From: Flavobacteriaceae bacterium PS02337
GTDB taxonomy: Bacteria > Bacteroidota > Bacteroidia > Flavobacteriales > Flavobacteriaceae
DNA length: 64,000 nucleotides
Direction: 5' to 3'
Assembly (NCBI GenBank): GCA_029959285.1
Contig: JASCOE010000009.1
Coordinates: forward strand, 186,001-250,000
Within the stretch, counting starts at the first letter, position 1, and each line of letters starts with the position of its first letter. The position numbers and the translations under genes are program-made. Shown in pieces: positions 1-64,000 of the stretch. The notes under the pieces were generated by a model. The model was not told the origin of the DNA, did not search any database, and saw nothing but the letters and a program-made list of their open reading frames with translations.

Positions 1-216
1 GAAAAAGAAATCGCAGAAAAAGTGTTTGAAGAAGTTCAACCTGCATACGCCGATCCGATTGTGACGCAATTAAAACCTCTTGAAGTTTTTTACGAAGCAG
101 AAGATTATCATCAAAATTATTATAATGAAAATCAAGAAGCTGGATATTGCCAAGTTGTAATTGATCCGAAAATTCAAAAACTTAAAAAATTATACGCTGA
201 TCGATTAGCTGACTAA
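1..216 (+). CDS. msrA: Peptide-methionine (S)-S-oxide reductase MsrA, C-terminal part (5' end outside window)
   Basis: The reading frame is open from base 1 and ends at TAA 214-216, so only the last 71 residues are present. They carry the MsrA C-terminal signature: FYEAEDYHQNYY (the YHQ/NYY substrate-pocket region) followed by YCQVVIDPKIQKLKK. MsrA reduces methionine-S-sulfoxide in proteins and as free amino acid, using thioredoxin. The catalytic GCFW motif lies upstream of the window and cannot be checked. It is co-directional with selO, about 195 bp away across a large inverted repeat. Confident family call; the protein is partial only because of the window edge. Confidence 0.88.
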   Translation, partial: EKEIAEKVFEEVQPAYADPIVTQLKPLEVFYEAEDYHQNYYNENQEAGYCQVVIDPKIQKLKKLYADRLAD

Positions 217-227
217 TTTTTAGTTTA

Positions 228-387
228 GCCACAGATTAAACAGATTAAAAGGATTTTTGTTTGCCACGAATTACACGAATTTTCACTAATTTTATTTAGT
301 TGAATTTGAAAAACATTCGTGGAAATTCGTGTAATTCGTGGCAAAAAGACAAAGTAGAAAATCTTTTTAATCTGTTTAATCTGTGGC
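228..387. repeat. Long nested inverted repeat between msrA and selO
   Basis: Two nested arm pairs. The outer arm at 228-257 (GCCACAGATTAAACAGATTA and on) pairs with 360-387. The inner arm at 263-284 (GCCACGAATTACACGAATTT and on) pairs with 322-342. Both are built from short repeated words (CAGATTAAA, CACGAATT). Related copies occur at 1983-2058 and, as fragments, near 7594-7622. It could fold as a long cruciform or RNA hairpin. It contains no credible gene. Confidence 0.8.
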
Positions 388-410
388 AAAAAAAAAAAGA
401 AAGTAATAAA

Positions 411-1979
411 ATGAAAAATCTTAAAATAAATAATCGATTTACAGCAGAATTAACCGCCGATCCTGATTTAACGAATGAAATTCGTCAGGTAAAAAACACG
501 CTGTTTTCATATGTAAATCCAACAAAACCTTCAAGCCCTAAATTGATTCATGCTTCAGAAGAAGTCGCTGAATTAGTTGGAATTTCAAAAGACGAAATTC
601 AGTCAGAAGAATTTTTAAATACCTTTTCAGGAAAAGAAATTTATCCTGAAACACAGCCTTTTGCCATGTGTTATGCAGGACATCAATTTGGAAATTGGGC
701 TGGACAATTAGGCGATGGACGAGCAATAAATTTAACTGAAGTAGAACATAATAATCAGTTTTTTACACTTCAATTAAAAGGCGCTGGAAAAACACCTTAT
801 TCTAGAACCGCAGATGGTTTGGCAGTTTTACGTTCTTCAATTAGAGAATATTTATGCGCCGAAGCAATGCATAATTTAGGCGTTCCTACTACTCGATCGC
901 TTTCGCTGATTCTTTCTGGAGATCAGGTTTTAAGGGATATTTTGTATAACGGAAATCCTGCTTACGAAAAAGGCGCAATTGTTTGTCGAGTTGCTCCTTC
1001 ATTTATTCGTTTTGGAAGTTTTGAAATGCTTACTTCTAGAAATGAATTAAAAAATTTAAAACAATTTGTAGAATTTACAATCAAACAATATTTCCCTGAA
1101 ATTACAGGAGAACCAAAAGAGCAATATTTGCAGTTTTTCAAAAAAGTTGCCGATACCACTCGCGAAATGATTTTACACTGGCAACGCGTTGGGTTTGTTC
1201 ATGGCGTGATGAATACCGATAATATGTCGATTCACGGAATCACGATTGATTACGGCCCTTACGGTTGGCTAGAAAATTATGATCCAGATTGGACACCAAA
1301 TACAACAGATAGTCAAAATAGAAGATACCGTTTTGGAAATCAGCCTCAAGTGGCGCAGTGGAATTTGTTTCAATTGGCCAACGCACTTTATCCGTTAATT
1401 AATGAAGCTGCTCCTTTAGAAAAAATATTAGAATCGTTTATGACTGATTTTGAAGAAGATTATAAGGTGATGTTTTTAAGCAAATTAGGAATATTTACTT
1501 CAAGTGAATCTGATGATAAAATTATTAAAGGTTTAGAAGAAATTTTGCAGTTATCAGAAACGGATATGACAATCTTTTTTAGAAATTTAAGCCAGATTAA
1601 AAAAGAAAATTCTGTTGAACAAGCATTCGAAAAAATTGAATATGCGTTTTATTTGCCAGAAGAAATTAAAGACAAAATTCTTGATGCATGGCAAAAATGG
1701 CTTTCTGTTTATTTGAAAAGATTAAATGCAGAAACATATTCTGATGAAGAACGCGCTTCAAAAATGAATCTTATAAATCCGAAATATGTGTTGCGAAATT
1801 ATATGGCTCAATTAGCAATTGATGCTGCTGACAAAGAGGATTATTCTTTAATTGATGAATTATTTCAACTTTTAAAAAATCCTTATGATGAACAACCAGA
1901 ATCTCAAAAATGGTTTGCCAAACGCCCAGATTGGGCAAGAACTAAAGTAGGTTGTTCTATGCTTTCTTGTAGTTCTTAA
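411..1979 (+). CDS. selO: Protein adenylyltransferase SelO (YdiU/UPF0061 family)
   Basis: SelO is a pseudokinase-fold enzyme that transfers AMP from ATP to Ser/Thr/Tyr of proteins, linked to oxidative-stress defence. From the start at 411 the protein is 522 aa, near the family norm. Visible motifs: GQLGDGRA (98-105), QLKGAGKTPYSR (121-132), HGVMNTDNMS (264-273) and DYGPYGW (280-286). By alignment with characterised SelO, D270, N271 and D280 are the predicted catalytic/metal residues, and the 10-residue D-to-D spacing is kept. The C terminus reads SCSS, with Cys three residues from the end, where human SelO has selenocysteine. An upstream in-frame ATG at 300 lies inside the inverted repeat and adds 37 unrelated residues, so I start at 411 (MKNLKINNRF). 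Confidence 0.93.
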   Translation: MKNLKINNRFTAELTADPDLTNEIRQVKNTLFSYVNPTKPSSPKLIHASEEVAELVGISKDEIQSEEFLNTFSGKEIYPETQPFAMCYAGHQFGNWAGQLGDGRAINLTEVEHNNQFFTLQLKGAGKTPYSRTADGLAVLRSSIREYLCAEAMHNLGVPTTRSLSLILSGDQVLRDILYNGNPAYEKGAIVCRVAPSFIRFGSFEMLTSRNELKNLKQFVEFTIKQYFPEITGEPKEQYLQFFKKVADTTREMILHWQRVGFVHGVMNTDNMSIHGITIDYGPYGWLENYDPDWTPNTTDSQNRRYRFGNQPQVAQWNLFQLANALYPLINEAAPLEKILESFMTDFEEDYKVMFLSKLGIFTSSESDDKIIKGLEEILQLSETDMTIFFRNLSQIKKENSVEQAFEKIEYAFYLPEEIKDKILDAWQKWLSVYLKRLNAETYSDEERASKMNLINPKYVLRNYMAQLAIDAADKEDYSLIDELFQLLKNPYDEQPESQKWFAKRPDWARTKVGCSMLSCSS

Positions 1980-1982
1980 TTT

Positions 1983-2058
1983 TTTTTCGCCACGAATTCA
2001 CGAATTATTTTTTGACAATCTGTGAAGAGTGAAAATTCGTGAATTCGTGGCGGAAAAA
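1983..2058. repeat. Inverted repeat between convergent selO and ypdA
   Basis: A perfect 19-bp stem: CGCCACGAATTCACGAATT at 1988-2006 pairs with its reverse complement at 2034-2052. Same word family (CACGAATT) as the repeat at 228-387. It lies between the ends of two convergent genes and could act as a bidirectional transcript end, although the T tract is on the outer side of the left arm only. Confidence 0.75.
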
Positions 2059-3027
2059 CTATTTCGAAGTAATGCAATCCACAATCATATTGGCGTGAAT
2101 TCTTGAGTTTTCAATAAACCATTTATGCGTTTGCATGCCGCCACAGACAACGCCCGCAAGAAACAAACCTTCTACATTGGTTTCCATCGTTTCTGCATTG
2201 TAATTTGGAATTTTCAATTCATCATCAGAAAGTTGAATTCCGATATTTTCTAAGAAATTTAAATCTGGTTTGTAACCTGTCAAGGCTAAAACGAAATCAT
2301 TTTCAATTGTAATCTTTCCGTTTGGAGTTTCAATTTCAACCTCATTTTCTCTTATTTCCGTAATGTTAGACTCAAAATAAGCTTTAATGCTTCCTTCCTC
2401 AATACGGTTTTCAATATCTGGTTTTACCCAATATTTCACGCGATTATTGATTTCGTTTTTGCGAATAACCATCGTTACTTCTGCTCCTTTTCTCCAACAT
2501 TCTAAAGCGGCGTCTACAGAAGAATTATTGGCTCCAACAACTAAAACTTTTCTAAAAGCATATTCGTGAGCTTCCTTGTAATAATGACGAACTTTGGGAA
2601 GGCTTTCACCTAAAATATTCATTTCTATCGGAATATCATAAAAGCCAGTCGCAATTATCACATTTTTAGAAGTGTAGTTTTGTTTATCTGTTTTAATTTC
2701 AAAAACGTCATTTTCTATTTGGACATCAAGTACTTTTTCGAATAAATTAATATTGAATTTAAAATATCGATGAATATTTCTGTAATATTCTAAAGCTTCT
2801 TGTCGCCCAGGTTTTGGCGCTAAACAATTAAACGGAATCTCTCCAATTTCTAATCTTTCTGCAGTAGAAAAAAAAGTCATGTACAACGGATAATTAAAAA
2901 TGCTGTTTACAATCGCTCCTTTTTCAATAATTAAATAGTTTAGTTTTTTCTTTTCAGCTTCTATTGCGCAAGCTAAACCAATTGGTCCACCTCCAACAAT
3001 TATAAGGTCGTATGTTGATTCTGTCAT
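2059..3027 (-). CDS. ypdA: YpdA-family FAD/NAD(P)-dependent oxidoreductase (putative bacillithiol disulfide reductase)
   Basis: A 322-aa flavoprotein. The N-terminal FAD-binding Rossmann motif is VGGGPIGLACAIEAEKKK (about 11-28); a second dinucleotide motif, VVGANNSSVDAALECWRKGA, sits near 165-185; a C-terminal FAD signature GLFLAGVVCGG lies near 290-300. There is no CxxC redox pair, which separates the YpdA/Bdr type from thioredoxin reductases. In Firmicutes this enzyme reduces bacillithiol disulfide with NADPH, and many Bacteroidota make bacillithiol. It starts 1 bp after the stop of the CYTH gene, so the two are almost certainly co-transcribed. Family call firm; substrate inferred. Confidence 0.82.
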   Translation of the reverse strand: MTESTYDLIIVGGGPIGLACAIEAEKKKLNYLIIEKGAIVNSIFNYPLYMTFFSTAERLEIGEIPFNCLAPKPGRQEALEYYRNIHRYFKFNINLFEKVLDVQIENDVFEIKTDKQNYTSKNVIIATGFYDIPIEMNILGESLPKVRHYYKEAHEYAFRKVLVVGANNSSVDAALECWRKGAEVTMVIRKNEINNRVKYWVKPDIENRIEEGSIKAYFESNITEIRENEVEIETPNGKITIENDFVLALTGYKPDLNFLENIGIQLSDDELKIPNYNAETMETNVEGLFLAGVVCGGMQTHKWFIENSRIHANMIVDCITSK

Positions 3028-3028
3028 T

Positions 3029-3502
3029 TTATTTTTGCCAGTCTTTAAAAGGATTTTTACTTAAATAGGCATTGTAATATCTTTCGTCGTTTGTCACTTC
3101 TTCACCAAGCCATTGTGGTTTTTCAAAAGCTTCATCTTCAGAATTTAATTCAATTTCTGCCATTACTAAGCCTTCATTTTCACCATAAAATTCATCCACT
3201 TCATAAACATGAATTCCAGATTTTATTTCATAGCGAGTCTTTTCAATTTTTCCTTTTTCGCAAAGTTTCAGCAGTTCTTGCGCTTCATCTAGCGGAATTT
3301 CATTTTCCCATTCAAAACGAGACATACCGCTGCTTTGACCTATTCCTTTTATAGTTATAAACCCTTTATGACCTTTAATTCTCACTCGAACTGTACGCTC
3401 AGGAACAGAACTCAAATAGCCTTGAGCAATCTTATTTTGAGCAAAAGCTTGATTCTTAAAGTCGTCAGATTTGACAAGAAATTTTCTTTCTATTTCGACC
3501 AT
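3029..3502 (-). CDS. CYTH-domain protein (triphosphate tunnel metalloenzyme)
   Basis: About 157 aa. The N-terminal signature EIERKF fits the ExExK motif of CYTH/TTM enzymes, and alternating basic strands (VRVRIKGHKGFITIKG, SRFEWE, KTRYEI) and acidic strands (YEVDEFYGENEGLVMAEIEL) fit the eight-stranded tunnel that binds triphosphate and metal. Single-domain members are tripolyphosphatases, thiamine triphosphatases or adenylate cyclases; the substrate cannot be told here. I choose MVEIERKF at 3502 because family members normally begin there; an ATG four codons upstream (3514) is the alternative. First gene of a two-gene unit with ypdA. Confidence 0.82.
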   Translation of the reverse strand: MVEIERKFLVKSDDFKNQAFAQNKIAQGYLSSVPERTVRVRIKGHKGFITIKGIGQSSGMSRFEWENEIPLDEAQELLKLCEKGKIEKTRYEIKSGIHVYEVDEFYGENEGLVMAEIELNSEDEAFEKPQWLGEEVTNDERYYNAYLSKNPFKDWQK

Positions 3503-3653
3503 TTTATTATGCATTATTTTAATGCAAGTTACTCATTTTAATCAAGAGGTTAAAAAATAAGGAAATCAAAAATATGTTAATTCAATTTTTAGAAGACAAA
3601 TTTTAAACATTAAAATAGCTGATTATTAACACATTACGCATTAAAATTTTAGT

Positions 3654-3661
3654 TAAATTTG
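3654..3661 (+). promoter_or_regulatory. Putative -7 box before the OmpA-like gene
   Basis: TAAATTTG fits the Bacteroidota sigma-A -7 consensus TAnnTTTG, 23 bp before the ATG at 3685. No clear -33 TTG was found at the usual distance. Confidence 0.45.
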
Positions 3662-3684
3662 AGAGAATATAAACATCATCATCT

Positions 3685-4599
3685 ATGTCTAAAAAAACAC
3701 TTTATCTATTAGGCATTGCAATCACCATTATTTTAGGTACTTTCTTATATCTGAAATTCTGCTGCAACTGCCAAGAAACAACAACGGATGATGCTCCTAA
3801 AATAGTTTCCCCAGCTGTTCAAGAGCCTGAATTTGTTCCGTTTGTATTAAATGGTCCAGGAATTGAATATCAAACCCATGAAAATCTCAAGTTCCTTAAA
3901 AACAGTGCAATTTTAATTATGCCTGTAAGTGATTCTGTAACAACTGGTATTGAAAAGTTAAAAACGTTTTTGGGTTCAAATCCGAAGCAAAAAATAACGA
4001 TAACTGGTTACGCTACTTCTGATGAGACAAATTCTACAACTTTTGAAAATCTTGGTTTAGCGAGAGCTAATGATGTCAAGAATTTCTTTGTTTCGAAAGG
4101 AATGTCTGAAAATCAATTTATTACCAAAGGAGAAATTGTAGATAAATGGAAAATGACTGCAGACACACTTCTCGGACCTGCAGAATATACATTTGATACT
4201 GTAGATTCTACTGCAACTTCGACTGCTAATGATGAATGGAGCGTTTTAAAAGACAAGATAAATGCAGATCCTTTAATTCTTCATTTTAACACCAATAAAT
4301 CGAGTCAGACTTTAAATAGTGTAGAAAAACAGAAAGTAGCTGATATTAGTAAGTACTTAGAACATGTAAAAGATGCTGTTGTTCTGGCTGTTGGTCATTC
4401 TGATAATGTTGGAAATCGCGATTCTAATATTGTTTTAGGACAAAAAAGAGCTGATTTTTCTAAAGATTATCTTTCTAAAAACGGTATTGATGCGGCAAGA
4501 ATTGAAACTTCTTCTAAAGGTCCTGATGAACCAATTGGAGATAATGCCACGGCCGAAGGAAAAGCAACAAACCGCAGAACAGTTATTACAATTAAATAA
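3685..4599 (+). CDS. OmpA-family protein with an N-terminal membrane anchor
   Basis: A 304-aa protein. Residues 5-25 form one hydrophobic segment, followed by a Cys pair region (FCCNC). Two OmpA-like peptidoglycan-binding modules follow: a divergent one around 75-165 (IMPVSDSVTTGIEKLKTFLG, GYATSDETNS, LARANDVKNFF) and a better conserved one around 190-304 (ILHFNTNKSSQTL, VGHSDNVGNRDSN, LGQKRADFSKDYL, NRRTVITI). Such proteins anchor an envelope protein to peptidoglycan. Only 15 bp separate it from the next gene, so the two probably form an operon. Confidence 0.82.
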   Translation: MSKKTLYLLGIAITIILGTFLYLKFCCNCQETTTDDAPKIVSPAVQEPEFVPFVLNGPGIEYQTHENLKFLKNSAILIMPVSDSVTTGIEKLKTFLGSNPKQKITITGYATSDETNSTTFENLGLARANDVKNFFVSKGMSENQFITKGEIVDKWKMTADTLLGPAEYTFDTVDSTATSTANDEWSVLKDKINADPLILHFNTNKSSQTLNSVEKQKVADISKYLEHVKDAVVLAVGHSDNVGNRDSNIVLGQKRADFSKDYLSKNGIDAARIETSSKGPDEPIGDNATAEGKATNRRTVITIK

Positions 4600-4614
4600 T
4601 TAAAACATACGATC

Positions 4615-5160
4615 ATGAATATACCTTGTATCTTAATACCTGCTCTAGTAGGCCTAATTTGTGGAATTTTGGGTTATTTACTAGGAAAAATGAATTCGAA
4701 AAATGATGATTCACTGGCATTATCGCTTCAAGCCGATTTAGACGCTTGTAAAGCAAATTCTAGAAATTTAAATGCAAGAATTTCTACTCTAGAAGCTGAG
4801 TTAGCGGCGAAATCAAAAATTACTACTCAATCTTTTACAGCTACTGCTCCAACTGTTTCTTCTTTTGACGGCGCTTTGGCAGCAAATGTGCTAGGCAAAA
4901 AAATAAAAGAAAATGATTTGAAAATTGTAGAAGGAATTGGACCAAAAATAGAAGCTTTACTAAACAACGCTGGAATCAATTCGTGGCGCGATCTTTCTGA
5001 AGCATCAACTGAAAAACTGCAATCTGTTTTAGATGGAGGCGGCGAAAATTACGCAATCCATAATCCGAGTACTTGGGCTAGACAGGCTTTATTGGCCTAC
5101 CAAGGAAAATGGCAGGAACTGAAAGATTGGCAAAACAATCTTTTAGGAGGAAAAGAGTAA
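4615..5160 (+). CDS. Membrane-anchored coiled-coil protein with a helix-hairpin-helix-like domain
   Basis: 181 aa. An N-terminal membrane helix (about 4-25, with GLICGILGYLLGK) is followed by a coiled coil (about 30-68), a linker, and a C-terminal domain (about 95-175) with LKIVEGIGPKIEALLNNAGI, the helix-hairpin-helix pattern of the DUF4332/flap-endonuclease-like family. HhH modules bind nucleic acid or act as protein-interaction modules. It sits directly behind the OmpA-like gene, so an envelope role is plausible, but the function is not known. Confidence 0.72.
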   Translation: MNIPCILIPALVGLICGILGYLLGKMNSKNDDSLALSLQADLDACKANSRNLNARISTLEAELAAKSKITTQSFTATAPTVSSFDGALAANVLGKKIKENDLKIVEGIGPKIEALLNNAGINSWRDLSEASTEKLQSVLDGGGENYAIHNPSTWARQALLAYQGKWQELKDWQNNLLGGKE

Positions 5161-5162
5161 AA

Positions 5163-5262
5163 AAAGGTTCAGAGGTTCTGAGTTGCTAAGGGACAAAGGT
5201 TTTATATTCTGTGTCTTTACAACTTTGAACCTCTGTTACTTTGTACCTCTGTTACTTTGAAC
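5163..5262. repeat. Intergenic word repeat (GGTTCAGAGGTTCTGAG type)
   Basis: Composed of GGTTCAGAGGTTCTGAGTTG at the left and an inverted counterpart of ACTTTGAACCTCTGTTAC units at the right, the latter in two tandem near-copies. Same style as 6297-6366, 25199-25245 and 41312-41467. No gene. Confidence 0.6.
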
Positions 5263-5263
5263 C

Positions 5264-6295
5264 TTAAAAAGAATCCCATTCTTTTTCCAAATTATACCAA
5301 AGTTTTCCATTTTTAACTTCAAGCGGGCAATCTATATTATTAGTATATAAAGCTCCAGTTCCTAAACCTTGAGGCATTTTTGATTTTAAAGTAAAAGTCC
5401 ATTGCGCGATTGCATTAAGTCCAATATTACTTTCTAATGCCGATGTAATCCACCAGCCAATATTATATTTTTCAGCTAAATCAATCCATTCTTTTGTTCC
5501 TTTGAAACCACCGATAAAACTTGGTTTCAAAATAATATACTGTGGTTTTATTTCTTGCAGTAATTTTTCTTTTTCTTCGAAAGAAAATACGCCAATCAAT
5601 TCTTCGTCTAAAGCAATCGGAAATGGTGTTTCTTTACAAAGTTCAGCCATTTCTAAAATATTACCTTTTTTAACGGGTTGTTCAATACTATGAAGCTGAA
5701 ATTGATTAAGTTGATTTAATTTATCTAAAGCTTCACTTTTATCAAAAGCACCATTTGCATCGACTCTAATTTCAATCTCTTCGGGTGAAAAATGACTTCT
5801 AATAAACTGCAATAACTCTAATTCTTTTTGAAAATCGATCGCTCCAATTTTAAGTTTGATGCAATTAAAACCGGTTGCCAGTTTTTCTTCAATTTGTTCT
5901 TTCATGAAAGATTCTTCTCCCATCCAAACTAAGCCATTTATGTTAATCGAACTTATTTGTTTGGTAAAATCAGATGGAAATAAAAGATAAGGATTTTCAC
6001 TTTTCAAAGATAAAAAAGCCATTTCTACACCAAATTGAATTGAAGGAAATTCTAATAGAGAATTCCAAAGTTCAGTTTCTCCTAAATGAATATTGTCGCA
6101 AGTCCATTTTAGTTTTTCTTCATAATCTGGACGATCGTCAGCGCTTAAACCTCTTAAAATTCCACACTCGCCTATTCCTCTTTTACCATTTTCTTCGAGA
6201 ATTATAAACCAAGTTTCTTTTTCGGTCATAACGCCTCTAGAAGTTCCAGATGGACGTTTAAAATTCAGTAAATATTTATGGTAAGAAGCTTTCAT
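5264..6295 (-). CDS. menC: o-Succinylbenzoate synthase MenC
   Basis: A 343-aa enolase-superfamily enzyme that dehydrates SHCHC to o-succinylbenzoate in menaquinone synthesis. Active-site elements visible in order: CIKLKIG (catalytic Lys pair, about 145), IRVDANGAFD (metal Asp, about 177), SIEQP (metal Glu, about 200), ALDEELIG (metal Asp/Glu, about 228), YIILKPSFIGGF (catalytic Lys, about 250). The only plausible alternative is dipeptide epimerase, disfavoured by the LKPS motif and by menA, menB and menD nearby. Last gene of the minus-strand men region. Confidence 0.9.
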   Translation of the reverse strand: MKASYHKYLLNFKRPSGTSRGVMTEKETWFIILEENGKRGIGECGILRGLSADDRPDYEEKLKWTCDNIHLGETELWNSLLEFPSIQFGVEMAFLSLKSENPYLLFPSDFTKQISSININGLVWMGEESFMKEQIEEKLATGFNCIKLKIGAIDFQKELELLQFIRSHFSPEEIEIRVDANGAFDKSEALDKLNQLNQFQLHSIEQPVKKGNILEMAELCKETPFPIALDEELIGVFSFEEKEKLLQEIKPQYIILKPSFIGGFKGTKEWIDLAEKYNIGWWITSALESNIGLNAIAQWTFTLKSKMPQGLGTGALYTNNIDCPLEVKNGKLWYNLEKEWDSF

Positions 6296-6296
6296 T

Positions 6297-6366
6297 TTTT
6301 TTTAAGATGCTAAGAAAATAAGATACTAAGGCGCTAAGCTTAAGAAAAGACCTTTATATCTAAGAA
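6297..6366. repeat. Intergenic word repeat (AAGATGCTAAG type)
   Basis: Repeated words AAGATGCTAAG, AAGATACTAAG and GCGCTAAG before menC on the minus strand. Related to the repeats at 5163-5262, 25199-25245 and 41312-41467. Confidence 0.5.
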
Positions 6367-6367
6367 C

Positions 6368-7606
6368 TTAATTATACAATTTTAATATTCTTTCGAAATC
6401 TTTAGAAGGAAGTCCAGCTTTTTCAAATGCTGCAAAATCTAATTTTGTTTTTGCAATCCAACTTAAACTGTCTGTTACGTTTTGTGTTTGGTATTTTTTG
6501 TAGATTGCTTTTGCTGCGCTGTAATCGTCGCTTACTAAATACGTATGCGCCAAATTAAGTTTTATCGTCAATTCGGTATCATCAAGTTTTTCGCCTTCTA
6601 ACAATACTTTTAATGCTTTTGCATATTGTTTTGTCAAAATGTAGCAATAGCCTAATGAGCTATAATCTAGCGCAGTAGCTTTTCCCTCATTTACAATTGT
6701 ATTTAATTTAGGAATTGCTTCGTTGTATTTTTGTGTTTTTATTAAAGAAGCTGCTTGTGTTCTTAAATCGTTGAAAACATTTTTAGAAATATCGGCGTCT
6801 TTATAACAAGCATTTCCAAAATCTTTGTACACTTTTGTTTTTTCAACGGCTAATAATTTTTGAAACTCATCATATCGATATTGTTTCATAATTTTATTTA
6901 AAATACAAACACAGAAATCATCTGAATTCGCCATTTTCTGAGCCATTGTAGAAGTTTTACACAAACTTATAATTTCGTTTTTGTTGTCTTGATTCCAACC
7001 GCGGCTCAATTTTGTATCGACCCAAGGCACAACTTCTAAAACTACTTTTTGACTTAAAATCCAATTTTTGCTTTCAAAACCAAACCAAATTGTATTGATG
7101 TTTTCTTTTAGACATGAAGATCTATTCACAGATAATCTTTTGGCATCTTTACTAACAGGTTCTGCCTGAGAATAACAAGCTTTATCTATTTTACCGTCGG
7201 AAACGTATTTTTTGGCATTTTCATTTGAAGTAAAAATAGAATACGTACATTGATCATCTCCCGATATTTTTGACATTAAAAAAACTGCTCCAGCAGATCC
7301 CTGACTAACTCCAGTTGGATCTGGAATAGATTTTAATAAAGAAACCAGGCTGTTTGTCATTTCCTGATTTTTGTCTAAAAGTGTGATTCTATATACGATT
7401 TCTGTAGTTCCAACTGGTAAATCTTCTGTTGGTATAGAAATTCTATCACGAGCTGGAACCATAATTTCTTTGGTTGTTGCTCGTTCTTTGTCCCAATAAC
7501 CATCTTTTTGCGCAAATGCATTAAAAGAAAAGGTAACTAAAAGAGACAGAATTATTTTTTTGAAAGTTGAATTTTGTGAGGATGTTTTAATTGCCACAGT
7601 TTTCAC
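6368..7606 (-). CDS. Secreted TPR-repeat protein of unknown function
   Basis: 412 aa. A hydrophobic signal segment IILSLLVTFSFNAFAQ (about 18-33) follows a polar stretch of 17 residues. The middle (about 50-200) matches no fold I recognise and has several Cys residues (near 118, 144, 165, 216, 233, 235, 269). The C-terminal third (about 285-395) has tetratricopeptide-type helices: AASLIKTQKYNEAIPKL, GYCYILTKQYAKALKVL, AHTYLVSDDYSAAKAIY. Probably a periplasmic scaffold. Distance to neighbours makes its place in a men operon uncertain. Confidence 0.65.
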   Translation of the reverse strand: MKTVAIKTSSQNSTFKKIILSLLVTFSFNAFAQKDGYWDKERATTKEIMVPARDRISIPTEDLPVGTTEIVYRITLLDKNQEMTNSLVSLLKSIPDPTGVSQGSAGAVFLMSKISGDDQCTYSIFTSNENAKKYVSDGKIDKACYSQAEPVSKDAKRLSVNRSSCLKENINTIWFGFESKNWILSQKVVLEVVPWVDTKLSRGWNQDNKNEIISLCKTSTMAQKMANSDDFCVCILNKIMKQYRYDEFQKLLAVEKTKVYKDFGNACYKDADISKNVFNDLRTQAASLIKTQKYNEAIPKLNTIVNEGKATALDYSSLGYCYILTKQYAKALKVLLEGEKLDDTELTIKLNLAHTYLVSDDYSAAKAIYKKYQTQNVTDSLSWIAKTKLDFAAFEKAGLPSKDFERILKLYN

Positions 7607-7687
7607 AGATTAAAATGATTTTTTATTTTAAAAACTTCACGAAATGAATAACATAGATTGTGCCAAATAACTTTCTTATGAAAATGA

Positions 7688-7771
7688 GCGCCTAGCCCCG
7701 ATAGCAGCGATATCCTTTTGTGGCGGGGTTCGCCACAAAAGATATAGCGTATAGCTGGATTAGCTCCTTCC
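7688..7771. repeat. Structured intergenic element, copy 1
   Basis: Begins with CCTAGCCCCGATAGCAGCGA at 7691. An 11-bp apical hairpin (CTTTTGTGGCG at 7714-7724, CGCCACAAAAG at 7731-7741) follows, then GATATAGCGTATAGCTGGAT and TAGCTCCT. A second copy at 37987-38071 has the same flanks but a different hairpin sequence that still pairs. Lies between the TPR gene and the UPF0173 gene. Confidence 0.75.
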
Positions 7772-7793
7772 TTCGACTTCGCTCAGGATAAAA

Positions 7794-8471
7794 TTATAAT
7801 TCTATTGATTCTCCGATTTGTAAAAGCATTAAATCTTTTCCTTTATCGAAAAATTTACGAATCGCTTCTTCATGATTAATTTCGATATATCCAAATGTAT
7901 CGAAATGGTATCCTAAAATTTTATCGCATTCAACAAAATCTGAAGCGATAATAGCATCTTCAACGTCCATTGTGAAATTATTTCCGATTGGAAGAATTAC
8001 TAAATCTAATTCTGTACGAAGCGGAATTAATTTCATATCGTAAGTCAATGCAGTGTCTCCAGCGATATAAATATTTTTGTGTTCTCCTTCGATAACAAAT
8101 CCACCAGGATTTCCTCCGTAAGATCCGTCAGGAAAACTGCTTGAGTGAATTGCGGTTACATATTTTACATTTCCAAAATCAAATTTCCAGCTTCCACCGT
8201 GATTCATTGGATGCGATTTGAATCCTTTATTTCCATAATAAGTTGCAATTTCTGCATTTGAAACAATAACTGCATTGGTGTTTTTTGCAATTGCTTCAAC
8301 GTCTAAAACGTGGTCGCCATGCGCGTGCGTTAGCAAAATATAATCTGCTTTTAGCGAATTAATATCAATTGCTGCGGCTTGAGGATTTCCTGTAATAAAT
8401 GGATCCACAATAATATTTTTTCCTCCAACTTCAATTCCTAATGAAGCGTGTCCGTAAAATGTAATTTTCAT
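7794..8471 (-). CDS. UPF0173 metal-dependent hydrolase (metallo-beta-lactamase fold)
   Basis: 225 aa, typical for the YtkL/UPF0173 family. Visible metal-binding motif THAHGDH (about 48-54), second-site elements AIHSS (about 107) and YIAGDTALTYDM (about 135-146), and YHFDTFG near the C terminus. The substrate of the family is unknown; RNase Z is its structural relative. The start is 28 bp after the stop of menA, suggesting one transcript with menB-menA. Confidence 0.87.
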   Translation of the reverse strand: MKITFYGHASLGIEVGGKNIIVDPFITGNPQAAAIDINSLKADYILLTHAHGDHVLDVEAIAKNTNAVIVSNAEIATYYGNKGFKSHPMNHGGSWKFDFGNVKYVTAIHSSSFPDGSYGGNPGGFVIEGEHKNIYIAGDTALTYDMKLIPLRTELDLVILPIGNNFTMDVEDAIIASDFVECDKILGYHFDTFGYIEINHEEAIRKFFDKGKDLMLLQIGESIEL

Positions 8472-8499
8472 TTTTTTACCTTTTAAAATTAATGGTATT

Positions 8500-9462
8500 T
8501 TATCTTCCTCCTAAAAAGAGGTTTACAATAATGTCTGAAATCAATGAAATCATACAAACTGTAAGTAAAATTGAAAGTAAAAAAGTGCTAAGCGCTAATT
8601 TTTTCAATTCTGGATCTAATAACTTCGGATCCTGATTTTTATAAACTGTAATTAAATGTTTTGTTAAAGGAATATAAGCCAATAAAAACAAGTATTGATC
8701 AAAATTATAATCGCTCAAAATAGCAAAAACAACTACCAAAACCATAGCTGTAATGATCAAGAAAAAATGATAGTTTTTGGCTTTTTGAGCGCCAATTTTA
8801 ACTACAATTGTGTTTTTACCTGATTTTCTATCTGATTCTTGATCACGCATATTATTTAGGTTTAAAACCCCAACGCTCAATAATCCGATTGAAACTGCCG
8901 GAAGAATTAAAAGCGGATCGATTTCTTTAGCATACAAAAAGTTTACTCCAAGTGTACTTACTAATCCGAAGAAAATGAAAACGAATAAATCACCCAATCC
9001 TCTGTATCCGTAAGCAGAATTTCCAACGGTATAACGAATTGCAGATGCAATTGCAGCAATTCCTAGAAGTAAAAAGAAAATCGAATATCCAAAGTTGTCT
9101 TGCCCAAAAGCAAAATAAATCAAGATTATAGCTGATAATAAAGTCAATAACGACGTAATTATAATCGCTTTTTTCATTGCTTGAGGCGTAATAACACCGC
9201 TCTGAATAGCGCGCTGCGGTCCAACTCGATCTGCATTATCTGTACCTTTTACCCCATCTCCATAATCGTTTGCAAAGTTCGATAAAACCTGCAAACCTAA
9301 TGTTGTTAAAAGTGCAAAACCAAAAACTTTCCAGCTAAATACTTCTGTTGGTGTGTTAATGGTTTCTGTTGGATTTGATAAAGCATAAATACTTCCAACT
9401 ATAATTCCAGAAACTGATAAAGGTAATGTGCGCAATCTTGCGGCTTCAATCCAATGTTTCAT
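8500..9462 (-). CDS. menA: 1,4-Dihydroxy-2-naphthoate polyprenyltransferase MenA
   Basis: A 320-aa polytopic UbiA-superfamily enzyme that prenylates DHNA to demethylmenaquinone at the cytoplasmic membrane. The first aspartate-rich motif is NFANDYGDGVKGTDNADRVG (about 63-82), the pattern of MenA (NDYxDxxxGTD). The second lies in NLNNMRDQESDRKSGKNT (about 202-219). About eight to nine hydrophobic segments. It follows menB across a 94-bp gap with an inverted repeat. Confidence 0.93.
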   Translation of the reverse strand: MKHWIEAARLRTLPLSVSGIIVGSIYALSNPTETINTPTEVFSWKVFGFALLTTLGLQVLSNFANDYGDGVKGTDNADRVGPQRAIQSGVITPQAMKKAIIITSLLTLLSAIILIYFAFGQDNFGYSIFFLLLGIAAIASAIRYTVGNSAYGYRGLGDLFVFIFFGLVSTLGVNFLYAKEIDPLLILPAVSIGLLSVGVLNLNNMRDQESDRKSGKNTIVVKIGAQKAKNYHFFLIITAMVLVVVFAILSDYNFDQYLFLLAYIPLTKHLITVYKNQDPKLLDPELKKLALSTFLLSILLTVCMISLISDIIVNLFLGGR

Positions 9463-9480
9463 TTATGTTTTTGTTTATTT

Positions 9481-9538
9481 GGTTTCAAGTTTCAAGTTTC
9501 AAGTTGTTCACAAAAAGCGTAACCTGAAACTTGAAACC
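9481..9538. repeat. Inverted repeat between menB and menA (GTTTCAAGTTTCAAG type)
   Basis: GGTTTCAAGTTTCA at 9481-9494 is the exact reverse complement of TGAAACTTGAAACC at 9525-9538; the left arm is extended by further TTTCAAG units. A fragment of the same word family lies at 42222-42249. Confidence 0.7.
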
Positions 9539-9556
9539 TAAAACAATTTATTTAAT

Positions 9557-10390
9557 TTATGGCAACCATTTATTTTCACCGAAGTTTGGTTTTCTTTTTT
9601 CTAAGAAAGCATTTCTTCCTTCTTTAGCTTCTTCGGTCATGTAAGCTAAACGAGTTGCTTCACCTGCAAAAACTTGTTGTCCGACCATTCCGTCGTCTGT
9701 TAAGTTCATGGCAAATTTTAGCATTTTTATAGAAGTTGGCGATTTCTGAAGAATTTCTTGCGCCCATTCGTAAGCTGTTGCTTCCAATTCATCGTGCGGA
9801 ATTACAGCATTTACCATTCCCATGTCCATTGCTTCTTGAGCAGAATAATTTCTACCTAAAAAGAAAATTTCACGTGCTTTTTTCTGACCAACCATTTTAG
9901 CTAAATATGCCGATCCGTAACCACCGTCAAAACTTGTTACGTCTGCATCTGTTTGTTTAAAAATAGCATGTTCTTTACTTGCAAGCGTCATATCACACAC
10001 TACGTGTAAACTATGTCCGCCACCAACAGCCCATCCGGGAACTACAGCAATAACAACTTTTGGCATAAAACGAATTAAACGTTGTACTTCTAGAATATTC
10101 AAACGATGCTGACCGTCTTCTCCAACATATCCTTGGTGTCCGCGCGCATTTTGATCGCCTCCGCTACAAAAAGAATAAACTCCATCTTTTGTTGAAGGTC
10201 CTTCTGCAGAAAGTAAAACCACTCCAATTGAAGTGTCTTCTTGCGCATCGTAAAAAGCTTGGTATAATTCTGAAGTAGTTTTAGGACGAAATGCATTTCT
10301 AACATTTGGTCTGTTAAAGGCTATTCTCGCTACTCCGTTGCATTTTTTATAAGTTATATCCTCAAATTCTCTGGCTGTAATCCAATCCAT
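9557..10390 (-). CDS. menB: 1,4-Dihydroxy-2-naphthoyl-CoA synthase MenB
   Basis: A 277-aa crotonase-fold enzyme that cyclises OSB-CoA to DHNA-CoA. MenB hallmarks: FRPKTTSELYQAFYDAQ near the start, FCSGGDQNARG (oxyanion hole, about 73-83), VVPGWAVGGGHSLHVVCD (about 116-133), QTDADVTSFDGGYGSAYLAK (about 145-165) and the C-terminal YMTEEAKEGRNAFLEKRKPNF. First gene of the minus-strand unit menB-menA-UPF0173. I see no TAnnTTTG box in the 100 bp upstream. Confidence 0.95.
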   Translation of the reverse strand: MDWITAREFEDITYKKCNGVARIAFNRPNVRNAFRPKTTSELYQAFYDAQEDTSIGVVLLSAEGPSTKDGVYSFCSGGDQNARGHQGYVGEDGQHRLNILEVQRLIRFMPKVVIAVVPGWAVGGGHSLHVVCDMTLASKEHAIFKQTDADVTSFDGGYGSAYLAKMVGQKKAREIFFLGRNYSAQEAMDMGMVNAVIPHDELEATAYEWAQEILQKSPTSIKMLKFAMNLTDDGMVGQQVFAGEATRLAYMTEEAKEGRNAFLEKRKPNFGENKWLP

Positions 10391-10642
10391 TTTGATTTTT
10401 CTGTTTTAATAATTATAGTGTAAAAATAAAGCATTTTTGCAATTTTACCTACTCAAATTGACTTAAGTCTTTGCTAATTTGACTTGCAATGTTAACAATT
10501 AGTATTTACTTACAAAAAATAACATTTTTTAACATTAGTTTAGAAAAATAATAATTAATTTTACACCCTAGAAATCAATGAGATACATTTTATTTCTCAG
10601 ATTTCAGATTGATTTTCTTTCACTGATTTATTAACCTAAAAA
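10391..10642. other. Intergenic leader region without clear genes
   Basis: AT-rich spacer between menB (minus) and a small plus-strand ORF. It holds an 18-codon frame at 10578-10634 that I do not consider supported. It must carry the menB promoter on the minus strand and any promoter of the small ORF; I could not place either by consensus. Confidence 0.3.
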
Positions 10643-10765
10643 ATGATTTTTTTGAGAAAATTTAAAAAATTTGTCGCTCATTTTTTTAGGGTTTTAATTA
10701 ATAAACCTCAAACAAAAGAGCAAATGATTTATGTGTTAGTCGAAACTTCAAAGAGAAAAAAGTAA
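10643..10765 (+). CDS. Possible small basic protein (40 aa)
   Basis: ATG at 10643 to TAA at 10763. The product begins MIFLRKFKKFVAHFFRVL and ends in ETSKRKK: an amphipathic basic-hydrophobic N-terminal helix and a polar tail. It lies in a 714-bp gap that would otherwise be empty, and a strong hairpin terminator follows at 11054-11080 on the same strand. Nothing identifies a function; composition alone cannot prove translation. Confidence 0.4.
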   Translation: MIFLRKFKKFVAHFFRVLINKPQTKEQMIYVLVETSKRKK

Positions 10766-11053
10766 CACCTAAGGTTAAATGTTAGAATTGTATCTATATT
10801 AGTATAGTAATGATAACGAAAAAGAAGAAAAAAGTACTAATTCACACTTTCTAAAAGTTATTTTATAAACCAATGGATTAAGCCGTGAAATTATCTTTTT
10901 GCTTTTAAGATTTATACATTGATTGTTTAAAAGACATACCGTCAATAGGGTAATTTCTAAAATTTATAAAGCTATTATCCTGAGAGGGATTCGAATTATT
11001 TTATTTCTGTTTTTTTTTAATTACAATTTTTTTTAAAACTAGAATAAAAAGCG
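10766..11053 (+). other. Gene-free spacer, possibly a transcribed 3' region
   Basis: 288 bp between the 40-codon ORF and the terminator. I find no ORF with good support on either strand. It contains TGAGAGGGATTCGAA near 10981, which resembles a tRNA 3' half on the minus strand, but no tRNA can be folded. A small RNA ending at the terminator is possible. Confidence 0.3.
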
Positions 11054-11080
11054 AAAGGCTGCTCGTAATGAGCAGCCTTT
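11054..11080. terminator. Bidirectional hairpin terminator
   Basis: AAAGGCTGCTC, loop GTAAT, GAGCAGCCTTT. T-rich on both sides, so it can end cvfB (minus strand) and a plus-strand transcript from the 10.6-11.0 kb region. Confidence 0.8.
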
Positions 11081-11104
11081 TGTGTTATAATAACTTTCTT
11101 AAAT

Positions 11105-11962
11105 TTAATTGTCTTTTACCAGATAGATTCCGTCTTCTTTAATTTCTATCAATTTTTCTTTGTATAAAGATCCGATTGCTTTTTTAAATGATTTTTTACT
11201 CATTTTCAAAACGGTCTTAATATCTTCTGGATGAGAATTATCATTTAAACGAAGAAAACCTCTGCTTGCTCTCAATTCACTTAAAATTTTCTCAGCATTT
11301 GGTTCAATACTTTCAAATCCTTGCGCCTGAATCGCAACGTCAATTTTATTATCAGGACGAATATTTTTAATATAACCGCGCATTCTGTCTCCAGTTCTGA
11401 TCGCGTCATCATATACTTCGTCTTTATACAAAAGACCTTTATGCTGTTCGTTTATAATAACATTGATTCCCATATCGGTAATATGAGAAACGATTAAATC
11501 TACTTCTTCTCCTTTTTCAACCGTCAATTGATCATTACTCAAAAATTGATTGGTTTTACTCGAAGCAACCAAACGATTGGTTTGTTTGTCCATGTATAAA
11601 TAAACCAAATAACGTTTTCCTTTTTCCATTGGGCGCGCTTGTTCTTTAAACGGAACAAGAATGTCTTTTTCCATTCCCCAATCCATAAAAGCACCGACAT
11701 TATTAATGTAATTTACTCTTAAAAGTGCAAATTCATTCAATAAAATATAAGGAACTAATGTAGTTGCAACTGGTCGTTGTTCGTGATCCAAGTAAACAAA
11801 AACAATCAGTTCTTCTCCAATTTCAAATACTTTTGGCACATATTTATTTGGAAGTAAAACGTCATGAATTCCGTCAGGATCAATTTCAGGATTTCCTAAA
11901 AATAAACCAACTTTGGTATCACGTAATATAGTTAGGGTGTTGTATTTTCCTATTTCTAGCAT
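11105..11962 (-). CDS. cvfB: CvfB/YitL-family S1-like RNA-binding protein
   Basis: 285 aa, the length of CvfB. It has the family layout: an S1-like N-terminal domain (MLEIGKYNTLTILRDTKVGL), a second S1 domain (NYINNVGAFMDWGMEKDILV, about 85-105), a third S1-like part (VSHITDMGINVIINEQHKGL, about 158-178), and a C-terminal winged helix (about 225-282; MSKKSFKKAIGSLYKEKLIE). CvfB binds RNA and affects virulence or stress genes in Firmicutes; its role in Bacteroidota is unclear. A TAnnTTTG match lies about 46 bp upstream. Confidence 0.88.
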   Translation of the reverse strand: MLEIGKYNTLTILRDTKVGLFLGNPEIDPDGIHDVLLPNKYVPKVFEIGEELIVFVYLDHEQRPVATTLVPYILLNEFALLRVNYINNVGAFMDWGMEKDILVPFKEQARPMEKGKRYLVYLYMDKQTNRLVASSKTNQFLSNDQLTVEKGEEVDLIVSHITDMGINVIINEQHKGLLYKDEVYDDAIRTGDRMRGYIKNIRPDNKIDVAIQAQGFESIEPNAEKILSELRASRGFLRLNDNSHPEDIKTVLKMSKKSFKKAIGSLYKEKLIEIKEDGIYLVKDN

Positions 11963-12007
11963 TTTAATATTTTTCTAAGTTGCAAAGGCAACTAAGTTTC
12001 TGAGGCG

Positions 12008-12015
12008 CAAAGGTA
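12008..12015 (-). promoter_or_regulatory. Putative -7 box before cvfB
   Basis: Minus strand reads TACCTTTG, fitting TAnnTTTG, 45 bp before the cvfB ATG. It lies inside a CTAAG/GCAAAGG word repeat, which lowers confidence. Confidence 0.35.
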
Positions 12016-12069
12016 CGAAGTTTGAAAATGTTAAATAGAAAATGTTTTACATAAAATAGTAAAAACAAA

Positions 12070-12090
12070 AAGCGCCATAAAATGACGCTT
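12070..12090 (-). terminator. Hairpin terminator after the DUF2853 gene
   Basis: On the minus strand: AAGCGTCA, loop TTTTA, TGGCGCTT, then a T-rich run. Located 20 bp after the DUF2853 stop. Confidence 0.65.
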
Positions 12091-12109
12091 AGTTTTGTTT
12101 ATAGAAAGA

Positions 12110-12451
12110 TTATTTGTAAATACTTTCTTTTTTAAAGTGAACTGTCAATAAATAATAAACAACAGCTCTGTATTTGTGCTTATTAGACTTTCCGTATTTT
12201 TCCAATACTGCATGAATTGCTTCGTACAATGCTGGAGTATCTCCTAAACCTAATTTTTTTACTAGAAAATTGTTTTTAACAGTTTCTAATTCAGACTGCT
12301 GTCCGCCAGCTACTGTCGATGCATCGGCATTATAAATAGATGGCCCACATCCTATTGTTACTTTCGTTAATAAATCCATGTTTGGAGTTACTCCGCATTT
12401 TTCTTTTAAATCTGATGCATACTTCAGAATTAATTCTTCTCTTTTGCTCAT
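12110..12451 (-). CDS. DUF2853 family protein
   Basis: 113 aa, small and helical. Features I associate with DUF2853 are KYASDLKEKCGVTPNMDLLTKV near the N terminus, a conserved CGPSIYNADASTVAG stretch (about 35-49) and HKYRAVVYYLLTVHF at the C terminus. No catalytic motif and no signal peptide; function unknown. It has its own -7 box and terminator. Confidence 0.75.
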   Translation of the reverse strand: MSKREELILKYASDLKEKCGVTPNMDLLTKVTIGCGPSIYNADASTVAGGQQSELETVKNNFLVKKLGLGDTPALYEAIHAVLEKYGKSNKHKYRAVVYYLLTVHFKKESIYK

Positions 12452-12482
12452 AATGTATTATATATTGGTTATTATTTCAAAC

Positions 12483-12490
12483 CAAATCTA
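12483..12490 (-). promoter_or_regulatory. Putative -7 box before the DUF2853 gene
   Basis: Minus strand reads TAGATTTG (TAnnTTTG), 31 bp before the ATG at 12451, in the 91-bp gap to menD. Confidence 0.45.
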
Positions 12491-12542
12491 AAAACTATTA
12501 TGAAACAAAACTAATTTTTAACAAAAATTAACTTACAAAAAA

Positions 12543-14204
12543 TCAATTTAATTTCTTGAAATATTCTTTCAAAACAACATCATTTTCTCTTGTTGGCGTA
12601 AAGACTTCAAAAATGCTCGGCGCATCATTTGAATCATACAAAGATTTGATTCCATTTTCTAGAGAATCTAAATCTGCAGAAACAAAATAGTTCATTTTGT
12701 ACATTTTAGCTAAATGCTCCGCCGTTAAAATGTGTGAAGTTTCAAAATAAGTATTGAAAACAGGCTTTTCTTCGTGTCCCGGTAAAATTCTAAAAATTCC
12801 TCCTCCTCCATTATTCACTAAAATAATTTTGAAGTTTTTCGGAATATAAGAATTCCATAACGCATTACTATCGTAAAGAAATCCAATATCACCCGTTACA
12901 AAAACGGTTTGCTTTTCATTGCCAACTGCTGCTCCAATTGCTGTCGATGTACTTCCGTCAATACCGCTCGTTCCGCGATTACAGAAAACTTCAATAGATT
13001 CATCAATATCAATTAATTGTGCGTAACGAATTGCCGAACTATTGCTAATTTGAAAAATGCTATTTTTCGGGAGCGTTTCGATTACTTTTTCAAAAACTTT
13101 AAAATCAGAGAATCCAATTTCACTTAAATATTCTTCTCTTTTAATTAATCTCTTTTTATAAACAGCATCAATGTTTTTAAAATAATTACTTTTTACAAAA
13201 GTCGATTTAGAAAGCAAATCTTTGAAGAAATCATTTGGTTGCATTTCAAAATGTTTTGTCAAAGCGCCAAAAGTATCATAAGCACGCAAAGTATCAATAT
13301 GCCAATGGTATTTTGGTTTGTATTTTCTTAAAAATCCTTTGATTCTTTTTGAAACAACCATTCCTCCAAATGTTACTAAAACTTCTGAATTAAATGCTGC
13401 AAAATCAGAATCATCAAATGGTGTAATTAAAGTATCAATTGAATTAATAAAATTGGGATGATGCAAGTTTGAAGTCGTCTCTGTCAATACCACAACCGAC
13501 GGATCTGAAGCCAAATTGTCAATAATTTCCTGATCAATAATGTTTGCTTCGTTTACTCCAACTAGAATTAATTTTCGTTTTGCAGTATTCCAAACAGAAA
13601 CAATTTCATCGCTGTTTTCTATTGTTTTTGTACTGTTTTCTGGTTCCGGATTTGTAATTATTGAACGAACAGAAAGTTCTTCTGTAGTTTCATATAAAGG
13701 TTCTTCAAAAGGTGCATTAATATGCACTGGGCCTTTTAATCGAATTGCGGTTTCAATTGCTAAATTGATTTTCAAGTCATTTTCTTCTGAAGCTTCTTCA
13801 GTCAAATTAGCATTAAAAACAGAATGATTTTCAAAGACATTTTGCTGACGAATGGTTTGTCCGTCACCAATATCAATTTTATTCTGCGGACGATCAGCAG
13901 AAATCACGATTAACGGAATCTGGCTGTAAAATGCCTCCGCCAAAGCAGGATAATAATTTAATAATGCAGATCCAGAAGTACAAACAACCGCAGTTGGCTG
14001 TTTGGTTTGCTGTGCAATTCCTAAAGCGAAAAAAGCGGCGCAACGTTCGTCTGTAATGCTATAACATTTAAAGTTAGGATTTTGAGCAAATCCGATTGTT
14101 AAAGGGGCATTTCTAGATCCTGGAGAAATAATAATATTGATGATGCCTTTGGCAGATAAAATCTCGATAATGCTTTGAGCAAGCGCTATTTTGGGGTAAA
14201 TCAT
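12543..14204 (-). CDS. menD: 2-Succinyl-5-enolpyruvyl-6-hydroxy-3-cyclohexene-1-carboxylate synthase MenD
   Basis: A 553-aa ThDP- and metal-dependent enzyme that joins 2-oxoglutarate to isochorismate, the first committed menaquinone step. Signatures: IISPGSRNAPLTIGFAQNP (about 25-43), DERCAAFFALGIAQ with the cofactor Glu (about 52-65), VCTSGSALLNYYPALAEAFY (about 73-92), NRGTSGIDGSTSTAIGAAVG (about 398-417), and the ThDP-binding block TGDIGFLYDSNALWN to NNGGGGIFRILPG (about 425-465). Length and motifs complete. menF and menE are not in the window. Confidence 0.95.
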   Translation of the reverse strand: MIYPKIALAQSIIEILSAKGIINIIISPGSRNAPLTIGFAQNPNFKCYSITDERCAAFFALGIAQQTKQPTAVVCTSGSALLNYYPALAEAFYSQIPLIVISADRPQNKIDIGDGQTIRQQNVFENHSVFNANLTEEASEENDLKINLAIETAIRLKGPVHINAPFEEPLYETTEELSVRSIITNPEPENSTKTIENSDEIVSVWNTAKRKLILVGVNEANIIDQEIIDNLASDPSVVVLTETTSNLHHPNFINSIDTLITPFDDSDFAAFNSEVLVTFGGMVVSKRIKGFLRKYKPKYHWHIDTLRAYDTFGALTKHFEMQPNDFFKDLLSKSTFVKSNYFKNIDAVYKKRLIKREEYLSEIGFSDFKVFEKVIETLPKNSIFQISNSSAIRYAQLIDIDESIEVFCNRGTSGIDGSTSTAIGAAVGNEKQTVFVTGDIGFLYDSNALWNSYIPKNFKIILVNNGGGGIFRILPGHEEKPVFNTYFETSHILTAEHLAKMYKMNYFVSADLDSLENGIKSLYDSNDAPSIFEVFTPTRENDVVLKEYFKKLN

Positions 14205-14266
14205 TCTAGTCGTATATTACTTTTTGTAAAAGAAAATTTTCAATTTAATTTTCTTCATCTTGATTA

Positions 14267-14274
14267 CAAAGTTA
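14267..14274 (-). promoter_or_regulatory. Putative -7 box before menD
   Basis: Minus strand reads TAACTTTG, 62 bp before the menD ATG, in the divergent gap to the thioredoxin-like gene. Confidence 0.45.
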
Positions 14275-14339
14275 CAAACTTCGCAGTTGATTTAAATTAT
14301 AATTAGGAATATATTAAGGCTCTTTCCCGAAAAAGGAAA

Positions 14340-14347
14340 TATATTTG
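14340..14347 (+). promoter_or_regulatory. Putative -7 box before the thioredoxin-fold gene
   Basis: TATATTTG (TAnnTTTG), 34 bp before the ATG at 14382. Confidence 0.45.
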
Positions 14348-14381
14348 TAAAATCGAATTATTAATAAAAGCCAAACTCGAT

Positions 14382-15557
14382 ATGCGTTTCTTATTTATAC
14401 TTTTTTTATCTGTAACTTTTCAAGCCATAACTTCTCAAAATCAATTTGTTCCTGTTGATATTCCGTATAAAACTGCTTTAGAAACTTCTAAAAAAGAAGG
14501 AAAACCACTTTTTATAATGTTGTATGCAGATTGGTGTCCGCATTGTAATTTGATGAAAAGCGAAGTTTTAAGTGATCCAACGGTGAAGGATTTTTTGAAT
14601 AAGAATTTTGTTTGTACTTATAAAAACATTGAAAAAGATGAAGGAATGGCGTTAAAGGCTAAATTTAATACCAAATCGCTTCCTACTTTTTTATTTTTAG
14701 ATGCTAATGAAAATTTGATTTATGCTTTGAAAGGAGAAATGAAAAAAGCTGAATTTTTAAATGAATTGAATTATTCTTTAAATCCAAAAATGCAATTACC
14801 TTATTTAGAGAAAGAATTTATGGCAGATCCGAGTAATTCTGATAAATTTTTCACGTATTTAAATACTTTAAAAAAAGGAAAAGACAGAACCGAATTATCG
14901 CCTGCAACGCATACATATCTTAATACACAATCTGATAAACAATTGATTAGCGAACTGAACTGGCGCGTAATTGCAAATGGCGTTACAGATATTAAATCGA
15001 GAGAATTTCAATTTGTTTTAAATCATCAAAAAGAATTTGCAGCTGTAGCTTCTCAAAGTAGAATTGATAAAAAAATTGAAAATATAGTCAATGAATTACT
15101 TCGTCCTTTGGTGGATAATTTAGATACTGTAAACTATTATAAACAAAGAGAAGTTGCCAAATCAATTCGTTTGCAAAAGACAGATTCTCTGGTTTTTAAA
15201 TTTGATTTGACTTTGGCTGAAAGAACAGAAAAATGGGATTTTTACAAAAAAGTTACGCTAGAAGATACTCAGAAATTAGTTTGGAACGATGCTAGTTTCT
15301 TAAAAGAAATTGGAAACACATACTTCAAACATATTAATGATACTGAAAGTTTGAAAAAAGCCATTTTTTGGGTCAATCATTCTTTAGAATTAAATGATTC
15401 TTATGATGGAAATTTGCTTGAAGCTAAACTTTATAATAAAATCAAAGACAAAAAGAAAGCTTTAGAATATGCAAAAAAAGCCAAAGCGGTTGCAAAAGAA
15501 ATGGGCTGGGATTCTAAAGAAACTGACATTCTACTAACAGAACTAAACAAAAAATAG
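14382..15557 (+). CDS. Secreted thioredoxin-fold protein with a C-terminal helical domain
   Basis: 391 aa. Signal peptide about 1-18 (FLFILFLSVTFQAITSQ). The thioredoxin domain is at about 25-130, with active site ADWCPHCNLMK (C52, C55), cis-Pro segment KSLPTFLFLD and a conserved YALKGE. The CPHC centre resembles DsbA more than classical thioredoxin (CGPC). Residues 150-390 are helical and end in a TPR-like pair. Probably a periplasmic thiol reductase or isomerase. The next gene starts 16 bp downstream. Confidence 0.78.
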   Translation: MRFLFILFLSVTFQAITSQNQFVPVDIPYKTALETSKKEGKPLFIMLYADWCPHCNLMKSEVLSDPTVKDFLNKNFVCTYKNIEKDEGMALKAKFNTKSLPTFLFLDANENLIYALKGEMKKAEFLNELNYSLNPKMQLPYLEKEFMADPSNSDKFFTYLNTLKKGKDRTELSPATHTYLNTQSDKQLISELNWRVIANGVTDIKSREFQFVLNHQKEFAAVASQSRIDKKIENIVNELLRPLVDNLDTVNYYKQREVAKSIRLQKTDSLVFKFDLTLAERTEKWDFYKKVTLEDTQKLVWNDASFLKEIGNTYFKHINDTESLKKAIFWVNHSLELNDSYDGNLLEAKLYNKIKDKKKALEYAKKAKAVAKEMGWDSKETDILLTELNKK

Positions 15558-15573
15558 TTACAAATAATTACCA

Positions 15574-16071
15574 ATGAACATTATTTTAAGACCAGCAACT
15601 ACAGACGATTTACAAAAGATATTAGAAATTGTAAATCATTCTATTTTACATACAACAGCCAATTACAGTTATGAAACCCAAACTTTAGCAGTACAGCAAA
15701 AATGGTTTGAAGATAAAACTGCTAAAAATCTTCCGGTTATTGTTGCCGATTTAGATGGCGAAGTAGTTGGTTTTGGAAGTTATGGACAGTTTCGCGAAAA
15801 AATTGGTTACCAATATACAATAGAACATTCTGTTTATGTGGTAGATAATATCATTGGAAAAGGAATTGGTTCTAAACTTTTAACCGAATTAATCCGTTTA
15901 GCAAAAGAACAAGGTTATCACGTAATGATTGGTGCTATCGATGCTGATAACGCTGGAAGTATCGCTTTTCATGAAAGATTTGGTTTTGTGGCTACAGGAA
16001 CTATTCGCGAAGTTGGGTATAAGTTTGATCATTGGTTGGACTTGGTTTTTATGCAACTTATTTTGGTTTAA
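15574..16071 (+). CDS. GNAT N-acetyltransferase (phosphinothricin/YncA type)
   Basis: 165 aa. It starts ILRPATTDDLQKILEIVNHS, with HTTANYSYETQTL and QKWFEDK typical of the PAT/YncA subgroup, then SVYVVDNIIGKGIGSKLLTELI (acetyl-CoA loop with GKGIGS, about 88-110), IGAIDADNAGSIAFHERFGF (about 118-138) and a C-terminal YKFDHWLDLVFMQ. Members acetylate phosphinothricin, methionine sulfoximine or similar small amines; the natural substrate here is unknown. Confidence 0.85.
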   Translation: MNIILRPATTDDLQKILEIVNHSILHTTANYSYETQTLAVQQKWFEDKTAKNLPVIVADLDGEVVGFGSYGQFREKIGYQYTIEHSVYVVDNIIGKGIGSKLLTELIRLAKEQGYHVMIGAIDADNAGSIAFHERFGFVATGTIREVGYKFDHWLDLVFMQLILV

Positions 16072-16076
16072 GTTAA

Positions 16077-16145
16077 ACGCAAAGATCGCAAAGCTTTACG
16101 CAAAGGTCGCAAAGTTTAATTTTAAAACCTTTGCATCTTTACTCC
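16077..16145. repeat. Intergenic word repeat (ACGCAAAGATCGCAAAG type)
   Basis: Tandem units ACGCAAAGATCGCAAAG and ACGCAAAGGTCGCAAAG, then an inverted AACCTTTGCATC fragment. Longer version at 39491-39655. Confidence 0.65.
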
Positions 16146-16155
16146 TTGAACCTAA

Positions 16156-16195
16156 AAAAATCCGCAAACTTAAATTTTAAGTTTGCGGATTTTTA
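16156..16195. terminator. Bidirectional terminator between the GNAT gene and gpx
   Basis: AAAAATCCGCAAACTTAAA pairs with TTTAAGTTTGCGGATTTTT. T-rich on both strands, placed between two convergent genes. Confidence 0.85.
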
Positions 16196-16213
16196 AGGTT
16201 TATACAGTTATAA

Positions 16214-16801
16214 TTAACTTTTAATCCAATTTATTACTTCAGGTTCAGTTACTAAAGTTCTTGGTTTAATCACTTTAACTAACTCTCCTTTTTCGTTGAT
16301 TAAGTATTTTTGAAAATTCCATTCTACTTCAGAATCTTGTAAACCGTTTTTAGATTTTTCCGTTAGAAATTTATACACTTCACACATATCATTTCCTTTT
16401 ACTGAAACTTTGTTCATCATCGGGAAAGTTACACCATAATTTTGCTGACAGAAAGTTTCAATTTCTTTAGCTGTTCCTGGCTCTTGAGAAGCAAAATTGT
16501 TTGCTGGAAAACCTACAATTACAAAACCTTTATCTTTGTATTCTTTGTAAACGGCTTCTAAATCTTTGTATTGAGGCGTTAAACCACATTTTGAAGCTGT
16601 ATTGACAATCATGATTTTTTTGCCTTTCAAAGATGCAAAGTCAAAAGTATCTCCTGATAAATCTTCTACTTTAAATTGATAAATTGTTTCTTTAGCCATA
16701 GCTTTATCTGTTTTAGATAATTTGTTCTTACTTGTTTGAGCATTTACTTCTGTACCGCACAGTAAAGCTGCTCCAAACATTATTAATAGTATTTTTTTCA
16801 T
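16214..16801 (-). CDS. Glutathione peroxidase family protein, exported
   Basis: 195 aa from MKKILLIMFG. Signal peptide about 1-21 (cleavage after NAQ or VNA). Peroxidase core: NTASKCGLTPQY with peroxidatic C72, GFPANNFASQEPG (Gln of the catalytic tetrad), and WNFQKYLI (Trp-Asn of the tetrad). Bacterial members usually take electrons from thioredoxin rather than glutathione. A longer frame from 16864 adds 21 residues before the signal peptide; I reject that start because it would bury the export signal. Confidence 0.88.
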   Translation of the reverse strand: MKKILLIMFGAALLCGTEVNAQTSKNKLSKTDKAMAKETIYQFKVEDLSGDTFDFASLKGKKIMIVNTASKCGLTPQYKDLEAVYKEYKDKGFVIVGFPANNFASQEPGTAKEIETFCQQNYGVTFPMMNKVSVKGNDMCEVYKFLTEKSKNGLQDSEVEWNFQKYLINEKGELVKVIKPRTLVTEPEVINWIKS

Positions 16802-16881
16802 CTGATAATTTTTTATAAAATTAGCTAAAATCCATTTCATTAAAACTTTTTTTTTGCTAATCAAAAGTTAAATAAAAAAAT

Positions 16882-16912
16882 GAAGCCTAACGTTAATCAG
16901 ACGTTAGGCTTC
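16882..16912 (-). terminator. Strong hairpin terminator (minus strand)
   Basis: GAAGCCTAACGT, 7-nt loop, ACGTTAGGCTTC: a perfect 12-bp stem. On the minus strand it is followed by ATTTTTTTATTT; on the plus strand by CCCCCC. It therefore ends a minus-strand transcript that comes from upstream of gpx, not gpx itself. Confidence 0.8.
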
Positions 16913-16987
16913 CCCCCATACAAACAAATCAAACCATGAATTAATTATTATGCAATCTTTTATATAAATAATTATATTTTTTACTTT

Positions 16988-17153
16988 AAAAAAGTTGATG
17001 CCTCGATTATGGTGAAATTTTTTTAACCCCCTATGTTAAAACGAATTCTTCAAAATATTTTCAAATGGCTTGTATGTCTAAAAAAACTAAATCCTTTTGT
17101 CGCTTAACAATTAAAAAAACTTCGATTGGAAGTCCGAGTGCATCAACTTTTAA
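16988..17153 (-). ncRNA. Candidate structured RNA closed by a long stem
   Basis: AAAAGTTGATGC at 16990-17001 and GCATCAACTTTT about 140 bp away (17140-17151) are perfect reverse complements. The stem extends inward by CTCG/CGAG past one bulge, giving about 16 bp. Inside, TTTTAAC/GTTAAAA forms a hairpin with a CCCCTAT loop (near 17025-17042) and ACTTC/GAAGT another. A closed 165-nt element without ORFs fits a structured RNA, 3' to two micro-ORFs and 5' to a terminator on the minus strand. Strand is inferred from those neighbours; family unknown. Confidence 0.4.
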
Positions 17154-17186
17154 CTAAATCTTCAAAAATTTAAAAGAACTATATGT

Positions 17187-17255
17187 TTATTGTCTGTACA
17201 TCGCAATGAATAGCATTATAAAAACAACCAAAACAAATATTTTTAATAAATTCAT
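17187..17255 (-). CDS. Possible 22-aa hydrophobic peptide
   Basis: ATG at 17255 to TAA at 17187. The product MNLLKIFVLVVFIMLFIAMY plus RQ is a single membrane helix, like known small membrane peptides. It lies 18 bp after the 44-codon ORF on the same strand. Too short for family recognition. Confidence 0.3.
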   Translation of the reverse strand: MNLLKIFVLVVFIMLFIAMYRQ

Positions 17256-17273
17256 AATCTGTATTCTTTATAA

Positions 17274-17408
17274 TTAATTAGTCTCAGCATTTTTTGTATT
17301 GCTTTGACTTTCAATTCTATCTTTCAAAAAATCTTTTTTAGTGCAAACGGTCAATGCTAAAACTGCTGTCAATCCAACTATCAATATTTTGATTATTTTG
17401 CTATCCAT
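17274..17408 (-). CDS. Possible 44-aa membrane or lipoprotein-like peptide
   Basis: ATG at 17408 to TAA at 17274. It has a lysine start (MDSKIIK), a hydrophobic stretch ILIVGLTAVLALTVC and a polar tail KKDFLKDRIESQS ending in NAETN. C22 after LTV is close to, but not a good match for, a lipobox. Divergent from the sigma factor gene; the terminator at 16882-16912 lies downstream. Translation unproven. Confidence 0.4.
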   Translation of the reverse strand: MDSKIIKILIVGLTAVLALTVCTKKDFLKDRIESQSNTKNAETN

Positions 17409-17662
17409 AATTTTTTTATTTCTACAATTGAATCAAACAACAGTTTTAATATTTGAGAATAGACTATTTAAATATTATTTAAAATCTTTCTCCCGATTAT
17501 AATTACATTTACGAAGTTGGATTGTTTTTGGTTTTAAAAAAAAGTAAAAAAATTCATCTTTTTTTCAAAACCCTTGATTTTCCTAGGTTTTGGACTACAA
17601 AAAAAAATAAAAAATAATAAAAAAAAATAATTTACCTTTATCACTGGTAACCCAATAACATC

Positions 17663-17670
17663 TAACTTTG
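17663..17670 (+). promoter_or_regulatory. Putative -7 box before the ECF sigma gene
   Basis: TAACTTTG (TAnnTTTG), 27 bp before the ATG at 17698. The gap 17409-17662 is AT-rich and shows nothing else. Confidence 0.5.
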
Positions 17671-17697
17671 AATGTTTAAACTTAAAAATCCAAATCT

Positions 17698-18228
17698 ATG
17701 AGTCAAGAAGAATTGTTAGTTTTAATTTACAAAAAGGACGAAAAAGCTTTTACACATTTATATGATATGTATTCTAAAAGTTTATTTTCGGTAATTCATG
17801 TCTTAATCAAAAATCGAGAAGAGTCAGAAGATGTACTTCAGGATGTTTTTGTAAAAATCTGGAAAAACATAGATTCTTATAATGAAAGTAAAGGTCGATT
17901 TTACACCTGGATCCTTAATATTGCTAGAAATACATCGATCGATAAACTTCGTTCTAAAAATTTTAATAACAGTCAAAAAAACCTTTCCTCAGATAATTTC
18001 GTAAATCTGTTAGATGACAGTAATAAATTAGCTAATAAGATTGATACAATTGGAATTCAAGAATTCGTAAAGAAACTTAAACCAAAATGTATTGAGATCA
18101 TCAATTTATTATTCTTTAAAGGATATACTCAGCAAGAAGCGTCAGAAGAATTGGCAATTCCGTTGGGAACTATCAAAACACAAAACAGAAACTGTATTAA
18201 CGATTTACGTAATTATTTAAAAGTATAA
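17698..18228 (+). CDS. ECF-type RNA polymerase sigma factor
   Basis: 176 aa, two-domain sigma-70. Region 2 is at about 10-85 (FTHLYDMYSKSLFSVIHVLI, EDVLQDVFVKIWKNIDSY, FYTWILNIARNTSIDKLR). Region 4 is at about 115-172 (CIEIINLLFFKGYTQQEASE and AIPLGTIKTQNRNCINDLR, a helix-turn-helix for the -35 element). Its stop overlaps the ATG of the next gene (TAATG), so it is translationally coupled to its anti-sigma factor. The regulated genes are unknown. Confidence 0.93.
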   Translation: MSQEELLVLIYKKDEKAFTHLYDMYSKSLFSVIHVLIKNREESEDVLQDVFVKIWKNIDSYNESKGRFYTWILNIARNTSIDKLRSKNFNNSQKNLSSDNFVNLLDDSNKLANKIDTIGIQEFVKKLKPKCIEIINLLFFKGYTQQEASEELAIPLGTIKTQNRNCINDLRNYLKV

Positions 18229-19016
18229 TGGAAGCACAAGAATATATAGAATCAGGAATTCTAGAGTTGTACGTTTACGGCTTATTGAGCGAAAAAGAAA
18301 ACCTAGAAATAGCTGAACTGGCAAAAAAAGCTCCTGAAGTTGATCAGGAGATTATTTCGATAGAAAAAGCGATAATTGCTTTATCATCAAGTTTCTCTCC
18401 TTTTCATTCTGTAGAGAATTTTGAGAAAATAAAAGCGCGTTTAGAGCTTAAACATGGCAAAGTAGTAGACATGAAACCTGCTTCAAACTGGTCGCAATAT
18501 GTGGGCTGGGCAGCGGCTGTCTTATTATTGTTAGGTTTAGGATATCAAACAATGGAACTGACAAAAACAAAAGAAGCGATTTCTTCTGTTGGAATTGAAA
18601 AAAATAAAATCCAAAGAGATTTTGCTTATTTAGGTCAGGAAAATAAAGAAATCAAGAAAAACTTAAGCATTGTAAGAGACATCAAAAATACGGGTGTAAC
18701 TCTTGGCGGTCAGGCTGTTTCTCCAAAATCATTTGCAAAAGTATATTGGAATAAAGAAACTAAAACGACTTATATTGATGCCGCTGGTTTGCCAACGCCA
18801 CCAAAAGGAATGGTTTATCAAGTTTGGTCATTAAAATTAAGTCCAGTTCTTACTCCAACGAGCATTGGTTTATTAGATAATTTTGAAGGAAACAATCAAA
18901 AAATCTTTGCTGTAAGTCAAACCGATTCAGCTGAAGCTTTCGGAATTACTTTAGAACCTGCTGGAGGAAGTCTAACACCAACAATGGAACAACTTTATAC
19001 TTTAGGAAAAGTTTAA
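18228..19016 (+). CDS. Anti-sigma factor, RskA-type
   Basis: 262 aa. The N-terminal cytoplasmic part (1-85) is an anti-sigma-like helical domain (ESGILELYVYGLLSEKENLE). One membrane helix follows at about 90-108 (YVGWAAAVLLLLGLGYQTM), then a short coiled coil, then a periplasmic anti-sigma-K (RskA C-terminal) domain at about 165-262 (AKVYWNKETKTTYIDAAGLP, KGMVYQVWSL, FGITLEPAGGS). It would hold the adjacent ECF sigma at the membrane until a periplasmic signal releases it. Confidence 0.88.
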   Translation: MEAQEYIESGILELYVYGLLSEKENLEIAELAKKAPEVDQEIISIEKAIIALSSSFSPFHSVENFEKIKARLELKHGKVVDMKPASNWSQYVGWAAAVLLLLGLGYQTMELTKTKEAISSVGIEKNKIQRDFAYLGQENKEIKKNLSIVRDIKNTGVTLGGQAVSPKSFAKVYWNKETKTTYIDAAGLPTPPKGMVYQVWSLKLSPVLTPTSIGLLDNFEGNNQKIFAVSQTDSAEAFGITLEPAGGSLTPTMEQLYTLGKV

Positions 19017-19039
19017 ACTTAACTCTTTCATAAAAACGA

Positions 19040-19072
19040 AAAACGCATATTAGATTTAATATGCGTTTTTTT
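19040..19072 (+). terminator. Terminator after the sigma/anti-sigma operon
   Basis: AACGCATATTA, short loop, AATATGCGTT followed by a run of seven T. Confidence 0.85.
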
Positions 19073-19104
19073 ATTATTTTTAATTAATTAAAGAACAGTA
19101 AATT

Positions 19105-19482
19105 ATGAACGGAATTTTACTTTTAAGAATCGCTGTGACAATTATTCTTCTCACGCATTCCGTTTTTGGTATGTTTGATAATGGTATAAATGATTTTGGA
19201 AATTTATTTCTAAATCAGATTGGTTTTGCTCCTTTTGGCGTATTTCTAGCTTGGAGTATAAAATTATCTCACGTAGTGGCAGCAGTACTTTTACTAATTA
19301 ATAAATATGTGAAGTTTGCAAGTTTAGTTACCATATTTGTTCTCATTATGGGAATTGTTTTGGTTCATTTTAAAGAAGGCTGGTTCGTAGTTGGCGGCGG
19401 TAGAAATGGTGTCGAATATAATTTTCTGTTGATTATAGTTTTACTTGCTATAATGTATCCAAATGGTTTTAAGAAGAATTGA
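19105..19482 (+). CDS. DoxX-like membrane protein
   Basis: 125 aa with four hydrophobic segments (about 3-20, 40-62, 66-86, 100-118), the size and topology of small DoxX/DoxD-like proteins. N-terminal LLRIAVTIILLTHSVFGMFD and the GWFVVGGGRNGVEYNFLLI segment before the last helix fit the family. Function in Bacteroidota not established. Separated from the preceding operon by a terminator. Confidence 0.7.
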   Translation: MNGILLLRIAVTIILLTHSVFGMFDNGINDFGNLFLNQIGFAPFGVFLAWSIKLSHVVAAVLLLINKYVKFASLVTIFVLIMGIVLVHFKEGWFVVGGGRNGVEYNFLLIIVLLAIMYPNGFKKN

Positions 19483-19510
19483 ATTTGATAACATCTAAAT
19501 AGTATTAAGA

Positions 19511-20248
19511 ATGGAAATAATTTGCAAAAATTGTCATCAGGTTTTTAAAGGTCATTATTGCAATAATTGCGGACAATCTGCTGAAACACATAAAATAAAT
19601 GTTCACTTTTTATGGCACGATATTCAGCACGGATTACTGCATTTTGATAAAGGCATTTTGTATTCTTTAAAACAATTATTTACAAGACCTGGACATTCCA
19701 TTCGCGAATTTATTGAAGGAAAAAGAGTCCGTCATTTCAAGCCTTTATCTTTAGTAGTTGTATTAGCAACACTTTATGGCGTTTTGTATCATTACTTTCA
19801 TATCAATACTTTTAGCAATCAAACAGATAATTCGAGCATTGATTATAATTTTTTAAATGAATGGTTTGCGACACATTTTTCTTGGGTAACTGTAGCAACA
19901 ATTCCTTTGTATACTATTGGTACATTTGCGGTTTTTAAAAACCAAGGATACAATTTTGTCGAATATTTTGTTTTGAATACCTTTAAAGCTTCACAAAGAC
20001 TTTTCGTTCAAATATTAACGATTCCTTTTTTGATTTTTTTTAATCATACCGATCATATACAACAGTTTACATTTGGAGTTTATATTATTGGCATTGTCTT
20101 GATATTTTGGACAAATATTCAATTTTTCAATAAAATGTCTAAAACAAAAGCTTTCTTTTTATCGATACTAAGTCACATCATATTTTTGATTTGCTTTTTA
20201 ATCGTTATGAGTACTATACTTTTAATCACAGGAAAATTTTCAGATTAA
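19511..20248 (+). CDS. DUF3667 domain protein (zinc ribbon plus membrane domain)
   Basis: 245 aa. An N-terminal zinc ribbon, CKNC-x9-CNNC (ICKNCHQVFKGHYCNNCGQS, about 4-23), is followed by the DUF3667 motif (WHDIQHGLLHFDKG, TRPGHSIREFIEGKR, HFKPLSLVVV, about 35-90) and four to five membrane segments up to residue 243. Function unknown; common in Bacteroidota. 28 bp after the DoxX-like gene, possibly the same transcript. Confidence 0.85.
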   Translation: MEIICKNCHQVFKGHYCNNCGQSAETHKINVHFLWHDIQHGLLHFDKGILYSLKQLFTRPGHSIREFIEGKRVRHFKPLSLVVVLATLYGVLYHYFHINTFSNQTDNSSIDYNFLNEWFATHFSWVTVATIPLYTIGTFAVFKNQGYNFVEYFVLNTFKASQRLFVQILTIPFLIFFNHTDHIQQFTFGVYIIGIVLIFWTNIQFFNKMSKTKAFFLSILSHIIFLICFLIVMSTILLITGKFSD

Positions 20249-20270
20249 CTTTACTATTATATAAAAACAC

Positions 20271-20300
20271 AAAAAGCTCAGTATTACACTGAGCTTTTTC
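20271..20300. terminator. Bidirectional terminator between the DUF3667 gene and ccsBA
   Basis: AAAAAGCTCAGT, loop ATTAC, ACTGAGCTTTTT between convergent genes. Confidence 0.85.
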
Positions 20301-20327
20301 ATGCGAATCAATAATTAATTTAATTAT

Positions 20328-23300
20328 CTATTTTTTTACTTTTTTAGTTTTATAGTACTTTCTATATTTTGGATAAGTAATTGCCCCAATTACTGAAATT
20401 GTAATCAAACAGTAATAAATCCAGCTTAAAGAATGTGCTTCTCCGCTTGCATATGAGTGTAAACCAACTAAGTGGAAGTTTACCCCATAATATGTAAACA
20501 AAATCGAAACAAAAGCAAACATACTCATTAAATTGAAAAACCATTTTCCTCTTAAAGCAGGCACAAAACGAGCATGAATTACAAAAGCATATATCATAAT
20601 AGAAATTAAAGCCCAAGTTTCTTTCGGATCCCATCCCCAGTAACGTCCCCAGCTTTCATTTGCCCATTGTCCACCTAAGAAGTTTCCAATCGTCAACATG
20701 ATTAAACCAATAGTTAAAGACATTTCATTGATATAAGTTATCTCTTTTATGTTCAGTTCCATTTTAGCTTTGTTTTTCTCGGTTGTAAACAAAATCAACA
20801 ATAATGCTACAAAGCCTAAAATCATTCCTAATGCAGTCGGACCATAACTACCTACAATAACAGCAACGTGAATCATTAACCAATATGAATTAAGAACTGG
20901 CTGTAAGTTTGCAATTTCTGGATCAATCCAGTTCATGTATGCTGCCATTAAAATCATAGCGGTAACAAATGCAGATGAAGCAATGGTTAGTTTTGATTTT
21001 CTGTCAAAAGCCAATCCGAAGAACATTGTTGACCAAGATACATATACAATAGCTTCGTAAGCATTACTCCAAGGAGCGTGACCAGAAATATACCAGCGCG
21101 CTATTAATCCTACTGTATGAAGTGCAAACAATAATCCGATGATAATATGAAAAGCATTTACAGTAATACGAAGCCATTTTTTCTCAAAGAAAATATTGAC
21201 AATAATAAAAATGAACATTAAGCTTGCCGCTGTAAGATACCAATACGGTAATTTTTGGAAAACGTCGTATTCATTATAAGCGATCTCAGCGTCAATTTTT
21301 TGTTCGCTTGGTCTTACTTTTGCTCCAAATTTCTTTTGAAATCCGTTGATGCTTTCTACTAGATTATCAGCTGTATCAAAATTTTTAGCTATTGAACCAT
21401 TATTTAAAGCACTAAAGTATAAAGGTAAAATTTGTTTTACGTAAGTAGAATCCATTCCTTTAAATCCTGCTCCTTCGCGCTCTAAATACGAAACCCATTT
21501 ATGGTTTGGATCATTTGGAACTGGGAATATTTTTAAAATGCTTCCGCTTAAAGCAGACTCCATTAAGTTTACTTTTTTATCTGTTTCGATATAATCTTTC
21601 TCAAACTGGTTCGGATTTGCAGCTTTATATGCGGCGTCTAAGTAAGGCGATAATTTATAATTTCCTTGTTCATCAAAGAATTTTACAAATGGTGCATATT
21701 TATCTTTTGAATCAATACCAATAATTTTTCGGATACTGTCATTTCCAGATTTTATATAAATTATCGGAATCTGAATCCAAACCTGAGCATATTGAGTCAT
21801 AGATAAAAATACCTGATCAGAATTCATTCCGTTGTATTTGTCATCGTGGCTTACTTTACGAAGCAATTCAGAAGAAAACGTATTAATAGGTTTCATTCTT
21901 CCTCCAGCATCCTGAATAATCAAACGTCCAAATTTTGCTGCGTGAGCTTCTGGAGCTTTATAAATATTCAATAAAGAATCTAATTGCTTTTTGCTTGGCG
22001 GCGCAGTAACGTGATTAGCATGATCGTTTGGATCTGCTGCATGTCCAGCGTGATCGTGATCGTGTGAATGAACATGAGGTGTCTGTTGTGCAAAACTGCT
22101 TAAGCTCAACATTAAAACCAAAATCGTAATTAACTTTTCTTTTTTCTTTTTCACACTTTCTAGTTTCTTTTTCAAATCACCAAAACGAGAGTGTTTTGTA
22201 AACATAATTGCCATTAAACCAATGTATAACAAAAAGTATCCTAAATAAGTAATATTTGTTCCCCAAAAATCGTGGTTTACAGACAAAACTGTTCCTTTTT
22301 CGTCTGGATCGAATGAAGATTGGAAGAAACGATATCCTTTATAATCTAAAACATGGTTCATAAAAATATCGGCATCAAAAGTTTCTGTAGAATCCTGAAC
22401 GGTAACTTTACTTTTAAAAGCAGAATAACTTTTCTCAGTTCCAGGATATTTTGTTGCAATAAAATCGTTCAATTTTACTTTAAAAGGCAATACATAAGCT
22501 TTACTTCCAAAGAATAAAGAATATTCAATATTTCCGATTTTTACTGTTTTAGCTTCTCCAACAGAACCTTTCGTTCCTAAAAGCATTACTTCTTTTTCTT
22601 GTCCTTCGGCTTTGACTTTTACAACCAAAGCATCTGTGTGCGATTTTGCTTTGTAATCGTTATTAGATTCATATTCCACTTTTCCTTTCATTGCAGGATC
22701 TGGAAATACAATTCTAATATCGCCAATACTATAAAGAGAACGCATCATTAAAGGCTGAACATCGTCTTTGGTAACTTTACCTTTTAGCTGATCTGCCATT
22801 CGCATAAATTCACCTTCAAAAGGAGTTTGAATCGTATATTTATCCCCTTTTGTATTGATGTTGATTGCGCCGTCTGTTTGTTTATTCAAAGCAAATAAAA
22901 CATTGTGAATGTTCTGAACTTCTCCTTCTTTTAGATAATGTTCTTCACGTCCGCCTGCTCCTGCTTCAACTAATTTTAAATATAAAGTTCCGTTTGCGTC
23001 TGGTTTAACCACTTCTTTTGCTCCTAGAATGTAGTTTGAATATGTAACATCAAATGGAGTTTCGTCGAATTTTCCAGAAACATTAAAATTATTATTGGTA
23101 ACTGGAGAAAGCAATAGATTTTCTTCAAAAACTCTACGTTTCATTTCACCTTTATATTCACCATCAACAAAAATGGTTAAAAACATTTTATCTGAGTAAA
23201 TTTGGTTTTCTGCCGCGCCTTCGCGAATTGGCATCATTCCTTCATAACTGATATATCTTGTAATAAAAGCTCCTAAAATGATAAAAACAAAAGAAAGGTG

Positions 23301-23546
23301 AAGTAATAAAGTTGCCCATTTTTCTTTTTTTAATAATTGATAGCGTTTGATATTTCCAAAGAAATTGATCATAAAAATGAACATTATCGCTTCAAACCAT
23401 TTGGTATTGTAAATTAAAATTCTGGCTGTATCGGTGTTATATTTACTTTCGATAAAAGTTCCAACACCCATTGCAATTGCGAATGTTAAAAAAAGAACGG
23501 CCATTAATCGTGTAGAAAACAAAAAAGAGAATATTTTTTTATCCAT
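20328..23546 (-). CDS. Fused cytochrome c biogenesis protein CcsB-CcsA (System II)
   Basis: 1072 aa, the single-polypeptide CcsBA layout of Bacteroidota and Epsilonproteobacteria. The N-terminal half is ResB/CcsB: four helices, with a large periplasmic domain at about 110-430. A cytosol-to-periplasm linker at about 485-520 is His-rich (HVHSHDHDHAGHAADPNDHA). The C-terminal half is CcsA/CcmC-like, with about eight helices and the haem-binding WWD motif (WANESWGRYWGWDPKETWAL, about 960-980). The protein exports haem and ligates it to apocytochrome c CxxCH cysteines. Confidence 0.95.
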   Translation of the reverse strand: MDKKIFSFLFSTRLMAVLFLTFAIAMGVGTFIESKYNTDTARILIYNTKWFEAIMFIFMINFFGNIKRYQLLKKEKWATLLLHLSFVFIILGAFITRYISYEGMMPIREGAAENQIYSDKMFLTIFVDGEYKGEMKRRVFEENLLLSPVTNNNFNVSGKFDETPFDVTYSNYILGAKEVVKPDANGTLYLKLVEAGAGGREEHYLKEGEVQNIHNVLFALNKQTDGAININTKGDKYTIQTPFEGEFMRMADQLKGKVTKDDVQPLMMRSLYSIGDIRIVFPDPAMKGKVEYESNNDYKAKSHTDALVVKVKAEGQEKEVMLLGTKGSVGEAKTVKIGNIEYSLFFGSKAYVLPFKVKLNDFIATKYPGTEKSYSAFKSKVTVQDSTETFDADIFMNHVLDYKGYRFFQSSFDPDEKGTVLSVNHDFWGTNITYLGYFLLYIGLMAIMFTKHSRFGDLKKKLESVKKKKEKLITILVLMLSLSSFAQQTPHVHSHDHDHAGHAADPNDHANHVTAPPSKKQLDSLLNIYKAPEAHAAKFGRLIIQDAGGRMKPINTFSSELLRKVSHDDKYNGMNSDQVFLSMTQYAQVWIQIPIIYIKSGNDSIRKIIGIDSKDKYAPFVKFFDEQGNYKLSPYLDAAYKAANPNQFEKDYIETDKKVNLMESALSGSILKIFPVPNDPNHKWVSYLEREGAGFKGMDSTYVKQILPLYFSALNNGSIAKNFDTADNLVESINGFQKKFGAKVRPSEQKIDAEIAYNEYDVFQKLPYWYLTAASLMFIFIIVNIFFEKKWLRITVNAFHIIIGLLFALHTVGLIARWYISGHAPWSNAYEAIVYVSWSTMFFGLAFDRKSKLTIASSAFVTAMILMAAYMNWIDPEIANLQPVLNSYWLMIHVAVIVGSYGPTALGMILGFVALLLILFTTEKNKAKMELNIKEITYINEMSLTIGLIMLTIGNFLGGQWANESWGRYWGWDPKETWALISIMIYAFVIHARFVPALRGKWFFNLMSMFAFVSILFTYYGVNFHLVGLHSYASGEAHSLSWIYYCLITISVIGAITYPKYRKYYKTKKVKK

Positions 23547-23577
23547 TTCTTAGGGATTACATTGTATAAAAGTGGCA

Positions 23578-23585
23578 CAAAAGTA
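23578..23585 (-). promoter_or_regulatory. Putative -7 box before ccsBA
   Basis: Minus strand reads TACTTTTG (TAnnTTTG), 31 bp before the ATG at 23546. Confidence 0.45.
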
Positions 23586-23831
23586 CTTAAAAATGTTGAT
23601 TAGCAGGCTTTGCCTTTTGTTAATAAAAACCAAAAATAAGGACTATTTTTCAAACAAATTGATAATGTAGAAAGTTTAAACCTACAAAATAAACCTGATT
23701 TTTTTAAACAATGATTTTTATCAAGAAACAGTAATAATTCAAACTGAAAAAGATAGAGATCTTGCAACAATAAAAAGTTCAAAAATCCATTATCAATATT
23801 TTGCAGACACATTGCATTAAAAAAATAATAC

Positions 23832-23839
23832 TAATTTTG
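23832..23839 (+). promoter_or_regulatory. Putative -7 box placed for a leaderless transcript
   Basis: TAATTTTG (TAnnTTTG) ends 5 bp before the ATG at 23845; a TTG lies near 23811, about 19 bp upstream. If used, the transcript would start at or beside the start codon. Confidence 0.45.
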
Positions 23840-23844
23840 CTTTT

Positions 23845-24606
23845 ATGATTCAAATAAACATAATCGGTTCGGGCAACGTTGCGCAGCATTTGATAAAAGC
23901 TTTTAGTGCAAGTAAAATTGTTGAAATTAAACAGGTTTTTTCTAGAAAAACCGAAGCTATACATCATTTAGTTGATTTTGATAAAATTGTTACCGATTAC
24001 AATGATTTACAAACAGCTGATTTGCATATAATTGCCGTTTCAGACAATGCTATTACTGAAGTTTCGGAGCAACTTCCGTTTAACAATCAGCTTGTTGTTC
24101 ATACATCAGGAACATCTCCAATTGATGTTTTAAATGAAAAAAATCGACGTGGTGTTTTTTATCCGCTTCAAACTTTTTCTAAGAATAAAGAAATTGATTA
24201 TTCGGTTATTCCATTTTGTTTAGAAGCAGAAAATACAGCCGATTTTAAGATTTTGGAAACTATTGCAAAAAGTATTTCGACTGCTGTTTATTCTATTAGT
24301 TCAGATCAACGAAAAGCGCTTCATGTTGCTGCAGTTTTTGCGAGTAATTTTACAAACCATTTGTATCATTTAGGACAAGAAATCTGTGAAGAAAACCAGC
24401 TTCCGTTTGCTATTTTAAAACCTTTGATTCAAGAAACGGCAGACAAAATAAATACGCTAGATCCTATTGATGCGCAAACAGGTCCAGCAATTCGTCACGA
24501 TTCTAATACAATTGATGCGCATTTGACGTTTTTGCAAGATGAAAACAAAAAAAATATCTATAAAATCCTAACACAATCTATACAGCATAATGGCAAAAAG
24601 TTATAA
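23845..24606 (+). CDS. Rossmann-like/DUF2520 oxidoreductase-like protein
   Basis: 253 aa. The N-terminal NAD(P)-type Rossmann fold (IIGSGNVAQHLIKAF, about 5-19; DLHIIAVSDNAI, about 71-82; VVHTSGTSPIDVL) is followed by the C-terminal helical DUF2520 domain (SSDQRKALHVAAVFASNFTN, about 152-171; DAQTGPAIRHDSNTIDAHL). Related to 6-phosphogluconate dehydrogenase and F420-type oxidoreductases; substrate unknown. It overlaps the next gene by 17 bp and heads a kdsC-ubiA-maf cluster. Confidence 0.85.
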   Translation: MIQINIIGSGNVAQHLIKAFSASKIVEIKQVFSRKTEAIHHLVDFDKIVTDYNDLQTADLHIIAVSDNAITEVSEQLPFNNQLVVHTSGTSPIDVLNEKNRRGVFYPLQTFSKNKEIDYSVIPFCLEAENTADFKILETIAKSISTAVYSISSDQRKALHVAAVFASNFTNHLYHLGQEICEENQLPFAILKPLIQETADKINTLDPIDAQTGPAIRHDSNTIDAHLTFLQDENKKNIYKILTQSIQHNGKKL

Positions 24607-25117
24607 AGAAATAATGAATGACATCTCAACGTTTGTTTTTGATGTAGACGGCGTACTTACAGACAGTTCTGTTTTGGTAACCAACGAAGGTGAAATGTTA
24701 AGAACAATGAATATTCGTGACGGTTTTGCCTTAAAAGCTGCTATTGAAAGTTGTTACAATGTATGTATTATTTCTGGCGGAAGCAATGAAGGCGTTCGCA
24801 TTCGTCTTCAAAATTTAGGCGTTTCAGACGTACATTTAGGAACTCCAGACAAAGTAAAGACCTTAAACGAATACATTGAAAAACATAACATTAAACATGA
24901 AAATGTGTTGTATATGGGAGATGATATTCCGGATTTTCATGTAATGAAATTAGTCGGACTTCCAACTTGTCCGCAAGATGCTGTTCCTGAAATTAAAAAT
25001 ATCTGTCGTTACATATCTCACGTAAAAGGCGGACGCGGCGCTGCAAGAGACGTAATCGAACAAGTAATGAAAGTACAAGGAAAATGGATGGAATATTTTA
25101 ATGGAAAACACGATTAA
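24590..25117 (+). CDS. kdsC: KdsC-type HAD phosphatase (3-deoxy-D-manno-octulosonate 8-phosphate phosphatase)
   Basis: 175 aa, a C0 (capless) HAD enzyme. Motif I FDVDGVLTDS (about 18-27), motif II ISGGSN (about 61-66), motif III Lys in DKVKTL (about 87), motif IV MGDDIPDFHVM (about 106-116). It has the KdsC extra feature of a conserved hairpin (LTDSSVLVTNEGEMLRTMNI). It releases phosphate from KDO-8-P in lipopolysaccharide core synthesis. The 17-bp overlap with the upstream gene indicates coupling. Confidence 0.88.
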   Translation: MAKSYKEIMNDISTFVFDVDGVLTDSSVLVTNEGEMLRTMNIRDGFALKAAIESCYNVCIISGGSNEGVRIRLQNLGVSDVHLGTPDKVKTLNEYIEKHNIKHENVLYMGDDIPDFHVMKLVGLPTCPQDAVPEIKNICRYISHVKGGRGAARDVIEQVMKVQGKWMEYFNGKHD

Positions 25118-25198
25118 TTGTTAATTATGAGTTATTAATTATGAATTATTAATTAATGCGTGTCTATATTTAGTTTTCAGTCGCAGTTTTCAGTTAAA

Positions 25199-25245
25199 TA
25201 AAAAACTTAGTATCTTAGAATCTTAGCATCTCAGAACCTCAAAAA
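25199..25245. repeat. Intergenic word repeat (CTTAGAATCTTAGCATCT type)
   Basis: Units AGTATCTTAGAATCTTAGCA and TCTCAGAACCTC just before the prenyltransferase start. Same family as 41312-41467. Upstream, 25118-25165 has AATTATGAGTTATTAATTAT-type duplications. Confidence 0.55.
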
Positions 25246-25246
25246 A

Positions 25247-26173
25247 ATGAAATTCCTAAAACTTATTCGTTACCAAAACCTTTTGATGCTTGCTTTTATG
25301 CAGCTTCTTTTTCGTTATGCCTTTTTAAAACAGAAAGATATTCCGCTAGCGTTGTCAGATTGGCAATACGGATTATTGGTTTTAAGCACGGTTTTATTGG
25401 CGGCTGCGGGATATGTCATCAATAATATTTACGATGTAGGAACTGACACTATCAACAAGCCAAATAACGTTGTTGTCGGAAAAGGAATTACCGAAACTGC
25501 TGCATACAACATTTATATTGCTCTAAATGTATCTGGAGTTGCCATTGGTTTTGTTTTATCAAACATAATACAAAGACCCACTTTTGCTTCTCTTTTTATT
25601 TTAATTGCTTCATTGTTATATTTCTACGCTACAACTTTGAAACAAATTATGATTTTAGGAAATTTTGTCGTGGCGTTACTGCTTTCTGTAAGTGTATTAA
25701 TTATTGGCGTTTTTGATCTTTTTCCTGCAACAACACACGAAAATCAGGCGCAAATGGCAAGTCTTTTTGCAATTTTAACCGATTATGCTTTGTTTGCTTT
25801 TATGATTAATTTCATTCGCGAAATAGTAAAAGATATTGAAGATGTAAATGGCGATTACAACATGGGAATGAATACTCTTCCTGTTGCAATCGGAATTAAT
25901 AGAGCTGCCAAAATTGCTTTAGGTTTTGCTATTATTGCGTTTATTTTATCTGCGCTTTACAGCAATACTTATTTCATGCAAAACAAACTTTACATTGTAA
26001 TACTTTATGCTTTTGTTACTGTTTTAGCGCCATTATTGTATTTTATTGTAAAAATATTCAGTGCCAAAACTCAGAAAGATTTTCATCATTTGAGTACCAT
26101 TTTAAAACTAATTTTGTTCTTCGGAATCTTATCAATACTTGTTATTGCTTTAAATATCAAATACAATGCTTAG
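25247..26173 (+). CDS. UbiA-family prenyltransferase (possibly geranylgeranylglycerol-phosphate geranylgeranyltransferase type)
   Basis: 308 aa with about eight hydrophobic segments. First aspartate-rich motif NNIYDVGTDTINKPNNVVVG (about 64-83); second REIVKDIEDVNGDYNMGMNT (about 187-206). This is the UbiA superfamily layout, and the NKP after the first motif is typical of the GGGPS-like/digeranylgeranyl subgroup in Bacteroidota. The prenyl acceptor is not determinable. Overlaps maf by 8 bp. Confidence 0.82.
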   Translation: MKFLKLIRYQNLLMLAFMQLLFRYAFLKQKDIPLALSDWQYGLLVLSTVLLAAAGYVINNIYDVGTDTINKPNNVVVGKGITETAAYNIYIALNVSGVAIGFVLSNIIQRPTFASLFILIASLLYFYATTLKQIMILGNFVVALLLSVSVLIIGVFDLFPATTHENQAQMASLFAILTDYALFAFMINFIREIVKDIEDVNGDYNMGMNTLPVAIGINRAAKIALGFAIIAFILSALYSNTYFMQNKLYIVILYAFVTVLAPLLYFIVKIFSAKTQKDFHHLSTILKLILFFGILSILVIALNIKYNA

Positions 26174-26750
26174 AGAAAAACTACAGAAATATAAAATCAT
26201 TTTAGCTTCGGGTTCACCTCGCAGACAACAGTTTTTTAAAGATTTAGATCTTGATTTCGAAATTCGTTTAAAGGAAATTGAGGAAATTTATCCGCCAGAA
26301 TTAAAAGCGGTAGAAATCACCGATTATCTTGCCGAACTAAAAGCGAAAGCATTTGAAGGAGAACTGAAAGAAAATGAAATTTTAGTAACAAGCGATACAA
26401 TTGTCTGGCATCAAAACAAAGCTTTAGGAAAACCTAAAAATGCTGAAGAAGCTTTTACAATGATAAAATCGATGTCGAATACAACGCACGAGGTTATTAC
26501 TTCGGTTTGCTTTAAAACTTCTGACTCTTCTACTCTATTGCATGATATTACCAAAGTAACTTTTAATGATTTGTCTGATGAAGCTATTTTATATTACATT
26601 GAAAACTATAAACCTTACGACAAAGCCGGCGCTTACGGAATTCAGGAATGGTTTGGTTTTATGGCAGTTGCAAAAGTTGAAGGTTCTTATACCAATGTTA
26701 TGGGGCTTCCGACGGCTAAAGTTTATGATTTTTTGACTACATTAGTGTAA
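26166..26750 (+). CDS. Maf-family nucleoside triphosphate pyrophosphatase
   Basis: 194 aa. N-terminal signature LASGSPRRQQFF (about 14-25), TSDTIVWHQNKALGKPKNAE with the catalytic Asp region (about 75-95), THEVITSVCFK (about 104-114), and KAGAYGIQEWFGFMAVAKVE with the family IQ/GSYTNVMGLP end (about 155-185). Maf enzymes hydrolyse dTTP/UTP or modified nucleotides to the monophosphate. Complete length; translationally coupled to the prenyltransferase gene. Confidence 0.9.
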   Translation: MLREKLQKYKIILASGSPRRQQFFKDLDLDFEIRLKEIEEIYPPELKAVEITDYLAELKAKAFEGELKENEILVTSDTIVWHQNKALGKPKNAEEAFTMIKSMSNTTHEVITSVCFKTSDSSTLLHDITKVTFNDLSDEAILYYIENYKPYDKAGAYGIQEWFGFMAVAKVEGSYTNVMGLPTAKVYDFLTTLV

Positions 26751-26761
26751 AAAATTTATTT

Positions 26762-27292
26762 ATGTTTTCTTTTAAAGAGTATAGCCGCGAAATATTTGCT
26801 ACCATAATTCTGATCGGAATTTTGATTGTATTGCGAATGATAATTGCCAAATTAATTAGACGTTTTGCAGCAGCAAGTCATTTATTTGAACACCGAACTA
26901 ATCTTGTAATTAAATACATTAATATTATCATGAATATTCTCGTTACCACAACTTTGATTGTGATTTGGGGAGTTCAAACAGAAGATATTTTTGTTACTAT
27001 TTCTTCAATAGCAACCGTTATTGGTGTTGCTATGTTCGCACAATGGTCTATTTTGAGCAATATTACTTCGGGAATGATTTTATTTTTTTCTTTTCCTTTT
27101 AGAATTGGAGACACAATTAAAATTCACGACAAAGATTTTCCTATCGAAGCTGAAATTGAAGACATTAATACTTTTCATGTAAGTTTAAAAACTAAAGAAG
27201 GAGAAAAAATCATTTTTCCTAATAATTTATTACTTCAAAAAGGAATTTCAATTATTCCTGCGAAGTACGAAGAAAGGGAGTTTTTTGATTAA
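26762..27292 (+). CDS. Small MscS-family mechanosensitive channel
   Basis: 176 aa. Three hydrophobic stretches (about 12-35, 55-75, 78-105), the third resembling the pore helix with Ala/Gly (VIGVAMFAQWSILSNITSGM), then the MscS beta domain (FPFRIGDTIKIHDKDFPIEA, about 116-135; KEGEKIIFPNNLLLQKGI, about 150-167). It lacks the C-terminal alpha/beta vestibule of E. coli MscS, so it is a minimal family member. Confidence 0.82.
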   Translation: MFSFKEYSREIFATIILIGILIVLRMIIAKLIRRFAAASHLFEHRTNLVIKYINIIMNILVTTTLIVIWGVQTEDIFVTISSIATVIGVAMFAQWSILSNITSGMILFFSFPFRIGDTIKIHDKDFPIEAEIEDINTFHVSLKTKEGEKIIFPNNLLLQKGISIIPAKYEEREFFD

Positions 27293-27395
27293 AAATTGAA
27301 TGGGAATTTTATAACGAGCACGAGAAAAGCTAGAACAGAAAAAGACAAATAAAGTGTAATATTTGTTTTATAAATCTAGCTAAACCTCATAAAAA

Positions 27396-28496
27396 ATGAC
27401 TCGACCTATAACTTTACCTTTTTACGCGAAACTCGCTTTTATTCTTGTAATTTTAATTTCTTCTGCCTTTATCTTTTGTACAGGAAAAGATATTTTGACA
27501 CCAGTGTTACTCGCATTCTTATTTGCTGTTTTACTATTGCCAATTTTTACTTTTTTAAATACAAAATTAAAGTTTCCTAGACATCTTGCAGGAATTGTTT
27601 GCTTACTAATTTTCCTTTCTGTTATTATCGGAATTTTAGTTTTCATATCTTATCAAGCAACTTATATGGCTAATGATTTTGATACCATAAAAAAGAATGC
27701 AAATTCCTTTATTATTCAAATTCATAAGTTTATTCGAGAAAATTTTCAAGTAAGTATTGGCGATCAAAAGAAATATCTGGATTCAATGACTAAAGATTCA
27801 GTAAAAACTGGACAAGCAAAGTTGGGTTCTTTCATAATATCAATCAGCGATGTTCTTTTAGACAGTATGATTATTATCGTTTACACCTTTTTATTTTTAA
27901 TTTATAAAGAACATTTTAAATTGTTTTTAGCTAAATTGATAAAAAAAGAAGATCATTCTAAATTAACTGATATTCTTTCGCAAATAAAAGTTTCTATAAA
28001 TAATTACATCGTGAGTTTGATTATTGAAATGATCGTTGTTTCTGTATTGACAAGTCTTGGTTTGTGGATTATTGGCATTAAATATTTCATCTTGTTAGGA
28101 TTAATAACTGGTATTTTAAATCTTATTCCTTACATCGGAATCACAATTGCAGGAATTCTTACCATTTTGGCGTCATTAACAGGATCTGCTGAAACTTCAA
28201 TGATATTAGGAATTTTAATCGTAAATATAATTGTTCAATTTATTGATAATAATTTGCTGGTTCCTTTAATTATTAATTCTAAAGTAGAAATTAATGCTTT
28301 TGTTTCTATTATCGGAATTATTATCGGAGGTGCCGCGGCTGGAATTTCAGGAATGTTTTTAGCAATTCCGCTTTTAGCAATTTTAAAAATCATTTTTGAT
28401 CGAATTGATTCTCTCGCTCCTTGGGGTTATTTGATGGGCAATCATATTCCTCGGAAATTTAAATGGCGAACGAAAAAAACAGCAACAGAAAATTAA
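27396..28496 (+). CDS. AI-2E/PerM-family membrane transporter
   Basis: 366 aa with about eight hydrophobic segments: pairs at 12-30 and 33-52, one at 62-85, then 150-172 and four to five after 205. The family signature near LITGILNLIPYIGITIAGIL (about 236-255) and the final AGISGMFLAIPLLAILKIIFD are typical of UPF0118/AI-2E. Members transport autoinducer-2, Na+/H+ or unknown substrates; the name should not be taken as AI-2 export. Confidence 0.85.
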   Translation: MTRPITLPFYAKLAFILVILISSAFIFCTGKDILTPVLLAFLFAVLLLPIFTFLNTKLKFPRHLAGIVCLLIFLSVIIGILVFISYQATYMANDFDTIKKNANSFIIQIHKFIRENFQVSIGDQKKYLDSMTKDSVKTGQAKLGSFIISISDVLLDSMIIIVYTFLFLIYKEHFKLFLAKLIKKEDHSKLTDILSQIKVSINNYIVSLIIEMIVVSVLTSLGLWIIGIKYFILLGLITGILNLIPYIGITIAGILTILASLTGSAETSMILGILIVNIIVQFIDNNLLVPLIINSKVEINAFVSIIGIIIGGAAAGISGMFLAIPLLAILKIIFDRIDSLAPWGYLMGNHIPRKFKWRTKKTATEN

Positions 28497-28574
28497 AAAG
28501 AATGTTATATACTGAATGTTCTTTTTATTCCTTAAATTCATAAATAATAAACTATCTGCAGAATAACTATCCGA

Positions 28575-30407
28575 ATGTCTTTAAACAAAAAAATATTATT
28601 TCTTATTTTATTGTGCTTGTGTTTACAAGGAGGTTATGCTCAGGTAAACGAAGCAAAAAAAGATTCAAAAAAAGCAAAAGACACGACAGAAATCTATAAC
28701 CGAATTCGAAATTATTCTAAGAAAAATAAGTTTACGCAAACTATGCATAAAATATTTTTCAGATCTAAAAAATCAAAGAAAAAAGAAGAATTACTAGTGC
28801 CGATAGATTCAACTCTTTATGATGGAAAAATTATTCGAAATATCAATATCATAACATTAGATCCTTTTGGATATTCTGTTGCAGATACAATGCAAATGCC
28901 AAAAAATTGGGGAGAAAGAACTGGAAATAGACTTCATTTAAAAACAAAAAAAATAGCAATCTATAATTTATTGCTTTTTAAAAGAAATTCACGTTACGAC
29001 ACTTATAAAATTCTTGAAACCGAACGTTTAATTCGTGCACAGCGGTATGTTACAGCCGTACGAATTTCAAATCAAACTGTTGGCGTTGCATCAGATTCTG
29101 TGGATGTTACCATTCGTGTTTTAGATTCCTGGAGTACAATTCCTAGATTTTCAATTTCTAGCAATCAGGTTTCTGTCGGATTTAAAGAAAAAGACTTTTT
29201 TGGTTCGGGACAACAGCTCGAATACCGTTTTACAAATCGTTTTGATGATGGTCGAAATGCTAATGAAGCCACTTATACCGTTCCGAATATAAAAAATACT
29301 TACATCAGCACAGTATTGCATTATAAAATGGATTTGGACAACAATTACATTAAAAGTATTGATGTTGAACGAGATTTTTATTCGCCGCTAACTAAATGGG
29401 CAGGAGGAGTTTATGTTGATGAATCTTATAGAAGAGATACACTTCAGGCTCCAGATCAAAGTTTTGCATTTCAACCCATTAAATATAAATCGCAGGATTT
29501 TTGGGGCGGACGCGCTTTTAAGATGTATGAAGATCCGCATGAAGCGATTACAAACCTTGTTATTACGGGGCGTTTTCTTAATAAGAATTTCACCGAATCA
29601 CCAACAGAACTTTATGATCCTGATCATTTTTATTCTGATGAAAAATTTATTTTAAGCGGTGTCGGATTAAATACGAGAAAATTTATTCAAGACCGTTATA
29701 TTTTTAGAAATGGTCAAACCGAAGACGTTCCGATTGGAAGGATTTACGGACTTACTTTTGGTTATCAATATAAAAATACCTTTTGGCGGCCGTATGTCGG
29801 AGCACAATTCTCTTTTGGAAATTATTATCGTTTAGGTTTTTTAAGTATGAATTTTGAAGCAGGAACTTTTTTTCATCAATCTAAAACCTATCAAACCGCA
29901 TTTTTATTTGAATCGAATTACTTTACAAAACTATATAGTATAGGAAATTGGAAATTAAGACAGTTCGTGAATCCGAAATTTGTTGTCGGAATAAATCGTG
30001 ATGATATTATTGGAGATAAACTTAATATAAATGAACAAAATGGTTTGGCAGGATTTAATACCGCGTCGTACGGAACGAGTAAAGCGGTTTTATCAATTCA
30101 AACGCAAACTTATTCTCCACATTCTGTATTAGGTTTTCGTTTAAATCCGTTTTTTAATTATTCCATTGCCGTTTTAGGAAGTCCAGAAGTTGCTATGACT
30201 CAAAGCAAACCATATTCTAAGATTACTTTGGGCTTATTGGTGAGCAATGATTATTTGGTATTCAGTTCTTTTCAGCTTTCAATTTCTTATTATCCTAGTA
30301 TTCCGCTGCAAGGAGATAATGTATTTAAAACAAATACATTTGAAACTACAGATTACAGAATGCAAAGTTTCGAATTAAATAAGCCAAGAGTAGTAGATTA
30401 TAAGTAA
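28575..30407 (+). CDS. Outer-membrane beta-barrel protein with a POTRA-like N terminus (BamA/TamA-like)
   Basis: 610 aa. Signal peptide about 1-22 (ILFLILLCLCLQGGYAQ). A basic linker at 25-75, then a POTRA-like domain (about 85-190; IRNINIITLDPFGY, ILETERLIRAQRYVTAVRIS, VDVTIRVLDSW), then alternating strands to the C terminus (SISSNQVSVGFKEKDFFGSG, YGLTFGYQYKNTFWRPYVGA, FQLSISYYPSIPL). The Omp85 resemblance is in layout and in motifs such as FFGSGQQLEY; I saw no VRGF motif. Function unproven. Confidence 0.65.
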   Translation: MSLNKKILFLILLCLCLQGGYAQVNEAKKDSKKAKDTTEIYNRIRNYSKKNKFTQTMHKIFFRSKKSKKKEELLVPIDSTLYDGKIIRNINIITLDPFGYSVADTMQMPKNWGERTGNRLHLKTKKIAIYNLLLFKRNSRYDTYKILETERLIRAQRYVTAVRISNQTVGVASDSVDVTIRVLDSWSTIPRFSISSNQVSVGFKEKDFFGSGQQLEYRFTNRFDDGRNANEATYTVPNIKNTYISTVLHYKMDLDNNYIKSIDVERDFYSPLTKWAGGVYVDESYRRDTLQAPDQSFAFQPIKYKSQDFWGGRAFKMYEDPHEAITNLVITGRFLNKNFTESPTELYDPDHFYSDEKFILSGVGLNTRKFIQDRYIFRNGQTEDVPIGRIYGLTFGYQYKNTFWRPYVGAQFSFGNYYRLGFLSMNFEAGTFFHQSKTYQTAFLFESNYFTKLYSIGNWKLRQFVNPKFVVGINRDDIIGDKLNINEQNGLAGFNTASYGTSKAVLSIQTQTYSPHSVLGFRLNPFFNYSIAVLGSPEVAMTQSKPYSKITLGLLVSNDYLVFSSFQLSISYYPSIPLQGDNVFKTNTFETTDYRMQSFELNKPRVVDYK

Positions 30408-30482
30408 TTTTTTTTCAAAAAAATCAATTTGTATAAAAACACTTAAAATCAATAAATTAGGCATTAAACAAAACATAAAATT

Positions 30483-30520
30483 ATTCGACGAAATGCATTT
30501 TTTGCTCGACAAAATGCGTT
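30483..30520 (+). promoter_or_regulatory. Direct repeat, possible enhancer-type site
   Basis: TTCGACGAAATGC (from 30484) and CTCGACAAAATGC (from 30505) are near-identical words about two helical turns apart, directly upstream of a sigma-54-like promoter. GCATTTT/AAAATGC also forms an inverted repeat. Binding by an activator is inferred. Confidence 0.4.
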
Positions 30521-30530
30521 AATATTTTTT

Positions 30531-30547
30531 TTGGCACAGTATATGAA
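30531..30547 (+). promoter_or_regulatory. Sigma-54-like promoter
   Basis: TTGGCACAGTATATGAA: the -24 part TTGGCAC is perfect; the -12 part (ATGA instead of TTGC) is weak. 40 bp before the ATG of the His/Asp-tailed protein. Confidence 0.4.
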
Positions 30548-30586
30548 TATCTTTAAACAAGATTAACATTTAAAAAATCAAAAAAG

Positions 30587-31105
30587 ATGAAAACGATAAA
30601 ATTAGCAATCGCCGGATTATTTCTAATGGTTGCAAATGCCACGCAAGCCCAAGTATCAATCAACGTTAACATAGGAACTCCACCAGCTTGGGGACCTGCA
30701 GGATATTCTGAAATGGAATATTATTACCTTCCAGATATTGAAGCCTATTATGATGTAAGAGCTTCTCAGTTTATTTATTTTGGAGGAGGAAGATGGGTTA
30801 GAACAACTTATTTGCCAAGACAATATAGAAACTATGACTTATATGGAGGTTATAAAGTAGTTTTAACAGATTACCACGGAAGAACTCCTTATACTTATTT
30901 TGATCGCCATAGAGTAAAATACTATAAAGGATATCACGGTGCTCCGCAAAGACCTTATAAAGCAAGACCTGTTTACGGTTACAGTGAACGTCGTTATGAT
31001 AAAAGAGATTACAAACATTATGACAAACATGATAAACACGACAAACACCACGATAGACATGATGACCGTCATGATGATCACGGACACGGACGTGGAAGAA
31101 GATAA
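30587..31105 (+). CDS. Small exported protein with a His/Asp/Lys-rich tail
   Basis: 172 aa. Signal peptide about 1-22 (LAIAGLFLMVANATQAQ). The mature part is Tyr-, Pro- and Gly-rich (PPAWGPAGYSEMEYYYLPDI, YFGGGRWVRTTYLPRQY, about 32-100). The last 35 residues are almost only K, H, D, R and Y: KHYDKHDKHDKHHDRHDDRH, then DDHGHGRGRR. Such tails bind divalent metals or act as charged linkers. No catalytic motif seen. It is monocistronic: sigma-54-like promoter before it and a terminator after it. Confidence 0.72.
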   Translation: MKTIKLAIAGLFLMVANATQAQVSINVNIGTPPAWGPAGYSEMEYYYLPDIEAYYDVRASQFIYFGGGRWVRTTYLPRQYRNYDLYGGYKVVLTDYHGRTPYTYFDRHRVKYYKGYHGAPQRPYKARPVYGYSERRYDKRDYKHYDKHDKHDKHHDRHDDRHDDHGHGRGRR

Positions 31106-31131
31106 ATGCTAAATAACTAGTATTCAGAACA

Positions 31132-31168
31132 AGAGAGTATCAAATATAATGATGCTCTCTTTTTTTTT
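31132..31168 (+). terminator. Terminator after the His/Asp-tailed protein gene
   Basis: GAGAGTATCA, loop AATATAA, TGATGCTCTC followed by eight or more T. Confidence 0.85.
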
Positions 31169-31273
31169 GATTATTTAACTTTGAAGTTTTGTTAATTCTT
31201 TGTAATTTGTATATAAATTACTGAAAAACAAAAGGTTTCTCAAAATTAACCTTTGTTTAATGTGATTATGATA

Positions 31274-31281
31274 TATATTTG
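31274..31281 (+). promoter_or_regulatory. Putative -7 box before the LVIVD lipoprotein gene
   Basis: TATATTTG (TAnnTTTG), 32 bp before the ATG at 31314. Confidence 0.5.
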
Positions 31282-31313
31282 CGCCGAATTTTAAAATCAA
31301 AAAAAAGAAATCT

Positions 31314-32936
31314 ATGAAAAAGAATGTTTATTTATTTTCATTTTTAGCAATGTCACTATTAATAGGTTGTGACGATAATAATGATGGAAACGACAGCCAA
31401 TCGTTAAATAACATTACAATTAACACAGATCAAACTGCCCTAAATCAGAGACTTGACCTAACTAATTCTGGTGTTATTTCAATCGATAATGTTTCAGCAA
31501 CTGGAAAAAGTGCAGAAACTGCGATTACAACTTTGCCTTTAGTACAGATTGCAGAAGTAAAACCTCCTGTTGATGCTAACGGACGAACGTTACAAGCAAG
31601 TCATGTTGCTGTAAACGGAAATTATGCTTACGTTTCTTATATTACAAGAGGCGATGTGTATTCTGGAGCAATTGATGTTATTGATGTTTCTGATCCTTAC
31701 AAGCCAAAATTAGTTACTTCGGCTTTGATTCCAAATACTGATATTACTTCTCTTACTTACATCAATGGAAATCTAATTATTGGAGCTGCAAAAGATGTAG
31801 ATAAAGATGCTCAACTTGCTGGAAATCCTGCAATTGCGTTTAATATGGCTCTAAGTTCTGGATTACTTACCAATTCATTAACAACAAATTATTTAGAAAG
31901 CAGAGTTACGACAGATGTTGCTGCAAATGCTACTAATTATTTTGCAGTTACAGGAGATAACGGAAGTTTATTTAAATTAAGCACTTCTACAAAAGCCATT
32001 ACAGGAAAAGTAGCTGTAGCTGACTTACGTTCTATTGCTTTAACTAGTGATAAAGTAGTAACATTAAGCGGAACAAAAGGCGTAAATATTTACAATCAAT
32101 CTACATTGGCTTTGCAAAAAAACTTTACAACTTCTACTGATGTTAGCGGTGCAAAAAGAACAATGGATATTGACGGAACTAAACTTTTTGTTTCTGAAGG
32201 TAAAAATGGTTTAGGTGTTTACGACATCAATAGCGGATCTAAATTGCAGACAATTGCAATTCCAGTTGCGGCTGAAGATAACGTTACGAACGCTGTTTCT
32301 GTAAACGATGGTTATGCATTTATTGCAAACGGTGCCCTTGGACTTAACGTTTATCAATCTGCAACTCAACTTAATTTATTAGGTTCTTTAGGAATTGCTG
32401 GTTCATCAAACTACGTAAAAGCAAGCGGTAATTATATTTATGTGGCTAGCGGAACTGGTGGTTTAAAAATCATTAAATTAGAAAAACCAAATGCAACATT
32501 TGCAAGTTGTTCTTCTTATGGCGTTTACAATCAAGGTAGAGATTTGATTTTAAATTCAAATGAAATTAAATCATACCAAGGTTCTACAGCTATTAACTCA
32601 GCAATTGTAAATTCTGGTGCAATTTTAACACATTGTGGTTCTATCGCAGTTCTTAGTAATTTGACTTTAAACAGCGGTGGTACTTTTAATATGAGAGGAA
32701 GTTTATCTCAAGGAAAATACCAGCAATCTAACCCTACTGAACTTATTATCAATAGTAATGCAACATTACAAATTGAAGGTTCAGTTGTAATCTGGGGAGA
32801 TTTGAGATTGAACAGCGGCGCTAAAATTAACTTTATTGGCACTGGTTCTTCAATTACTATTTATGGAAAAGTAACTAAAGGAACTGGCGTAACTATTACA
32901 GGAAGTTATCTAGACACTGAAAATAAATTAAAATAA
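31314..32936 (+). CDS. LVIVD-repeat surface lipoprotein
   Basis: 540 aa. A lipoprotein signal with lipobox LLIGC (Cys19) is followed by DDNNDGNDSQ, an acidic stretch like lipoprotein export signals of Bacteroidota. The middle (about 75-395) has LVIVD-type beta-propeller repeats (AIDVIDVSDPYKPKLVTS, KLFVSEGKNGLGVYDINS, YVASGTGGLKIIKL). The C-terminal part (about 400-540) looks like a beta-solenoid of short repeating strands (LILNSNEIKSYQGS, LTLNSGGTFNMRGS, VVIWGDLRLNSGAKI). Probably cell-surface; ligand unknown. Confidence 0.8.
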   Translation: MKKNVYLFSFLAMSLLIGCDDNNDGNDSQSLNNITINTDQTALNQRLDLTNSGVISIDNVSATGKSAETAITTLPLVQIAEVKPPVDANGRTLQASHVAVNGNYAYVSYITRGDVYSGAIDVIDVSDPYKPKLVTSALIPNTDITSLTYINGNLIIGAAKDVDKDAQLAGNPAIAFNMALSSGLLTNSLTTNYLESRVTTDVAANATNYFAVTGDNGSLFKLSTSTKAITGKVAVADLRSIALTSDKVVTLSGTKGVNIYNQSTLALQKNFTTSTDVSGAKRTMDIDGTKLFVSEGKNGLGVYDINSGSKLQTIAIPVAAEDNVTNAVSVNDGYAFIANGALGLNVYQSATQLNLLGSLGIAGSSNYVKASGNYIYVASGTGGLKIIKLEKPNATFASCSSYGVYNQGRDLILNSNEIKSYQGSTAINSAIVNSGAILTHCGSIAVLSNLTLNSGGTFNMRGSLSQGKYQQSNPTELIINSNATLQIEGSVVIWGDLRLNSGAKINFIGTGSSITIYGKVTKGTGVTITGSYLDTENKLK

Positions 32937-32968
32937 GAAGAATTTTTATTCTAACTTTTCAAATATAA

Positions 32969-33000
32969 AGCTGCCAGCGTCAAAACTGGCAGCTTTTTTG
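32969..33000 (+). terminator. Terminator after the LVIVD lipoprotein gene
   Basis: AGCTGCCAG, loop CGTCAAAA, CTGGCAGCT followed by TTTTTG. Confidence 0.88.
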
Positions 33001-33076
33001 TTGCATGTAGAAAAAAAATGCAAATCAATCTTTACCATTAACATTTCATTTAAATAGTCTTACATAAAATAATTAG

Positions 33077-33084
33077 TATTTTTG
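33077..33084 (+). promoter_or_regulatory. Putative -7 box before the PIG-L deacetylase gene
   Basis: TATTTTTG (TAnnTTTG), 32 bp before the ATG at 33117. Confidence 0.45.
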
Positions 33085-33116
33085 AAGCTATTTTTAGAAA
33101 AAACAATAACCACAAC

Positions 33117-35648
33117 ATGCAAAAAATACAGATTCAAATCTTTCTTCTATTTTTTATCGGTTTTCAAATTTCATTTGCGCAGCAGCCACAAAAACCAAAT
33201 TCTGTTGAAATTTACAATCAAATCAAAAAATTAAACTTTTTAGGTTCGGTTTTATATGTTGCTGCACATCCTGATGACGAAAATACTAGAATGATTTCGT
33301 ATTTGGCAAATGATATGAATGCCAGAACTGGTTATTTATCTTTAACGCGTGGTGATGGAGGTCAGAACTTAATTGGTCCACAATTGCGTGAATTATTAGG
33401 CGTTATAAGAACTCAGGAATTAATCGAAGCTCGAAAAATTGATGGTGGCGAACAATTTTTTTCAAGAGCAAATGATTTTGGCTTTTCTAAAAATCCTGAT
33501 GAAACTTTAGATATTTGGGACAAAAATAAAGTCCTTGCCGATGTTGTTTGGACGATTAGAAAATTTCAACCAGACATTATTATCAATAGATTTGATCATC
33601 GTTCGCCAGGAACCACGCACGGACATCATACATCATCTGCGATGTTAAGTGTCGAAAGTTTCAAATTGACAAACGATCCGAAAGTATATCCTGAACAATT
33701 AAAATATGTAACGCCTTGGCAAGTAAAACGTCAATTCTTCAATCCGTCTTGGTGGTTTTATGGAAGTCAGGAAAAGTTTGACGCGGCGAATAAATCTAAA
33801 TTCACCAAATTAGAAACTGGAGTTTATTATAACGAAATTGGAAAATCGAATCAGGAAATTGCTGCTTTAAGCCGAAGCCGTCACCAATCTCAAGGTTTTG
33901 GAAGCACTGGAGTTCGCGGAGAAGAAACAGAATATTTAGAATTGATTAATGGTGAAAATCCAAAAGATCGCGATAATTTATTTGATGGAATTGACACCAG
34001 CTGGAACCGAGTTAAAAACGGAAAACCAATTGGAGATTTAATTACTTCGATTATTTCAAAATACGATTTTAGCCATCCTTCGGCAAGTATTCCAGATTTA
34101 GTAAAAGCATATGCGATGATTGAAGCTTTAGACGAAGATCATTGGAAAAGTATTAAATCGGCTGCAATAAAAAATATCATTGCCTCTTGTTCTGGTTTAT
34201 ATCTTGAAGCCGTTGCAAACGAACAAGAAGCAACTTCAGGAAGCACTATTAAACTATATCTTGAAGCAATCAATAGATGTACAGTTGATATGCAATTAGT
34301 TAGCGTAAAAACGTTGCCTGATAATAAAACAATTGCTCAGAATATCGATTTAAAAAATAACAGTGACCAAAAAATAAATCTTCAGTTACAGCTTCCTGAA
34401 AATATTGAATACACGCAACCGTATTGGCTAAAAGAAAAAGCCACAGTTGGAATGTATACGGTTTCGAACCAAGAAAATATCGGAATTCCAGATATTATCA
34501 GAGAAACGAAAGTTGTTTTTAATGTAAAAATAAATAACGTTGAAATTCCTTTTGAACGCACAGTTGTTTACAAATATAATGACGGCGTAAAAGGCGAAAT
34601 GTATAATTTCCTTGATATTGTTCCAGAAGTTACTACTTCAATACTAGAAAGAGTTTTGATTTTTAGAGACACAAAAAGCAAAATGATTCCAGTAAAAGTT
34701 CGCGCAGGAAAAGACAATGTAAAAGGAAATTTACAACTAGATTTACCAAAAAGCTGGAATGTTTCTCCAAAAGAAATTCCGTTTGTTTTAGACAAAAAAG
34801 GAAATGAGCAAATATTTTATTTTGAAGTAACGCCGCCAGTTAATCCAGAAGAAGTGATGGCAAAAAGTGTTGCTGTAGTTGATAGCAAACGTTTTGACAA
34901 AGATCAAACCATTATCGATTTTAATCATATTACTAAACAAATGGTTTTAAAATCGGCTGAATCAAAATGCATTAGAATTGATTTAAAAACTTATGGAGAC
35001 GCCATTGCTTACATTATGGGAGCTGGAGATGAAGTTCCGGAAAGTTTAACTCAAATGGGATACAAAGTTTCGATTTTAAAACCAGAAGAAATTACTCCTG
35101 AAAAATTAGATTCTTTTAGTACCGTTATTACCGGAATTCGTGCTTACAATACCGTAAATGCTTTAGCAAACAAACAAAGTATTCTTTTCAATTTTGTAAA
35201 AAGCGGTAAAAATATGATTGTGCAATATAATACTAACGGAAAATTAGTAACAGATAAAATTGCACCATATCCATTAAAATTATCAAACGATCGTGTAACA
35301 GAAGAAAATGCAAAAATTACCTTTTTAGCACCAAATCACCCAGTTTTAAACACACCAAATAAAATCTCAGAAAAAGATTTTCAAGGCTGGACACAAGAAC
35401 AAGGTTTATATTATCCTAACGAATATGATGCCGCCTTCACTCCTATTATTTCATCTCATGATAAGGGAGAATCGGCAAAAGATGGCGCATTATTAGTAGC
35501 TCCTTACGGAAAAGGATATTACATTTACACGGGTTTAAGTTTCTTTAGAGAATTACCAGAAGGGGTTTCTGGCGCATATAGATTACTATCTAATATTATT
35601 TCTCTAAAACAACCAATTGAAGCTCCTAAAAAAGATTTAAAGCAATAA
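33117..35648 (+). CDS. PIG-L family deacetylase, large exported form
   Basis: 843 aa. Signal peptide about 1-21 (IFLLFFIGFQISFAQ). The PIG-L/LmbE N-acetylglucosamine deacetylase domain is at about 40-300, with zinc motif AAHPDDE (about 49-55) and a downstream HGHHTSS histidine cluster (about 167-173). Then beta-sandwich regions (about 350-630) and a C-terminal glutamine-amidotransferase-like domain (about 640-835; YIMGAGDEVPESLTQMGYKV, GIRAYNTVNAL, KSGKNMIVQYNT). It probably deacetylates an N-acetyl sugar of an envelope glycan or conjugate. It is 3 bp ahead of a tiny membrane-peptide gene. Confidence 0.85.
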   Translation: MQKIQIQIFLLFFIGFQISFAQQPQKPNSVEIYNQIKKLNFLGSVLYVAAHPDDENTRMISYLANDMNARTGYLSLTRGDGGQNLIGPQLRELLGVIRTQELIEARKIDGGEQFFSRANDFGFSKNPDETLDIWDKNKVLADVVWTIRKFQPDIIINRFDHRSPGTTHGHHTSSAMLSVESFKLTNDPKVYPEQLKYVTPWQVKRQFFNPSWWFYGSQEKFDAANKSKFTKLETGVYYNEIGKSNQEIAALSRSRHQSQGFGSTGVRGEETEYLELINGENPKDRDNLFDGIDTSWNRVKNGKPIGDLITSIISKYDFSHPSASIPDLVKAYAMIEALDEDHWKSIKSAAIKNIIASCSGLYLEAVANEQEATSGSTIKLYLEAINRCTVDMQLVSVKTLPDNKTIAQNIDLKNNSDQKINLQLQLPENIEYTQPYWLKEKATVGMYTVSNQENIGIPDIIRETKVVFNVKINNVEIPFERTVVYKYNDGVKGEMYNFLDIVPEVTTSILERVLIFRDTKSKMIPVKVRAGKDNVKGNLQLDLPKSWNVSPKEIPFVLDKKGNEQIFYFEVTPPVNPEEVMAKSVAVVDSKRFDKDQTIIDFNHITKQMVLKSAESKCIRIDLKTYGDAIAYIMGAGDEVPESLTQMGYKVSILKPEEITPEKLDSFSTVITGIRAYNTVNALANKQSILFNFVKSGKNMIVQYNTNGKLVTDKIAPYPLKLSNDRVTEENAKITFLAPNHPVLNTPNKISEKDFQGWTQEQGLYYPNEYDAAFTPIISSHDKGESAKDGALLVAPYGKGYYIYTGLSFFRELPEGVSGAYRLLSNIISLKQPIEAPKKDLKQ

Positions 35649-35651
35649 AAT

Positions 35652-35759
35652 ATGGAAACGAAAAAAACAAAAAAGTGGAAAAAAAGCTATACCTACGTTT
35701 TGGTCGTTAATGCGATTTACATTGCCATTTTCGTTTTAATCATGCAATTATACTCATAA
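35652..35759 (+). CDS. 35-aa single-helix membrane peptide preceding the SSS symporter
   Basis: ATG at 35652 to TAA at 35757. Product: basic head METKKTKKWKKSY, then one membrane helix (YVLVVNAIYIAIFVLIMQLY). It starts 3 bp after the deacetylase stop and ends 3 bp before the symporter ATG, so it is embedded in the operon. The positive head predicts a cytoplasmic N terminus. Probably a small partner subunit of the symporter; I do not know a named family. Confidence 0.65.
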   Translation: METKKTKKWKKSYTYVLVVNAIYIAIFVLIMQLYS

Positions 35760-35762
35760 CCT

Positions 35763-37484
35763 ATGCAGCTATTTGACTGGATCGTACTTATTGTAACTTT
35801 ATTATTTATTGTTGGTTACGGCTCGTGGAAAACTCGAGGCAGTAAAAACGTTGAGGATTTCATTTTAGGAAATAACGAAACGCCTTGGTACACTGTCGGA
35901 CTTTCTGTTATGGCAACGCAAGCCAGCGCAATTACTTTTTTATCGACTCCAGGACAAGCGTATCACGACGGAATGGGATTTGTACAATTCTATTTTGGTT
36001 TGCCAATTGCAATGATTGTAATTTGTGTGACTTTTATTCCGCTTTATCATAAAAGTAAAGTTTTTACCGCTTATGAGTTTTTAGAAAGAAGATTTGATGT
36101 TAAAACGCGTTCTCTTGCTGCCATTTTATTTTTAGTTCAGCGTGGTTTAGGAACTGGGTTAACGATATATGCGCCAGCCATTATTCTATCGGCACTTTTA
36201 GGATGGAACTTAACTGTAATGAACATCATTATTGGTCTTTTGGTTATTATTTATACTTTTTCTGGCGGAACAAAAGCGGTAAACGTTACACAAAAACAGC
36301 AGATGTTTGTCATCATGTCTGGAATGTTCATCACTTTTTTCTTGATTCTGCATTATCTTCCAAACGATATGACTTTTAATAGTGCGCTTCACATTGCAGG
36401 CGCAAATGATAAAATGGATATTGTCAATTTTTCTTTTGATCCTGAAGAAAAATATACTTTTTGGAGCGGAATTACTGGAGGTTTCTTCTTGGCTCTTGCC
36501 TATTTTGGTACAGATCAATCTCAAGTTGGACGTTATCTTTCTGGAAAATCAGTTCGCGAAAGTCAGATGGGATTAATTATGAATGGACTTCTTAAAGTTC
36601 CGATGCAGTTCTTTATTCTTTTGACTGGAGTTATGGTTTTTGTATTTTTTCAATTCAATCCAGTTCCTTTAAATTTTAATCCAAATAATAAAATTGCTAT
36701 TGAAAAATCAGTTTATAAAGAAGAATATCACGCTTTAGAACAAAAATTAGTTACACTTTCTGAAGACAAAAAAGTAATCAATTTATTGTATATCGATCAG
36801 TTGAATCAAGATTACGATAATCCGATTTTGCGTAAAGAATTGGTTGCATTGTCTAATAAAGAAAAAGACCTGCGCGAAAAAGCAAAAGAAATTATCATAA
36901 AAGCTGACAGCAATACAGAAACAAACGATAAAGATTACGTCTTCTTCCACTTCATTCTGCATTATTTGCCAAAAGGTTTAATCGGATTGTTATTGGCCGT
37001 TATCCTTTCTGCTGCAATGTCATCAACCGCTTCGGGATTAACAGCTTTAGCTTCTACAACGGCAATTGATATTTATAAACGAAACCAAAAAACCGAAAAA
37101 TCTGAAAAGCATTACTTGAATATCACAAAGTTTTTTACTCTTTTTTGGGGAATTGTAGCAATACTTTTCGCTTGCGTCGGAACATTGTTTGAAAATTTAA
37201 TTCAGCTAGTAAACATAATCGGATCGATTTTCTACGGAACCGTTTTAGGAATTTTCCTTGTTGGTTTTTACTTAAAAAGGGTTCAAGCCAAACCAATGTT
37301 TATTAGCGCCATAATAAGTCAGCTTACGATTTTTGTGATTTATTATTTCATGATTTATACGCAGGAAAAATTAGGTTATTTATGGTTGAATTTTATTGGT
37401 GCTATTTTGACAATTGTATTGGCGTTGTTATTTCAGTTTTTGTTTTTCAGAGGAAAAAACAAACTGGGAGTAATTGAAGAATAA
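35763..37484 (+). CDS. Sodium:solute symporter (SSS family)
   Basis: 573 aa, about 13-14 membrane segments. The N terminus DWIVLIVTLLFIVGYGSWKT, the GNNETPWYTVGLSVMATQAS block (about 37-56), AITFLSTPGQAYHDG (about 57-71), YTFSGGTKAVNVTQKQQM (about 163-180) and AMSSTASGLTALASTTAIDI (about 420-440, Na+ site helix) are SSS hallmarks. A hydrophilic insertion at about 310-385 is a charged cytoplasmic or periplasmic loop. Operon with the PIG-L gene suggests uptake of a sugar or amino-sugar product; this is inference. Confidence 0.9.
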   Translation: MQLFDWIVLIVTLLFIVGYGSWKTRGSKNVEDFILGNNETPWYTVGLSVMATQASAITFLSTPGQAYHDGMGFVQFYFGLPIAMIVICVTFIPLYHKSKVFTAYEFLERRFDVKTRSLAAILFLVQRGLGTGLTIYAPAIILSALLGWNLTVMNIIIGLLVIIYTFSGGTKAVNVTQKQQMFVIMSGMFITFFLILHYLPNDMTFNSALHIAGANDKMDIVNFSFDPEEKYTFWSGITGGFFLALAYFGTDQSQVGRYLSGKSVRESQMGLIMNGLLKVPMQFFILLTGVMVFVFFQFNPVPLNFNPNNKIAIEKSVYKEEYHALEQKLVTLSEDKKVINLLYIDQLNQDYDNPILRKELVALSNKEKDLREKAKEIIIKADSNTETNDKDYVFFHFILHYLPKGLIGLLLAVILSAAMSSTASGLTALASTTAIDIYKRNQKTEKSEKHYLNITKFFTLFWGIVAILFACVGTLFENLIQLVNIIGSIFYGTVLGIFLVGFYLKRVQAKPMFISAIISQLTIFVIYYFMIYTQEKLGYLWLNFIGAILTIVLALLFQFLFFRGKNKLGVIEE

Positions 37485-37514
37485 TCTAATTTATAAATTT
37501 GATATTTTCAGCAA

Positions 37515-37943
37515 ATGACAAAAGAAGATTTTTTATTTCATTTAAACGGAGCAAGTTTTATTGCTCTTAAATTTGCTGAAAAATATGTCAAAGATAAATT
37601 AGTCACAGACTTTAAGTATAATGTGATTCTTACTATTGCAGGTAATATTGTTGGTGCAAAACAATTTGATATATATCCTAAAAAAAAAGATATTATAAAA
37701 CTGGATTTAACTGATAGTGAAGTTGTGGATTTATTATTTAGAAACAATAAAATCCCGATTTGGATTGATATTAGAGTTCTAAAATCTAGTAGAAAAAGTA
37801 CAACATTTAATCTCTTATGTTCTGGAAAATATAGTGATGATAAAGATGATTACTATTACAATCAAAATGGTTCTGGACCTTTTGGAGTAAAAGGTCCAAA
37901 TTTTCCCTTAAATTATGAAGAGGGTAAAAAATTTAGGTTATAA
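37515..37943 (+). CDS. Uncharacterised 142-aa protein
   Basis: No signal peptide or membrane segment. Mixed alpha/beta: helix ASFIALKFAEKYVKDKLV (about 13-30), strands YNVILTIAGNIVGAKQFDIY (about 35-54), IPIWIDIRVL (about 81-90), FNLLCSGKYS (about 99-108), then an Asp/Tyr cluster and GPFGVKGPNFPLNYEEGKKF. I recognise no family. It lies 30 bp after the symporter gene and is followed by the structured repeat at 37987, which may mark the operon end. Confidence 0.55.
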   Translation: MTKEDFLFHLNGASFIALKFAEKYVKDKLVTDFKYNVILTIAGNIVGAKQFDIYPKKKDIIKLDLTDSEVVDLLFRNNKIPIWIDIRVLKSSRKSTTFNLLCSGKYSDDKDDYYYNQNGSGPFGVKGPNFPLNYEEGKKFRL

Positions 37944-37986
37944 AAGTAATTCTTCATTCAATGAACATTCTCTCAAATAATCCTTT

Positions 37987-38071
37987 TGCCCTAGCCCTGA
38001 TGGAAGCGGCATCCTTTTTGTTTTTTCTTTGAAAACAAAAAGATACAGCGGACAGCAGGAATAAGCTCCTA
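37987..38071. repeat. Structured intergenic element, copy 2
   Basis: Core GCCCTAGCCCTGATGGAAGC, then GGCATCC, an 11-bp hairpin (CTTTTTGTTTT at 38014-38024, AAAACAAAAAG at 38032-38042), then GATACAGCGGACAGCAGGAA and TAAGCTCCT. Flanks match the copy at 7688-7771; the hairpin differs in sequence but pairs. A 23-codon frame runs through it by chance. Confidence 0.75.
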
Positions 38072-38118
38072 ATAAATCATCATTTTAAAAACTAAATTTC
38101 TGAAACCAAATTCTCTCT

Positions 38119-38126
38119 TAAATTTG
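38119..38126 (+). promoter_or_regulatory. Putative -7 box before the 202-aa membrane protein gene
   Basis: TAAATTTG (TAnnTTTG), 91 bp before the ATG at 38218. Confidence 0.35.
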
Positions 38127-38217
38127 TAAGTAAAAAACACTATTTTAGTAATCGTAAAACTGACTATAAAAGTTTTACATCCAAAAACTAAACTAATTTT
38201 AACTGGAGAAATTATAA

Positions 38218-38826
38218 ATGAAAATTTCAGACGATTTAGAAAAATTACTTCCTTTCGGATATCTTTTCCTTATTTTAATGGGAATTTTAAAAGATAGTAT
38301 TTACTATTATCAATTGGGTATTAACATTTTAAAATATTCGACTATTACAGATATTTTAATGAGTCCGATTGCTGAGTTCACTTCTAACCCTGTAATTTTA
38401 GGTGCAATTATTTGGTTGTTTGTAAGCCATTATAAACTGCCAAAATATCTGGCAAAAAATAGTCATAAAAGAATTATTCAAAAATTGTTCGAATTAAAAC
38501 CGACAAATGAATTAACAAAAAAGGAAACTCAAAGTTACTACAACGGCATTGCCATAAAATCTCTTGCAATAGTTTTATTATCCTTCTTTCTTGGTTATGG
38601 AATGGCTGGAGGCTATTATTTAAAAGAAAAAATTAAGAGAAATGAACTGAAATATGAGTCTAAACTTAATTTTGGTGAAGAAAAATCAGAACAAATATAT
38701 TTGATCAGCGCTAATAGTTTGTATTATTTTTATTTGACAAAAGGAAATGATGCTATTCAAATTGCGCCGTTGGGAAGTGTAAAAAATATAGAAGTTGCAC
38801 AGACCAAAATGATTTTTCAAAAATAG
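38218..38826 (+). CDS. Uncharacterised membrane protein (202 aa)
   Basis: Three hydrophobic segments: about 12-35 (PFGYLFLILMGILKDSIYYY), 58-74 (NPVILGAIIWLFVSHY) and 115-138 (LAIVLLSFFLGYGMAGGYYL), then a soluble tail of about 60 residues (EQIYLISANSLYYFYLTKGN). No known family recognised. The next gene begins 31 bp downstream. Confidence 0.55.
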   Translation: MKISDDLEKLLPFGYLFLILMGILKDSIYYYQLGINILKYSTITDILMSPIAEFTSNPVILGAIIWLFVSHYKLPKYLAKNSHKRIIQKLFELKPTNELTKKETQSYYNGIAIKSLAIVLLSFFLGYGMAGGYYLKEKIKRNELKYESKLNFGEEKSEQIYLISANSLYYFYLTKGNDAIQIAPLGSVKNIEVAQTKMIFQK

Positions 38827-38857
38827 TTTTCCTTTTAATTGCTAAAAAATCATCATT

Positions 38858-39487
38858 ATGAAAGATTTAAAAAAGTATAGCAACAAAGCCAAAGCTGCTT
38901 TTGTTCTTTTGATCGTGATGCTTATTATTTTGCTAGGAAATTTTAATACGCTTCGAAATTCTAAAAATGTAAATGATAATATTAATGCTATTTACAAAGA
39001 TCGTTTGGTCGTTGCGCATTATATTTTTCAATATTCTAAACAACTTCATTTTATAAAAGCCGAAGCCGAAAAACTAGATTTAAGCGATAATATCAAAAAA
39101 AGCGAAATCATTCATACTTTAGATATCATTCACAATATTGATGATTTGTACTCCAAAACGGTTTTGACCAATAAAGAAAAAGAACATTTTGATATTTTTT
39201 TAAGTTCGTGCAAAGAAATCAATACACAAGTAGAAAATAAAAATTGGAGTAAAATTGCCAATTCGAGTACTCAAGCTCTAAAAACATTAGAATCTTTATC
39301 GGAAATTCAGATTGAAGAAGGAAAAGCCAAACTAGCCGCAGCAAATGCGATGTACAATAAAAACAATATTTTAGGCCAGCTTCAAATTGCTTTACTTATC
39401 ATTTTGGGCGGAATTACTTTTTATTTATTGATTATAAAGAAAATCAAAAGAACGGTGAAAATTCCTGAGCCGCCTAGTATGAATTGA
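38858..39487 (+). CDS. Four-helix-bundle (MCP-type sensor) domain protein without an output domain
   Basis: 209 aa. Helix 1 in the membrane (about 12-30, AFVLLIVMLIILLGNFNTL), a periplasmic all-helical region (about 32-172; NINAIYKDRLVVAHYIFQYS is the usual first helix of 4HB_MCP sensors), second membrane helix (about 173-192, LQIALLIILGGITFYLLI), and a short basic end. The layout is that of a chemoreceptor input module, but no HAMP, kinase or signalling domain follows, so it must act through a partner if it signals at all. Confidence 0.7.
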   Translation: MKDLKKYSNKAKAAFVLLIVMLIILLGNFNTLRNSKNVNDNINAIYKDRLVVAHYIFQYSKQLHFIKAEAEKLDLSDNIKKSEIIHTLDIIHNIDDLYSKTVLTNKEKEHFDIFLSSCKEINTQVENKNWSKIANSSTQALKTLESLSEIQIEEGKAKLAAANAMYNKNNILGQLQIALLIILGGITFYLLIIKKIKRTVKIPEPPSMN

Positions 39488-39490
39488 GTT

Positions 39491-39655
39491 TTAACCGCAA
39501 AGTACGCAAGGTTTTTTTATCTAAAATTGCGTTTATATATCCGCAAAGTTCGCAAAGCTATATTCATATAACTTTGCGAACTTTGATTTATAAATCCCAC
39601 TCAAAAAATAATCTTTGTGAACTTTGCGTAAACCTTAGCGCACTTTGCGTTTAAA
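39491..39655. repeat. Intergenic word repeat (CGCAAAGTACGCAAGG type)
   Basis: Plus-strand words CCGCAAAGTACGCAAGG and CCGCAAAGTTCGCAAAGC, then inverted forms AACTTTGCGAACTTTG, GTGAACTTTGCGTAAACC and GCGCACTTTGCGTTT. Same family as 16077-16145. Confidence 0.7.
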
Positions 39656-39666
39656 TAAAAACAAAA

Positions 39667-39702
39667 AAAAATCCAAAACTCTTAAGCTTTGGATTTTAAA
39701 AT
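39667..39702. terminator. Bidirectional terminator before the DUF2911 gene end
   Basis: AAAATCCAAA, loop ACTCTTAAGC, TTTGGATTTT with A/T tracts on both sides, between convergent genes. Confidence 0.75.
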
Positions 39703-39726
39703 TTTATATTTTGAAAGTTTAAAAAC

Positions 39727-40569
39727 TTATCTGCTCCACTCAGCAATACTGTCTTTATTCAATTTTACGTAATCAGCATTATTTGCTGCTTCTGCAGATG
39801 CTAAAGAAGCTTTTGCTGTTTCTACTGCTCCTTTTTTATCACCTTGTTTTGCTTGAATTTGAGACTTCAATCTTGTTACGTAATATGGTTTATCTGTACT
39901 CATATCTAAGGCTTTGTCAACATAAGTTCTAGCCGTTTCGATATTTCCGTTAGATTGAAATAAATACTGAGATGCCGCATAATAATCATTCCAAGTTGGA
40001 CCGGCCAAAGTTTTATCAATACTTGCAATAGCTGCTTTTGCAGTTGGAACTTCAAATTTTAAAGCAACATGAGAATTCTCCCAAGCCATATCTAAATATC
40101 CAAAATTTGGATCTAATCCGTTAATTCCAATTGTAAATGTTTCTATAGGAGTTGGCAAAGCATCTTCTTTTACAGTAGTTTTTAAAGCTACATAAGCATC
40201 ACTCCAATTTTCTGGCAATCCCCAGTTATCAGTAGAAAGGTAAAAAATCACATCCCAGCTTTCAATTCTTGGCACAGTGTAAATTGCATATTTTCCTTTT
40301 TTCAACGTTTTTCCGTCAATAATTACATCGTCGCTGAAATTAATAATCGTATTTTCATTAGCTCCAGTTCTCCATAATTTACCAAACGGAACTAAATTTC
40401 CGAAAACTGCTCTTCCTCTTGCTCCTGGTCTTGAGTACGTAACTTCAACATCAGTCAAGCCTACAGTTTGTTTAATATATCCTTTTGGACTTGCTTGCGG
40501 CGTTTTTACTTGAGCTTCTGATGCTAATGGCGCTAAAATCAGGGCTAATGCAATAAGTATTTTTTTCAT
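39727..40569 (-). CDS. DUF2911 domain secreted protein
   Basis: 280 aa. Signal peptide about 1-19 (ILIALALILAPLASEAQ). DUF2911 domain at about 25-185: ASPKGYIKQTVGLTDVEVTY, SRPGARGRAVFG, KLWRTGANENTIINFS, LKKGKYAIYTVP. The C-terminal part (about 190-280) is helical and TPR-like (AASQYLFQSNGNIETARTYV). Function unknown; very common in Bacteroidota. Confidence 0.88.
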   Translation of the reverse strand: MKKILIALALILAPLASEAQVKTPQASPKGYIKQTVGLTDVEVTYSRPGARGRAVFGNLVPFGKLWRTGANENTIINFSDDVIIDGKTLKKGKYAIYTVPRIESWDVIFYLSTDNWGLPENWSDAYVALKTTVKEDALPTPIETFTIGINGLDPNFGYLDMAWENSHVALKFEVPTAKAAIASIDKTLAGPTWNDYYAASQYLFQSNGNIETARTYVDKALDMSTDKPYYVTRLKSQIQAKQGDKKGAVETAKASLASAEAANNADYVKLNKDSIAEWSR

Positions 40570-40595
40570 TATTTGGTGTTTTTTTATTTTTATTT

Positions 40596-40603
40596 CAAAT
40601 TTA
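40596..40603 (-). promoter_or_regulatory. Putative -7 box before the DUF2911 gene
   Basis: Minus strand reads TAAATTTG, 26 bp before the ATG at 40569. Confidence 0.5.
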
Positions 40604-40642
40604 CAAATTCAAACAGGGAACAAATGTTAAATTTTATATAAT

Positions 40643-41305
40643 TCAAGGCTTAAGCTGTGATATTTTTTCAGCATTTAATTCATTAAAATGATCTATAACT
40701 AAGTCTGCCTCAGATAAGTCTTGTAAGTTCGAATGTTCGCTTTTATATCCTACACAATAAATTCCCGCTCCTTTAGCCGCTTTTATTCCGTTTGTACTGT
40801 CTTCAATTATAATGCATTCTTCTGTCGGCGCAATTGACAAAGATGCCGCATGAATAAATATCGCCGGATTTGGCTTTGACTGCGGAAAATCTTCTCCGCT
40901 AACAATGTGCGTAAAATATTGATGCAAGTTGAATCGAGTAAAAACGCGTTCGATAGTAACTTTTGAAGCTGACGATGCCAAAATCAATTGTATACCATTG
41001 TTATACAAATCTTTAATCAAATCTTCAACACCATCTAAAAGATATAAATCTTCTTTTGTATCAAAAGCATTATTAAAGATAGTTCTTTTTCTTTGAATTA
41101 AATCTTCAACTTCTTGATCTACAGATGGAAAATGATTTTTTAAAGTTTGAAATGTATTTCTAGTAGAAAATCCAGTAAATGAAGTGTACATTTCTTCTGG
41201 CACTTCAATATTTAATTCTGAAAATTGTAAATAATAAGCATAACGATGAACTGGCTCCGTATCTACGATTACGCCATCCATATCAAAAATTACTGTTTTA
41301 ATCAT
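40643..41305 (-). CDS. HAD-superfamily phosphatase/phosphoglucomutase-like protein
   Basis: 220 aa. Motif I FDMDGVIVDTEPVH (about 7-20), helical cap (about 20-85), motif II LASSAS (about 113-118), motif III Lys in SKPNPAIFIHA (about 148-158), motif IV IIIEDSTNGIKAAKGAG (about 168-184). This is the beta-phosphoglucomutase/GS1-like subfamily. Substrate unclear: a sugar phosphate is most likely. Confidence 0.85.
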   Translation of the reverse strand: MIKTVIFDMDGVIVDTEPVHRYAYYLQFSELNIEVPEEMYTSFTGFSTRNTFQTLKNHFPSVDQEVEDLIQRKRTIFNNAFDTKEDLYLLDGVEDLIKDLYNNGIQLILASSASKVTIERVFTRFNLHQYFTHIVSGEDFPQSKPNPAIFIHAASLSIAPTEECIIIEDSTNGIKAAKGAGIYCVGYKSEHSNLQDLSEADLVIDHFNELNAEKISQLKP

Positions 41306-41311
41306 TTTTTT

Positions 41312-41467
41312 TAAGGTGCTAAGGTTCTGAGGAACTAAGGTTCTGAGTTTTTTAGTTTTTTGAGGTTTATCTTTGCTGTTATCTTTGTCAAAGTTTAAAA
41401 CTTTGACAAAAATTCTAAGTTTCTAAAGGTAAACCTTAGCAACTTAGAATCTTAGCATCTTAGAACC
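41312..41467. repeat. Long inverted word repeat between tcdA and the HAD gene
   Basis: Left part AAGGTGCTAAGGTTCTGAGG and AACTAAGGTTCTGAG; right part in inverse sense, AAACCTTAGCAACTTAGAAT and CTTAGCATCTTAGAACCTTA; a central TTTGTCAAAG/CTTTGACAAA hairpin. Same family as 25199-25245. Confidence 0.65.
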
Positions 41468-42187
41468 TTATTTCTCGTTAGAAATCAAATAACGAATAAC
41501 CGTTTCTGCGGCGTGAAGACCGAATAATCCAGGCATATAACTATTTGTTCCGTAGAAAGATTTTTTGAAATTTTTTCCGTCTGTTAATTTTAAGCTTTTT
41601 TCATTTTGAATTTCAGATGAAAAAACAACTTTTAATTTATTGATTTTTACAGCTTTTAAACGCTTGCGAATTGTTTTAGAAAAATAACAATTAATAGTTT
41701 TCGAAATATCAGCAACTTTTACTTTATAAGCCAGCATTTTTCCGCCTGCGCCCATGCTGCTTATGATTTTTACTCTTTTTCGTTTTGCTGCAATAATCAA
41801 ATTTAATTTTGGAGTAATACTGTCTATACAGTCTAAAACATAGTCAAATTCTGGAGAAACGATTTCAAAAGCACGTTCTGGAGAAAGAAATTCTTTTACG
41901 CGCGTAAGGTTCAATTCTGGATTAATATCCATTAAACGATCACCAACAATCGTGATTTTAGGTTCTCCAACTGTAGAATGTAATGCCGGCAATTGACGAT
42001 TAATATTGGTAATATCTACCACATCTCCGTCAACAATTGTCATATTTCCTACTCCTGCTCTTGCTAAAAATTCAGCTGCAAAAGAACCAACTCCTCCTAA
42101 ACCTACAACTAAAACATTCGCTTTTTTTAAATTTTCTAACCCTTCTTTGGTAAACAAAAGCTCCGCTCTTTCTGTCCATTCTGCCAT
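41468..42187 (-). CDS. tcdA: tRNA threonylcarbamoyladenosine dehydratase (TcdA/CsdL, ThiF-E1 family)
   Basis: 239 aa. ATP-binding E1 fold: VLVVGLGGVGSFAAEFLARA (about 24-43), IVDGDVVDITNINRQ (about 51-65), the DxxxxNxxRQ motif typical of this family, YVLDCIDSITPKLNLI (about 116-131), SSMGAGGKM (about 143-151). The C-terminal NCYFSKTIRKRLK and the GTNSYMPGLFGLHAA end fit TcdA rather than MoeB or ThiF, which have CxxC zinc sites. It cyclises t6A to ct6A at tRNA position 37. Confidence 0.87.
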   Translation of the reverse strand: MAEWTERAELLFTKEGLENLKKANVLVVGLGGVGSFAAEFLARAGVGNMTIVDGDVVDITNINRQLPALHSTVGEPKITIVGDRLMDINPELNLTRVKEFLSPERAFEIVSPEFDYVLDCIDSITPKLNLIIAAKRKRVKIISSMGAGGKMLAYKVKVADISKTINCYFSKTIRKRLKAVKINKLKVVFSSEIQNEKSLKLTDGKNFKKSFYGTNSYMPGLFGLHAAETVIRYLISNEK

Positions 42188-42221
42188 ATTCTCTATTTTG
42201 TATTTTTTTAGTTTATTGTTT

Positions 42222-42249
42222 TTTGTTTCAAGTTTTAAGTTTCAGGTTT
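42222..42249. repeat. Fragment of the GTTTCAAGTTT word family
   Basis: GTTTCAAGTTTTAAGTTTCA, then GG; same words as the inverted repeat at 9481-9538. Confidence 0.45.
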
Positions 42250-42892
42250 AGCCGAAAACACTTTTATAATTACTTGAAATAATACCTTGTATTTCTTTTA
42301 CTTTTAAATCTTTATATTCTGAAGCCAATTCGTAAACTTGCTGAATCGTTTCAGAAATTGTATCCGTTTCTAAGAAAAAACGATCGTTTGGAATTTCCTG
42401 AAAAACGGTTTTTAAATCTGGATTTTTCAATAAATATTTTCCAAATGAAAGATAAAATCCGTCTTTAATTAATTGTTCTGCCAATTGTTTATTTTTCGAA
42501 AAACCATGAATAATCATTGGAACGGAAATTTTCATTTTTTTTTTAATCGCTGTTATTTCCTGAAAAGCAGCAACACAATGTATAACAACCGGTTTTCTGT
42601 ATTTTTCTGCCAATTCTAATTGTTTTTCAAAAATGGAAATTTGTAAATCTAAAGGAACTTCAATTCGTTTATCTAAACCACATTCGCCAATTGCCAAACA
42701 ATTTTCAGTTTGTAATTTCTCTTCAATAATTTTCAAATCTTCATCTACTCGATTTTCATCAATATACCACGGATGAATTCCGATAGAATAAAACGAAATA
42801 GATTCATCAAAATCTTTTGGATATTGATTAACCAATTCTAAAACGTCTTTTTGATTGGTAAATTGATGTGTATGAAGATTGAAATATTCCAT
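42248..42892 (-). CDS. TatD-family metal-dependent hydrolase (short form)
   Basis: 214 aa, shorter than typical TatD (about 260). Metal ligands visible: LHTHQF (H7 and H9), IGECGLD with Glu (about 94-100), VIHCVAAFQE (about 128-137), MIIHGFSKN (about 152-160), FLETDT with Asp (about 183-188). TatD enzymes are 3'-5' DNases or related phosphoesterases; substrate here unproven. The start codon overlaps the stop of the DUF1684 gene (TAATG). Confidence 0.83.
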   Translation of the reverse strand: MEYFNLHTHQFTNQKDVLELVNQYPKDFDESISFYSIGIHPWYIDENRVDEDLKIIEEKLQTENCLAIGECGLDKRIEVPLDLQISIFEKQLELAEKYRKPVVIHCVAAFQEITAIKKKMKISVPMIIHGFSKNKQLAEQLIKDGFYLSFGKYLLKNPDLKTVFQEIPNDRFFLETDTISETIQQVYELASEYKDLKVKEIQGIISSNYKSVFG

Positions 42893-43491
42893 TAATGAAA
42901 ATCTTTTACGCCCGCTTTAATTTCAATTTTCAAATCATTTTCTAGCGGCACTAACGGACAAGAATATTCGTAATTATACGCACAATACGGATTGTAAGCT
43001 TGATTAAAATCGATTGCAATTGTATTTCCTTTCGGAATTTCTAAATCTATATAACGACCGCCAATGTAACTTTGTTTACCTGTTGTTAAATCTGAAAAAG
43101 GCAAAAAAAGATGATTTTTGTATTTCTCTTGAATAATAAGTTCTAAATTTTGGTAAACAGCAAGTTTAAAAGCTTTACCGTTGATTTTGAAGTTCAAAGT
43201 ACCATATTTAGTATATTTTGAAGTATATTTTCCACTCTCTTTCATTTCTACAACTTTTCCGCCTTTTGCTTTCACCAAAGTTGCATTCACAAAGAAAGTT
43301 TCATTTATAGGATAAAATTCTAAGCTTTTAAAAGTCTTTAAATCCTTTACCATTAGCGGACTTGTCTTAGGATCAGCAAATTCCGAGTTTAATTTCTTTT
43401 GAAATTTTACAACATCATTTTTATTAAACTTTTTTTGTGCAAAGCCAATATTAAAAAACAACAATAAAACTAGGGCGCTTACAGTTTTCAT
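42892..43491 (-). CDS. DUF1684 family exported protein
   Basis: 199 aa from MKTVSALVLL; signal peptide about 1-18 (cleaved near GFAQ). The family core near the C terminus has GGRYIDLEIPKG, IDFNQAYNPYCAYNYEYSCP (about 160-180) and LVPLENDLKIEIKAGVK. I prefer 43491 to the ATG at 43509 because it starts the signal peptide and because the nearest -7 box (43507-43514) would place transcription start downstream of 43509. Function unknown. Confidence 0.82.
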   Translation of the reverse strand: MKTVSALVLLLFFNIGFAQKKFNKNDVVKFQKKLNSEFADPKTSPLMVKDLKTFKSLEFYPINETFFVNATLVKAKGGKVVEMKESGKYTSKYTKYGTLNFKINGKAFKLAVYQNLELIIQEKYKNHLFLPFSDLTTGKQSYIGGRYIDLEIPKGNTIAIDFNQAYNPYCAYNYEYSCPLVPLENDLKIEIKAGVKDFH

Positions 43492-43506
43492 CTTAGAAAT
43501 TTTATG

Positions 43507-43525
43507 CAAAAATAGTTCAAAAGTA
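43507..43525 (-). promoter_or_regulatory. Two overlapping candidate -7 boxes before the DUF1684-TatD operon
   Basis: On the minus strand TACTTTTG (43518-43525) and TATTTTTG (43507-43514) both fit TAnnTTTG. The ATG at 43491 is 16 bp beyond the second. Confidence 0.45.
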
Positions 43526-43560
43526 ACAAAACGACAACCACTTAAGACGACAAAGTTTGC

Positions 43561-43568
43561 TAACTTTG
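43561..43568 (+). promoter_or_regulatory. Putative -7 box before the MFS transporter gene
   Basis: TAACTTTG (TAnnTTTG), 22 bp before the ATG at 43591; an upstream TTTG-like word lies in AAAGTTTGC. Confidence 0.5.
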
Positions 43569-43590
43569 TTGCGATAATCTATCACACAAA

Positions 43591-44808
43591 ATGCTTAAAA
43601 ACGCTTTTACCAACTACATTAATAATTTTAGAGGTTTTTCGAGAGAAATTTGGATTCTTGCCATTGTCACTTTTATCAATCGTGCCGGAACAATGGTGCT
43701 TCCTTTTTTGTCTAAATATTTAAAAGAAGACCTTCATTTTACTTACAATCAAGTGGGATGGATTATGGTTGCGTTTGGTTTTGGTTCAATGTTAGGTTCT
43801 TGGCTGGGCGGAAAACTTTCGGATAAAATTGGTTTCTATAAAATCATGGTTTTCAGTTTATTTACTAGCGGAGTTTCTCTATTTTTTGTTCAATATATTA
43901 CCACTTTTTGGTCGCTTTGTATTGCCATGTTTTTATTAATGACCATTGCAGATATGTTTAGACCAGCCATGTTTGTGTCTTTGGGCGCTTATGCAAAACC
44001 AGAAAATAGAACTCGCGCCTTAACGCTTGTTCGTTTGGCTGTAAACTTAGGCTTTGCGGCAGGACCGGCTTTAGGCGGATTAATCATTATGGGAATGGGT
44101 TATTCTGGGCTTTTCTGGGTCGACGGATCTTCTTGTATTATCTCGATTTCTATTTTCGCTTTATTAGTAAAAGAAAAGAAAAAAGTTGTTCATGAAGATA
44201 AATTGGAAAGTGCCGCAGATGTAAAATCGGTTTTTCATGATAAAATTTTCTGGGTTTTCTTATTTGTAAGTTTTGTTACGGCTATGATTTTCTTCCAGCT
44301 TTTTACGACTCTACCTTTATATCATAATGAAAAATTTGGTTTAAGCGAATTCCAAACTGGACTTCTGATGACGCTAAACGGACTTTTGATTTTTGCTTTA
44401 GAAATGCCAACCGTTGGTTTTTTAGAAAAAAAAGGTTTTGCAAAAATCAGAATTATTATTTTAGGTTCTTTTGTTATGGCATCAAGTTTCTTTTTACTGC
44501 TTGTTAATTTCTGGGCTGGAATGCTAGTTGTCAGTATGATTTGCATTTCAATTGGGGAAGTTTTGACATTTCCATTTTCGAATGCTTTTGCGTTAAGCCG
44601 AGCGCCACGTGGACAAGAAGGTCGTTATATGGCGCTTTATACAATGAGTTTTAGTTTGGCTCATATTATAAGTTCTAAACTTGGCTTTGAAATTATTACC
44701 CGCTTAGGTTATCAAATTAACTGGTTATTTATGGCTTGTATCGGAGTTGTAGCTACTGGCTGTTGCATTTGGATTAAAAATGCTTTGGTTACTGAGAAAG
44801 CACAATAA
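43591..44808 (+). CDS. MFS transporter (drug:H+ antiporter-like)
   Basis: 405 aa with 12 predicted membrane segments. Motif A after helix 2 reads GSWLGGKLSDKIGFYKI (about 70-86). The central loop (about 200-225) is basic and charged (KEKKKVVHEDKLESAADVK). RAPRGQEGRYMALYTMSFSL (about 334-353) is typical of helix 10-11 loops in the MdtH/YfcJ-like group. The substrate is unknown. Confidence 0.88.
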   Translation: MLKNAFTNYINNFRGFSREIWILAIVTFINRAGTMVLPFLSKYLKEDLHFTYNQVGWIMVAFGFGSMLGSWLGGKLSDKIGFYKIMVFSLFTSGVSLFFVQYITTFWSLCIAMFLLMTIADMFRPAMFVSLGAYAKPENRTRALTLVRLAVNLGFAAGPALGGLIIMGMGYSGLFWVDGSSCIISISIFALLVKEKKKVVHEDKLESAADVKSVFHDKIFWVFLFVSFVTAMIFFQLFTTLPLYHNEKFGLSEFQTGLLMTLNGLLIFALEMPTVGFLEKKGFAKIRIIILGSFVMASSFFLLLVNFWAGMLVVSMICISIGEVLTFPFSNAFALSRAPRGQEGRYMALYTMSFSLAHIISSKLGFEIITRLGYQINWLFMACIGVVATGCCIWIKNALVTEKAQ

Positions 44809-44910
44809 AAACATTTAACTTCTTAAATTACTACTATTCAATTTATTACAATTAAATTTGAATAGCTTTTCTGTGTCTAAAATTCAAATCAAACTTAATT
44901 TTTAGTTAAA

Positions 44911-44946
44911 TAACTATTTTTATAGTTGCGTAACTAGAAAAATAGT
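44911..44946. promoter_or_regulatory. Palindromic operator, probably for BlaI
   Basis: A 36-bp palindrome: left half AACTATTTTTATAGTTGC, right half GTAACTAGAAAAATAGTT; 16 of 18 positions pair. It lies just upstream of the -7 box and ATG of a BlaI-family repressor gene, covering the -33 region, as expected for autoregulation. Confidence 0.75.
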
Positions 44947-44947
44947 T

Positions 44948-44955
44948 GTAGGTTT
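44948..44955 (+). promoter_or_regulatory. Putative -7 box of the blaI/M56 operon
   Basis: TAGGTTTG (TAnnTTTG), 1 bp after the palindrome and 18 bp before the ATG at 44974. Confidence 0.6.
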
Positions 44956-44973
44956 GAATTAAAATTAGAGAAG

Positions 44974-45342
44974 ATGCAGAAGTTAACAAACAAAGAAGAA
45001 GAAATTATGATGATTTTATGGAAGCTTAAAAAAGCTTTTGTAAAAGAAATTCAAGCAGAAATTACTGAAGATCAACCGCATTACAATACATTATCTACTA
45101 TCGTTCGTAATTTGGAAGAGAAAGGATATGTTGGGCATAATGCTTTTGGAAACACACATCAATACTTTCCGGTTGTAGCAATTGAAGATTACAGAAAAGG
45201 ATTTATGAAAACCGCGATTGATAATTACTTTAATAGTTCTTATAAAAGTATGGTTTCCTTTTTTGCAAAAGAAGAAAAAATCTCAGCCGAGGAATTGAGA
45301 GAAATCTTGTCAATGATCGAAAATAAAGACGAAAAAAAATAA
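44974..45342 (+). CDS. BlaI/MecI/CopY-family transcriptional repressor, copy 1
   Basis: 122 aa. Winged-helix DNA-binding domain (about 1-75): MQKLTNKEEEIMMILWKLKK, AFVKEIQAEI, YNTLSTIVRNLEEKGYVGH. The C-terminal dimerisation part (about 76-122) has DNYFNSSYKSMVSFFAKEEK. BlaI repressors bind palindromes as dimers and are inactivated by cleavage after a BlaR1-type peptidase senses a cell-wall signal. Followed after 7 bp by the M56 gene. Confidence 0.92.
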   Translation: MQKLTNKEEEIMMILWKLKKAFVKEIQAEITEDQPHYNTLSTIVRNLEEKGYVGHNAFGNTHQYFPVVAIEDYRKGFMKTAIDNYFNSSYKSMVSFFAKEEKISAEELREILSMIENKDEKK

Positions 45343-45349
45343 CTCTATT

Positions 45350-46990
45350 ATGGAAGCAGTTTTCATTTATATCGCCAAATCAACTTTTTTAATGATTTTG
45401 TTTTATTGCGCTTATTACTTTTTATTGCGTAAAGAAACTTTTTTCAACAGCAACAGATGGTTTTTATTGTCTGGTTTAATAGTTTCTGCGATTTTACCTT
45501 TTGTTACTTATACAAAGGTGATTTGGACTGAAGCTGCTCCTACTCTAGGTAATTTTCAAACTAATTTAACTTTAGTAGAAAAACAAAATACCGAATTTGA
45601 CTGGAATCAAGTCATTTTGGGAATTTACGGGCTAGGTTTTCTGGTTTTCATTATAAAATTAGCCATAGATTTTTACAGTTTAAATACTATAATAAAAGGT
45701 AAAAAAGTACAACAGCAAGCCGATTTTAAATTTATTGATATTAATGAAAATATTGCGCCTTTCTCCTATTTCGAATATATCGTTTACAACTCATCACTGT
45801 ACACGGCTTCGGAATTAGAAAATATTATTGAGCATGAAAAAGTGCACAGTGACCAAAATCATACTGTAGACGTTTTGATTTCTAGATTTTTCAGTATTAT
45901 TTTTTGGTTCAATCCGATTGTATGGTTTTATAAAAAAGCAATCACTCAAAATCTTGAATTTATTGCTGATAGCGAAGCTGCCAAAAAACTTTTAGACAAA
46001 AAAGCATATCAATACACGCTTTTAAAAATAACAACACACGAAAATTGTGTTGCCATCACCAATCATTTTTATCAATCATTAATCAAAAAACGAATCGTTA
46101 TGTTAAACACAAATCAATCAAAAAAGAGAAATTCTTGGAAGTATTATGTTGTAATTCCAGCACTTGCCGCTTTTGTATTGTTATTTCAAATTGAAGTAAT
46201 CGCAAAAGAAAAACCACAAAATGGAAAAGAAATTTCGAGTGAAGAACAGCCAGTAGATATTTATAAAATTAAAAAAACTACGACTGATGCTGAATTAAAA
46301 GAAATGAAAGAAAAATTAAAATCAGTTCACAACATTGATTTTAAAGCTTCCGAAATTAAACGAAATTCAGAAAATCTTTTAACTGCAATTAGAATTGATG
46401 TTAAAAGTGGTAATGAAGAATCAAAATCTATTCAAGATGCTGGAAACAATACCATAAAAGATTTTGGTATCGCTGTTTTAACAGACGAAAATGGCAAAAA
46501 AGTAGTTGGTATTATGGCGGGAGAAAGCAACCCTAAAGTTGGAGTTAGCAAGGGAATTTCAAAAGATTCTAATAAATCTGCTAACGCTAAAGTTACTGGA
46601 AAAGCAGAAATCATAAACAATCAAAATACTGATACTCAAACCAACAATAATGTTAAAACTACTTATTCTTTTACAACTACAAAAACAGATACTCAAACTA
46701 ACACGAATATAAATGATGTTGTAACAATAAATAGCAATAATAATGTAGTTACTAAAGTAACAACAGACGGAGGCTCAACAATTGCTATTTCTAATTCTGC
46801 AAAAACTAAAACTAAATTAGATAATCAATTAATAGTTGTTGATGGTCAAGAAATGCCAAGTAATTTTGACGCTGAAACTATAAATTCTAAAATTATTGAA
46901 TCTATAAGTATTTTTAAAGGCGTTGAAGCAGTAGCTCGATACGGTGATAAAGGGAAACATGGGGTAATTGAAATTGAAACCAAAAAATAG
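45350..46990 (+). CDS. M56 (BlaR1-type) metallopeptidase with a TonB-plug-like C-terminal domain, copy 1
   Basis: 546 aa. Membrane helices at about 3-22, 36-53 and 85-105, then the zinc peptidase domain with HEKVH (162-166; the HExxH pattern) and NLEFIADSEA (third-ligand Glu region, about 202-211). A further helix at about 265-282 (YYVVIPALAAFVLLFQIEV) leads to a periplasmic part of 260 residues. Its end, LIVVDGQEMPSNFDAETI to ISIFKGVEAVARYGDKGKHG and VIEIETKK, matches the plug domain pattern of SusC/TonB receptors. It has no penicillin-binding sensor domain, so the inducer is not a simple beta-lactam readout. Confidence 0.88.
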   Translation: MEAVFIYIAKSTFLMILFYCAYYFLLRKETFFNSNRWFLLSGLIVSAILPFVTYTKVIWTEAAPTLGNFQTNLTLVEKQNTEFDWNQVILGIYGLGFLVFIIKLAIDFYSLNTIIKGKKVQQQADFKFIDINENIAPFSYFEYIVYNSSLYTASELENIIEHEKVHSDQNHTVDVLISRFFSIIFWFNPIVWFYKKAITQNLEFIADSEAAKKLLDKKAYQYTLLKITTHENCVAITNHFYQSLIKKRIVMLNTNQSKKRNSWKYYVVIPALAAFVLLFQIEVIAKEKPQNGKEISSEEQPVDIYKIKKTTTDAELKEMKEKLKSVHNIDFKASEIKRNSENLLTAIRIDVKSGNEESKSIQDAGNNTIKDFGIAVLTDENGKKVVGIMAGESNPKVGVSKGISKDSNKSANAKVTGKAEIINNQNTDTQTNNNVKTTYSFTTTKTDTQTNTNINDVVTINSNNNVVTKVTTDGGSTIAISNSAKTKTKLDNQLIVVDGQEMPSNFDAETINSKIIESISIFKGVEAVARYGDKGKHGVIEIETKK

Positions 46991-47026
46991 TTTTTTCATC
47001 AATCATTAATCAAAAAACGAATCACT

Positions 47027-47851
47027 ATGTTAAACACAAATCAATCAAAAAAGAGAAATTCTTGGGAGTATTATGCTGTAGTTACAGTAATTGCAACTTT
47101 TGTTTTATTTCTATTTCAAATGGAAGTAATTGCAAAAGAAAGATCGCAAATTGTAAATGAAAACGAATCAAATATTAAATCTATTGATGTTTACAAAATT
47201 CGCAAAAACACTACTGATACAGAATTGAGTGAAATCAAAACTAAATTGCAAAAAAATCATAATGTAAAATTTGAAACATCTGATATTAAAAGAAATACTT
47301 CGAACCAATTAACATCAATTATAGTTGATATTAAAAAAGGAAAACAGCGAGCAAAATCTATTCAAAATTCTGATAATCAAACCATAAATGAATTTGGAGT
47401 AATTGTTATCACGTATAATAATGGCGATAAAAAAATAGGAATTCAAACTATAGACGAATCTCAAGGTAAAAATCCAAAAGCTGCAATTAGTACAAAATTA
47501 AATACAGAAGGCAATGTTAACACTTATTCTATTACTAGTACAAAAACTGATACTGATACTAATTCAAATGTTACCAGTATTGTTACGATAAACAACGATA
47601 AAGATGCTGCTACAACAGTAACTACTGACGGAGGTTCAAAAATTGCAATTTCAAATACTGCAAAAACTAAAACTAAGCCTGGAAATCAGTTAATTATTGT
47701 TGACGGAGAAGAAATGCCAAGTAATTTTGATTATGAAAGCATAAACGCAAAAGATATTGAATCTGTTAGTATTTTTAAAGGAAAAGAAGCCATTGCAAAA
47801 TATGGTGATAAAGGTACAAATGGCGTAATTGAAATCGAAACTCGTAAATAA
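47027..47851 (+). CDS. Truncated paralogue of the M56 sensor: membrane helix plus plug-like domain only
   Basis: 274 aa. It starts MLNTNQSKKRNSWEYYAVVT, almost identical to residues about 252-271 of the preceding gene, and keeps the last membrane helix (about 17-36) and the periplasmic plug-like domain (LIIVDGEEMPSNFDYESINA, VSIFKGKEAIAKYGDKGTNG). The three N-terminal helices and HEKVH peptidase are absent. DNA homology to the parent begins abruptly near 46998, which points to a partial tandem duplication. The frame is intact, so it may be expressed from the operon; it could also be a decaying copy. Confidence 0.75.
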   Translation: MLNTNQSKKRNSWEYYAVVTVIATFVLFLFQMEVIAKERSQIVNENESNIKSIDVYKIRKNTTDTELSEIKTKLQKNHNVKFETSDIKRNTSNQLTSIIVDIKKGKQRAKSIQNSDNQTINEFGVIVITYNNGDKKIGIQTIDESQGKNPKAAISTKLNTEGNVNTYSITSTKTDTDTNSNVTSIVTINNDKDAATTVTTDGGSKIAISNTAKTKTKPGNQLIIVDGEEMPSNFDYESINAKDIESVSIFKGKEAIAKYGDKGTNGVIEIETRK

Positions 47852-47873
47852 ACGATTTAAATAAAAAAACAAA

Positions 47874-48242
47874 ATGCAAAAACTAACCAATAAAGAAGAA
47901 GAAATCATGCATATTTTATGGAAGCTGAAAAAGGCTTTTGTAAAAGAAATTCAAGCAGAGATTTTAGAAGATCAGCCGCATTACAATACTTTGTCGACCA
48001 TTGTTCGTAATCTGGAAGAAAAAGGTTATGTGGCGCACAACGCTTTTGGAAACACGCATCAATATTATCCGATTGTGAGTATCGAAGATTATCGCACAGG
48101 TTTTATGAGTACTGCAATAGATAATTATTTTAATAGTTCTTACAAAAGCATGGTTTCATTTTTCGCTAAAGAAGAAAAAATCTCGGCAGACGAATTACGT
48201 GAAATCTTATATATGATCGAAAATCCAAAAGAAGGTAAATAA
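47874..48242 (+). CDS. BlaI/MecI/CopY-family transcriptional repressor, copy 2
   Basis: 122 aa, nearly identical to the copy at 44974-45342 (for example MQKLTNKEEEIMHILWKLKK, NTLSTIVRNLEEKGYVAHNA, NSSYKSMVSFFAKEEK). No operator palindrome like 44911-44946 is present in the 22-bp gap upstream, so it is likely read through from the first promoter. 7 bp before the second M56 gene, the same spacing as in copy 1. Confidence 0.92.
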   Translation: MQKLTNKEEEIMHILWKLKKAFVKEIQAEILEDQPHYNTLSTIVRNLEEKGYVAHNAFGNTHQYYPIVSIEDYRTGFMSTAIDNYFNSSYKSMVSFFAKEEKISADELREILYMIENPKEGK

Positions 48243-48249
48243 TTTTAGT

Positions 48250-50103
48250 ATGGAAGCACTTTTCATTTTTATTTTAAAATCAAGCGGACTAATAGCAACT
48301 TTTTATTTTGCTTACATTTTTTTACTTCGCAAAGAAACTTTCTTCAACAGCAGCCGTTGGTTTTTACTTGCGGGATTAATAACTTCAGTTGTATTGCCAT
48401 TTGTGGTGTATACAAAAGTAATTTTGGTTGAAGCGCCGCCAACGCCAGTTTTAATTCACTCCGTTGAATCGAATGCAGAAAATATTCCAACTTCAAATCA
48501 CGATGTTGTTGCGTATCAACCTCAATACACATCAAATAATGCAACTATTGTTGAAGAGAAAAATATTGAAATTAATTGGACATTAGTTTTAGTTGCTGTT
48601 TATGGAATTGGTTTCTTGGCATTTCTGATCAAATTTGCAATTGATTTTTATAGTTTGAATTCTGTTTTAAAAGGAAAAAAAATAGAACAGCAAGAAGATT
48701 TTAAATTTATTGATGTGAATGAAAACATTGCTCCTTTCTCTTATTTTGACTACATCGTATATAATTCATCACTATATACTGCGGCAGAATTAGAGAATAT
48801 ATTAGAACATGAAAAAGTTCACAGCGATCAAAATCATACTGTTGATGTTCTGATTTCGAGAATCTTTTGTATTCTATTTTGGTTCAACCCAATTGTGTGG
48901 CTTTACAAAAAAGCAATTTTACAAAATCTTGAATTTATTGCAGATCGTGAAGCTTCCAAAAAAATTGCCGACAAAAAAGCGTATCAGTATACACTCTTAA
49001 AAATTACAACGCATGAAACTTGCGTTGCCATCACCAATCATTTTTATCAATCATTAATCAAAAAACGAATTGTCATGTTAAACAAAAATCAATCAAACAA
49101 AAGAAATTACTGGAAATATTCTGCCGTAATTCCTGCTCTTGGCGCTTTTGTTCTTCTATTTCAAATAGAAACAATTGCTCAGGAAAAGAAACAAGATGAA
49201 GTTGCAATTGCTGCAAAAGATAGTATTAAAGATACTGATGAAACTATCAAAATAACTAAAAACACTAGTGAAAAAGAGTTAAATGAGCTTCCTGGAAAAT
49301 TAAAAGCTAGTCATAATCTTGATGTAGAAATTTCAGACGTAAAGAGAAATAGCAAAGAAGAATTAACAGCGATTCAAATCAAAGTAAAATCGGATTCTGG
49401 CAAAAAACAAACTGTCAAAATTGACGGAAGTGAAGCCATAAAAGATTGCGAACTTGCTATAGGAACTGACGAAAACGGATCAAAAGCGATTGTAATTACT
49501 ACAGACAAAAACTTTAAATCTCCAATGGTAATTAGAAATGAAAGAGTTGTTGTTCGTAACTACGGAGATTCAGACGTAACGCCTCCTACTCCGCCAACGC
49601 CGCCAGCTTTTCCTTCAGGACCAATGCCTCCGGCTCCAACTGTTGATATGTCAAAAATGCCAAAACCACCTTTACCTCCAAAAAATCCAAAAGATAAAGT
49701 TGCTATGAGCAAATTTGAAAAAGAGATGGATGAATTTGAGAAAAAAATGGAAGCATTTGAACCGAATATGTCTGCTTATGAAAAACAAGTTGAATTGGTA
49801 ATGTCTCAAAGAGAAGCTATTTATGAGAAAGAAATGGCTAAATATGAAATTGCGATGGAAAAATTCAATGAGAAAATGGAAAAATTTAATTATGATTTCA
49901 AATTCAAATTTGGAGATGATTCTCAAGAATATCAAAACACCATGAAGCAATACGAGCAAGATATGAAACAATATGAGCTTGATATGAAGCAACATGCAAA
50001 AGATATGAAACAACATGCTAAAGACATGAAGCAGCATGAGAAAGATATGAAACAGCATGAAAAAGACATGAAGGAAATGGAAAGACAAAACAAAAAAGCT
50101 TAA
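48250..50103 (+). CDS. M56 (BlaR1-type) metallopeptidase with Pro-rich and heptad-repeat tail, copy 2
   Basis: 617 aa. Peptidase half as in copy 1: helices at about 3-22, 36-55, 110-132; HEKVH at 187-191; NLEFIADREAS; last helix about 295-312. An extra loop of about 25 residues lies at 66-105. The periplasmic half differs: a domain homologous to copy 1 up to about 430, then a Pro-rich stretch (PPTPPTPPAFPSGPMPPAP, about 441-459) and a charged helix ending in seven heptads of MKQxxxD type. The plug-like end is gone. Same gene order and spacing as copy 1. Confidence 0.88.
   Translation: MEALFIFILKSSGLIATFYFAYIFLLRKETFFNSSRWFLLAGLITSVVLPFVVYTKVILVEAPPTPVLIHSVESNAENIPTSNHDVVAYQPQYTSNNATIVEEKNIEINWTLVLVAVYGIGFLAFLIKFAIDFYSLNSVLKGKKIEQQEDFKFIDVNENIAPFSYFDYIVYNSSLYTAAELENILEHEKVHSDQNHTVDVLISRIFCILFWFNPIVWLYKKAILQNLEFIADREASKKIADKKAYQYTLLKITTHETCVAITNHFYQSLIKKRIVMLNKNQSNKRNYWKYSAVIPALGAFVLLFQIETIAQEKKQDEVAIAAKDSIKDTDETIKITKNTSEKELNELPGKLKASHNLDVEISDVKRNSKEELTAIQIKVKSDSGKKQTVKIDGSEAIKDCELAIGTDENGSKAIVITTDKNFKSPMVIRNERVVVRNYGDSDVTPPTPPTPPAFPSGPMPPAPTVDMSKMPKPPLPPKNPKDKVAMSKFEKEMDEFEKKMEAFEPNMSAYEKQVELVMSQREAIYEKEMAKYEIAMEKFNEKMEKFNYDFKFKFGDDSQEYQNTMKQYEQDMKQYELDMKQHAKDMKQHAKDMKQHEKDMKQHEKDMKEMERQNKKA
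49942..50088 (+). repeat. Seven 21-bp tandem coding repeats (MKQxxxD heptads)
   Basis: In-frame units encode MKQYEQD, MKQYELD, MKQHAKD, MKQHAKD, MKQHEKD, MKQHEKD and MKEMERQ. The seven-residue period fits a long charged helix or coiled coil, and the array could vary in copy number. Confidence 0.85.
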
Positions 50104-50128
50104 TTATACTTTATTCTATATTTTAAAA

Positions 50129-50156
50129 ACCAGTGTTTATGATGCTGGTTTTTTTA
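50129..50156 (+). terminator. Terminator after the second M56 gene
   Basis: AACCAG, loop of about 11, CTGGTT followed by T tract (stem AACCAG(T)/(G)CTGGTT). 25 bp after the stop at 50103. Confidence 0.75.
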
Positions 50157-50191
50157 ATTTTAAAAACCATTTTCAAATAAAATTATTCAAA

Positions 50192-51625
50192 ATGAAAAAG
50201 AAAATTTTACTTCTGTTTTTGGCTTTTCAATTTTCACTTTTTGCACAAAAAAATACAATCGAAAAAAGTGTCTTTATTTCAATGGATAAAACAGCTTCTA
50301 TTTTAATGCAAAAATCGAAAGCAAATTCTATTTCAATTGGAGTTGTTCAAAACGGAAAAACATACACGAGGCATTACGGAGAAATAGATAAAGGAAAAGA
50401 AAACATTGCCAATAACAATACGGTTTTTGAAGTTGCTTCTATTACTAAATTATTTACCGGTTTACTTGCGGCGCAAGCAGTTTTAGAAGGAAAATTAAAT
50501 CCTGACGATGACATTCGAAAATACATTAAAGGAAATTATCCTAATTTAGAATATATCGGAACTCCAATTACGATTAAAGATTTAGTTTCCTTTAGAACTG
50601 GTTTTAATAAAGACCTTCCAGATACATCAGAATTACGTAAAAAACCTAACGATAGCATTTATCTAGCTTTTAAAAGAATGGATGAAACATACAATCGCGA
50701 AAAATTCTTTGAAGATCTTAAAACCATAAAATTAGATACTTTACCTGGAACTAAATTTAAATATAGCAACGGAAGTCTTAATCTGACGGCTCATATTATA
50801 GAAAATGTCTATCAAAAAAGTTATGAAACGCTTCTGAAAGAAAATATTTTTTCTAAACTAGAAATGACTTCAACTGGAATAAACTTAAAATCAAATATTA
50901 TAGTTGCAAATGGTTATAATCTAAAAGGTGTTTTAATGCCAAGTATTTCAGATAATCTTTGGGGTGCAGCTGGAAGTTTAAAATCTACTTTAGGTGACTT
51001 GACTAAATTCATTAATTATGAATTAAATACAAAAGACAAAATTGTTCAAGAATCACAACGAAATCTTCTGAATTGTACAACAACTTGGAATGGATATTTC
51101 TGGGATTATATTCAAGTTGATGAAAATGGAAAAAACTGCTGGAAACATGGCGGAGCTTTCGGAACTCAAAATATGCTAATTGTTTATCCTGAGCGACAAT
51201 TAGGACTTTCTATTATTGTAAATATTAGCGATGAAAATACGGGAAATGCTTTAGGAGAAGCGATCATTAAACTTTCAAATGATCTTTTGTCCGATAACAA
51301 CAAACAATCGGGCATTTACGGATACAAAATAATTAATGATAATGTTGTCTTTACTTATATTCACGATAAATCTTTGAATTCTGATTTGGTAAAAAGTGTT
51401 TCTATTGCAGGTTCGTTTGACAATTGGAATCCGAATGATAAAAATTTTCAAATGATTCAAAAAAATAAAAACACCTTCGAATTAACTGTTCCTAAATCAC
51501 AATTTGAAAAGAGCAAAACACATTTATTTAAGTTTGTCATAAACAAAACTGGCTGGATTGAAGCTCCTAAAAATGTCATAAATAGACAAACAGAAGGTGA
51601 TGAAAATTTGATTCTGAAAATCTAA
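50192..51625 (+). CDS. Exported beta-lactamase-fold serine hydrolase with a C-terminal CBM48-like domain
   Basis: 477 aa. Signal peptide about 1-18 (ILLLFLAFQFSLFAQ). The hydrolase domain (about 30-370) has SxxK as SITK in EVASITKLFTGLLAA (about 87), YxN as YSNGS (about 190), and HGG (about 327) in place of KTG: class C/DD-peptidase-like. The C-terminal domain (about 385-477; VSIAGSFDNWNPNDKNFQMI, FKFVINKTGWIEAP) resembles the AMPK-type glycogen-binding/E-set domain. It sits right behind two BlaI/M56 modules, so it may be regulated by, or respond to, the same envelope signal; a terminator separates them. Confidence 0.85.
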   Translation: MKKKILLLFLAFQFSLFAQKNTIEKSVFISMDKTASILMQKSKANSISIGVVQNGKTYTRHYGEIDKGKENIANNNTVFEVASITKLFTGLLAAQAVLEGKLNPDDDIRKYIKGNYPNLEYIGTPITIKDLVSFRTGFNKDLPDTSELRKKPNDSIYLAFKRMDETYNREKFFEDLKTIKLDTLPGTKFKYSNGSLNLTAHIIENVYQKSYETLLKENIFSKLEMTSTGINLKSNIIVANGYNLKGVLMPSISDNLWGAAGSLKSTLGDLTKFINYELNTKDKIVQESQRNLLNCTTTWNGYFWDYIQVDENGKNCWKHGGAFGTQNMLIVYPERQLGLSIIVNISDENTGNALGEAIIKLSNDLLSDNNKQSGIYGYKIINDNVVFTYIHDKSLNSDLVKSVSIAGSFDNWNPNDKNFQMIQKNKNTFELTVPKSQFEKSKTHLFKFVINKTGWIEAPKNVINRQTEGDENLILKI

Positions 51626-51648
51626 AATCGTTTACAATTTTACCACAA

Positions 51649-51679
51649 AAGACTTTGCACCAAACACAAAGTCTTTTTT
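51649..51679 (+). terminator. Terminator after the serine hydrolase gene
   Basis: AAGACTTTG, loop CACCAAACA, CAAAGTCTT followed by TTTTT. Confidence 0.88.
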
Positions 51680-51681
51680 TA

Positions 51682-51689
51682 TATCTTTG
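51682..51689 (+). promoter_or_regulatory. Putative -7 box before the 47-aa gene
   Basis: TATCTTTG (TAnnTTTG), 16 bp before the ATG at 51706, directly after the terminator. Supports the small gene as real. Confidence 0.5.
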
Positions 51690-51705
51690 AAAAAACAAAT
51701 TTACT

Positions 51706-51849
51706 ATGTATAAATTCTTAGCCAAACTAAATAAAATTTTGCTTCCAAGTTTTACCAAACAAGGTTTAGATATTTCGAAAGCCAAAAAATGGCAAATGGC
51801 TATTATCGGTTATCGTGCTTACGTAACTAAAAGAGCATTAGATAATTAA
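51706..51849 (+). CDS. Small basic protein (47 aa)
   Basis: ATG at 51706 to TAA at 51847. The product begins MYKFLAKLNKILLPSFTKQG, continues LDISKAKKWQMAIIGYRAYV and ends in TKRALDN. It is basic, probably two short helices with no signal peptide. I recall similar 45-50 aa proteins in other flavobacteria, sometimes labelled SsrA-binding protein; I would not transfer that name because it lacks the SmpB fold size. Own promoter-like box; EamA gene follows 55 bp later. Confidence 0.65.
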   Translation: MYKFLAKLNKILLPSFTKQGLDISKAKKWQMAIIGYRAYVTKRALDN

Positions 51850-51904
51850 TTTAGAAATAATTTCTATTTACTAAGTCGAAAAAAGTTTTCTTCGACACAT
51901 TTTT

Positions 51905-52750
51905 ATGAAAAATAAACAATTCAACCTTCCTCCTGTTCCAGCGGTATTATTAGCAATTATTAGTGTTCAGTGTGGAGCAGCAATTGCAAAAACATTATTT
52001 CCTGCCATTGGAGCCGCGGGAACTGCTTCTATACGTATTGGAGTTTCAGCCTTGATTTTACTTCTAGCTTACAGACCAAACTTAAAGGCAATAACTAAAG
52101 AACAATGGAAAATTGTAATTCCATACGGTTTGTCTTTGGGAGCTATGAATTTGATCTTCTATTTCGCTATAGAAAAAATCCCAATCGGATTAGCAGTTAC
52201 TTTAGAGTTTGTAGGACCATTATTACTTGCTATTGCAGGTTCTAAACGTTTGGTTGACTACTGTTGGGTTTTACTTGCCGCAATCGGAATTTTATTAATT
52301 GCACCTTGGACAAATGATCGTTTAGATCCTATTGGTATTATATGTGCACTTTTAGCTGGAGGATTTTGGGCTGCTTATATTGTTTTTGGTGGGAAAATTT
52401 CAAAAATAATGAATGATGGCTACGCAGTTTCTACAGGAATGCTTATTGCCGCAATTTTAGTATTGCCTTTCGGGTTCATAGAAAATGGATTAGTAAATCT
52501 TACTCCGAAACTTTTTGGAATGGGCGTTGCTCTTGCATTATTATCAAGTGCAATTCCGTTTACATTAGAAATGAAAGCTTTAGGTCAGCTTCCTCCACGT
52601 ACTTTTAGTATTTTAATGAGTTTAGAACCGGCTGCCGCTTCCATTTGTGCTTTTATATTTCTACAAGAAAGTTTAAATATTTATGAAATTTTGGCTGTTG
52701 TTTGTGTTGTAATAGCTTCTGCAGGATCGACATTAACAGCAAAAAAATAA
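51905..52750 (+). CDS. EamA/RhtA-type exporter (DMT superfamily)
   Basis: 281 aa, ten predicted membrane helices in two EamA repeats. RhtA-like points: the start PPVPAVLLAIISVQCGAAIA, KTLFPAIGAAGTASIRIGVS (about 29-48), FYFAIEKIPIGLAVTLEFVG (about 85-104), FTLEMKALGQLPPRTFSILM (about 218-237), SLEPAAASICAFIFLQE (about 238-254). RhtA exports threonine and homoserine; the substrate is likely an amino acid but unproven. Confidence 0.88.
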   Translation: MKNKQFNLPPVPAVLLAIISVQCGAAIAKTLFPAIGAAGTASIRIGVSALILLLAYRPNLKAITKEQWKIVIPYGLSLGAMNLIFYFAIEKIPIGLAVTLEFVGPLLLAIAGSKRLVDYCWVLLAAIGILLIAPWTNDRLDPIGIICALLAGGFWAAYIVFGGKISKIMNDGYAVSTGMLIAAILVLPFGFIENGLVNLTPKLFGMGVALALLSSAIPFTLEMKALGQLPPRTFSILMSLEPAAASICAFIFLQESLNIYEILAVVCVVIASAGSTLTAKK

Positions 52751-52751
52751 A

Positions 52752-52786
52752 AAGTCCCACAATAATTGCAGGACTTTTTCAATCGT
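52752..52786. terminator. Bidirectional terminator between the EamA and fasciclin genes
   Basis: AAAAAGTCC, loop CACAATAATTGCA, GGACTTTTT between convergent genes. Confidence 0.8.
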
Positions 52787-52806
52787 AGGTTATGTTTTGG
52801 AGATAA

Positions 52807-53361
52807 TTATTTCTTCGGTAATAATACCGCGTTTACAACATGAATAACACCATTTGATTGGTTAACATCTGCAATAGTAACTTTAGATTTATTACCATTT
52901 TCATCAGTAATATATAAATCTTTACCTTCCATCCAAGCTGTTAAAGTTCCGCCATTTACTGCTTTAATAGTTGCTTTACCTTTACCATCTTTTATTGCTT
53001 TTGCTATGTCAGCTGCGTTCCATTTTCCTGCAACAACATGATAAGTCAAAATGTTTTGAAGCATTTTTTTGTTTTCAGGTTTAAGTAATGTTTCAACTGT
53101 TCCTTTTGGCAATTTATCAAAAGCTGCATTTGTTGGAGCGAAAACCGTAAATGGTCCTTTTCCTTTCAAAGTTTCAACTAAATCTGCTGCTTTTACAGCT
53201 GCTACTAATGTTGTATGATCTTTTGAATTTACTGCGTTTTCAATAATATTTTTGTTAGGATACATTGCTGCTCCACCAACCATTACTGTTTTTTGAGCAA
53301 AAGATGTAAATCCGAATGATAATGCTAAAATTGCTGTGGCTAAAAAATTTCTAGTTTTCAT
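52807..53361 (-). CDS. Secreted fasciclin (FAS1) domain protein
   Basis: 184 aa. Signal peptide about 1-22 (FLATAILALSFGFTSFAQ). One FAS1 domain at about 42-182: motif H1 GPFTVFAPTNAAFDKLPKGT (about 74-93), ILTYHVVAGKW (about 109-119), VTIADVNQSNGVIHVVNAVL (H2, about 160-180). Such proteins mediate adhesion or surface contacts. Confidence 0.92.
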   Translation of the reverse strand: MKTRNFLATAILALSFGFTSFAQKTVMVGGAAMYPNKNIIENAVNSKDHTTLVAAVKAADLVETLKGKGPFTVFAPTNAAFDKLPKGTVETLLKPENKKMLQNILTYHVVAGKWNAADIAKAIKDGKGKATIKAVNGGTLTAWMEGKDLYITDENGNKSKVTIADVNQSNGVIHVVNAVLLPKK

Positions 53362-53572
53362 AATTAATATTTTAAGTTATAAAGTCATTTACGGCGATAT
53401 ATTTATTTTGGTTTTAATAAAAATGAAAATAATTAAAAAGAATATTGAAAAATTCTCAATTTGTATTGAAAAACAAGACTTTAATCACAAAAAATATTTT
53501 CGATTATTTTTAATAGTCAAATGATTTTGCTTTCTTTTTATCATTAAATTTAAATTCCAAAACCTATTTACT

Positions 53573-54103
53573 ATGAAAAATCTACCTCAAAAAGTCAGAA
53601 GTAAAAAACTAAGTTCTAGAGTTGATTTAACCGCGATGGTTAGTGTTTCTTTTTTGCTGATTATCTTTTTTATGGTTGTTGGCGAATTATCGAAACAAAA
53701 AATAATGATAAACGAAGTACCAAGTTGCATTGATGAACCTATGTTTACGGGTTGTTACATGCCTGACGAAAGTCGTACTGTTACTATACTTTTAGGAGAT
53801 AATAATAAATTAGTTACTTATTCCGGATTATTGTTTGTACCGGTTCAAGTTCCTAGAGAAGTGAAATATGGCAAAGATGGGATTAGAAAAGAATTACTAG
53901 AAAGAAATAAAAAAGTTCTCGAATATTCTGCAAATAAGGGAAAACCGGGAAATGGAATTAATGTTATCATTAAACCCAGCGAAAAATGTAATTTTAAAAA
54001 TCTAGTAGATATTTTAGATGAAATGGAAATTACTCAGATTAGTAGTTATTCAATTGTTAATGTATTTACACCTGAAGAATCTAAATTACTAGCTTCTAAT
54101 TAA
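53573..54103 (+). CDS. ExbD/TolR-like protein, copy 1, lacking the usual proton-pathway Asp
   Basis: 176 aa. Basic start (MKNLPQKVRSKKLSSR), then one membrane helix (VDLTAMVSVSFLLIIFFMVV, about 17-36) and a periplasmic domain (about 40-176; EVKYGKDGIRKELLERNKKV, INVIIKPSEKCNFKNLVDIL). In ExbD the helix reads TPxxDVxLVLLIIFM with the essential Asp; here the aligned position is Ser (TAMVSVSFLLIIFFM). No exbB gene is adjacent. It shares an identical first 41 residues with the next gene. Confidence 0.78.
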   Translation: MKNLPQKVRSKKLSSRVDLTAMVSVSFLLIIFFMVVGELSKQKIMINEVPSCIDEPMFTGCYMPDESRTVTILLGDNNKLVTYSGLLFVPVQVPREVKYGKDGIRKELLERNKKVLEYSANKGKPGNGINVIIKPSEKCNFKNLVDILDEMEITQISSYSIVNVFTPEESKLLASN

Positions 54104-54129
54104 ATCTTTAAAAACCAAAATTTAAACAC

Positions 54130-54666
54130 ATGAAAAATCTACCTCAAAAAGTCAGAAGTAAAAAACTAAGTTCAAGAGTCGATTTAACCGCTATGGTGAG
54201 CGTTTCTTTTTTATTGATTATATTTTTTATGGTTGTTGGTGAATTGTCTAAACCGAAAATCATGGATTTAAATTTGCCTGATAACGATTGGACTTGCGGA
54301 GGAAGATCATATGGCTGTGGCAAAGGAATTGAAGAACGTTTAATTACGGTTATGCTTGATGAAAATGACAAAATAATAATGTATTCGGGATTGTATGATT
54401 ACCCACTAATTGCTCCAAAAAAAATTGAATTTGGAATTAATGGAATACGTAAAGAATTAAAACAAAGACAAAACAGAATATACTATTATTCAGCTTCAAT
54501 AGGAAAACCTAACCGAGGTGCAATTGTAATCATAAAACCTAGTGAAAAATCAAATTTCAAAAACCTTGTAGATATTTTAGATGAAATGGCAATTGCTAAA
54601 ATTGATACTTACACTATTGTAAATGAATTTTCGCCAGAAGAAACAAAATTATTAGCATTAAAATAA
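54130..54666 (+). CDS. ExbD/TolR-like protein, copy 2, lacking the usual proton-pathway Asp
   Basis: 178 aa, a tandem paralogue 26 bp downstream of copy 1. N terminus identical to copy 1 through GELSK, with the same Asp-to-Ser change in the helix. The periplasmic domains are similar at the end (IVIIKPSEKSNFKNLVDILD, about 138-157) but diverge in the first half (WTCGGRSYGCGKGIEERLIT; two Cys about 52 and 59). Recent duplication followed by divergence of the exposed part. Confidence 0.78.
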   Translation: MKNLPQKVRSKKLSSRVDLTAMVSVSFLLIIFFMVVGELSKPKIMDLNLPDNDWTCGGRSYGCGKGIEERLITVMLDENDKIIMYSGLYDYPLIAPKKIEFGINGIRKELKQRQNRIYYYSASIGKPNRGAIVIIKPSEKSNFKNLVDILDEMAIAKIDTYTIVNEFSPEETKLLALK

Positions 54667-54674
54667 TATGGAAC

Positions 54675-54705
54675 AAAAAGAGGAAGTTAAACTTCCTCTT
54701 TTTTC
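54675..54705. terminator. Bidirectional terminator after the ExbD-like pair
   Basis: AAAAAGAGGAAGTT pairs directly with AACTTCCTCTTTTT, T-rich on both strands, between convergent genes. Confidence 0.88.
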
Positions 54706-54748
54706 TTTTTATATTTTATGCTTTTTAAAACCATTGAAATTATTCAAA

Positions 54749-56776
54749 TTATTTATTTAACAATGTTTCTAATCGTTTTAATCTTGCTTCTAAATCATTA
54801 ATTTTTTTATCTTGATTTTCAATTATATTTTGTTGTTCTTGAACAGCCTTTACTAAAGGCACAACAAAAGTTGAGTAATTTAGACTGTAAAAATTATCTG
54901 CACTAGATGGTTTTGAAACACCGCTAAATTCATAATTTAAACTATTTGCAACTGCTTCTACTTCCTGAGCAATAAATCCAGATTTCAAATTAGCAGTTTC
55001 ATTATTCATAAAATAGGTCACAGGACGTAATTTTGTTATAAAATTTAAACCAAAAGAACTGTCGTTAATATTTTTCTTAAGACGTTTATCTGAACTAGTT
55101 AAAAATGCACTAGCAGTCATAGAACCGCTTGTATAGACACCAGTAATTTGAGTATTTCCTAATTGAAAAGTATTACTGCCTCTTCCCACTGCATTATTTC
55201 CTATCACAATTTGGTTAGTATTTCCAAGTGAAGGTACTCTTGTGTCGACTCCAATAAAAATTGAATTATCTACCAAAGTATTCAAAGCACCTCCTGTCGC
55301 CCCAACGTGAGTTCCACTGTCCGTTCCAATAGCAATGTTGTTATTTCCAACATCTGAAAATCTTAATGCATTAGTTCCAAATGCAATGTTTCCACTTCCA
55401 GTTTGATTTAAATTTGTAGCATAATTTCCAACTCCAATGTTGTCATTTCCTGAAACATTTCCATTCATTGTATTTATACCAATACCAATGTTGGCAGAAC
55501 CTGAACCATTATTAAACAGCACTTTTGTTCCAATAGCTGTATTTTGCTGACCTGTAGTATTAAAAGATAATGCGCCGTAACCAATGGCTGTATTCCATTT
55601 ACCTAAAGTATTACTTTTTAGTGCATCTGCACCAACAGCTGTATTTAATTCCCCTACAGTGTTAACTCTTAAAGCATTAGCGCCAAATGCAGCATTATTA
55701 GCACCAGTTGAGGCTGGATTTAGAGAAGAAACTCCAAAAGAGGTGCTATCACCACTTAATAGACCGCTTCGAATATTATTACGTTTAAAAATCAAGTCAT
55801 TATTATCTCTTGTTCCTATAAAATCTGTATTCGGATTTGTTCCTAAATTCCCTCTTGTCAACCATGGATTATAATTCCATTTTAAAACTCCTTTTTCATC
55901 AGTTGCTAAATATGTATTTATCGGACCTTTAACTAAATTAATTTTAGCATCAACAAGAGTAGCACCAGCACCTTGAACAATATTAAGAATATCATTCGTA
56001 TTATCTGTAGATAAATCCTTTGCAATTGCCGATACTATATAAGGCGTTTCTGCTGTTCCTAGACCTTCCACTTTTATAGTTGTGCTACCTTGAGTTTCAC
56101 CGCCTTTTCCATCTAAGCCAGTATCACCTTTTTCTCCTTTTTCCCCAGTTTCCCCTTTTTCTCCTGCATCACCTTTTACTTTACCTGCATTGTCAATATT
56201 TCCATCAGTGTATGTTAAAAGTAAATCTCCATTTGTGTCAATTTGAGCAGAAGTAATACCTTTTCCATCATTTCCATCATTTCCATCATTTCCATCGCTT
56301 CCATTTTTTCCGTCAATTCCGTTTATCCCATTTATTTTAACCCATGTTCCATCGGGTTTTTGAACATAAACAATACCAGTTTCTGTATCGGTATAAACAA
56401 TGATATTAGATCCAGGATAACCTGATTCGCCCTTATCTCCAGGCACACCTTTATCAGCAGCTGTATTAGCAACTGAAATAATTTCATCTGAAGTAGCAAT
56501 TTTATTCCATTTGTCAATATACCAGAAATAATAACCAGGTTTTAAATCTAAAGTAGTCTCTGTGTTAAAAACAAACAGGCTATTTACGTTTCCACTTATA
56601 ATAGTGCTTGCATCTGTTAAACCTGTTAATGCAACTCTGGGAAATAAAACTCCCTTATCTGCTGCAAATACCTCTAATTGACTTGAAGGATTGATATCCT
56701 TCTTTCCAATACTAACCTGAGAGTAAGCTGAATAAAAGCCTAATACAAATAATATTGGAAGAATTTTATTTTTCAT
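54749..56776 (-). CDS. Surface fibre protein with collagen-like and head repeats and a C-terminal S74 chaperone domain
   Basis: 675 aa. Signal peptide about 1-19 (ILPILFVLGFYSAYSQ). Collagen-like Gly-x-y runs at about 109-121 (GVPGDKGESGYPG), 150-172 (GINGIDGKNGSDGNDGNDGN and on) and 200-230 (GDAGEKGETGEKGEKGDTGL). Then about ten YadA-head-like repeats (NTAVGADALKSNTLGKW, NTAIGYGALSFNTTGQQ, about 355-500). The C-terminal 114 residues start SDKRLKKNI (562), the peptidase S74 intramolecular chaperone, ending in a coiled coil. S74 domains trimerise fibres and may self-cleave before or at the Ser of SDxRLK. Probably a trimeric surface fibre. Confidence 0.82.
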   Translation of the reverse strand: MKNKILPILFVLGFYSAYSQVSIGKKDINPSSQLEVFAADKGVLFPRVALTGLTDASTIISGNVNSLFVFNTETTLDLKPGYYFWYIDKWNKIATSDEIISVANTAADKGVPGDKGESGYPGSNIIVYTDTETGIVYVQKPDGTWVKINGINGIDGKNGSDGNDGNDGNDGKGITSAQIDTNGDLLLTYTDGNIDNAGKVKGDAGEKGETGEKGEKGDTGLDGKGGETQGSTTIKVEGLGTAETPYIVSAIAKDLSTDNTNDILNIVQGAGATLVDAKINLVKGPINTYLATDEKGVLKWNYNPWLTRGNLGTNPNTDFIGTRDNNDLIFKRNNIRSGLLSGDSTSFGVSSLNPASTGANNAAFGANALRVNTVGELNTAVGADALKSNTLGKWNTAIGYGALSFNTTGQQNTAIGTKVLFNNGSGSANIGIGINTMNGNVSGNDNIGVGNYATNLNQTGSGNIAFGTNALRFSDVGNNNIAIGTDSGTHVGATGGALNTLVDNSIFIGVDTRVPSLGNTNQIVIGNNAVGRGSNTFQLGNTQITGVYTSGSMTASAFLTSSDKRLKKNINDSSFGLNFITKLRPVTYFMNNETANLKSGFIAQEVEAVANSLNYEFSGVSKPSSADNFYSLNYSTFVVPLVKAVQEQQNIIENQDKKINDLEARLKRLETLLNK

Positions 56777-57070
56777 TATATCTTAAATTGGATCAACATT
56801 AATAAAAATTTCACATCTTTAATAAATCATTAATTATGAACACATTAATGATTGCTTTTAGAATTATTTACTAAAAAATTCTGAGATGCAAATTTCCTTC
56901 TAAATCACATTTTGCAATCGCTCCTAGAAGTTTTTATTTGAATACAATAAGACATTTTTCTATAGTAAATTTTGAAAAATTTTCAATTTCAGAAATGACA
57001 ATTTAGAATAAAATGGCGTTTTTAATGAAGCAAACGGATTTAATAAAAAGTCAAAATATTGGAACAAAAA
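56777..57070. other. Intergenic region upstream of the fibre gene at 54749-56776
   Basis: AT-rich, no supported ORF. CATTAATGA/TCATTAATT-type palindromic words lie at about 56825-56855. It must hold the promoter of the minus-strand fibre gene, but I find no TAnnTTTG match near its start. Confidence 0.3.
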
Positions 57071-57095
57071 AAGTCCCACAGTAATGTGGAACTTT
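57071..57095 (-). terminator. Terminator after the T9SS protein gene
   Basis: On the minus strand: AGTTCCACA, loop TTAC, TGTGGGACT, then TTTTTTT. One mismatch in the stem. Confidence 0.75.
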
Positions 57096-57145
57096 GTATT
57101 TATTCAAAATCTAAGAATTATATTTTAAATAGATTTGTTCTAGAT

Positions 57146-58378
57146 TTAGTTAGATGAAATAAGATAAAGATATCCCGCTTTTTCTTTCCATACAGCATCC
57201 GAAACTTCATAATTAAGTATAAAAAAGTAAGTACCATCTGGCAATATATTCGATTTTTTTACTGTAGCTCTACCTTCAGAATATCCGTAAAATAAATTAT
57301 TATCTATTCCGTAGCCATTTGTTTCATAAACTTTTATTCCCCATCGATTGTATATTTGAAGCCTATTGTTTGGGAAATTAGTGATTCCGTCAATTTGAAA
57401 AAAATCATTTTTTCCATCATCGTTTGCAGAAATAGCATTGTGAATAACAATTTCATCAGTTGAATTTGATAAAATTCGACCAAATGTAAAAATTCCATCA
57501 TCTTTGATTGATGCTGTTGCTATTTTACCACTTTCATCAACTGCTGTTGGATAGTAAATCCATTTATTTGTGGTTTCATCCCATTTTACAATTGCTAAAG
57601 TTGTTCCGGGATTTCCATTAATAATTTCGTTTGGAGTTGTTGCTTCATTCCATGACAAAGTAAGTGCAATATCTACAGGATTCTGGTTGCTTTCAAAACT
57701 CCAATATTCAGGTTGATCAATAATTTGAATTAAAGGATCTTTCTGATTGTGCGGATGCAATGCATTTGAATCTTTTAGATAATATCTGCTACTAAAAAAG
57801 TTGGTTGGTGAATTACTTTGGCTTATCGCCGAAGGTCTAAAAAAACCACCATCGCCTATAGGAAACTCAAATTGATTGTTTTTATTTCTTTCAACAAAAC
57901 CAGCAACGTAACTATTATTACTAGTATTTTGATGTGTCGCATTTTCTTCGAATAAAAAATTTCCTGGCTGAGTTACATTATCTACAATTCCATAATAGAA
58001 ATCAGAAGTACCAAATACGCTAATATTTCCTGACAATAAAAAGGCTGGCTGGATAAAATTATTCTCAAATCTAACATTATATAGCTCGCTTAAAGATGTT
58101 CCAGAAATGGTTTGCGCAGCTGAACTTCCTTTAAAATAGGTTAATCCAGTAGTCAAATTTGAAGAAAAACTTATAAGTCCGTCATTATTAAAATTAGCAT
58201 AAACATAAAAAGTTCCGTCGTTTACAAAATTTCCTGTTGTTTTGTTGTCAAATGATTCTACAGTCGACAATATAGTATTTGAGCTCACGGTAAAATCGCC
58301 AATATTTGAAGTCTGTCCGTTTGTTTTACCAATACAACATATTGATGATATAAATAAGTATATAATTATTTTACTCAT
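57146..58378 (-). CDS. Secreted protein with type IX secretion type B C-terminal sorting domain
   Basis: 410 aa. Signal peptide about 1-21. The middle (about 25-300) is beta-rich with no family I recognise (NFVNDGTFYVYANFNNDGLI, RNKNNQFEFPIGDGGFFRPS). The C-terminal about 90 residues are the gliding-motility-associated type B domain: ISANDDGKNDFFQIDGITNF, RLQIYNRWGIKVYET, LPDGTYFFILNYEV. Type B CTDs direct export through T9SS and surface attachment, so gliding/T9SS machinery must be encoded elsewhere. It begins 6 bp after the large fibre gene and is co-transcribed with it. Confidence 0.9.
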   Translation of the reverse strand: MSKIIIYLFISSICCIGKTNGQTSNIGDFTVSSNTILSTVESFDNKTTGNFVNDGTFYVYANFNNDGLISFSSNLTTGLTYFKGSSAAQTISGTSLSELYNVRFENNFIQPAFLLSGNISVFGTSDFYYGIVDNVTQPGNFLFEENATHQNTSNNSYVAGFVERNKNNQFEFPIGDGGFFRPSAISQSNSPTNFFSSRYYLKDSNALHPHNQKDPLIQIIDQPEYWSFESNQNPVDIALTLSWNEATTPNEIINGNPGTTLAIVKWDETTNKWIYYPTAVDESGKIATASIKDDGIFTFGRILSNSTDEIVIHNAISANDDGKNDFFQIDGITNFPNNRLQIYNRWGIKVYETNGYGIDNNLFYGYSEGRATVKKSNILPDGTYFFILNYEVSDAVWKEKAGYLYLISSN

Positions 58379-58384
58379 AATTTC

Positions 58385-61300
58385 TTACTTTAATTTATTA
58401 ACTATTTCTTCTAGACGTTGTAAACGTGTTTCAAGATCTGCTATTTTTTTATCTTGTTTCTCTATTATCACTTGTTGTTCTTGTACAGCTTTTACCAACG
58501 GAACAACAAATTCTGAGTAACGAAGACTGTAAAAATCTTTTTCGCTTGTTGGTTTGACAATTCCACTAAATTTATAACCAATGGAATTAGCCGCTGATTC
58601 TACTTCTTGAGCAATAAAACCGGATTGTAAATCAGTTGCCCCTTTTTTAAGATGATAAGTAACAGGACGGAGTTTGTTGATAAAACTTAAACCATAAGAG
58701 CTTGTCTGTACGTCTTTTTTCAATCGTAAATCAGAAGGATTTGACCATGCTACCTGACCACCAATACTTGTCATTGCATCATTTCCTATCTGTACAGTAT
58801 TATTTCCTCTGCCAAGCGCGGCATAACCAATAACTACTTCATTATTAGCAGAATTATTGAGTGCTCTTATTTGAGTACCCACGTAAACAGAATTATTAGC
58901 GTTTGTTAAATTATTGGTTCCTGAAGCAGCAAAATACCTACCGCTTTCAAATCCTATTGCTACATTTCCCGAGCCATTTGCATTAGCATATAAAGCATTA
59001 GCTCCCATAACTGCATTATTGCCCCCTGAAAAATTAGCATACAAAGCAGAATCTCCCAAGGCTGTATTATTGCTTCCTGTACTACCGCTATTTCCAGCAT
59101 TATTTCCTACTCCTGTGTTATTGTTCCCCGTTGAATTATTTGACAATGCTCTATAACCAACTGCAACATTTAAGTTCCCCACTTGATTGGCTATCATAGC
59201 TTCAATACCTGTCGCTATATTATAATTTCCAGTTGTGTTTGAATTAAGTGCTAAATATCCTGACGCTATATTATTTCCACCAGATATATTAGATTCGAGA
59301 GCAAAATCTCCAATTGCAATATTATTGACTCCCGTTGTATTTGATGAAAGTGTTAAAACCCCAATTGCTGCATTTCTAGTACCTATAGTGTTTGCGACTA
59401 GTGAATTGTAACCTATTGCAGTATTATTATTAACAGTATTGTTTAATAAAGCATTAGCCCCAATAGCAACATTAAAGCTTCCATTAACACTTCTTGCTAA
59501 TGCATTGTATCCTAATACAGTATTATTATTTCCACTATCATTCGCATTTAAACTCAAATTCCCTATTGCAGTGTTGAAATTTCCTATAGTATTAGTACTT
59601 AATGAAAAACGCCCCATAGCAACATTGTTGTTTCCACTCACATTATTTGCTAATGCTTGTAAACCGACAGCAGTATTAAAAAAACCAGTGGTATTATATT
59701 CCAATGTTCCATTACCTACGGCAATATTAGCATTACCAGTCGTGTTTTGACGAAGGGCAAATGACCCTAGAGCAACATTACTACTTCCAAATGTATTATT
59801 TTCTAAAGCTGTATTACCTATTGCCACATTAAATCCTCCTGACGAATTACGGTTCAAACTACTATAACCTACCGCCGTATTTCCAACTCCATCTGTATTA
59901 GCTGTTAATACGTTTGTTCCTAAGCCAACATTACTAAATCCTGTTGTAGTAAGATTTAATGCATTTACTCCAAAAGATGTATTACTTTGTGCTAAAACAC
60001 CGCTTAATATATTATTTCTTTTAAAAACTAAATCTACATTATCTGTTGTTCCCAAAAAGTTTGTTCCGGCAACTGTTGCAGCATTTCCTCTAATATCCCA
60101 TTTTTGCTTTAATTCAGCAGCTAAATCTCCAATTGCACCTTGTACATTTGTCGAAGGAATAGCAACAAATGTTGTCGATGCGGCAATAGCTGTACTAGGT
60201 GTCAATAATGCAGTTTCTACAGGAGAGTTAATAATGTATGGAGTTGCAGCTTCGCCATTTCCTGTTACAGTAACATTAGTTCCTGCGGTTACCAAAGATT
60301 TTAATCCTGATAAATCGAAAGGACTTACTGTTCCGTTTTCATTGCTGTAACTCAATATGCTAGTTCCTGAATCATAAGACATCGAAGTCAAAGTTTCTTG
60401 AATTGCAACTGGAGTTCCGGCTTCGTTAGAATAGTTTGCTATTGTATTGCCAGTCGTGACAACAGGAGTAATTGTTGTAACAGTTTCATTTGCTTTAATT
60501 GTAGCATTATTGATAAAAGTTCCGCCATCTGTTCCTACAGTAATTAAATTGCCCGAATTAGCACTTGCAATTTTTGAGGTAGATATTATTCCCGCTTCAT
60601 TTGTATAGCTAATATCTCCCGAAGTAAGATTTTGAGATTGTGAAGTTATTGTTTCCTGAATAGCAACTGAAGTTCCTGCCTCATTAGAATAGTTTGCTAT
60701 AGTATTTCCAGTTGTAACAACTGGAGTAAGAGTTGTAACGGTTTCTAAACCTGTAACTAAACTAGCTAAATTAATTACTGTTGAAAAGCCATTTTCTGGA
60801 TTATATGTCAATGTCTTCGCGGTTGAATCATATATTAAACTTGTCTGCGTTTCAGCACCTTGCACCAGATTTAATAAATTAACAACAGTTGGCGTTCCGT
60901 TTTCTGCATTGTATGTTAAAGTATTTGCGGCAGCATCATAAACCAAACTCGTTAATGTTTCATTATTTTTGATTATAGTCGTCAATTCAGTTACAACATC
61001 AGGATTATTTAAAATCGTTGAAGCATTATTTGTTACATCGTTAACTACATCAATTACAGTTACGGTATTATTTTCACTGGTGTATGTATGTTTTCCATCT
61101 GCAGCGTTAACCAGAGTCGTAATTGTTTCTGAACCTTTCACAAGATTAGAAAGATTAATTACCGTTGCAACTCCATTTTCAGGATTATAAGTCAGCGTAT
61201 GAGCTGTTGAATCATAAACTAAACTTGTCTGAGTTTCGGCACCTTGCACCAGATTTAATAAATTAACAACTGTTGGTGTTCCGTTTTCAGCAGTATAGGT

Positions 61301-61936
61301 TAGTGTATTTGCAGCAGCATCATAAACCAAACTCGTTAATGTTTCATTATTCTTGATAATGTTTGTCAATTCCGTAACAACGGCAGGATTATTTAAAATC
61401 GTTGAAGCATTATTTGTTACATCGCCAACTACGTCAATTACAGTTACGGTACTATTTTCACTGGTGTAAGTATGTTTTCCATCTGCAGCATTAACTAGAG
61501 TTGTAATAGTTTCATTGTTCTTTACAATATCAGCAAAATTGATTATTTGCTGATTTCCATTTTGATCAATATAATAAAATGTGTTTGATACAGGATTAAA
61601 TACTACTGTTCCCCTTGGAACTGTTGCTTCAGAAGAAATCACTATTCTGTTCCACTTATTATTAAACCAGTAATAATAACCTGGAGTGACATTCAATGGT
61701 GATGTACCTGCTGTTGCTTCATTAAAAACCAAAAGACTTGAAGGTAACGAACCAGCATTAACAACAGGATTCATACTCGTTGTACTCTGCAATTGAACTC
61801 TTGTAATCAAAACACCTCTATTCGCAGCAACAACATCTAGTTGAGAAGAATTATTTGGTAAAGGAGTTCCAATTCCGACTTGTGCATTACACAAACCTCC
61901 AAAAATAAAAAGTAGAAGTAAAATTTTAATTTTCAT
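58385..61936 (-). CDS. Large surface fibre protein with head repeats and a C-terminal S74 chaperone domain
   Basis: 1183 aa. Signal peptide about 1-19. The N-terminal shared region (PLNVTPGYYYWFNNKWNRIV, about 80-100) is homologous to the 675-aa protein. Two near-identical 128-residue repeats at 143-270 and 271-398 follow, then a third partial repeat zone to about 590. From about 650 to 1010 come some 20 head-type repeats of consensus NTTGNxNxAIGxxALxxN. The S74 domain starts SDLRLKKDV (1068) and ends in a coiled coil. Resembles phage tail fibres in its end, but no phage genes are near. Confidence 0.82.
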   Translation of the reverse strand: MKIKILLLLFIFGGLCNAQVGIGTPLPNNSSQLDVVAANRGVLITRVQLQSTTSMNPVVNAGSLPSSLLVFNEATAGTSPLNVTPGYYYWFNNKWNRIVISSEATVPRGTVVFNPVSNTFYYIDQNGNQQIINFADIVKNNETITTLVNAADGKHTYTSENSTVTVIDVVGDVTNNASTILNNPAVVTELTNIIKNNETLTSLVYDAAANTLTYTAENGTPTVVNLLNLVQGAETQTSLVYDSTAHTLTYNPENGVATVINLSNLVKGSETITTLVNAADGKHTYTSENNTVTVIDVVNDVTNNASTILNNPDVVTELTTIIKNNETLTSLVYDAAANTLTYNAENGTPTVVNLLNLVQGAETQTSLIYDSTAKTLTYNPENGFSTVINLASLVTGLETVTTLTPVVTTGNTIANYSNEAGTSVAIQETITSQSQNLTSGDISYTNEAGIISTSKIASANSGNLITVGTDGGTFINNATIKANETVTTITPVVTTGNTIANYSNEAGTPVAIQETLTSMSYDSGTSILSYSNENGTVSPFDLSGLKSLVTAGTNVTVTGNGEAATPYIINSPVETALLTPSTAIAASTTFVAIPSTNVQGAIGDLAAELKQKWDIRGNAATVAGTNFLGTTDNVDLVFKRNNILSGVLAQSNTSFGVNALNLTTTGFSNVGLGTNVLTANTDGVGNTAVGYSSLNRNSSGGFNVAIGNTALENNTFGSSNVALGSFALRQNTTGNANIAVGNGTLEYNTTGFFNTAVGLQALANNVSGNNNVAMGRFSLSTNTIGNFNTAIGNLSLNANDSGNNNTVLGYNALARSVNGSFNVAIGANALLNNTVNNNTAIGYNSLVANTIGTRNAAIGVLTLSSNTTGVNNIAIGDFALESNISGGNNIASGYLALNSNTTGNYNIATGIEAMIANQVGNLNVAVGYRALSNNSTGNNNTGVGNNAGNSGSTGSNNTALGDSALYANFSGGNNAVMGANALYANANGSGNVAIGFESGRYFAASGTNNLTNANNSVYVGTQIRALNNSANNEVVIGYAALGRGNNTVQIGNDAMTSIGGQVAWSNPSDLRLKKDVQTSSYGLSFINKLRPVTYHLKKGATDLQSGFIAQEVESAANSIGYKFSGIVKPTSEKDFYSLRYSEFVVPLVKAVQEQQVIIEKQDKKIADLETRLQRLEEIVNKLK
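60743..61126 (-). repeat. 384-bp coding tandem repeat, unit 2
   Basis: Encodes residues 271-398 of the large fibre protein, starting TITTLVNAADGKHTYTSEN; nearly identical to unit 1. Confidence 0.85.
61127..61510 (-). repeat. 384-bp coding tandem repeat, unit 1
   Basis: Encodes residues 143-270 of the large fibre protein. Differences from unit 2 are scattered substitutions such as SENS/SENN, PAVV/PDVV and TYTAEN/TYNAEN. Confidence 0.85.
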
Positions 61937-62310
61937 AAATTTTGATTTAGATTAATAAAATAAAACCGTAGAATTTTAAAGTATCATCAATCAAAATATT
62001 GGCTACATATTCGAAAATCTAAAATGTAGAAAAAAGAAGAAATTTTAGGACTAAAATAGAATTGTGGTATTTAGAGTATAATATGAGGCGTAAAAAAATA
62101 AAATTTCCAAAGTTGTAATTATTTTATTGACGACAGGATTAATGCTTGATTTATTTATGTAAAACTCAACAATAAATCATAACAAATTGTTTTTCAGAAC
62201 TATAAACTTACAAAAAATATATTACATTTAAGTAAAAATTTATTTATACAGAAGAAAATGACAAAAATAAGATTAAAGATTTCAAGGAATAAAATGCTAT
62301 TAAACAAAAA
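61937..62310. other. Intergenic region between rpsA and the fibre operon
   Basis: AT-rich, no supported gene. It must contain the promoter of the fibre/T9SS operon on the minus strand; I could not find a convincing -7 box within 100 bp of the start. Confidence 0.3.
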
Positions 62311-62332
62311 AAATCCCACATTGCTGTGGGAC
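62308..62332 (-). terminator. Terminator after rpsA
   Basis: On the minus strand: AGTCCCACA, loop GCAA, TGTGGGATT, then TTTTTT. 25 bp after the rpsA stop. Confidence 0.85.
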
Positions 62333-62357
62333 TTTCTATTTATAAAAAAGCTAAGAA

Positions 62358-64000
62358 TTATTTTTTCTCAGTTTTTTCCATTTTAGCTTTTAATGCAGCT
62401 AATACATCATTGTTATCTCCTAAAGTTGCAGCTGGTGCATTAGTAGTAGAGTTAGATGAAGTATTTTCAGTTGCAGCTTTCACGTTTTTCTCTTCTTCTT
62501 CTCTGAAGATAGCAGTGTGAGAAGCAACTACTCTTTTGAATTCTTTGTTGAATTCGATTACTTTGAAATCAGCAGTATCACCTTTTTTCAATTTCTTTCC
62601 GTCTTCTTTTTCAAGGTGACGAGTAGGAATGAAAGCAACGATATCATCTCCGAATTCTACAGTAGCTCCTTTGTCAACGATTTCAGAAATTTCACCATTG
62701 TGGATAGTTCCTACAGCGAAAGAATCTTCGTATTGATCCCAAGGATTAGCAGTAGTTTGTTTGTGACCTAAAGATAATTTACGTCCTTCAACATCTAATT
62801 CTAATACAACTACATCAAGTTTTTCACCAACATTTACAAACTCAGATGGGTGTTTGATTTTCTTAGTCCAAGAAAGGTCAGAAATGTAGATTAATCCATC
62901 AATTCCTTCTTCTAATTCTACGAAAATACCAAAGTTTGTAAAGTTTCTAACGATACCTGTATGTTTAGAACCTACTGGGTATTTAGAAGTAATATCAGTC
63001 CATGGATCTTGAGTCAATTGTTTGATACCTAATGACATTTTACGGTCATCTCTATCTAAAGTTAAGATAACAGCTTCAACAACATCTCCAACTTTTACGA
63101 AATCTTGAGCAGAACGTAAATGAGTTGACCATGACATTTCAGAAACGTGGATTAAACCTTCAACACCTTCAGCAACTTCGATGAAAGCACCGTAATCAGC
63201 GATTACAACTACTTTACCTTTAACTTTATCACCAACAGTTAAGTTAGCATCTAAAGCATCCCATGGGTGAGCGTTTAATTGTTTCAATCCTAATTGAATT
63301 CTTGTTTTCTCATCATCGAAATCAAGGATTACAACGTTTAATTTTTGATCTAATTCAAGAACTTCACTTGGGTGGTTGATTCTACTCCAAGAAAGGTCAG
63401 TAATGTGAATTAATCCGTCAACACCACCTAAGTCAATAAACACACCATAAGAAGTAATGTTTTTAACAACACCTTCTAATACTTGTCCTTTTTGTAATTG
63501 ACCGATGATCTCTTTTTTCTGTACTTCAATATCAGCCTCGATAAGTGCTTTGTGAGATACAACAACGTTTTTGAATTCGTGGTTGATTTTTACCACTTTG
63601 AATTCCATCATTTTGTTTACATATACATCGTAGTCTCTAATTGGCTTAACGTCAATTTGAGATCCTGGTAAGAACGCCTCGATACCGAATACGTCAACGA
63701 TCATACCTCCTTTAGTTCTACATTTAACAAAACCGTTAACGATTTCTCCAGTTTCATTAGCTGCAATAACTCTATCCCAAGATTTGATAGTACGTGCTTT
63801 TCTGTGAGATAATACTAATTGACCTGTTTTGTCCTCACGGATGTCGATTAATACTTCAACTTTGTCACCTACTTTTAAGTTTGGGTTGTAACGGAATTCA
63901 TTTAAAGAAATAACACCTTCAGATTTAGCATTGATATCAACGATAACGTCTCTATCTGTAATTCTAACAACAACTCCTTCAACTACTTCTTCTTGATCTG
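62358..64000 (-). CDS. rpsA: 30S ribosomal protein S1, N terminus outside window
   Basis: The frame is open to the window edge: codons upstream of the internal ATG at 63704 continue as S1 sequence (DQEEVVEGVVVRITDRDVIV, SEGVISLNEFRYNPNLKVGD, SHRKARTIKSWDRV), so 63704 is not the start. At least 546 residues are present, with about six S1 domains (for example GVVKNITSYGVFIDLGGVDG, GKVVVIADYGAFIEVAEGVE, GIVRNFTNFGIFVELEEGID). S1 binds mRNA and helps initiation. The low-complexity Asn/Ser/Thr/Ala stretch near the C terminus (ATENTSSNSTTNAPAATLGD) is a flexible tail. Confidence 0.96.
   Translation of the reverse strand, partial: DQEEVVEGVVVRITDRDVIVDINAKSEGVISLNEFRYNPNLKVGDKVEVLIDIREDKTGQLVLSHRKARTIKSWDRVIAANETGEIVNGFVKCRTKGGMIVDVFGIEAFLPGSQIDVKPIRDYDVYVNKMMEFKVVKINHEFKNVVVSHKALIEADIEVQKKEIIGQLQKGQVLEGVVKNITSYGVFIDLGGVDGLIHITDLSWSRINHPSEVLELDQKLNVVILDFDDEKTRIQLGLKQLNAHPWDALDANLTVGDKVKGKVVVIADYGAFIEVAEGVEGLIHVSEMSWSTHLRSAQDFVKVGDVVEAVILTLDRDDRKMSLGIKQLTQDPWTDITSKYPVGSKHTGIVRNFTNFGIFVELEEGIDGLIYISDLSWTKKIKHPSEFVNVGEKLDVVVLELDVEGRKLSLGHKQTTANPWDQYEDSFAVGTIHNGEISEIVDKGATVEFGDDIVAFIPTRHLEKEDGKKLKKGDTADFKVIEFNKEFKRVVASHTAIFREEEEKNVKAATENTSSNSTTNAPAATLGDNNDVLAALKAKMEKTEKK

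Follow-up and report, generated by a model that had tools for sequence, protein, structure and literature searches.

What would a switch built from BlaR1- and BlaI-type parts report if it stood twice in succession, with two different tails in place of a penicillin-binding domain? BlaR1 itself is an antibiotic sensor, and the locus described here, in a window of 64,000 nucleotides from Flavobacteriaceae bacterium PS02337 (contig JASCOE010000009.1), contains two such modules. An earlier note on this DNA had described tandem BlaI-M56 modules with divergent sensor tails, and that arrangement and its coordinates hold. The observation is real and larger than first described, since a single operator array heads the gene order BlaI1–M56_1–tail-only protein–BlaI2–M56_2. 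The best reading of the sequence, to which a probability of roughly 0.55 is given, is that a BlaR1/BlaI-type switch has been duplicated, giving two inputs to one output.

Two modules behind one operator array

The features of the locus, in window coordinates, are as follows.

43591..44808, + strand: MFS transporter, conserved upstream neighbour (PF07690)
44903..44956, + strand: operator-promoter array, with dyads at 44903-44916 and 44923-44936, a half-site at 44943-44947 and a TAnnTTTG box at 44949-44956
44974..45342, + strand: BlaI1 repressor (PF03965 E 6.6e-30; MecI 1sd6 E 8e-9)
45350..46990, + strand: M56_1, with TM helices, M56 metalloprotease, last TM helix and periplasmic tail (PF05569 E 2.6e-14; BlaR1 8exs E 0.0028; hydropathy)
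46238..46528, + strand: COMMON domain of M56_1 (A3 profile E 4.4e-30)
46820..46987, + strand: plug-like C-terminal piece of M56_1 (TIGR04056, residues 491-546; weaker Pfam match, residues 437-538)
46991..47026, + strand: relic of the HFYQSLIKKRI coding stretch (direct repeat D17; in frame with the M56_1 stop; flank comparison)
47027..47851, + strand: tail-only protein, with TM helix, COMMON, N/T/S-rich linker and plug-like end, no peptidase (PF07715; COMMON)
47165-47461, + strand: COMMON of the tail-only protein (COMMON profile)
about 47681-47848, + strand: plug-like end of the tail-only protein (PF07715)
47874..48242, + strand: BlaI2 repressor (PF03965 E 4.2e-30)
48250..50103, + strand: M56_2, with TM/metalloprotease part, COMMON, Pro-rich stretch and long helices (PF05569 E 3.6e-13; Foldseek BlaR1 8exr; model)
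about 49228-49515, + strand: COMMON of M56_2 (COMMON profile)
about 49567-49690, + strand: Pro-rich stretch of M56_2 (model of M56_2)
about 49696-50097, + strand: long helices of M56_2 (model of M56_2)
50125..50153, + strand: terminator-like stem between M56_2 and the hydrolase (terminator-like site search)
50192..51625, + strand: PF00144 serine hydrolase, its C-terminus weakly CBM48-like (PF00144 E 1.9e-46)

The tail-only gene, the sensor domain common to both tails, the hydrolase and the upstream MFS gene did not figure in the earlier note. An MFS gene lies no more than 2 kb upstream of BlaI at 57 of 60 loci from relatives. These loci were hand-picked from 150 genomes (149 with a match), mostly for low E-values and for open frames that could hold an M56 protein, and many of the weaker matches in that search were TonB receptors by frame length.

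Both repressors belong to the BlaI/MecI family by PF03965, with BlaI1 matching MecI and BlaI structures at E 8e-9 to 1e-6, and they are 89% identical, differing at 13 of 122 positions. The cleavage site of staphylococcal BlaI and MecI is an Asn-Phe pair, and the position aligned to it is Ser-Phe in both BlaI1 and BlaI2. Both M56 proteins are membrane metalloproteases by PF05569, and the model of M56_2 has the BlaR1 fold (Foldseek match to 8exr, rmsd 2.9 over 167 columns); HExxH, read by eye, is kept in both and in every M56 protein of the compared set. The peptidase halves are 76% identical, so that the near-identity of the repressors and the conservation of the proteases are as first described. 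Copies 1 and 2 share one starred group of 53 rows, which speaks for the duplicated switch. In neither tree, however, did each copy form a clade of its own. The repressor tree left the copies unseparated (12 label changes needed, against a minimum possible of 2), and the protease tree required 8 changes against the same minimum of 2, with the copy-1 rows L044 and L045 grouping weakly with copy-2 rows.

Comparison of the upstream regions of the 60 loci defined the array as TAGTT-N4-AACTA dyads with a 20-bp period that run into the TAnnTTTG box, a putative repressor-binding site at the promoter. The double array is exact at one place in the genome, and with up to three mismatches it was found at two further places, compared with six in the control. 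Of 399 genomes from the same genus, 271 contain an exact match to the composite operator, with 0 for the reversed control in every row, read by eye. A second set of 79 loci, from the best 80 of 205 relatives, is biased to tandem loci because it was found with the plug-tail alignment. In this set two exact dyads precede BlaI1 in 74/79 loci and one in 5/79, and no exact dyad precedes BlaI2 in any of the 73 loci that have it. The window agrees with the claim that both modules share one operator, the only array being that before BlaI1 and the spacing from the tail-only gene to BlaI2 being 22 nt. A wider regulon reached through single dyads was considered and dropped, because the genome-wide count of 16 exact dyads, which includes the two of the array, shows no excess over the 46 in the reversed control. 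With regard to a defence function, PADLOC gave BlaI1 weak matches to CARF-type models and nothing else.

Two sensor tails and what they may report

Both tails begin with the same domain of about 95 residues, here called COMMON, and then diverge. Matches to its profile in this genome are confined to this operon. Against the PDB the tail-only model reached E 0.044 at best, and 49 members compared with Pfam gave no consistent family (FimV_N in 5/49, best 9e-4); COMMON is therefore left without a family name, with a strand order that looks cystatin-like. After COMMON, the tail of M56_1 continues as a predicted disordered linker and a piece from the C-terminal part of a SusC/RagA plug, whereas that of M56_2 is Pro-rich and then helical, with 21-nt repeats in its DNA, a difference that had been recognized from the start. 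The tail-only protein repeats the M56_1 type, and the relic in front of its gene is, judged by its repeat and frame, the scar of a 3' partial duplication.

The conserved plug piece comprises roughly the last 55 residues and sits behind the linker on an inner-membrane anchor. A profile of the tail reached E 3e-9 against PDB chains of SusC/RagA. The tail-only protein scored 24.0 bits against PF07715 (cut-off 23.9; profile positions 38-107 of 107) and E 6e-9 against TIGR04057, below the cut-off of that model, and M56_1 scored 23.5 bits against PF07715 (E 8.4e-5), under the 23.9 cut-off and with a match over 8-106/107 that runs partly through the low-complexity linker. On the strength of these sequence matches, the plug-like end is truly kin to SusC/RagA plugs. 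The suggestion that the sensor may contact TonB or SusC-like receptors gained no support from any of the tests: the plug-tailed window proteins have no beta-barrel, both ending at the plug signature, the conserved plug piece looks incomplete, and no TonB box was seen by eye in the tail alignment (A2). It is the kinship to SusC/RagA plugs that keeps the contact idea alive. Structure prediction, a check proposed by the earlier note, returned a short strand-helix-strand for the plug end of the tail-only model (pLDDT 72-86, with 77-94 over COMMON) and helices for tail 2, whereas the linker came out disordered.

Many species keep the arrangement with two kinds of tail. A plug HMM, built like that for COMMON from the tails of 23 of the 60 searched loci and the window (alignment A2), matched copy 1 in 24/24 tandem loci and copy 2 in 0/24. 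Among the 79 loci from the best 80 of 205 relatives, the helix type never stands before the plug type, with labels set by simple text rules and at least one of them unclear in 13/79. Together with the single operator and a copy-1 tail that evolves more quickly than the attached protease and than either repressor, this arrangement supports, at the sequence level, the view that one repressor output serves different input domains.

In the proposed mechanism, BlaI1 and BlaI2 would both bind this one array, as homodimers or as a heterodimer, and each M56 protein would use COMMON, past its last membrane helix, together with its own end, either the plug-like piece or the Pro-rich helices, as input. 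A signal at either end would cause the protease to cut BlaI and turn the operon on. The tail-only protein, which has the same membrane helix and no peptidase, may tune M56_1, either by acting as a decoy or by pairing with it in a dimer. Induction would yield more sensor and, where present, the PF00144 hydrolase, reached in the window by read-through of the terminator-like stem. One genetic switch would thus probably serve the cell to read two envelope signals.

A less probable account, though one with some claim to attention, is that the modules are paralogues that do the same job: an ancient tandem duplication would have been retained for dosage, and its loosely constrained tails would drift and receive no separate inputs. 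By the NG method, on a single species pair (with F. chungbukense, dS 0.6-1.0), dN/dS is 0.41 for the M56_1 tail, the highest of the genes compared, against 0.06 for its peptidase half and 0.01 and 0.04 for the BlaI genes, and the matching linker is predicted to be disordered in the tail-only model; both speak for drift, as do the 4 of 79 loci (best 80 of 205 relatives) with only one BlaI and one helix-type M56, in which copy 1 may have been lost. Drift is harder to reconcile with the recurrence of the two tail types in a fixed order in 24/24 tandem loci, with a plug-like end that can be aligned across 26 tails and with a dN/dS of 0.21 for the tail-only gene.

It is doubtful that the plug-like end plays the part of a SusC/RagA receptor that is still unfolded or not yet placed, vying for its periplasmic handler (chaperone, BAM, TonB or SusD), so that jammed receptor traffic would fire the protease. 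The plug kinship of both proteins is consistent with such an envelope-assembly sensor, as is one genome (G572) with a composite operator whose first base lies 153 nt ahead of a gene for an outer-membrane beta-barrel protein, which itself matches Plug below the threshold. The plug seems only partial, however, no TonB box was seen, the Foldseek match to a SusC (8aa4) is weak (E 0.67), and this second site is the one such case among 271 genomes with an exact match. More speculative still is a full outer-membrane-receptor stress sensor, in which the plug mimic would report receptor assembly, the helical tail another envelope property, and the protease-less copy would set the threshold. If true, flavobacteria would have an envelope stress pathway made from antibiotic-sensor parts, in a role like that of sigma-E, which does this job in enterobacteria.

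The downstream hydrolase as candidate output

For the duplicated two-input switch, the hydrolase at 50192-51625 is the likely output gene. Homologues, taken as phmmer matches to the window enzyme at E 1e-4 (eight weaker ones were checked by Pfam, and 8/8 were PF00144), are present in 45/79 loci among the best 80 of 205 relatives and lie 0-30 nt behind M56_2 in 17; the remaining 34/79 have no hydrolase at this position, with contig ends accounting for at most two. In the window no operator dyad was found before the hydrolase. The stem in front of it belongs to a class that is not above chance there (3 terminator-like sites found, 3.9 expected), and a text rule for a related stem after M56_2 matched 22/45 loci with the hydrolase and 4/33 without it, leaving the window's own stem unmatched. 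Second composite operator sites are rare (5/271 genomes with an exact match), and 2 of the 5 are not before hydrolases. In three single-module relatives, the composite operator stands before a different kind of PF00144 gene, which hints at the output, although its product is only 28-30% identical to the window hydrolase. The operon itself and the serine hydrolase would make up a concrete, testable regulon.

Although BlaI, a BlaR1-like protease and a PF00144 enzyme stand side by side, it is highly improbable that the locus is in truth a beta-lactam resistance operon that senses these drugs directly and induces the enzyme, as neither tail matched a penicillin-binding domain in Pfam or NCBIfam, as the earlier note had it (NF000326 scores of 36.9 and 35.7 bits, its cut-off being 400), and the hydrolase reaches 103 of the 415 bits set as the threshold for class C beta-lactamases (NCBI equivalog), reads HGG by eye where AmpC has KTG, and has the protein Flp as its sole solved match at E 1e-20 or better.

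Relation to known systems

The locus resembles staphylococcal BlaR1-BlaI and MecR1-MecI, whose mechanism is outlined in PMC7593790, in its BlaI family repressors, its HExxH-bearing M56 membrane proteases with C-terminal extracytoplasmic tails, a dyad operator at the promoter and a nearby serine hydrolase of the beta-lactamase superfamily. It differs from them in carrying COMMON with a plug piece or helices instead of a penicillin-binding domain, in placing two modules on one operator, in its protease-less sensor copy and in its Gram-negative periplasm. The plug-like ends share C-terminal plug sequence and the SusC/RagA signature with TonB-dependent receptors (PF07715, TIGR04056/57); unlike these receptors, the window proteins are barrel-less, apparently partial in their plug and tethered to the inner membrane. 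The genome has one more BlaI-M56 pair, its third (C52, 24.2 kb), which likewise combines BlaI with an M56 protease but is a single module, whose 408-aa protein has no COMMON match and no plug by eye.

No paper on this operon was found among the literature matches listed, a search whose scope excluded most subscription papers and all bioRxiv preprints. Several matches were false leads, PMC12578637 through a catalogue number (M5625) and reference-list text and PMC10197871, PMC12724326 and PMC4026382 through the author name Blair. In PMC5294843, a BlaI-family gene, which may differ from those described here, is reported to be up-regulated in a Riemerella anatipestifer mutant with a changed LPS pattern, which fits envelope sensing. 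The BlaR1-type switch has been re-tailed across much of the genus, with a private domain, a nutrient-receptor fragment and periplasmic helices, and in one group it is doubled behind one operator. How the M56 protease is switched on from outside was described as unclear in a 2020 review (PMC7593790), and the re-tailed switches offer a natural series for studying this activation. Cryo-EM structures of BlaR1 have appeared since that review.

A tandem BlaI-M56 locus behind one operator array

By sequence, this locus consists of one operator array, two conserved repressor-peptidase modules, rebuilt sensors, and a sensor copy that lacks the protease. The window is part of contig C56 of a 5.7-Mb genome, and the genes of the locus run on the forward strand in the following order:

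from 43591 (+): MFS transporter
44903-44956: operator array, within the promoter
(+): blaI1, BlaI-family repressor
(+): M56_1, peptidase with sensor tail
(+): tail-only gene
(+): blaI2, second BlaI-family repressor
(+): M56_2, second peptidase with sensor tail
50125-50153: terminator-like stem
50192-51625 (+): PF00144 serine hydrolase

The intergenic gaps from blaI1 through M56_1, the tail-only gene, and blaI2 to M56_2 measure 7, 36, 22, and 7 nt. Both repressors and both peptidases are placed above the Pfam cut-off for their families, and the component parts named in the earlier note, two BlaI and two M56 proteins, were correct. The peptidases are BlaR1-like; the structural model of M56_2 (44 sequences; mean pLDDT, 66.8; pTM, 0.40) matched Staphylococcus aureus BlaR1 and gave 2.9 Å over 167 columns with the transmembrane-protease entry 8exr.

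The array comprises a pair of TAGTT-N4-AACTA dyads spaced 20 bp apart, followed by one more half-site, and runs into TAnnTTTG, the -7 box type of Bacteroidota. In exact form, the double array has a single occurrence in the genome. The exact composite site was present in 271 of 399 same-genus genomes (reversed control, 0 per row, read by eye) and, with one mismatch allowed, in 103 of 150 genomes (one control hit in a few rows). Among 79 named loci retrieved with the plug tail (best 80 of 205 relatives), two exact dyads preceded BlaI1 in 74 and one did so in 5, and no exact dyad was found within 150 nt ahead of BlaI2 in the 73 loci with that gene. Because exact dyads stand before BlaI1 in all 79 loci and within this distance of BlaI2 in none of the 73, a single operator is common to both modules, as had been proposed earlier.

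Modular sensor tails

The last transmembrane helix of the peptidases is preceded in the hydropathy profile by KKR-type positive residues, and under the positive-inside rule the tails should therefore point into the periplasm. Past this helix lies a domain of about 95 residues (the common domain) that is shared by M56_1, M56_2, and the tail-only protein; no other protein of the genome matched it at E values up to 0.1. Across the phylum, a set of 198 genomes yielded the domain in 16, comprising 9 members of the same genus, 6 from other genera in the family, and 1 from the same class. Its predicted fold has a pLDDT of about 77 to 94, and neither a clear Pfam name nor a good PDB match was found for it.

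Beyond the common domain, the tail-only model continues with an N/T/S-rich linker (pLDDT mostly <50) and finishes in roughly 55 plug-like residues (pLDDT 72 to 86), and the M56_1 tail aligns to the same module order. The M56_2 model instead shows a Pro-rich stretch followed by long helices (the helix type). The tail profile aligned to PDB SusC/RagA chains over about 70 positions (E = 3e-9), and the Pfam Plug model matched the tail-only protein over model positions 38 to 107 of 107 and, under the cut-off and partly via the linker, M56_1 over model positions 8 to 106. At least the C-terminal half of a plug is therefore present; a fuller but degenerate plug is possible. The evidence lends no support to the contact with TonB or SusC that the earlier note had suggested for the sensor.

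No penicillin-binding domain was found in the tail sequences, which bears out a further claim of that note. The locus shares the layout of BlaR1/BlaI but departs from it in the sensor, and to name it a beta-lactam sensor would be wrong. With this layout and a rebuilt sensor we place it within the BlaR1/BlaI kind as a new variant, for which we infer repressor cleavage, binding of both repressors to one operator, and two different signals.

Conservation and origin of the copies

At least two M56 genes were present in 26 of 60 chosen same-genus loci. In the 24 tandem loci compared (L037 to L058, L061, and L062), the plug model matched 24/24 copy-1 proteins and 0/24 copy-2 proteins (E < 0.05), and the common domain was matched in all 48. 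L092 and L093, the remaining pair, each have a single BlaI and another tail set; three M56 genes in L092 and two in L093, with differing tails, follow the repressor gene, giving several proteases per repressor gene. Among the 79 plug-retrieved loci, 75 had more than one M56 frame, and in 72 two of the frames reached 450 residues or more; the helix type preceded the plug type in none (13 loci had an unclear label). At the level of sequence, the division of tail types between the copies is conserved. In Flavobacterium bizetiae (L194, 4174-7849), BlaI1 and the usual copy 1 are separated by an additional M56 protein of 673 aa with a plug-type tail, so the array is able to grow. In Flavobacterium sp. 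LC2016-12 (L220, 6222-7840), copy 1 appears as overlapping peptidase and tail frames in different reading frames, either an error or a real split.

A plug piece (E < 1e-6) was found in 7 of 34 single-M56 loci. L079, L092_2, and L093_1 carry the common domain, plug, and helix within one chain, and L069 carries common domain, plug, common domain, and helix. This fits a composite ancestral tail whose parts were divided between the copies after duplication; gain in copy 1 is also possible. In the protease tree, 25 copy-1 and 25 copy-2 proteins (window included) formed one starred group with three single-copy proteins (100/97; 53 rows), inside which 23 copy-1 rows formed a starred set; copy 1 of L044 and of L045 fell among copy-2 rows without strong support. 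The repressor tree, of only 122 columns, left the copies unseparated. With trees mixed in this way, gene conversion or more than one duplication event is possible. In a single species pair (window versus F. chungbukense; dS, 0.6 to 1.0), the highest dN/dS was that of the M56_1 tail (0.41), followed by the tail-only protein (0.21), M56_2 (0.11), the hydrolase (0.10), and the protease half of M56_1 (0.06); the two repressors had values of 0.01 and 0.04 and the MFS transporter 0.03.

The tail-only gene starts at the Met of an MLNTNQS motif that in M56_1 precedes the last membrane helix, and the 36 nt ahead of it still resemble HFYQSLIKKRI coding sequence, in frame with the M56_1 stop. It is a partial copy that became a gene. 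F. chungbukense has a matching arrangement with an in-frame 42-nt gap. The F. potami tail-only gene, whose product is 50.6% identical to that of the window and which follows an out-of-frame gap of 83 nt, may have arisen separately, and a 79-residue frame in L174 looks like a remnant. A separate common-domain protein of about 300 residues lies downstream of M56 in 8 of the 60 loci, and G265, from another genus of the family, has a separate common-domain and plug protein upstream of BlaI. From these cases, the protease-less sensor copy probably arose more than once.

Candidate output genes

The usual output would be the operon itself and the PF00144 hydrolase. A homologue of the hydrolase was present in 45 of the 79 loci. 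In 17 it follows M56_2 by 0 to 30 nt, and in 20 a related stem stands ahead of it, as judged by a text rule to which the stem of the window itself does not conform. All eight weaker homologues scanned were PF00144, and in several of them TPR also matched below threshold. Against this role, the other 34 loci show no hydrolase there, and the window's hydrolase sits behind the terminator-like stem.

A second exact composite site was found in five of the 271 genomes (rows read by eye). In G033, G111, and G574 it starts 57 to 76 nt ahead of a PF00144 gene, counted to the likely start codon; because these enzymes are 55 to 57% identical to each other, they may represent one event. Their identity to the window's hydrolase is only 28 to 30%. 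In G477 it is that of a further BlaI-M56 locus. In G572 (L320, 3111-6095), a single case, it starts 153 nt before a PF14905 outer-membrane beta-barrel gene whose product has CarboxypepD_reg and a sub-threshold Plug match. A one-mismatch site in G123 (L292, 5734-11967) precedes four similar, GLPGLI-like secreted proteins, the first with a weak Porph_ging match (PF09697), and a protein of 886 aa whose N terminus resembles CarboxypepD_reg.

Two further observations concern the window itself. A 138-aa open frame (49672-50088, reverse strand), antisense to the M56_2 heptad repeat, is most likely a mere shadow of that repeat. About 2 kb past the hydrolase lie two adjacent ORFs with near-identical N termini (53573-54103 and 54130-54666, forward strand), the first of which matches ExbD/TolR (PF02472; E = 4.3e-11).
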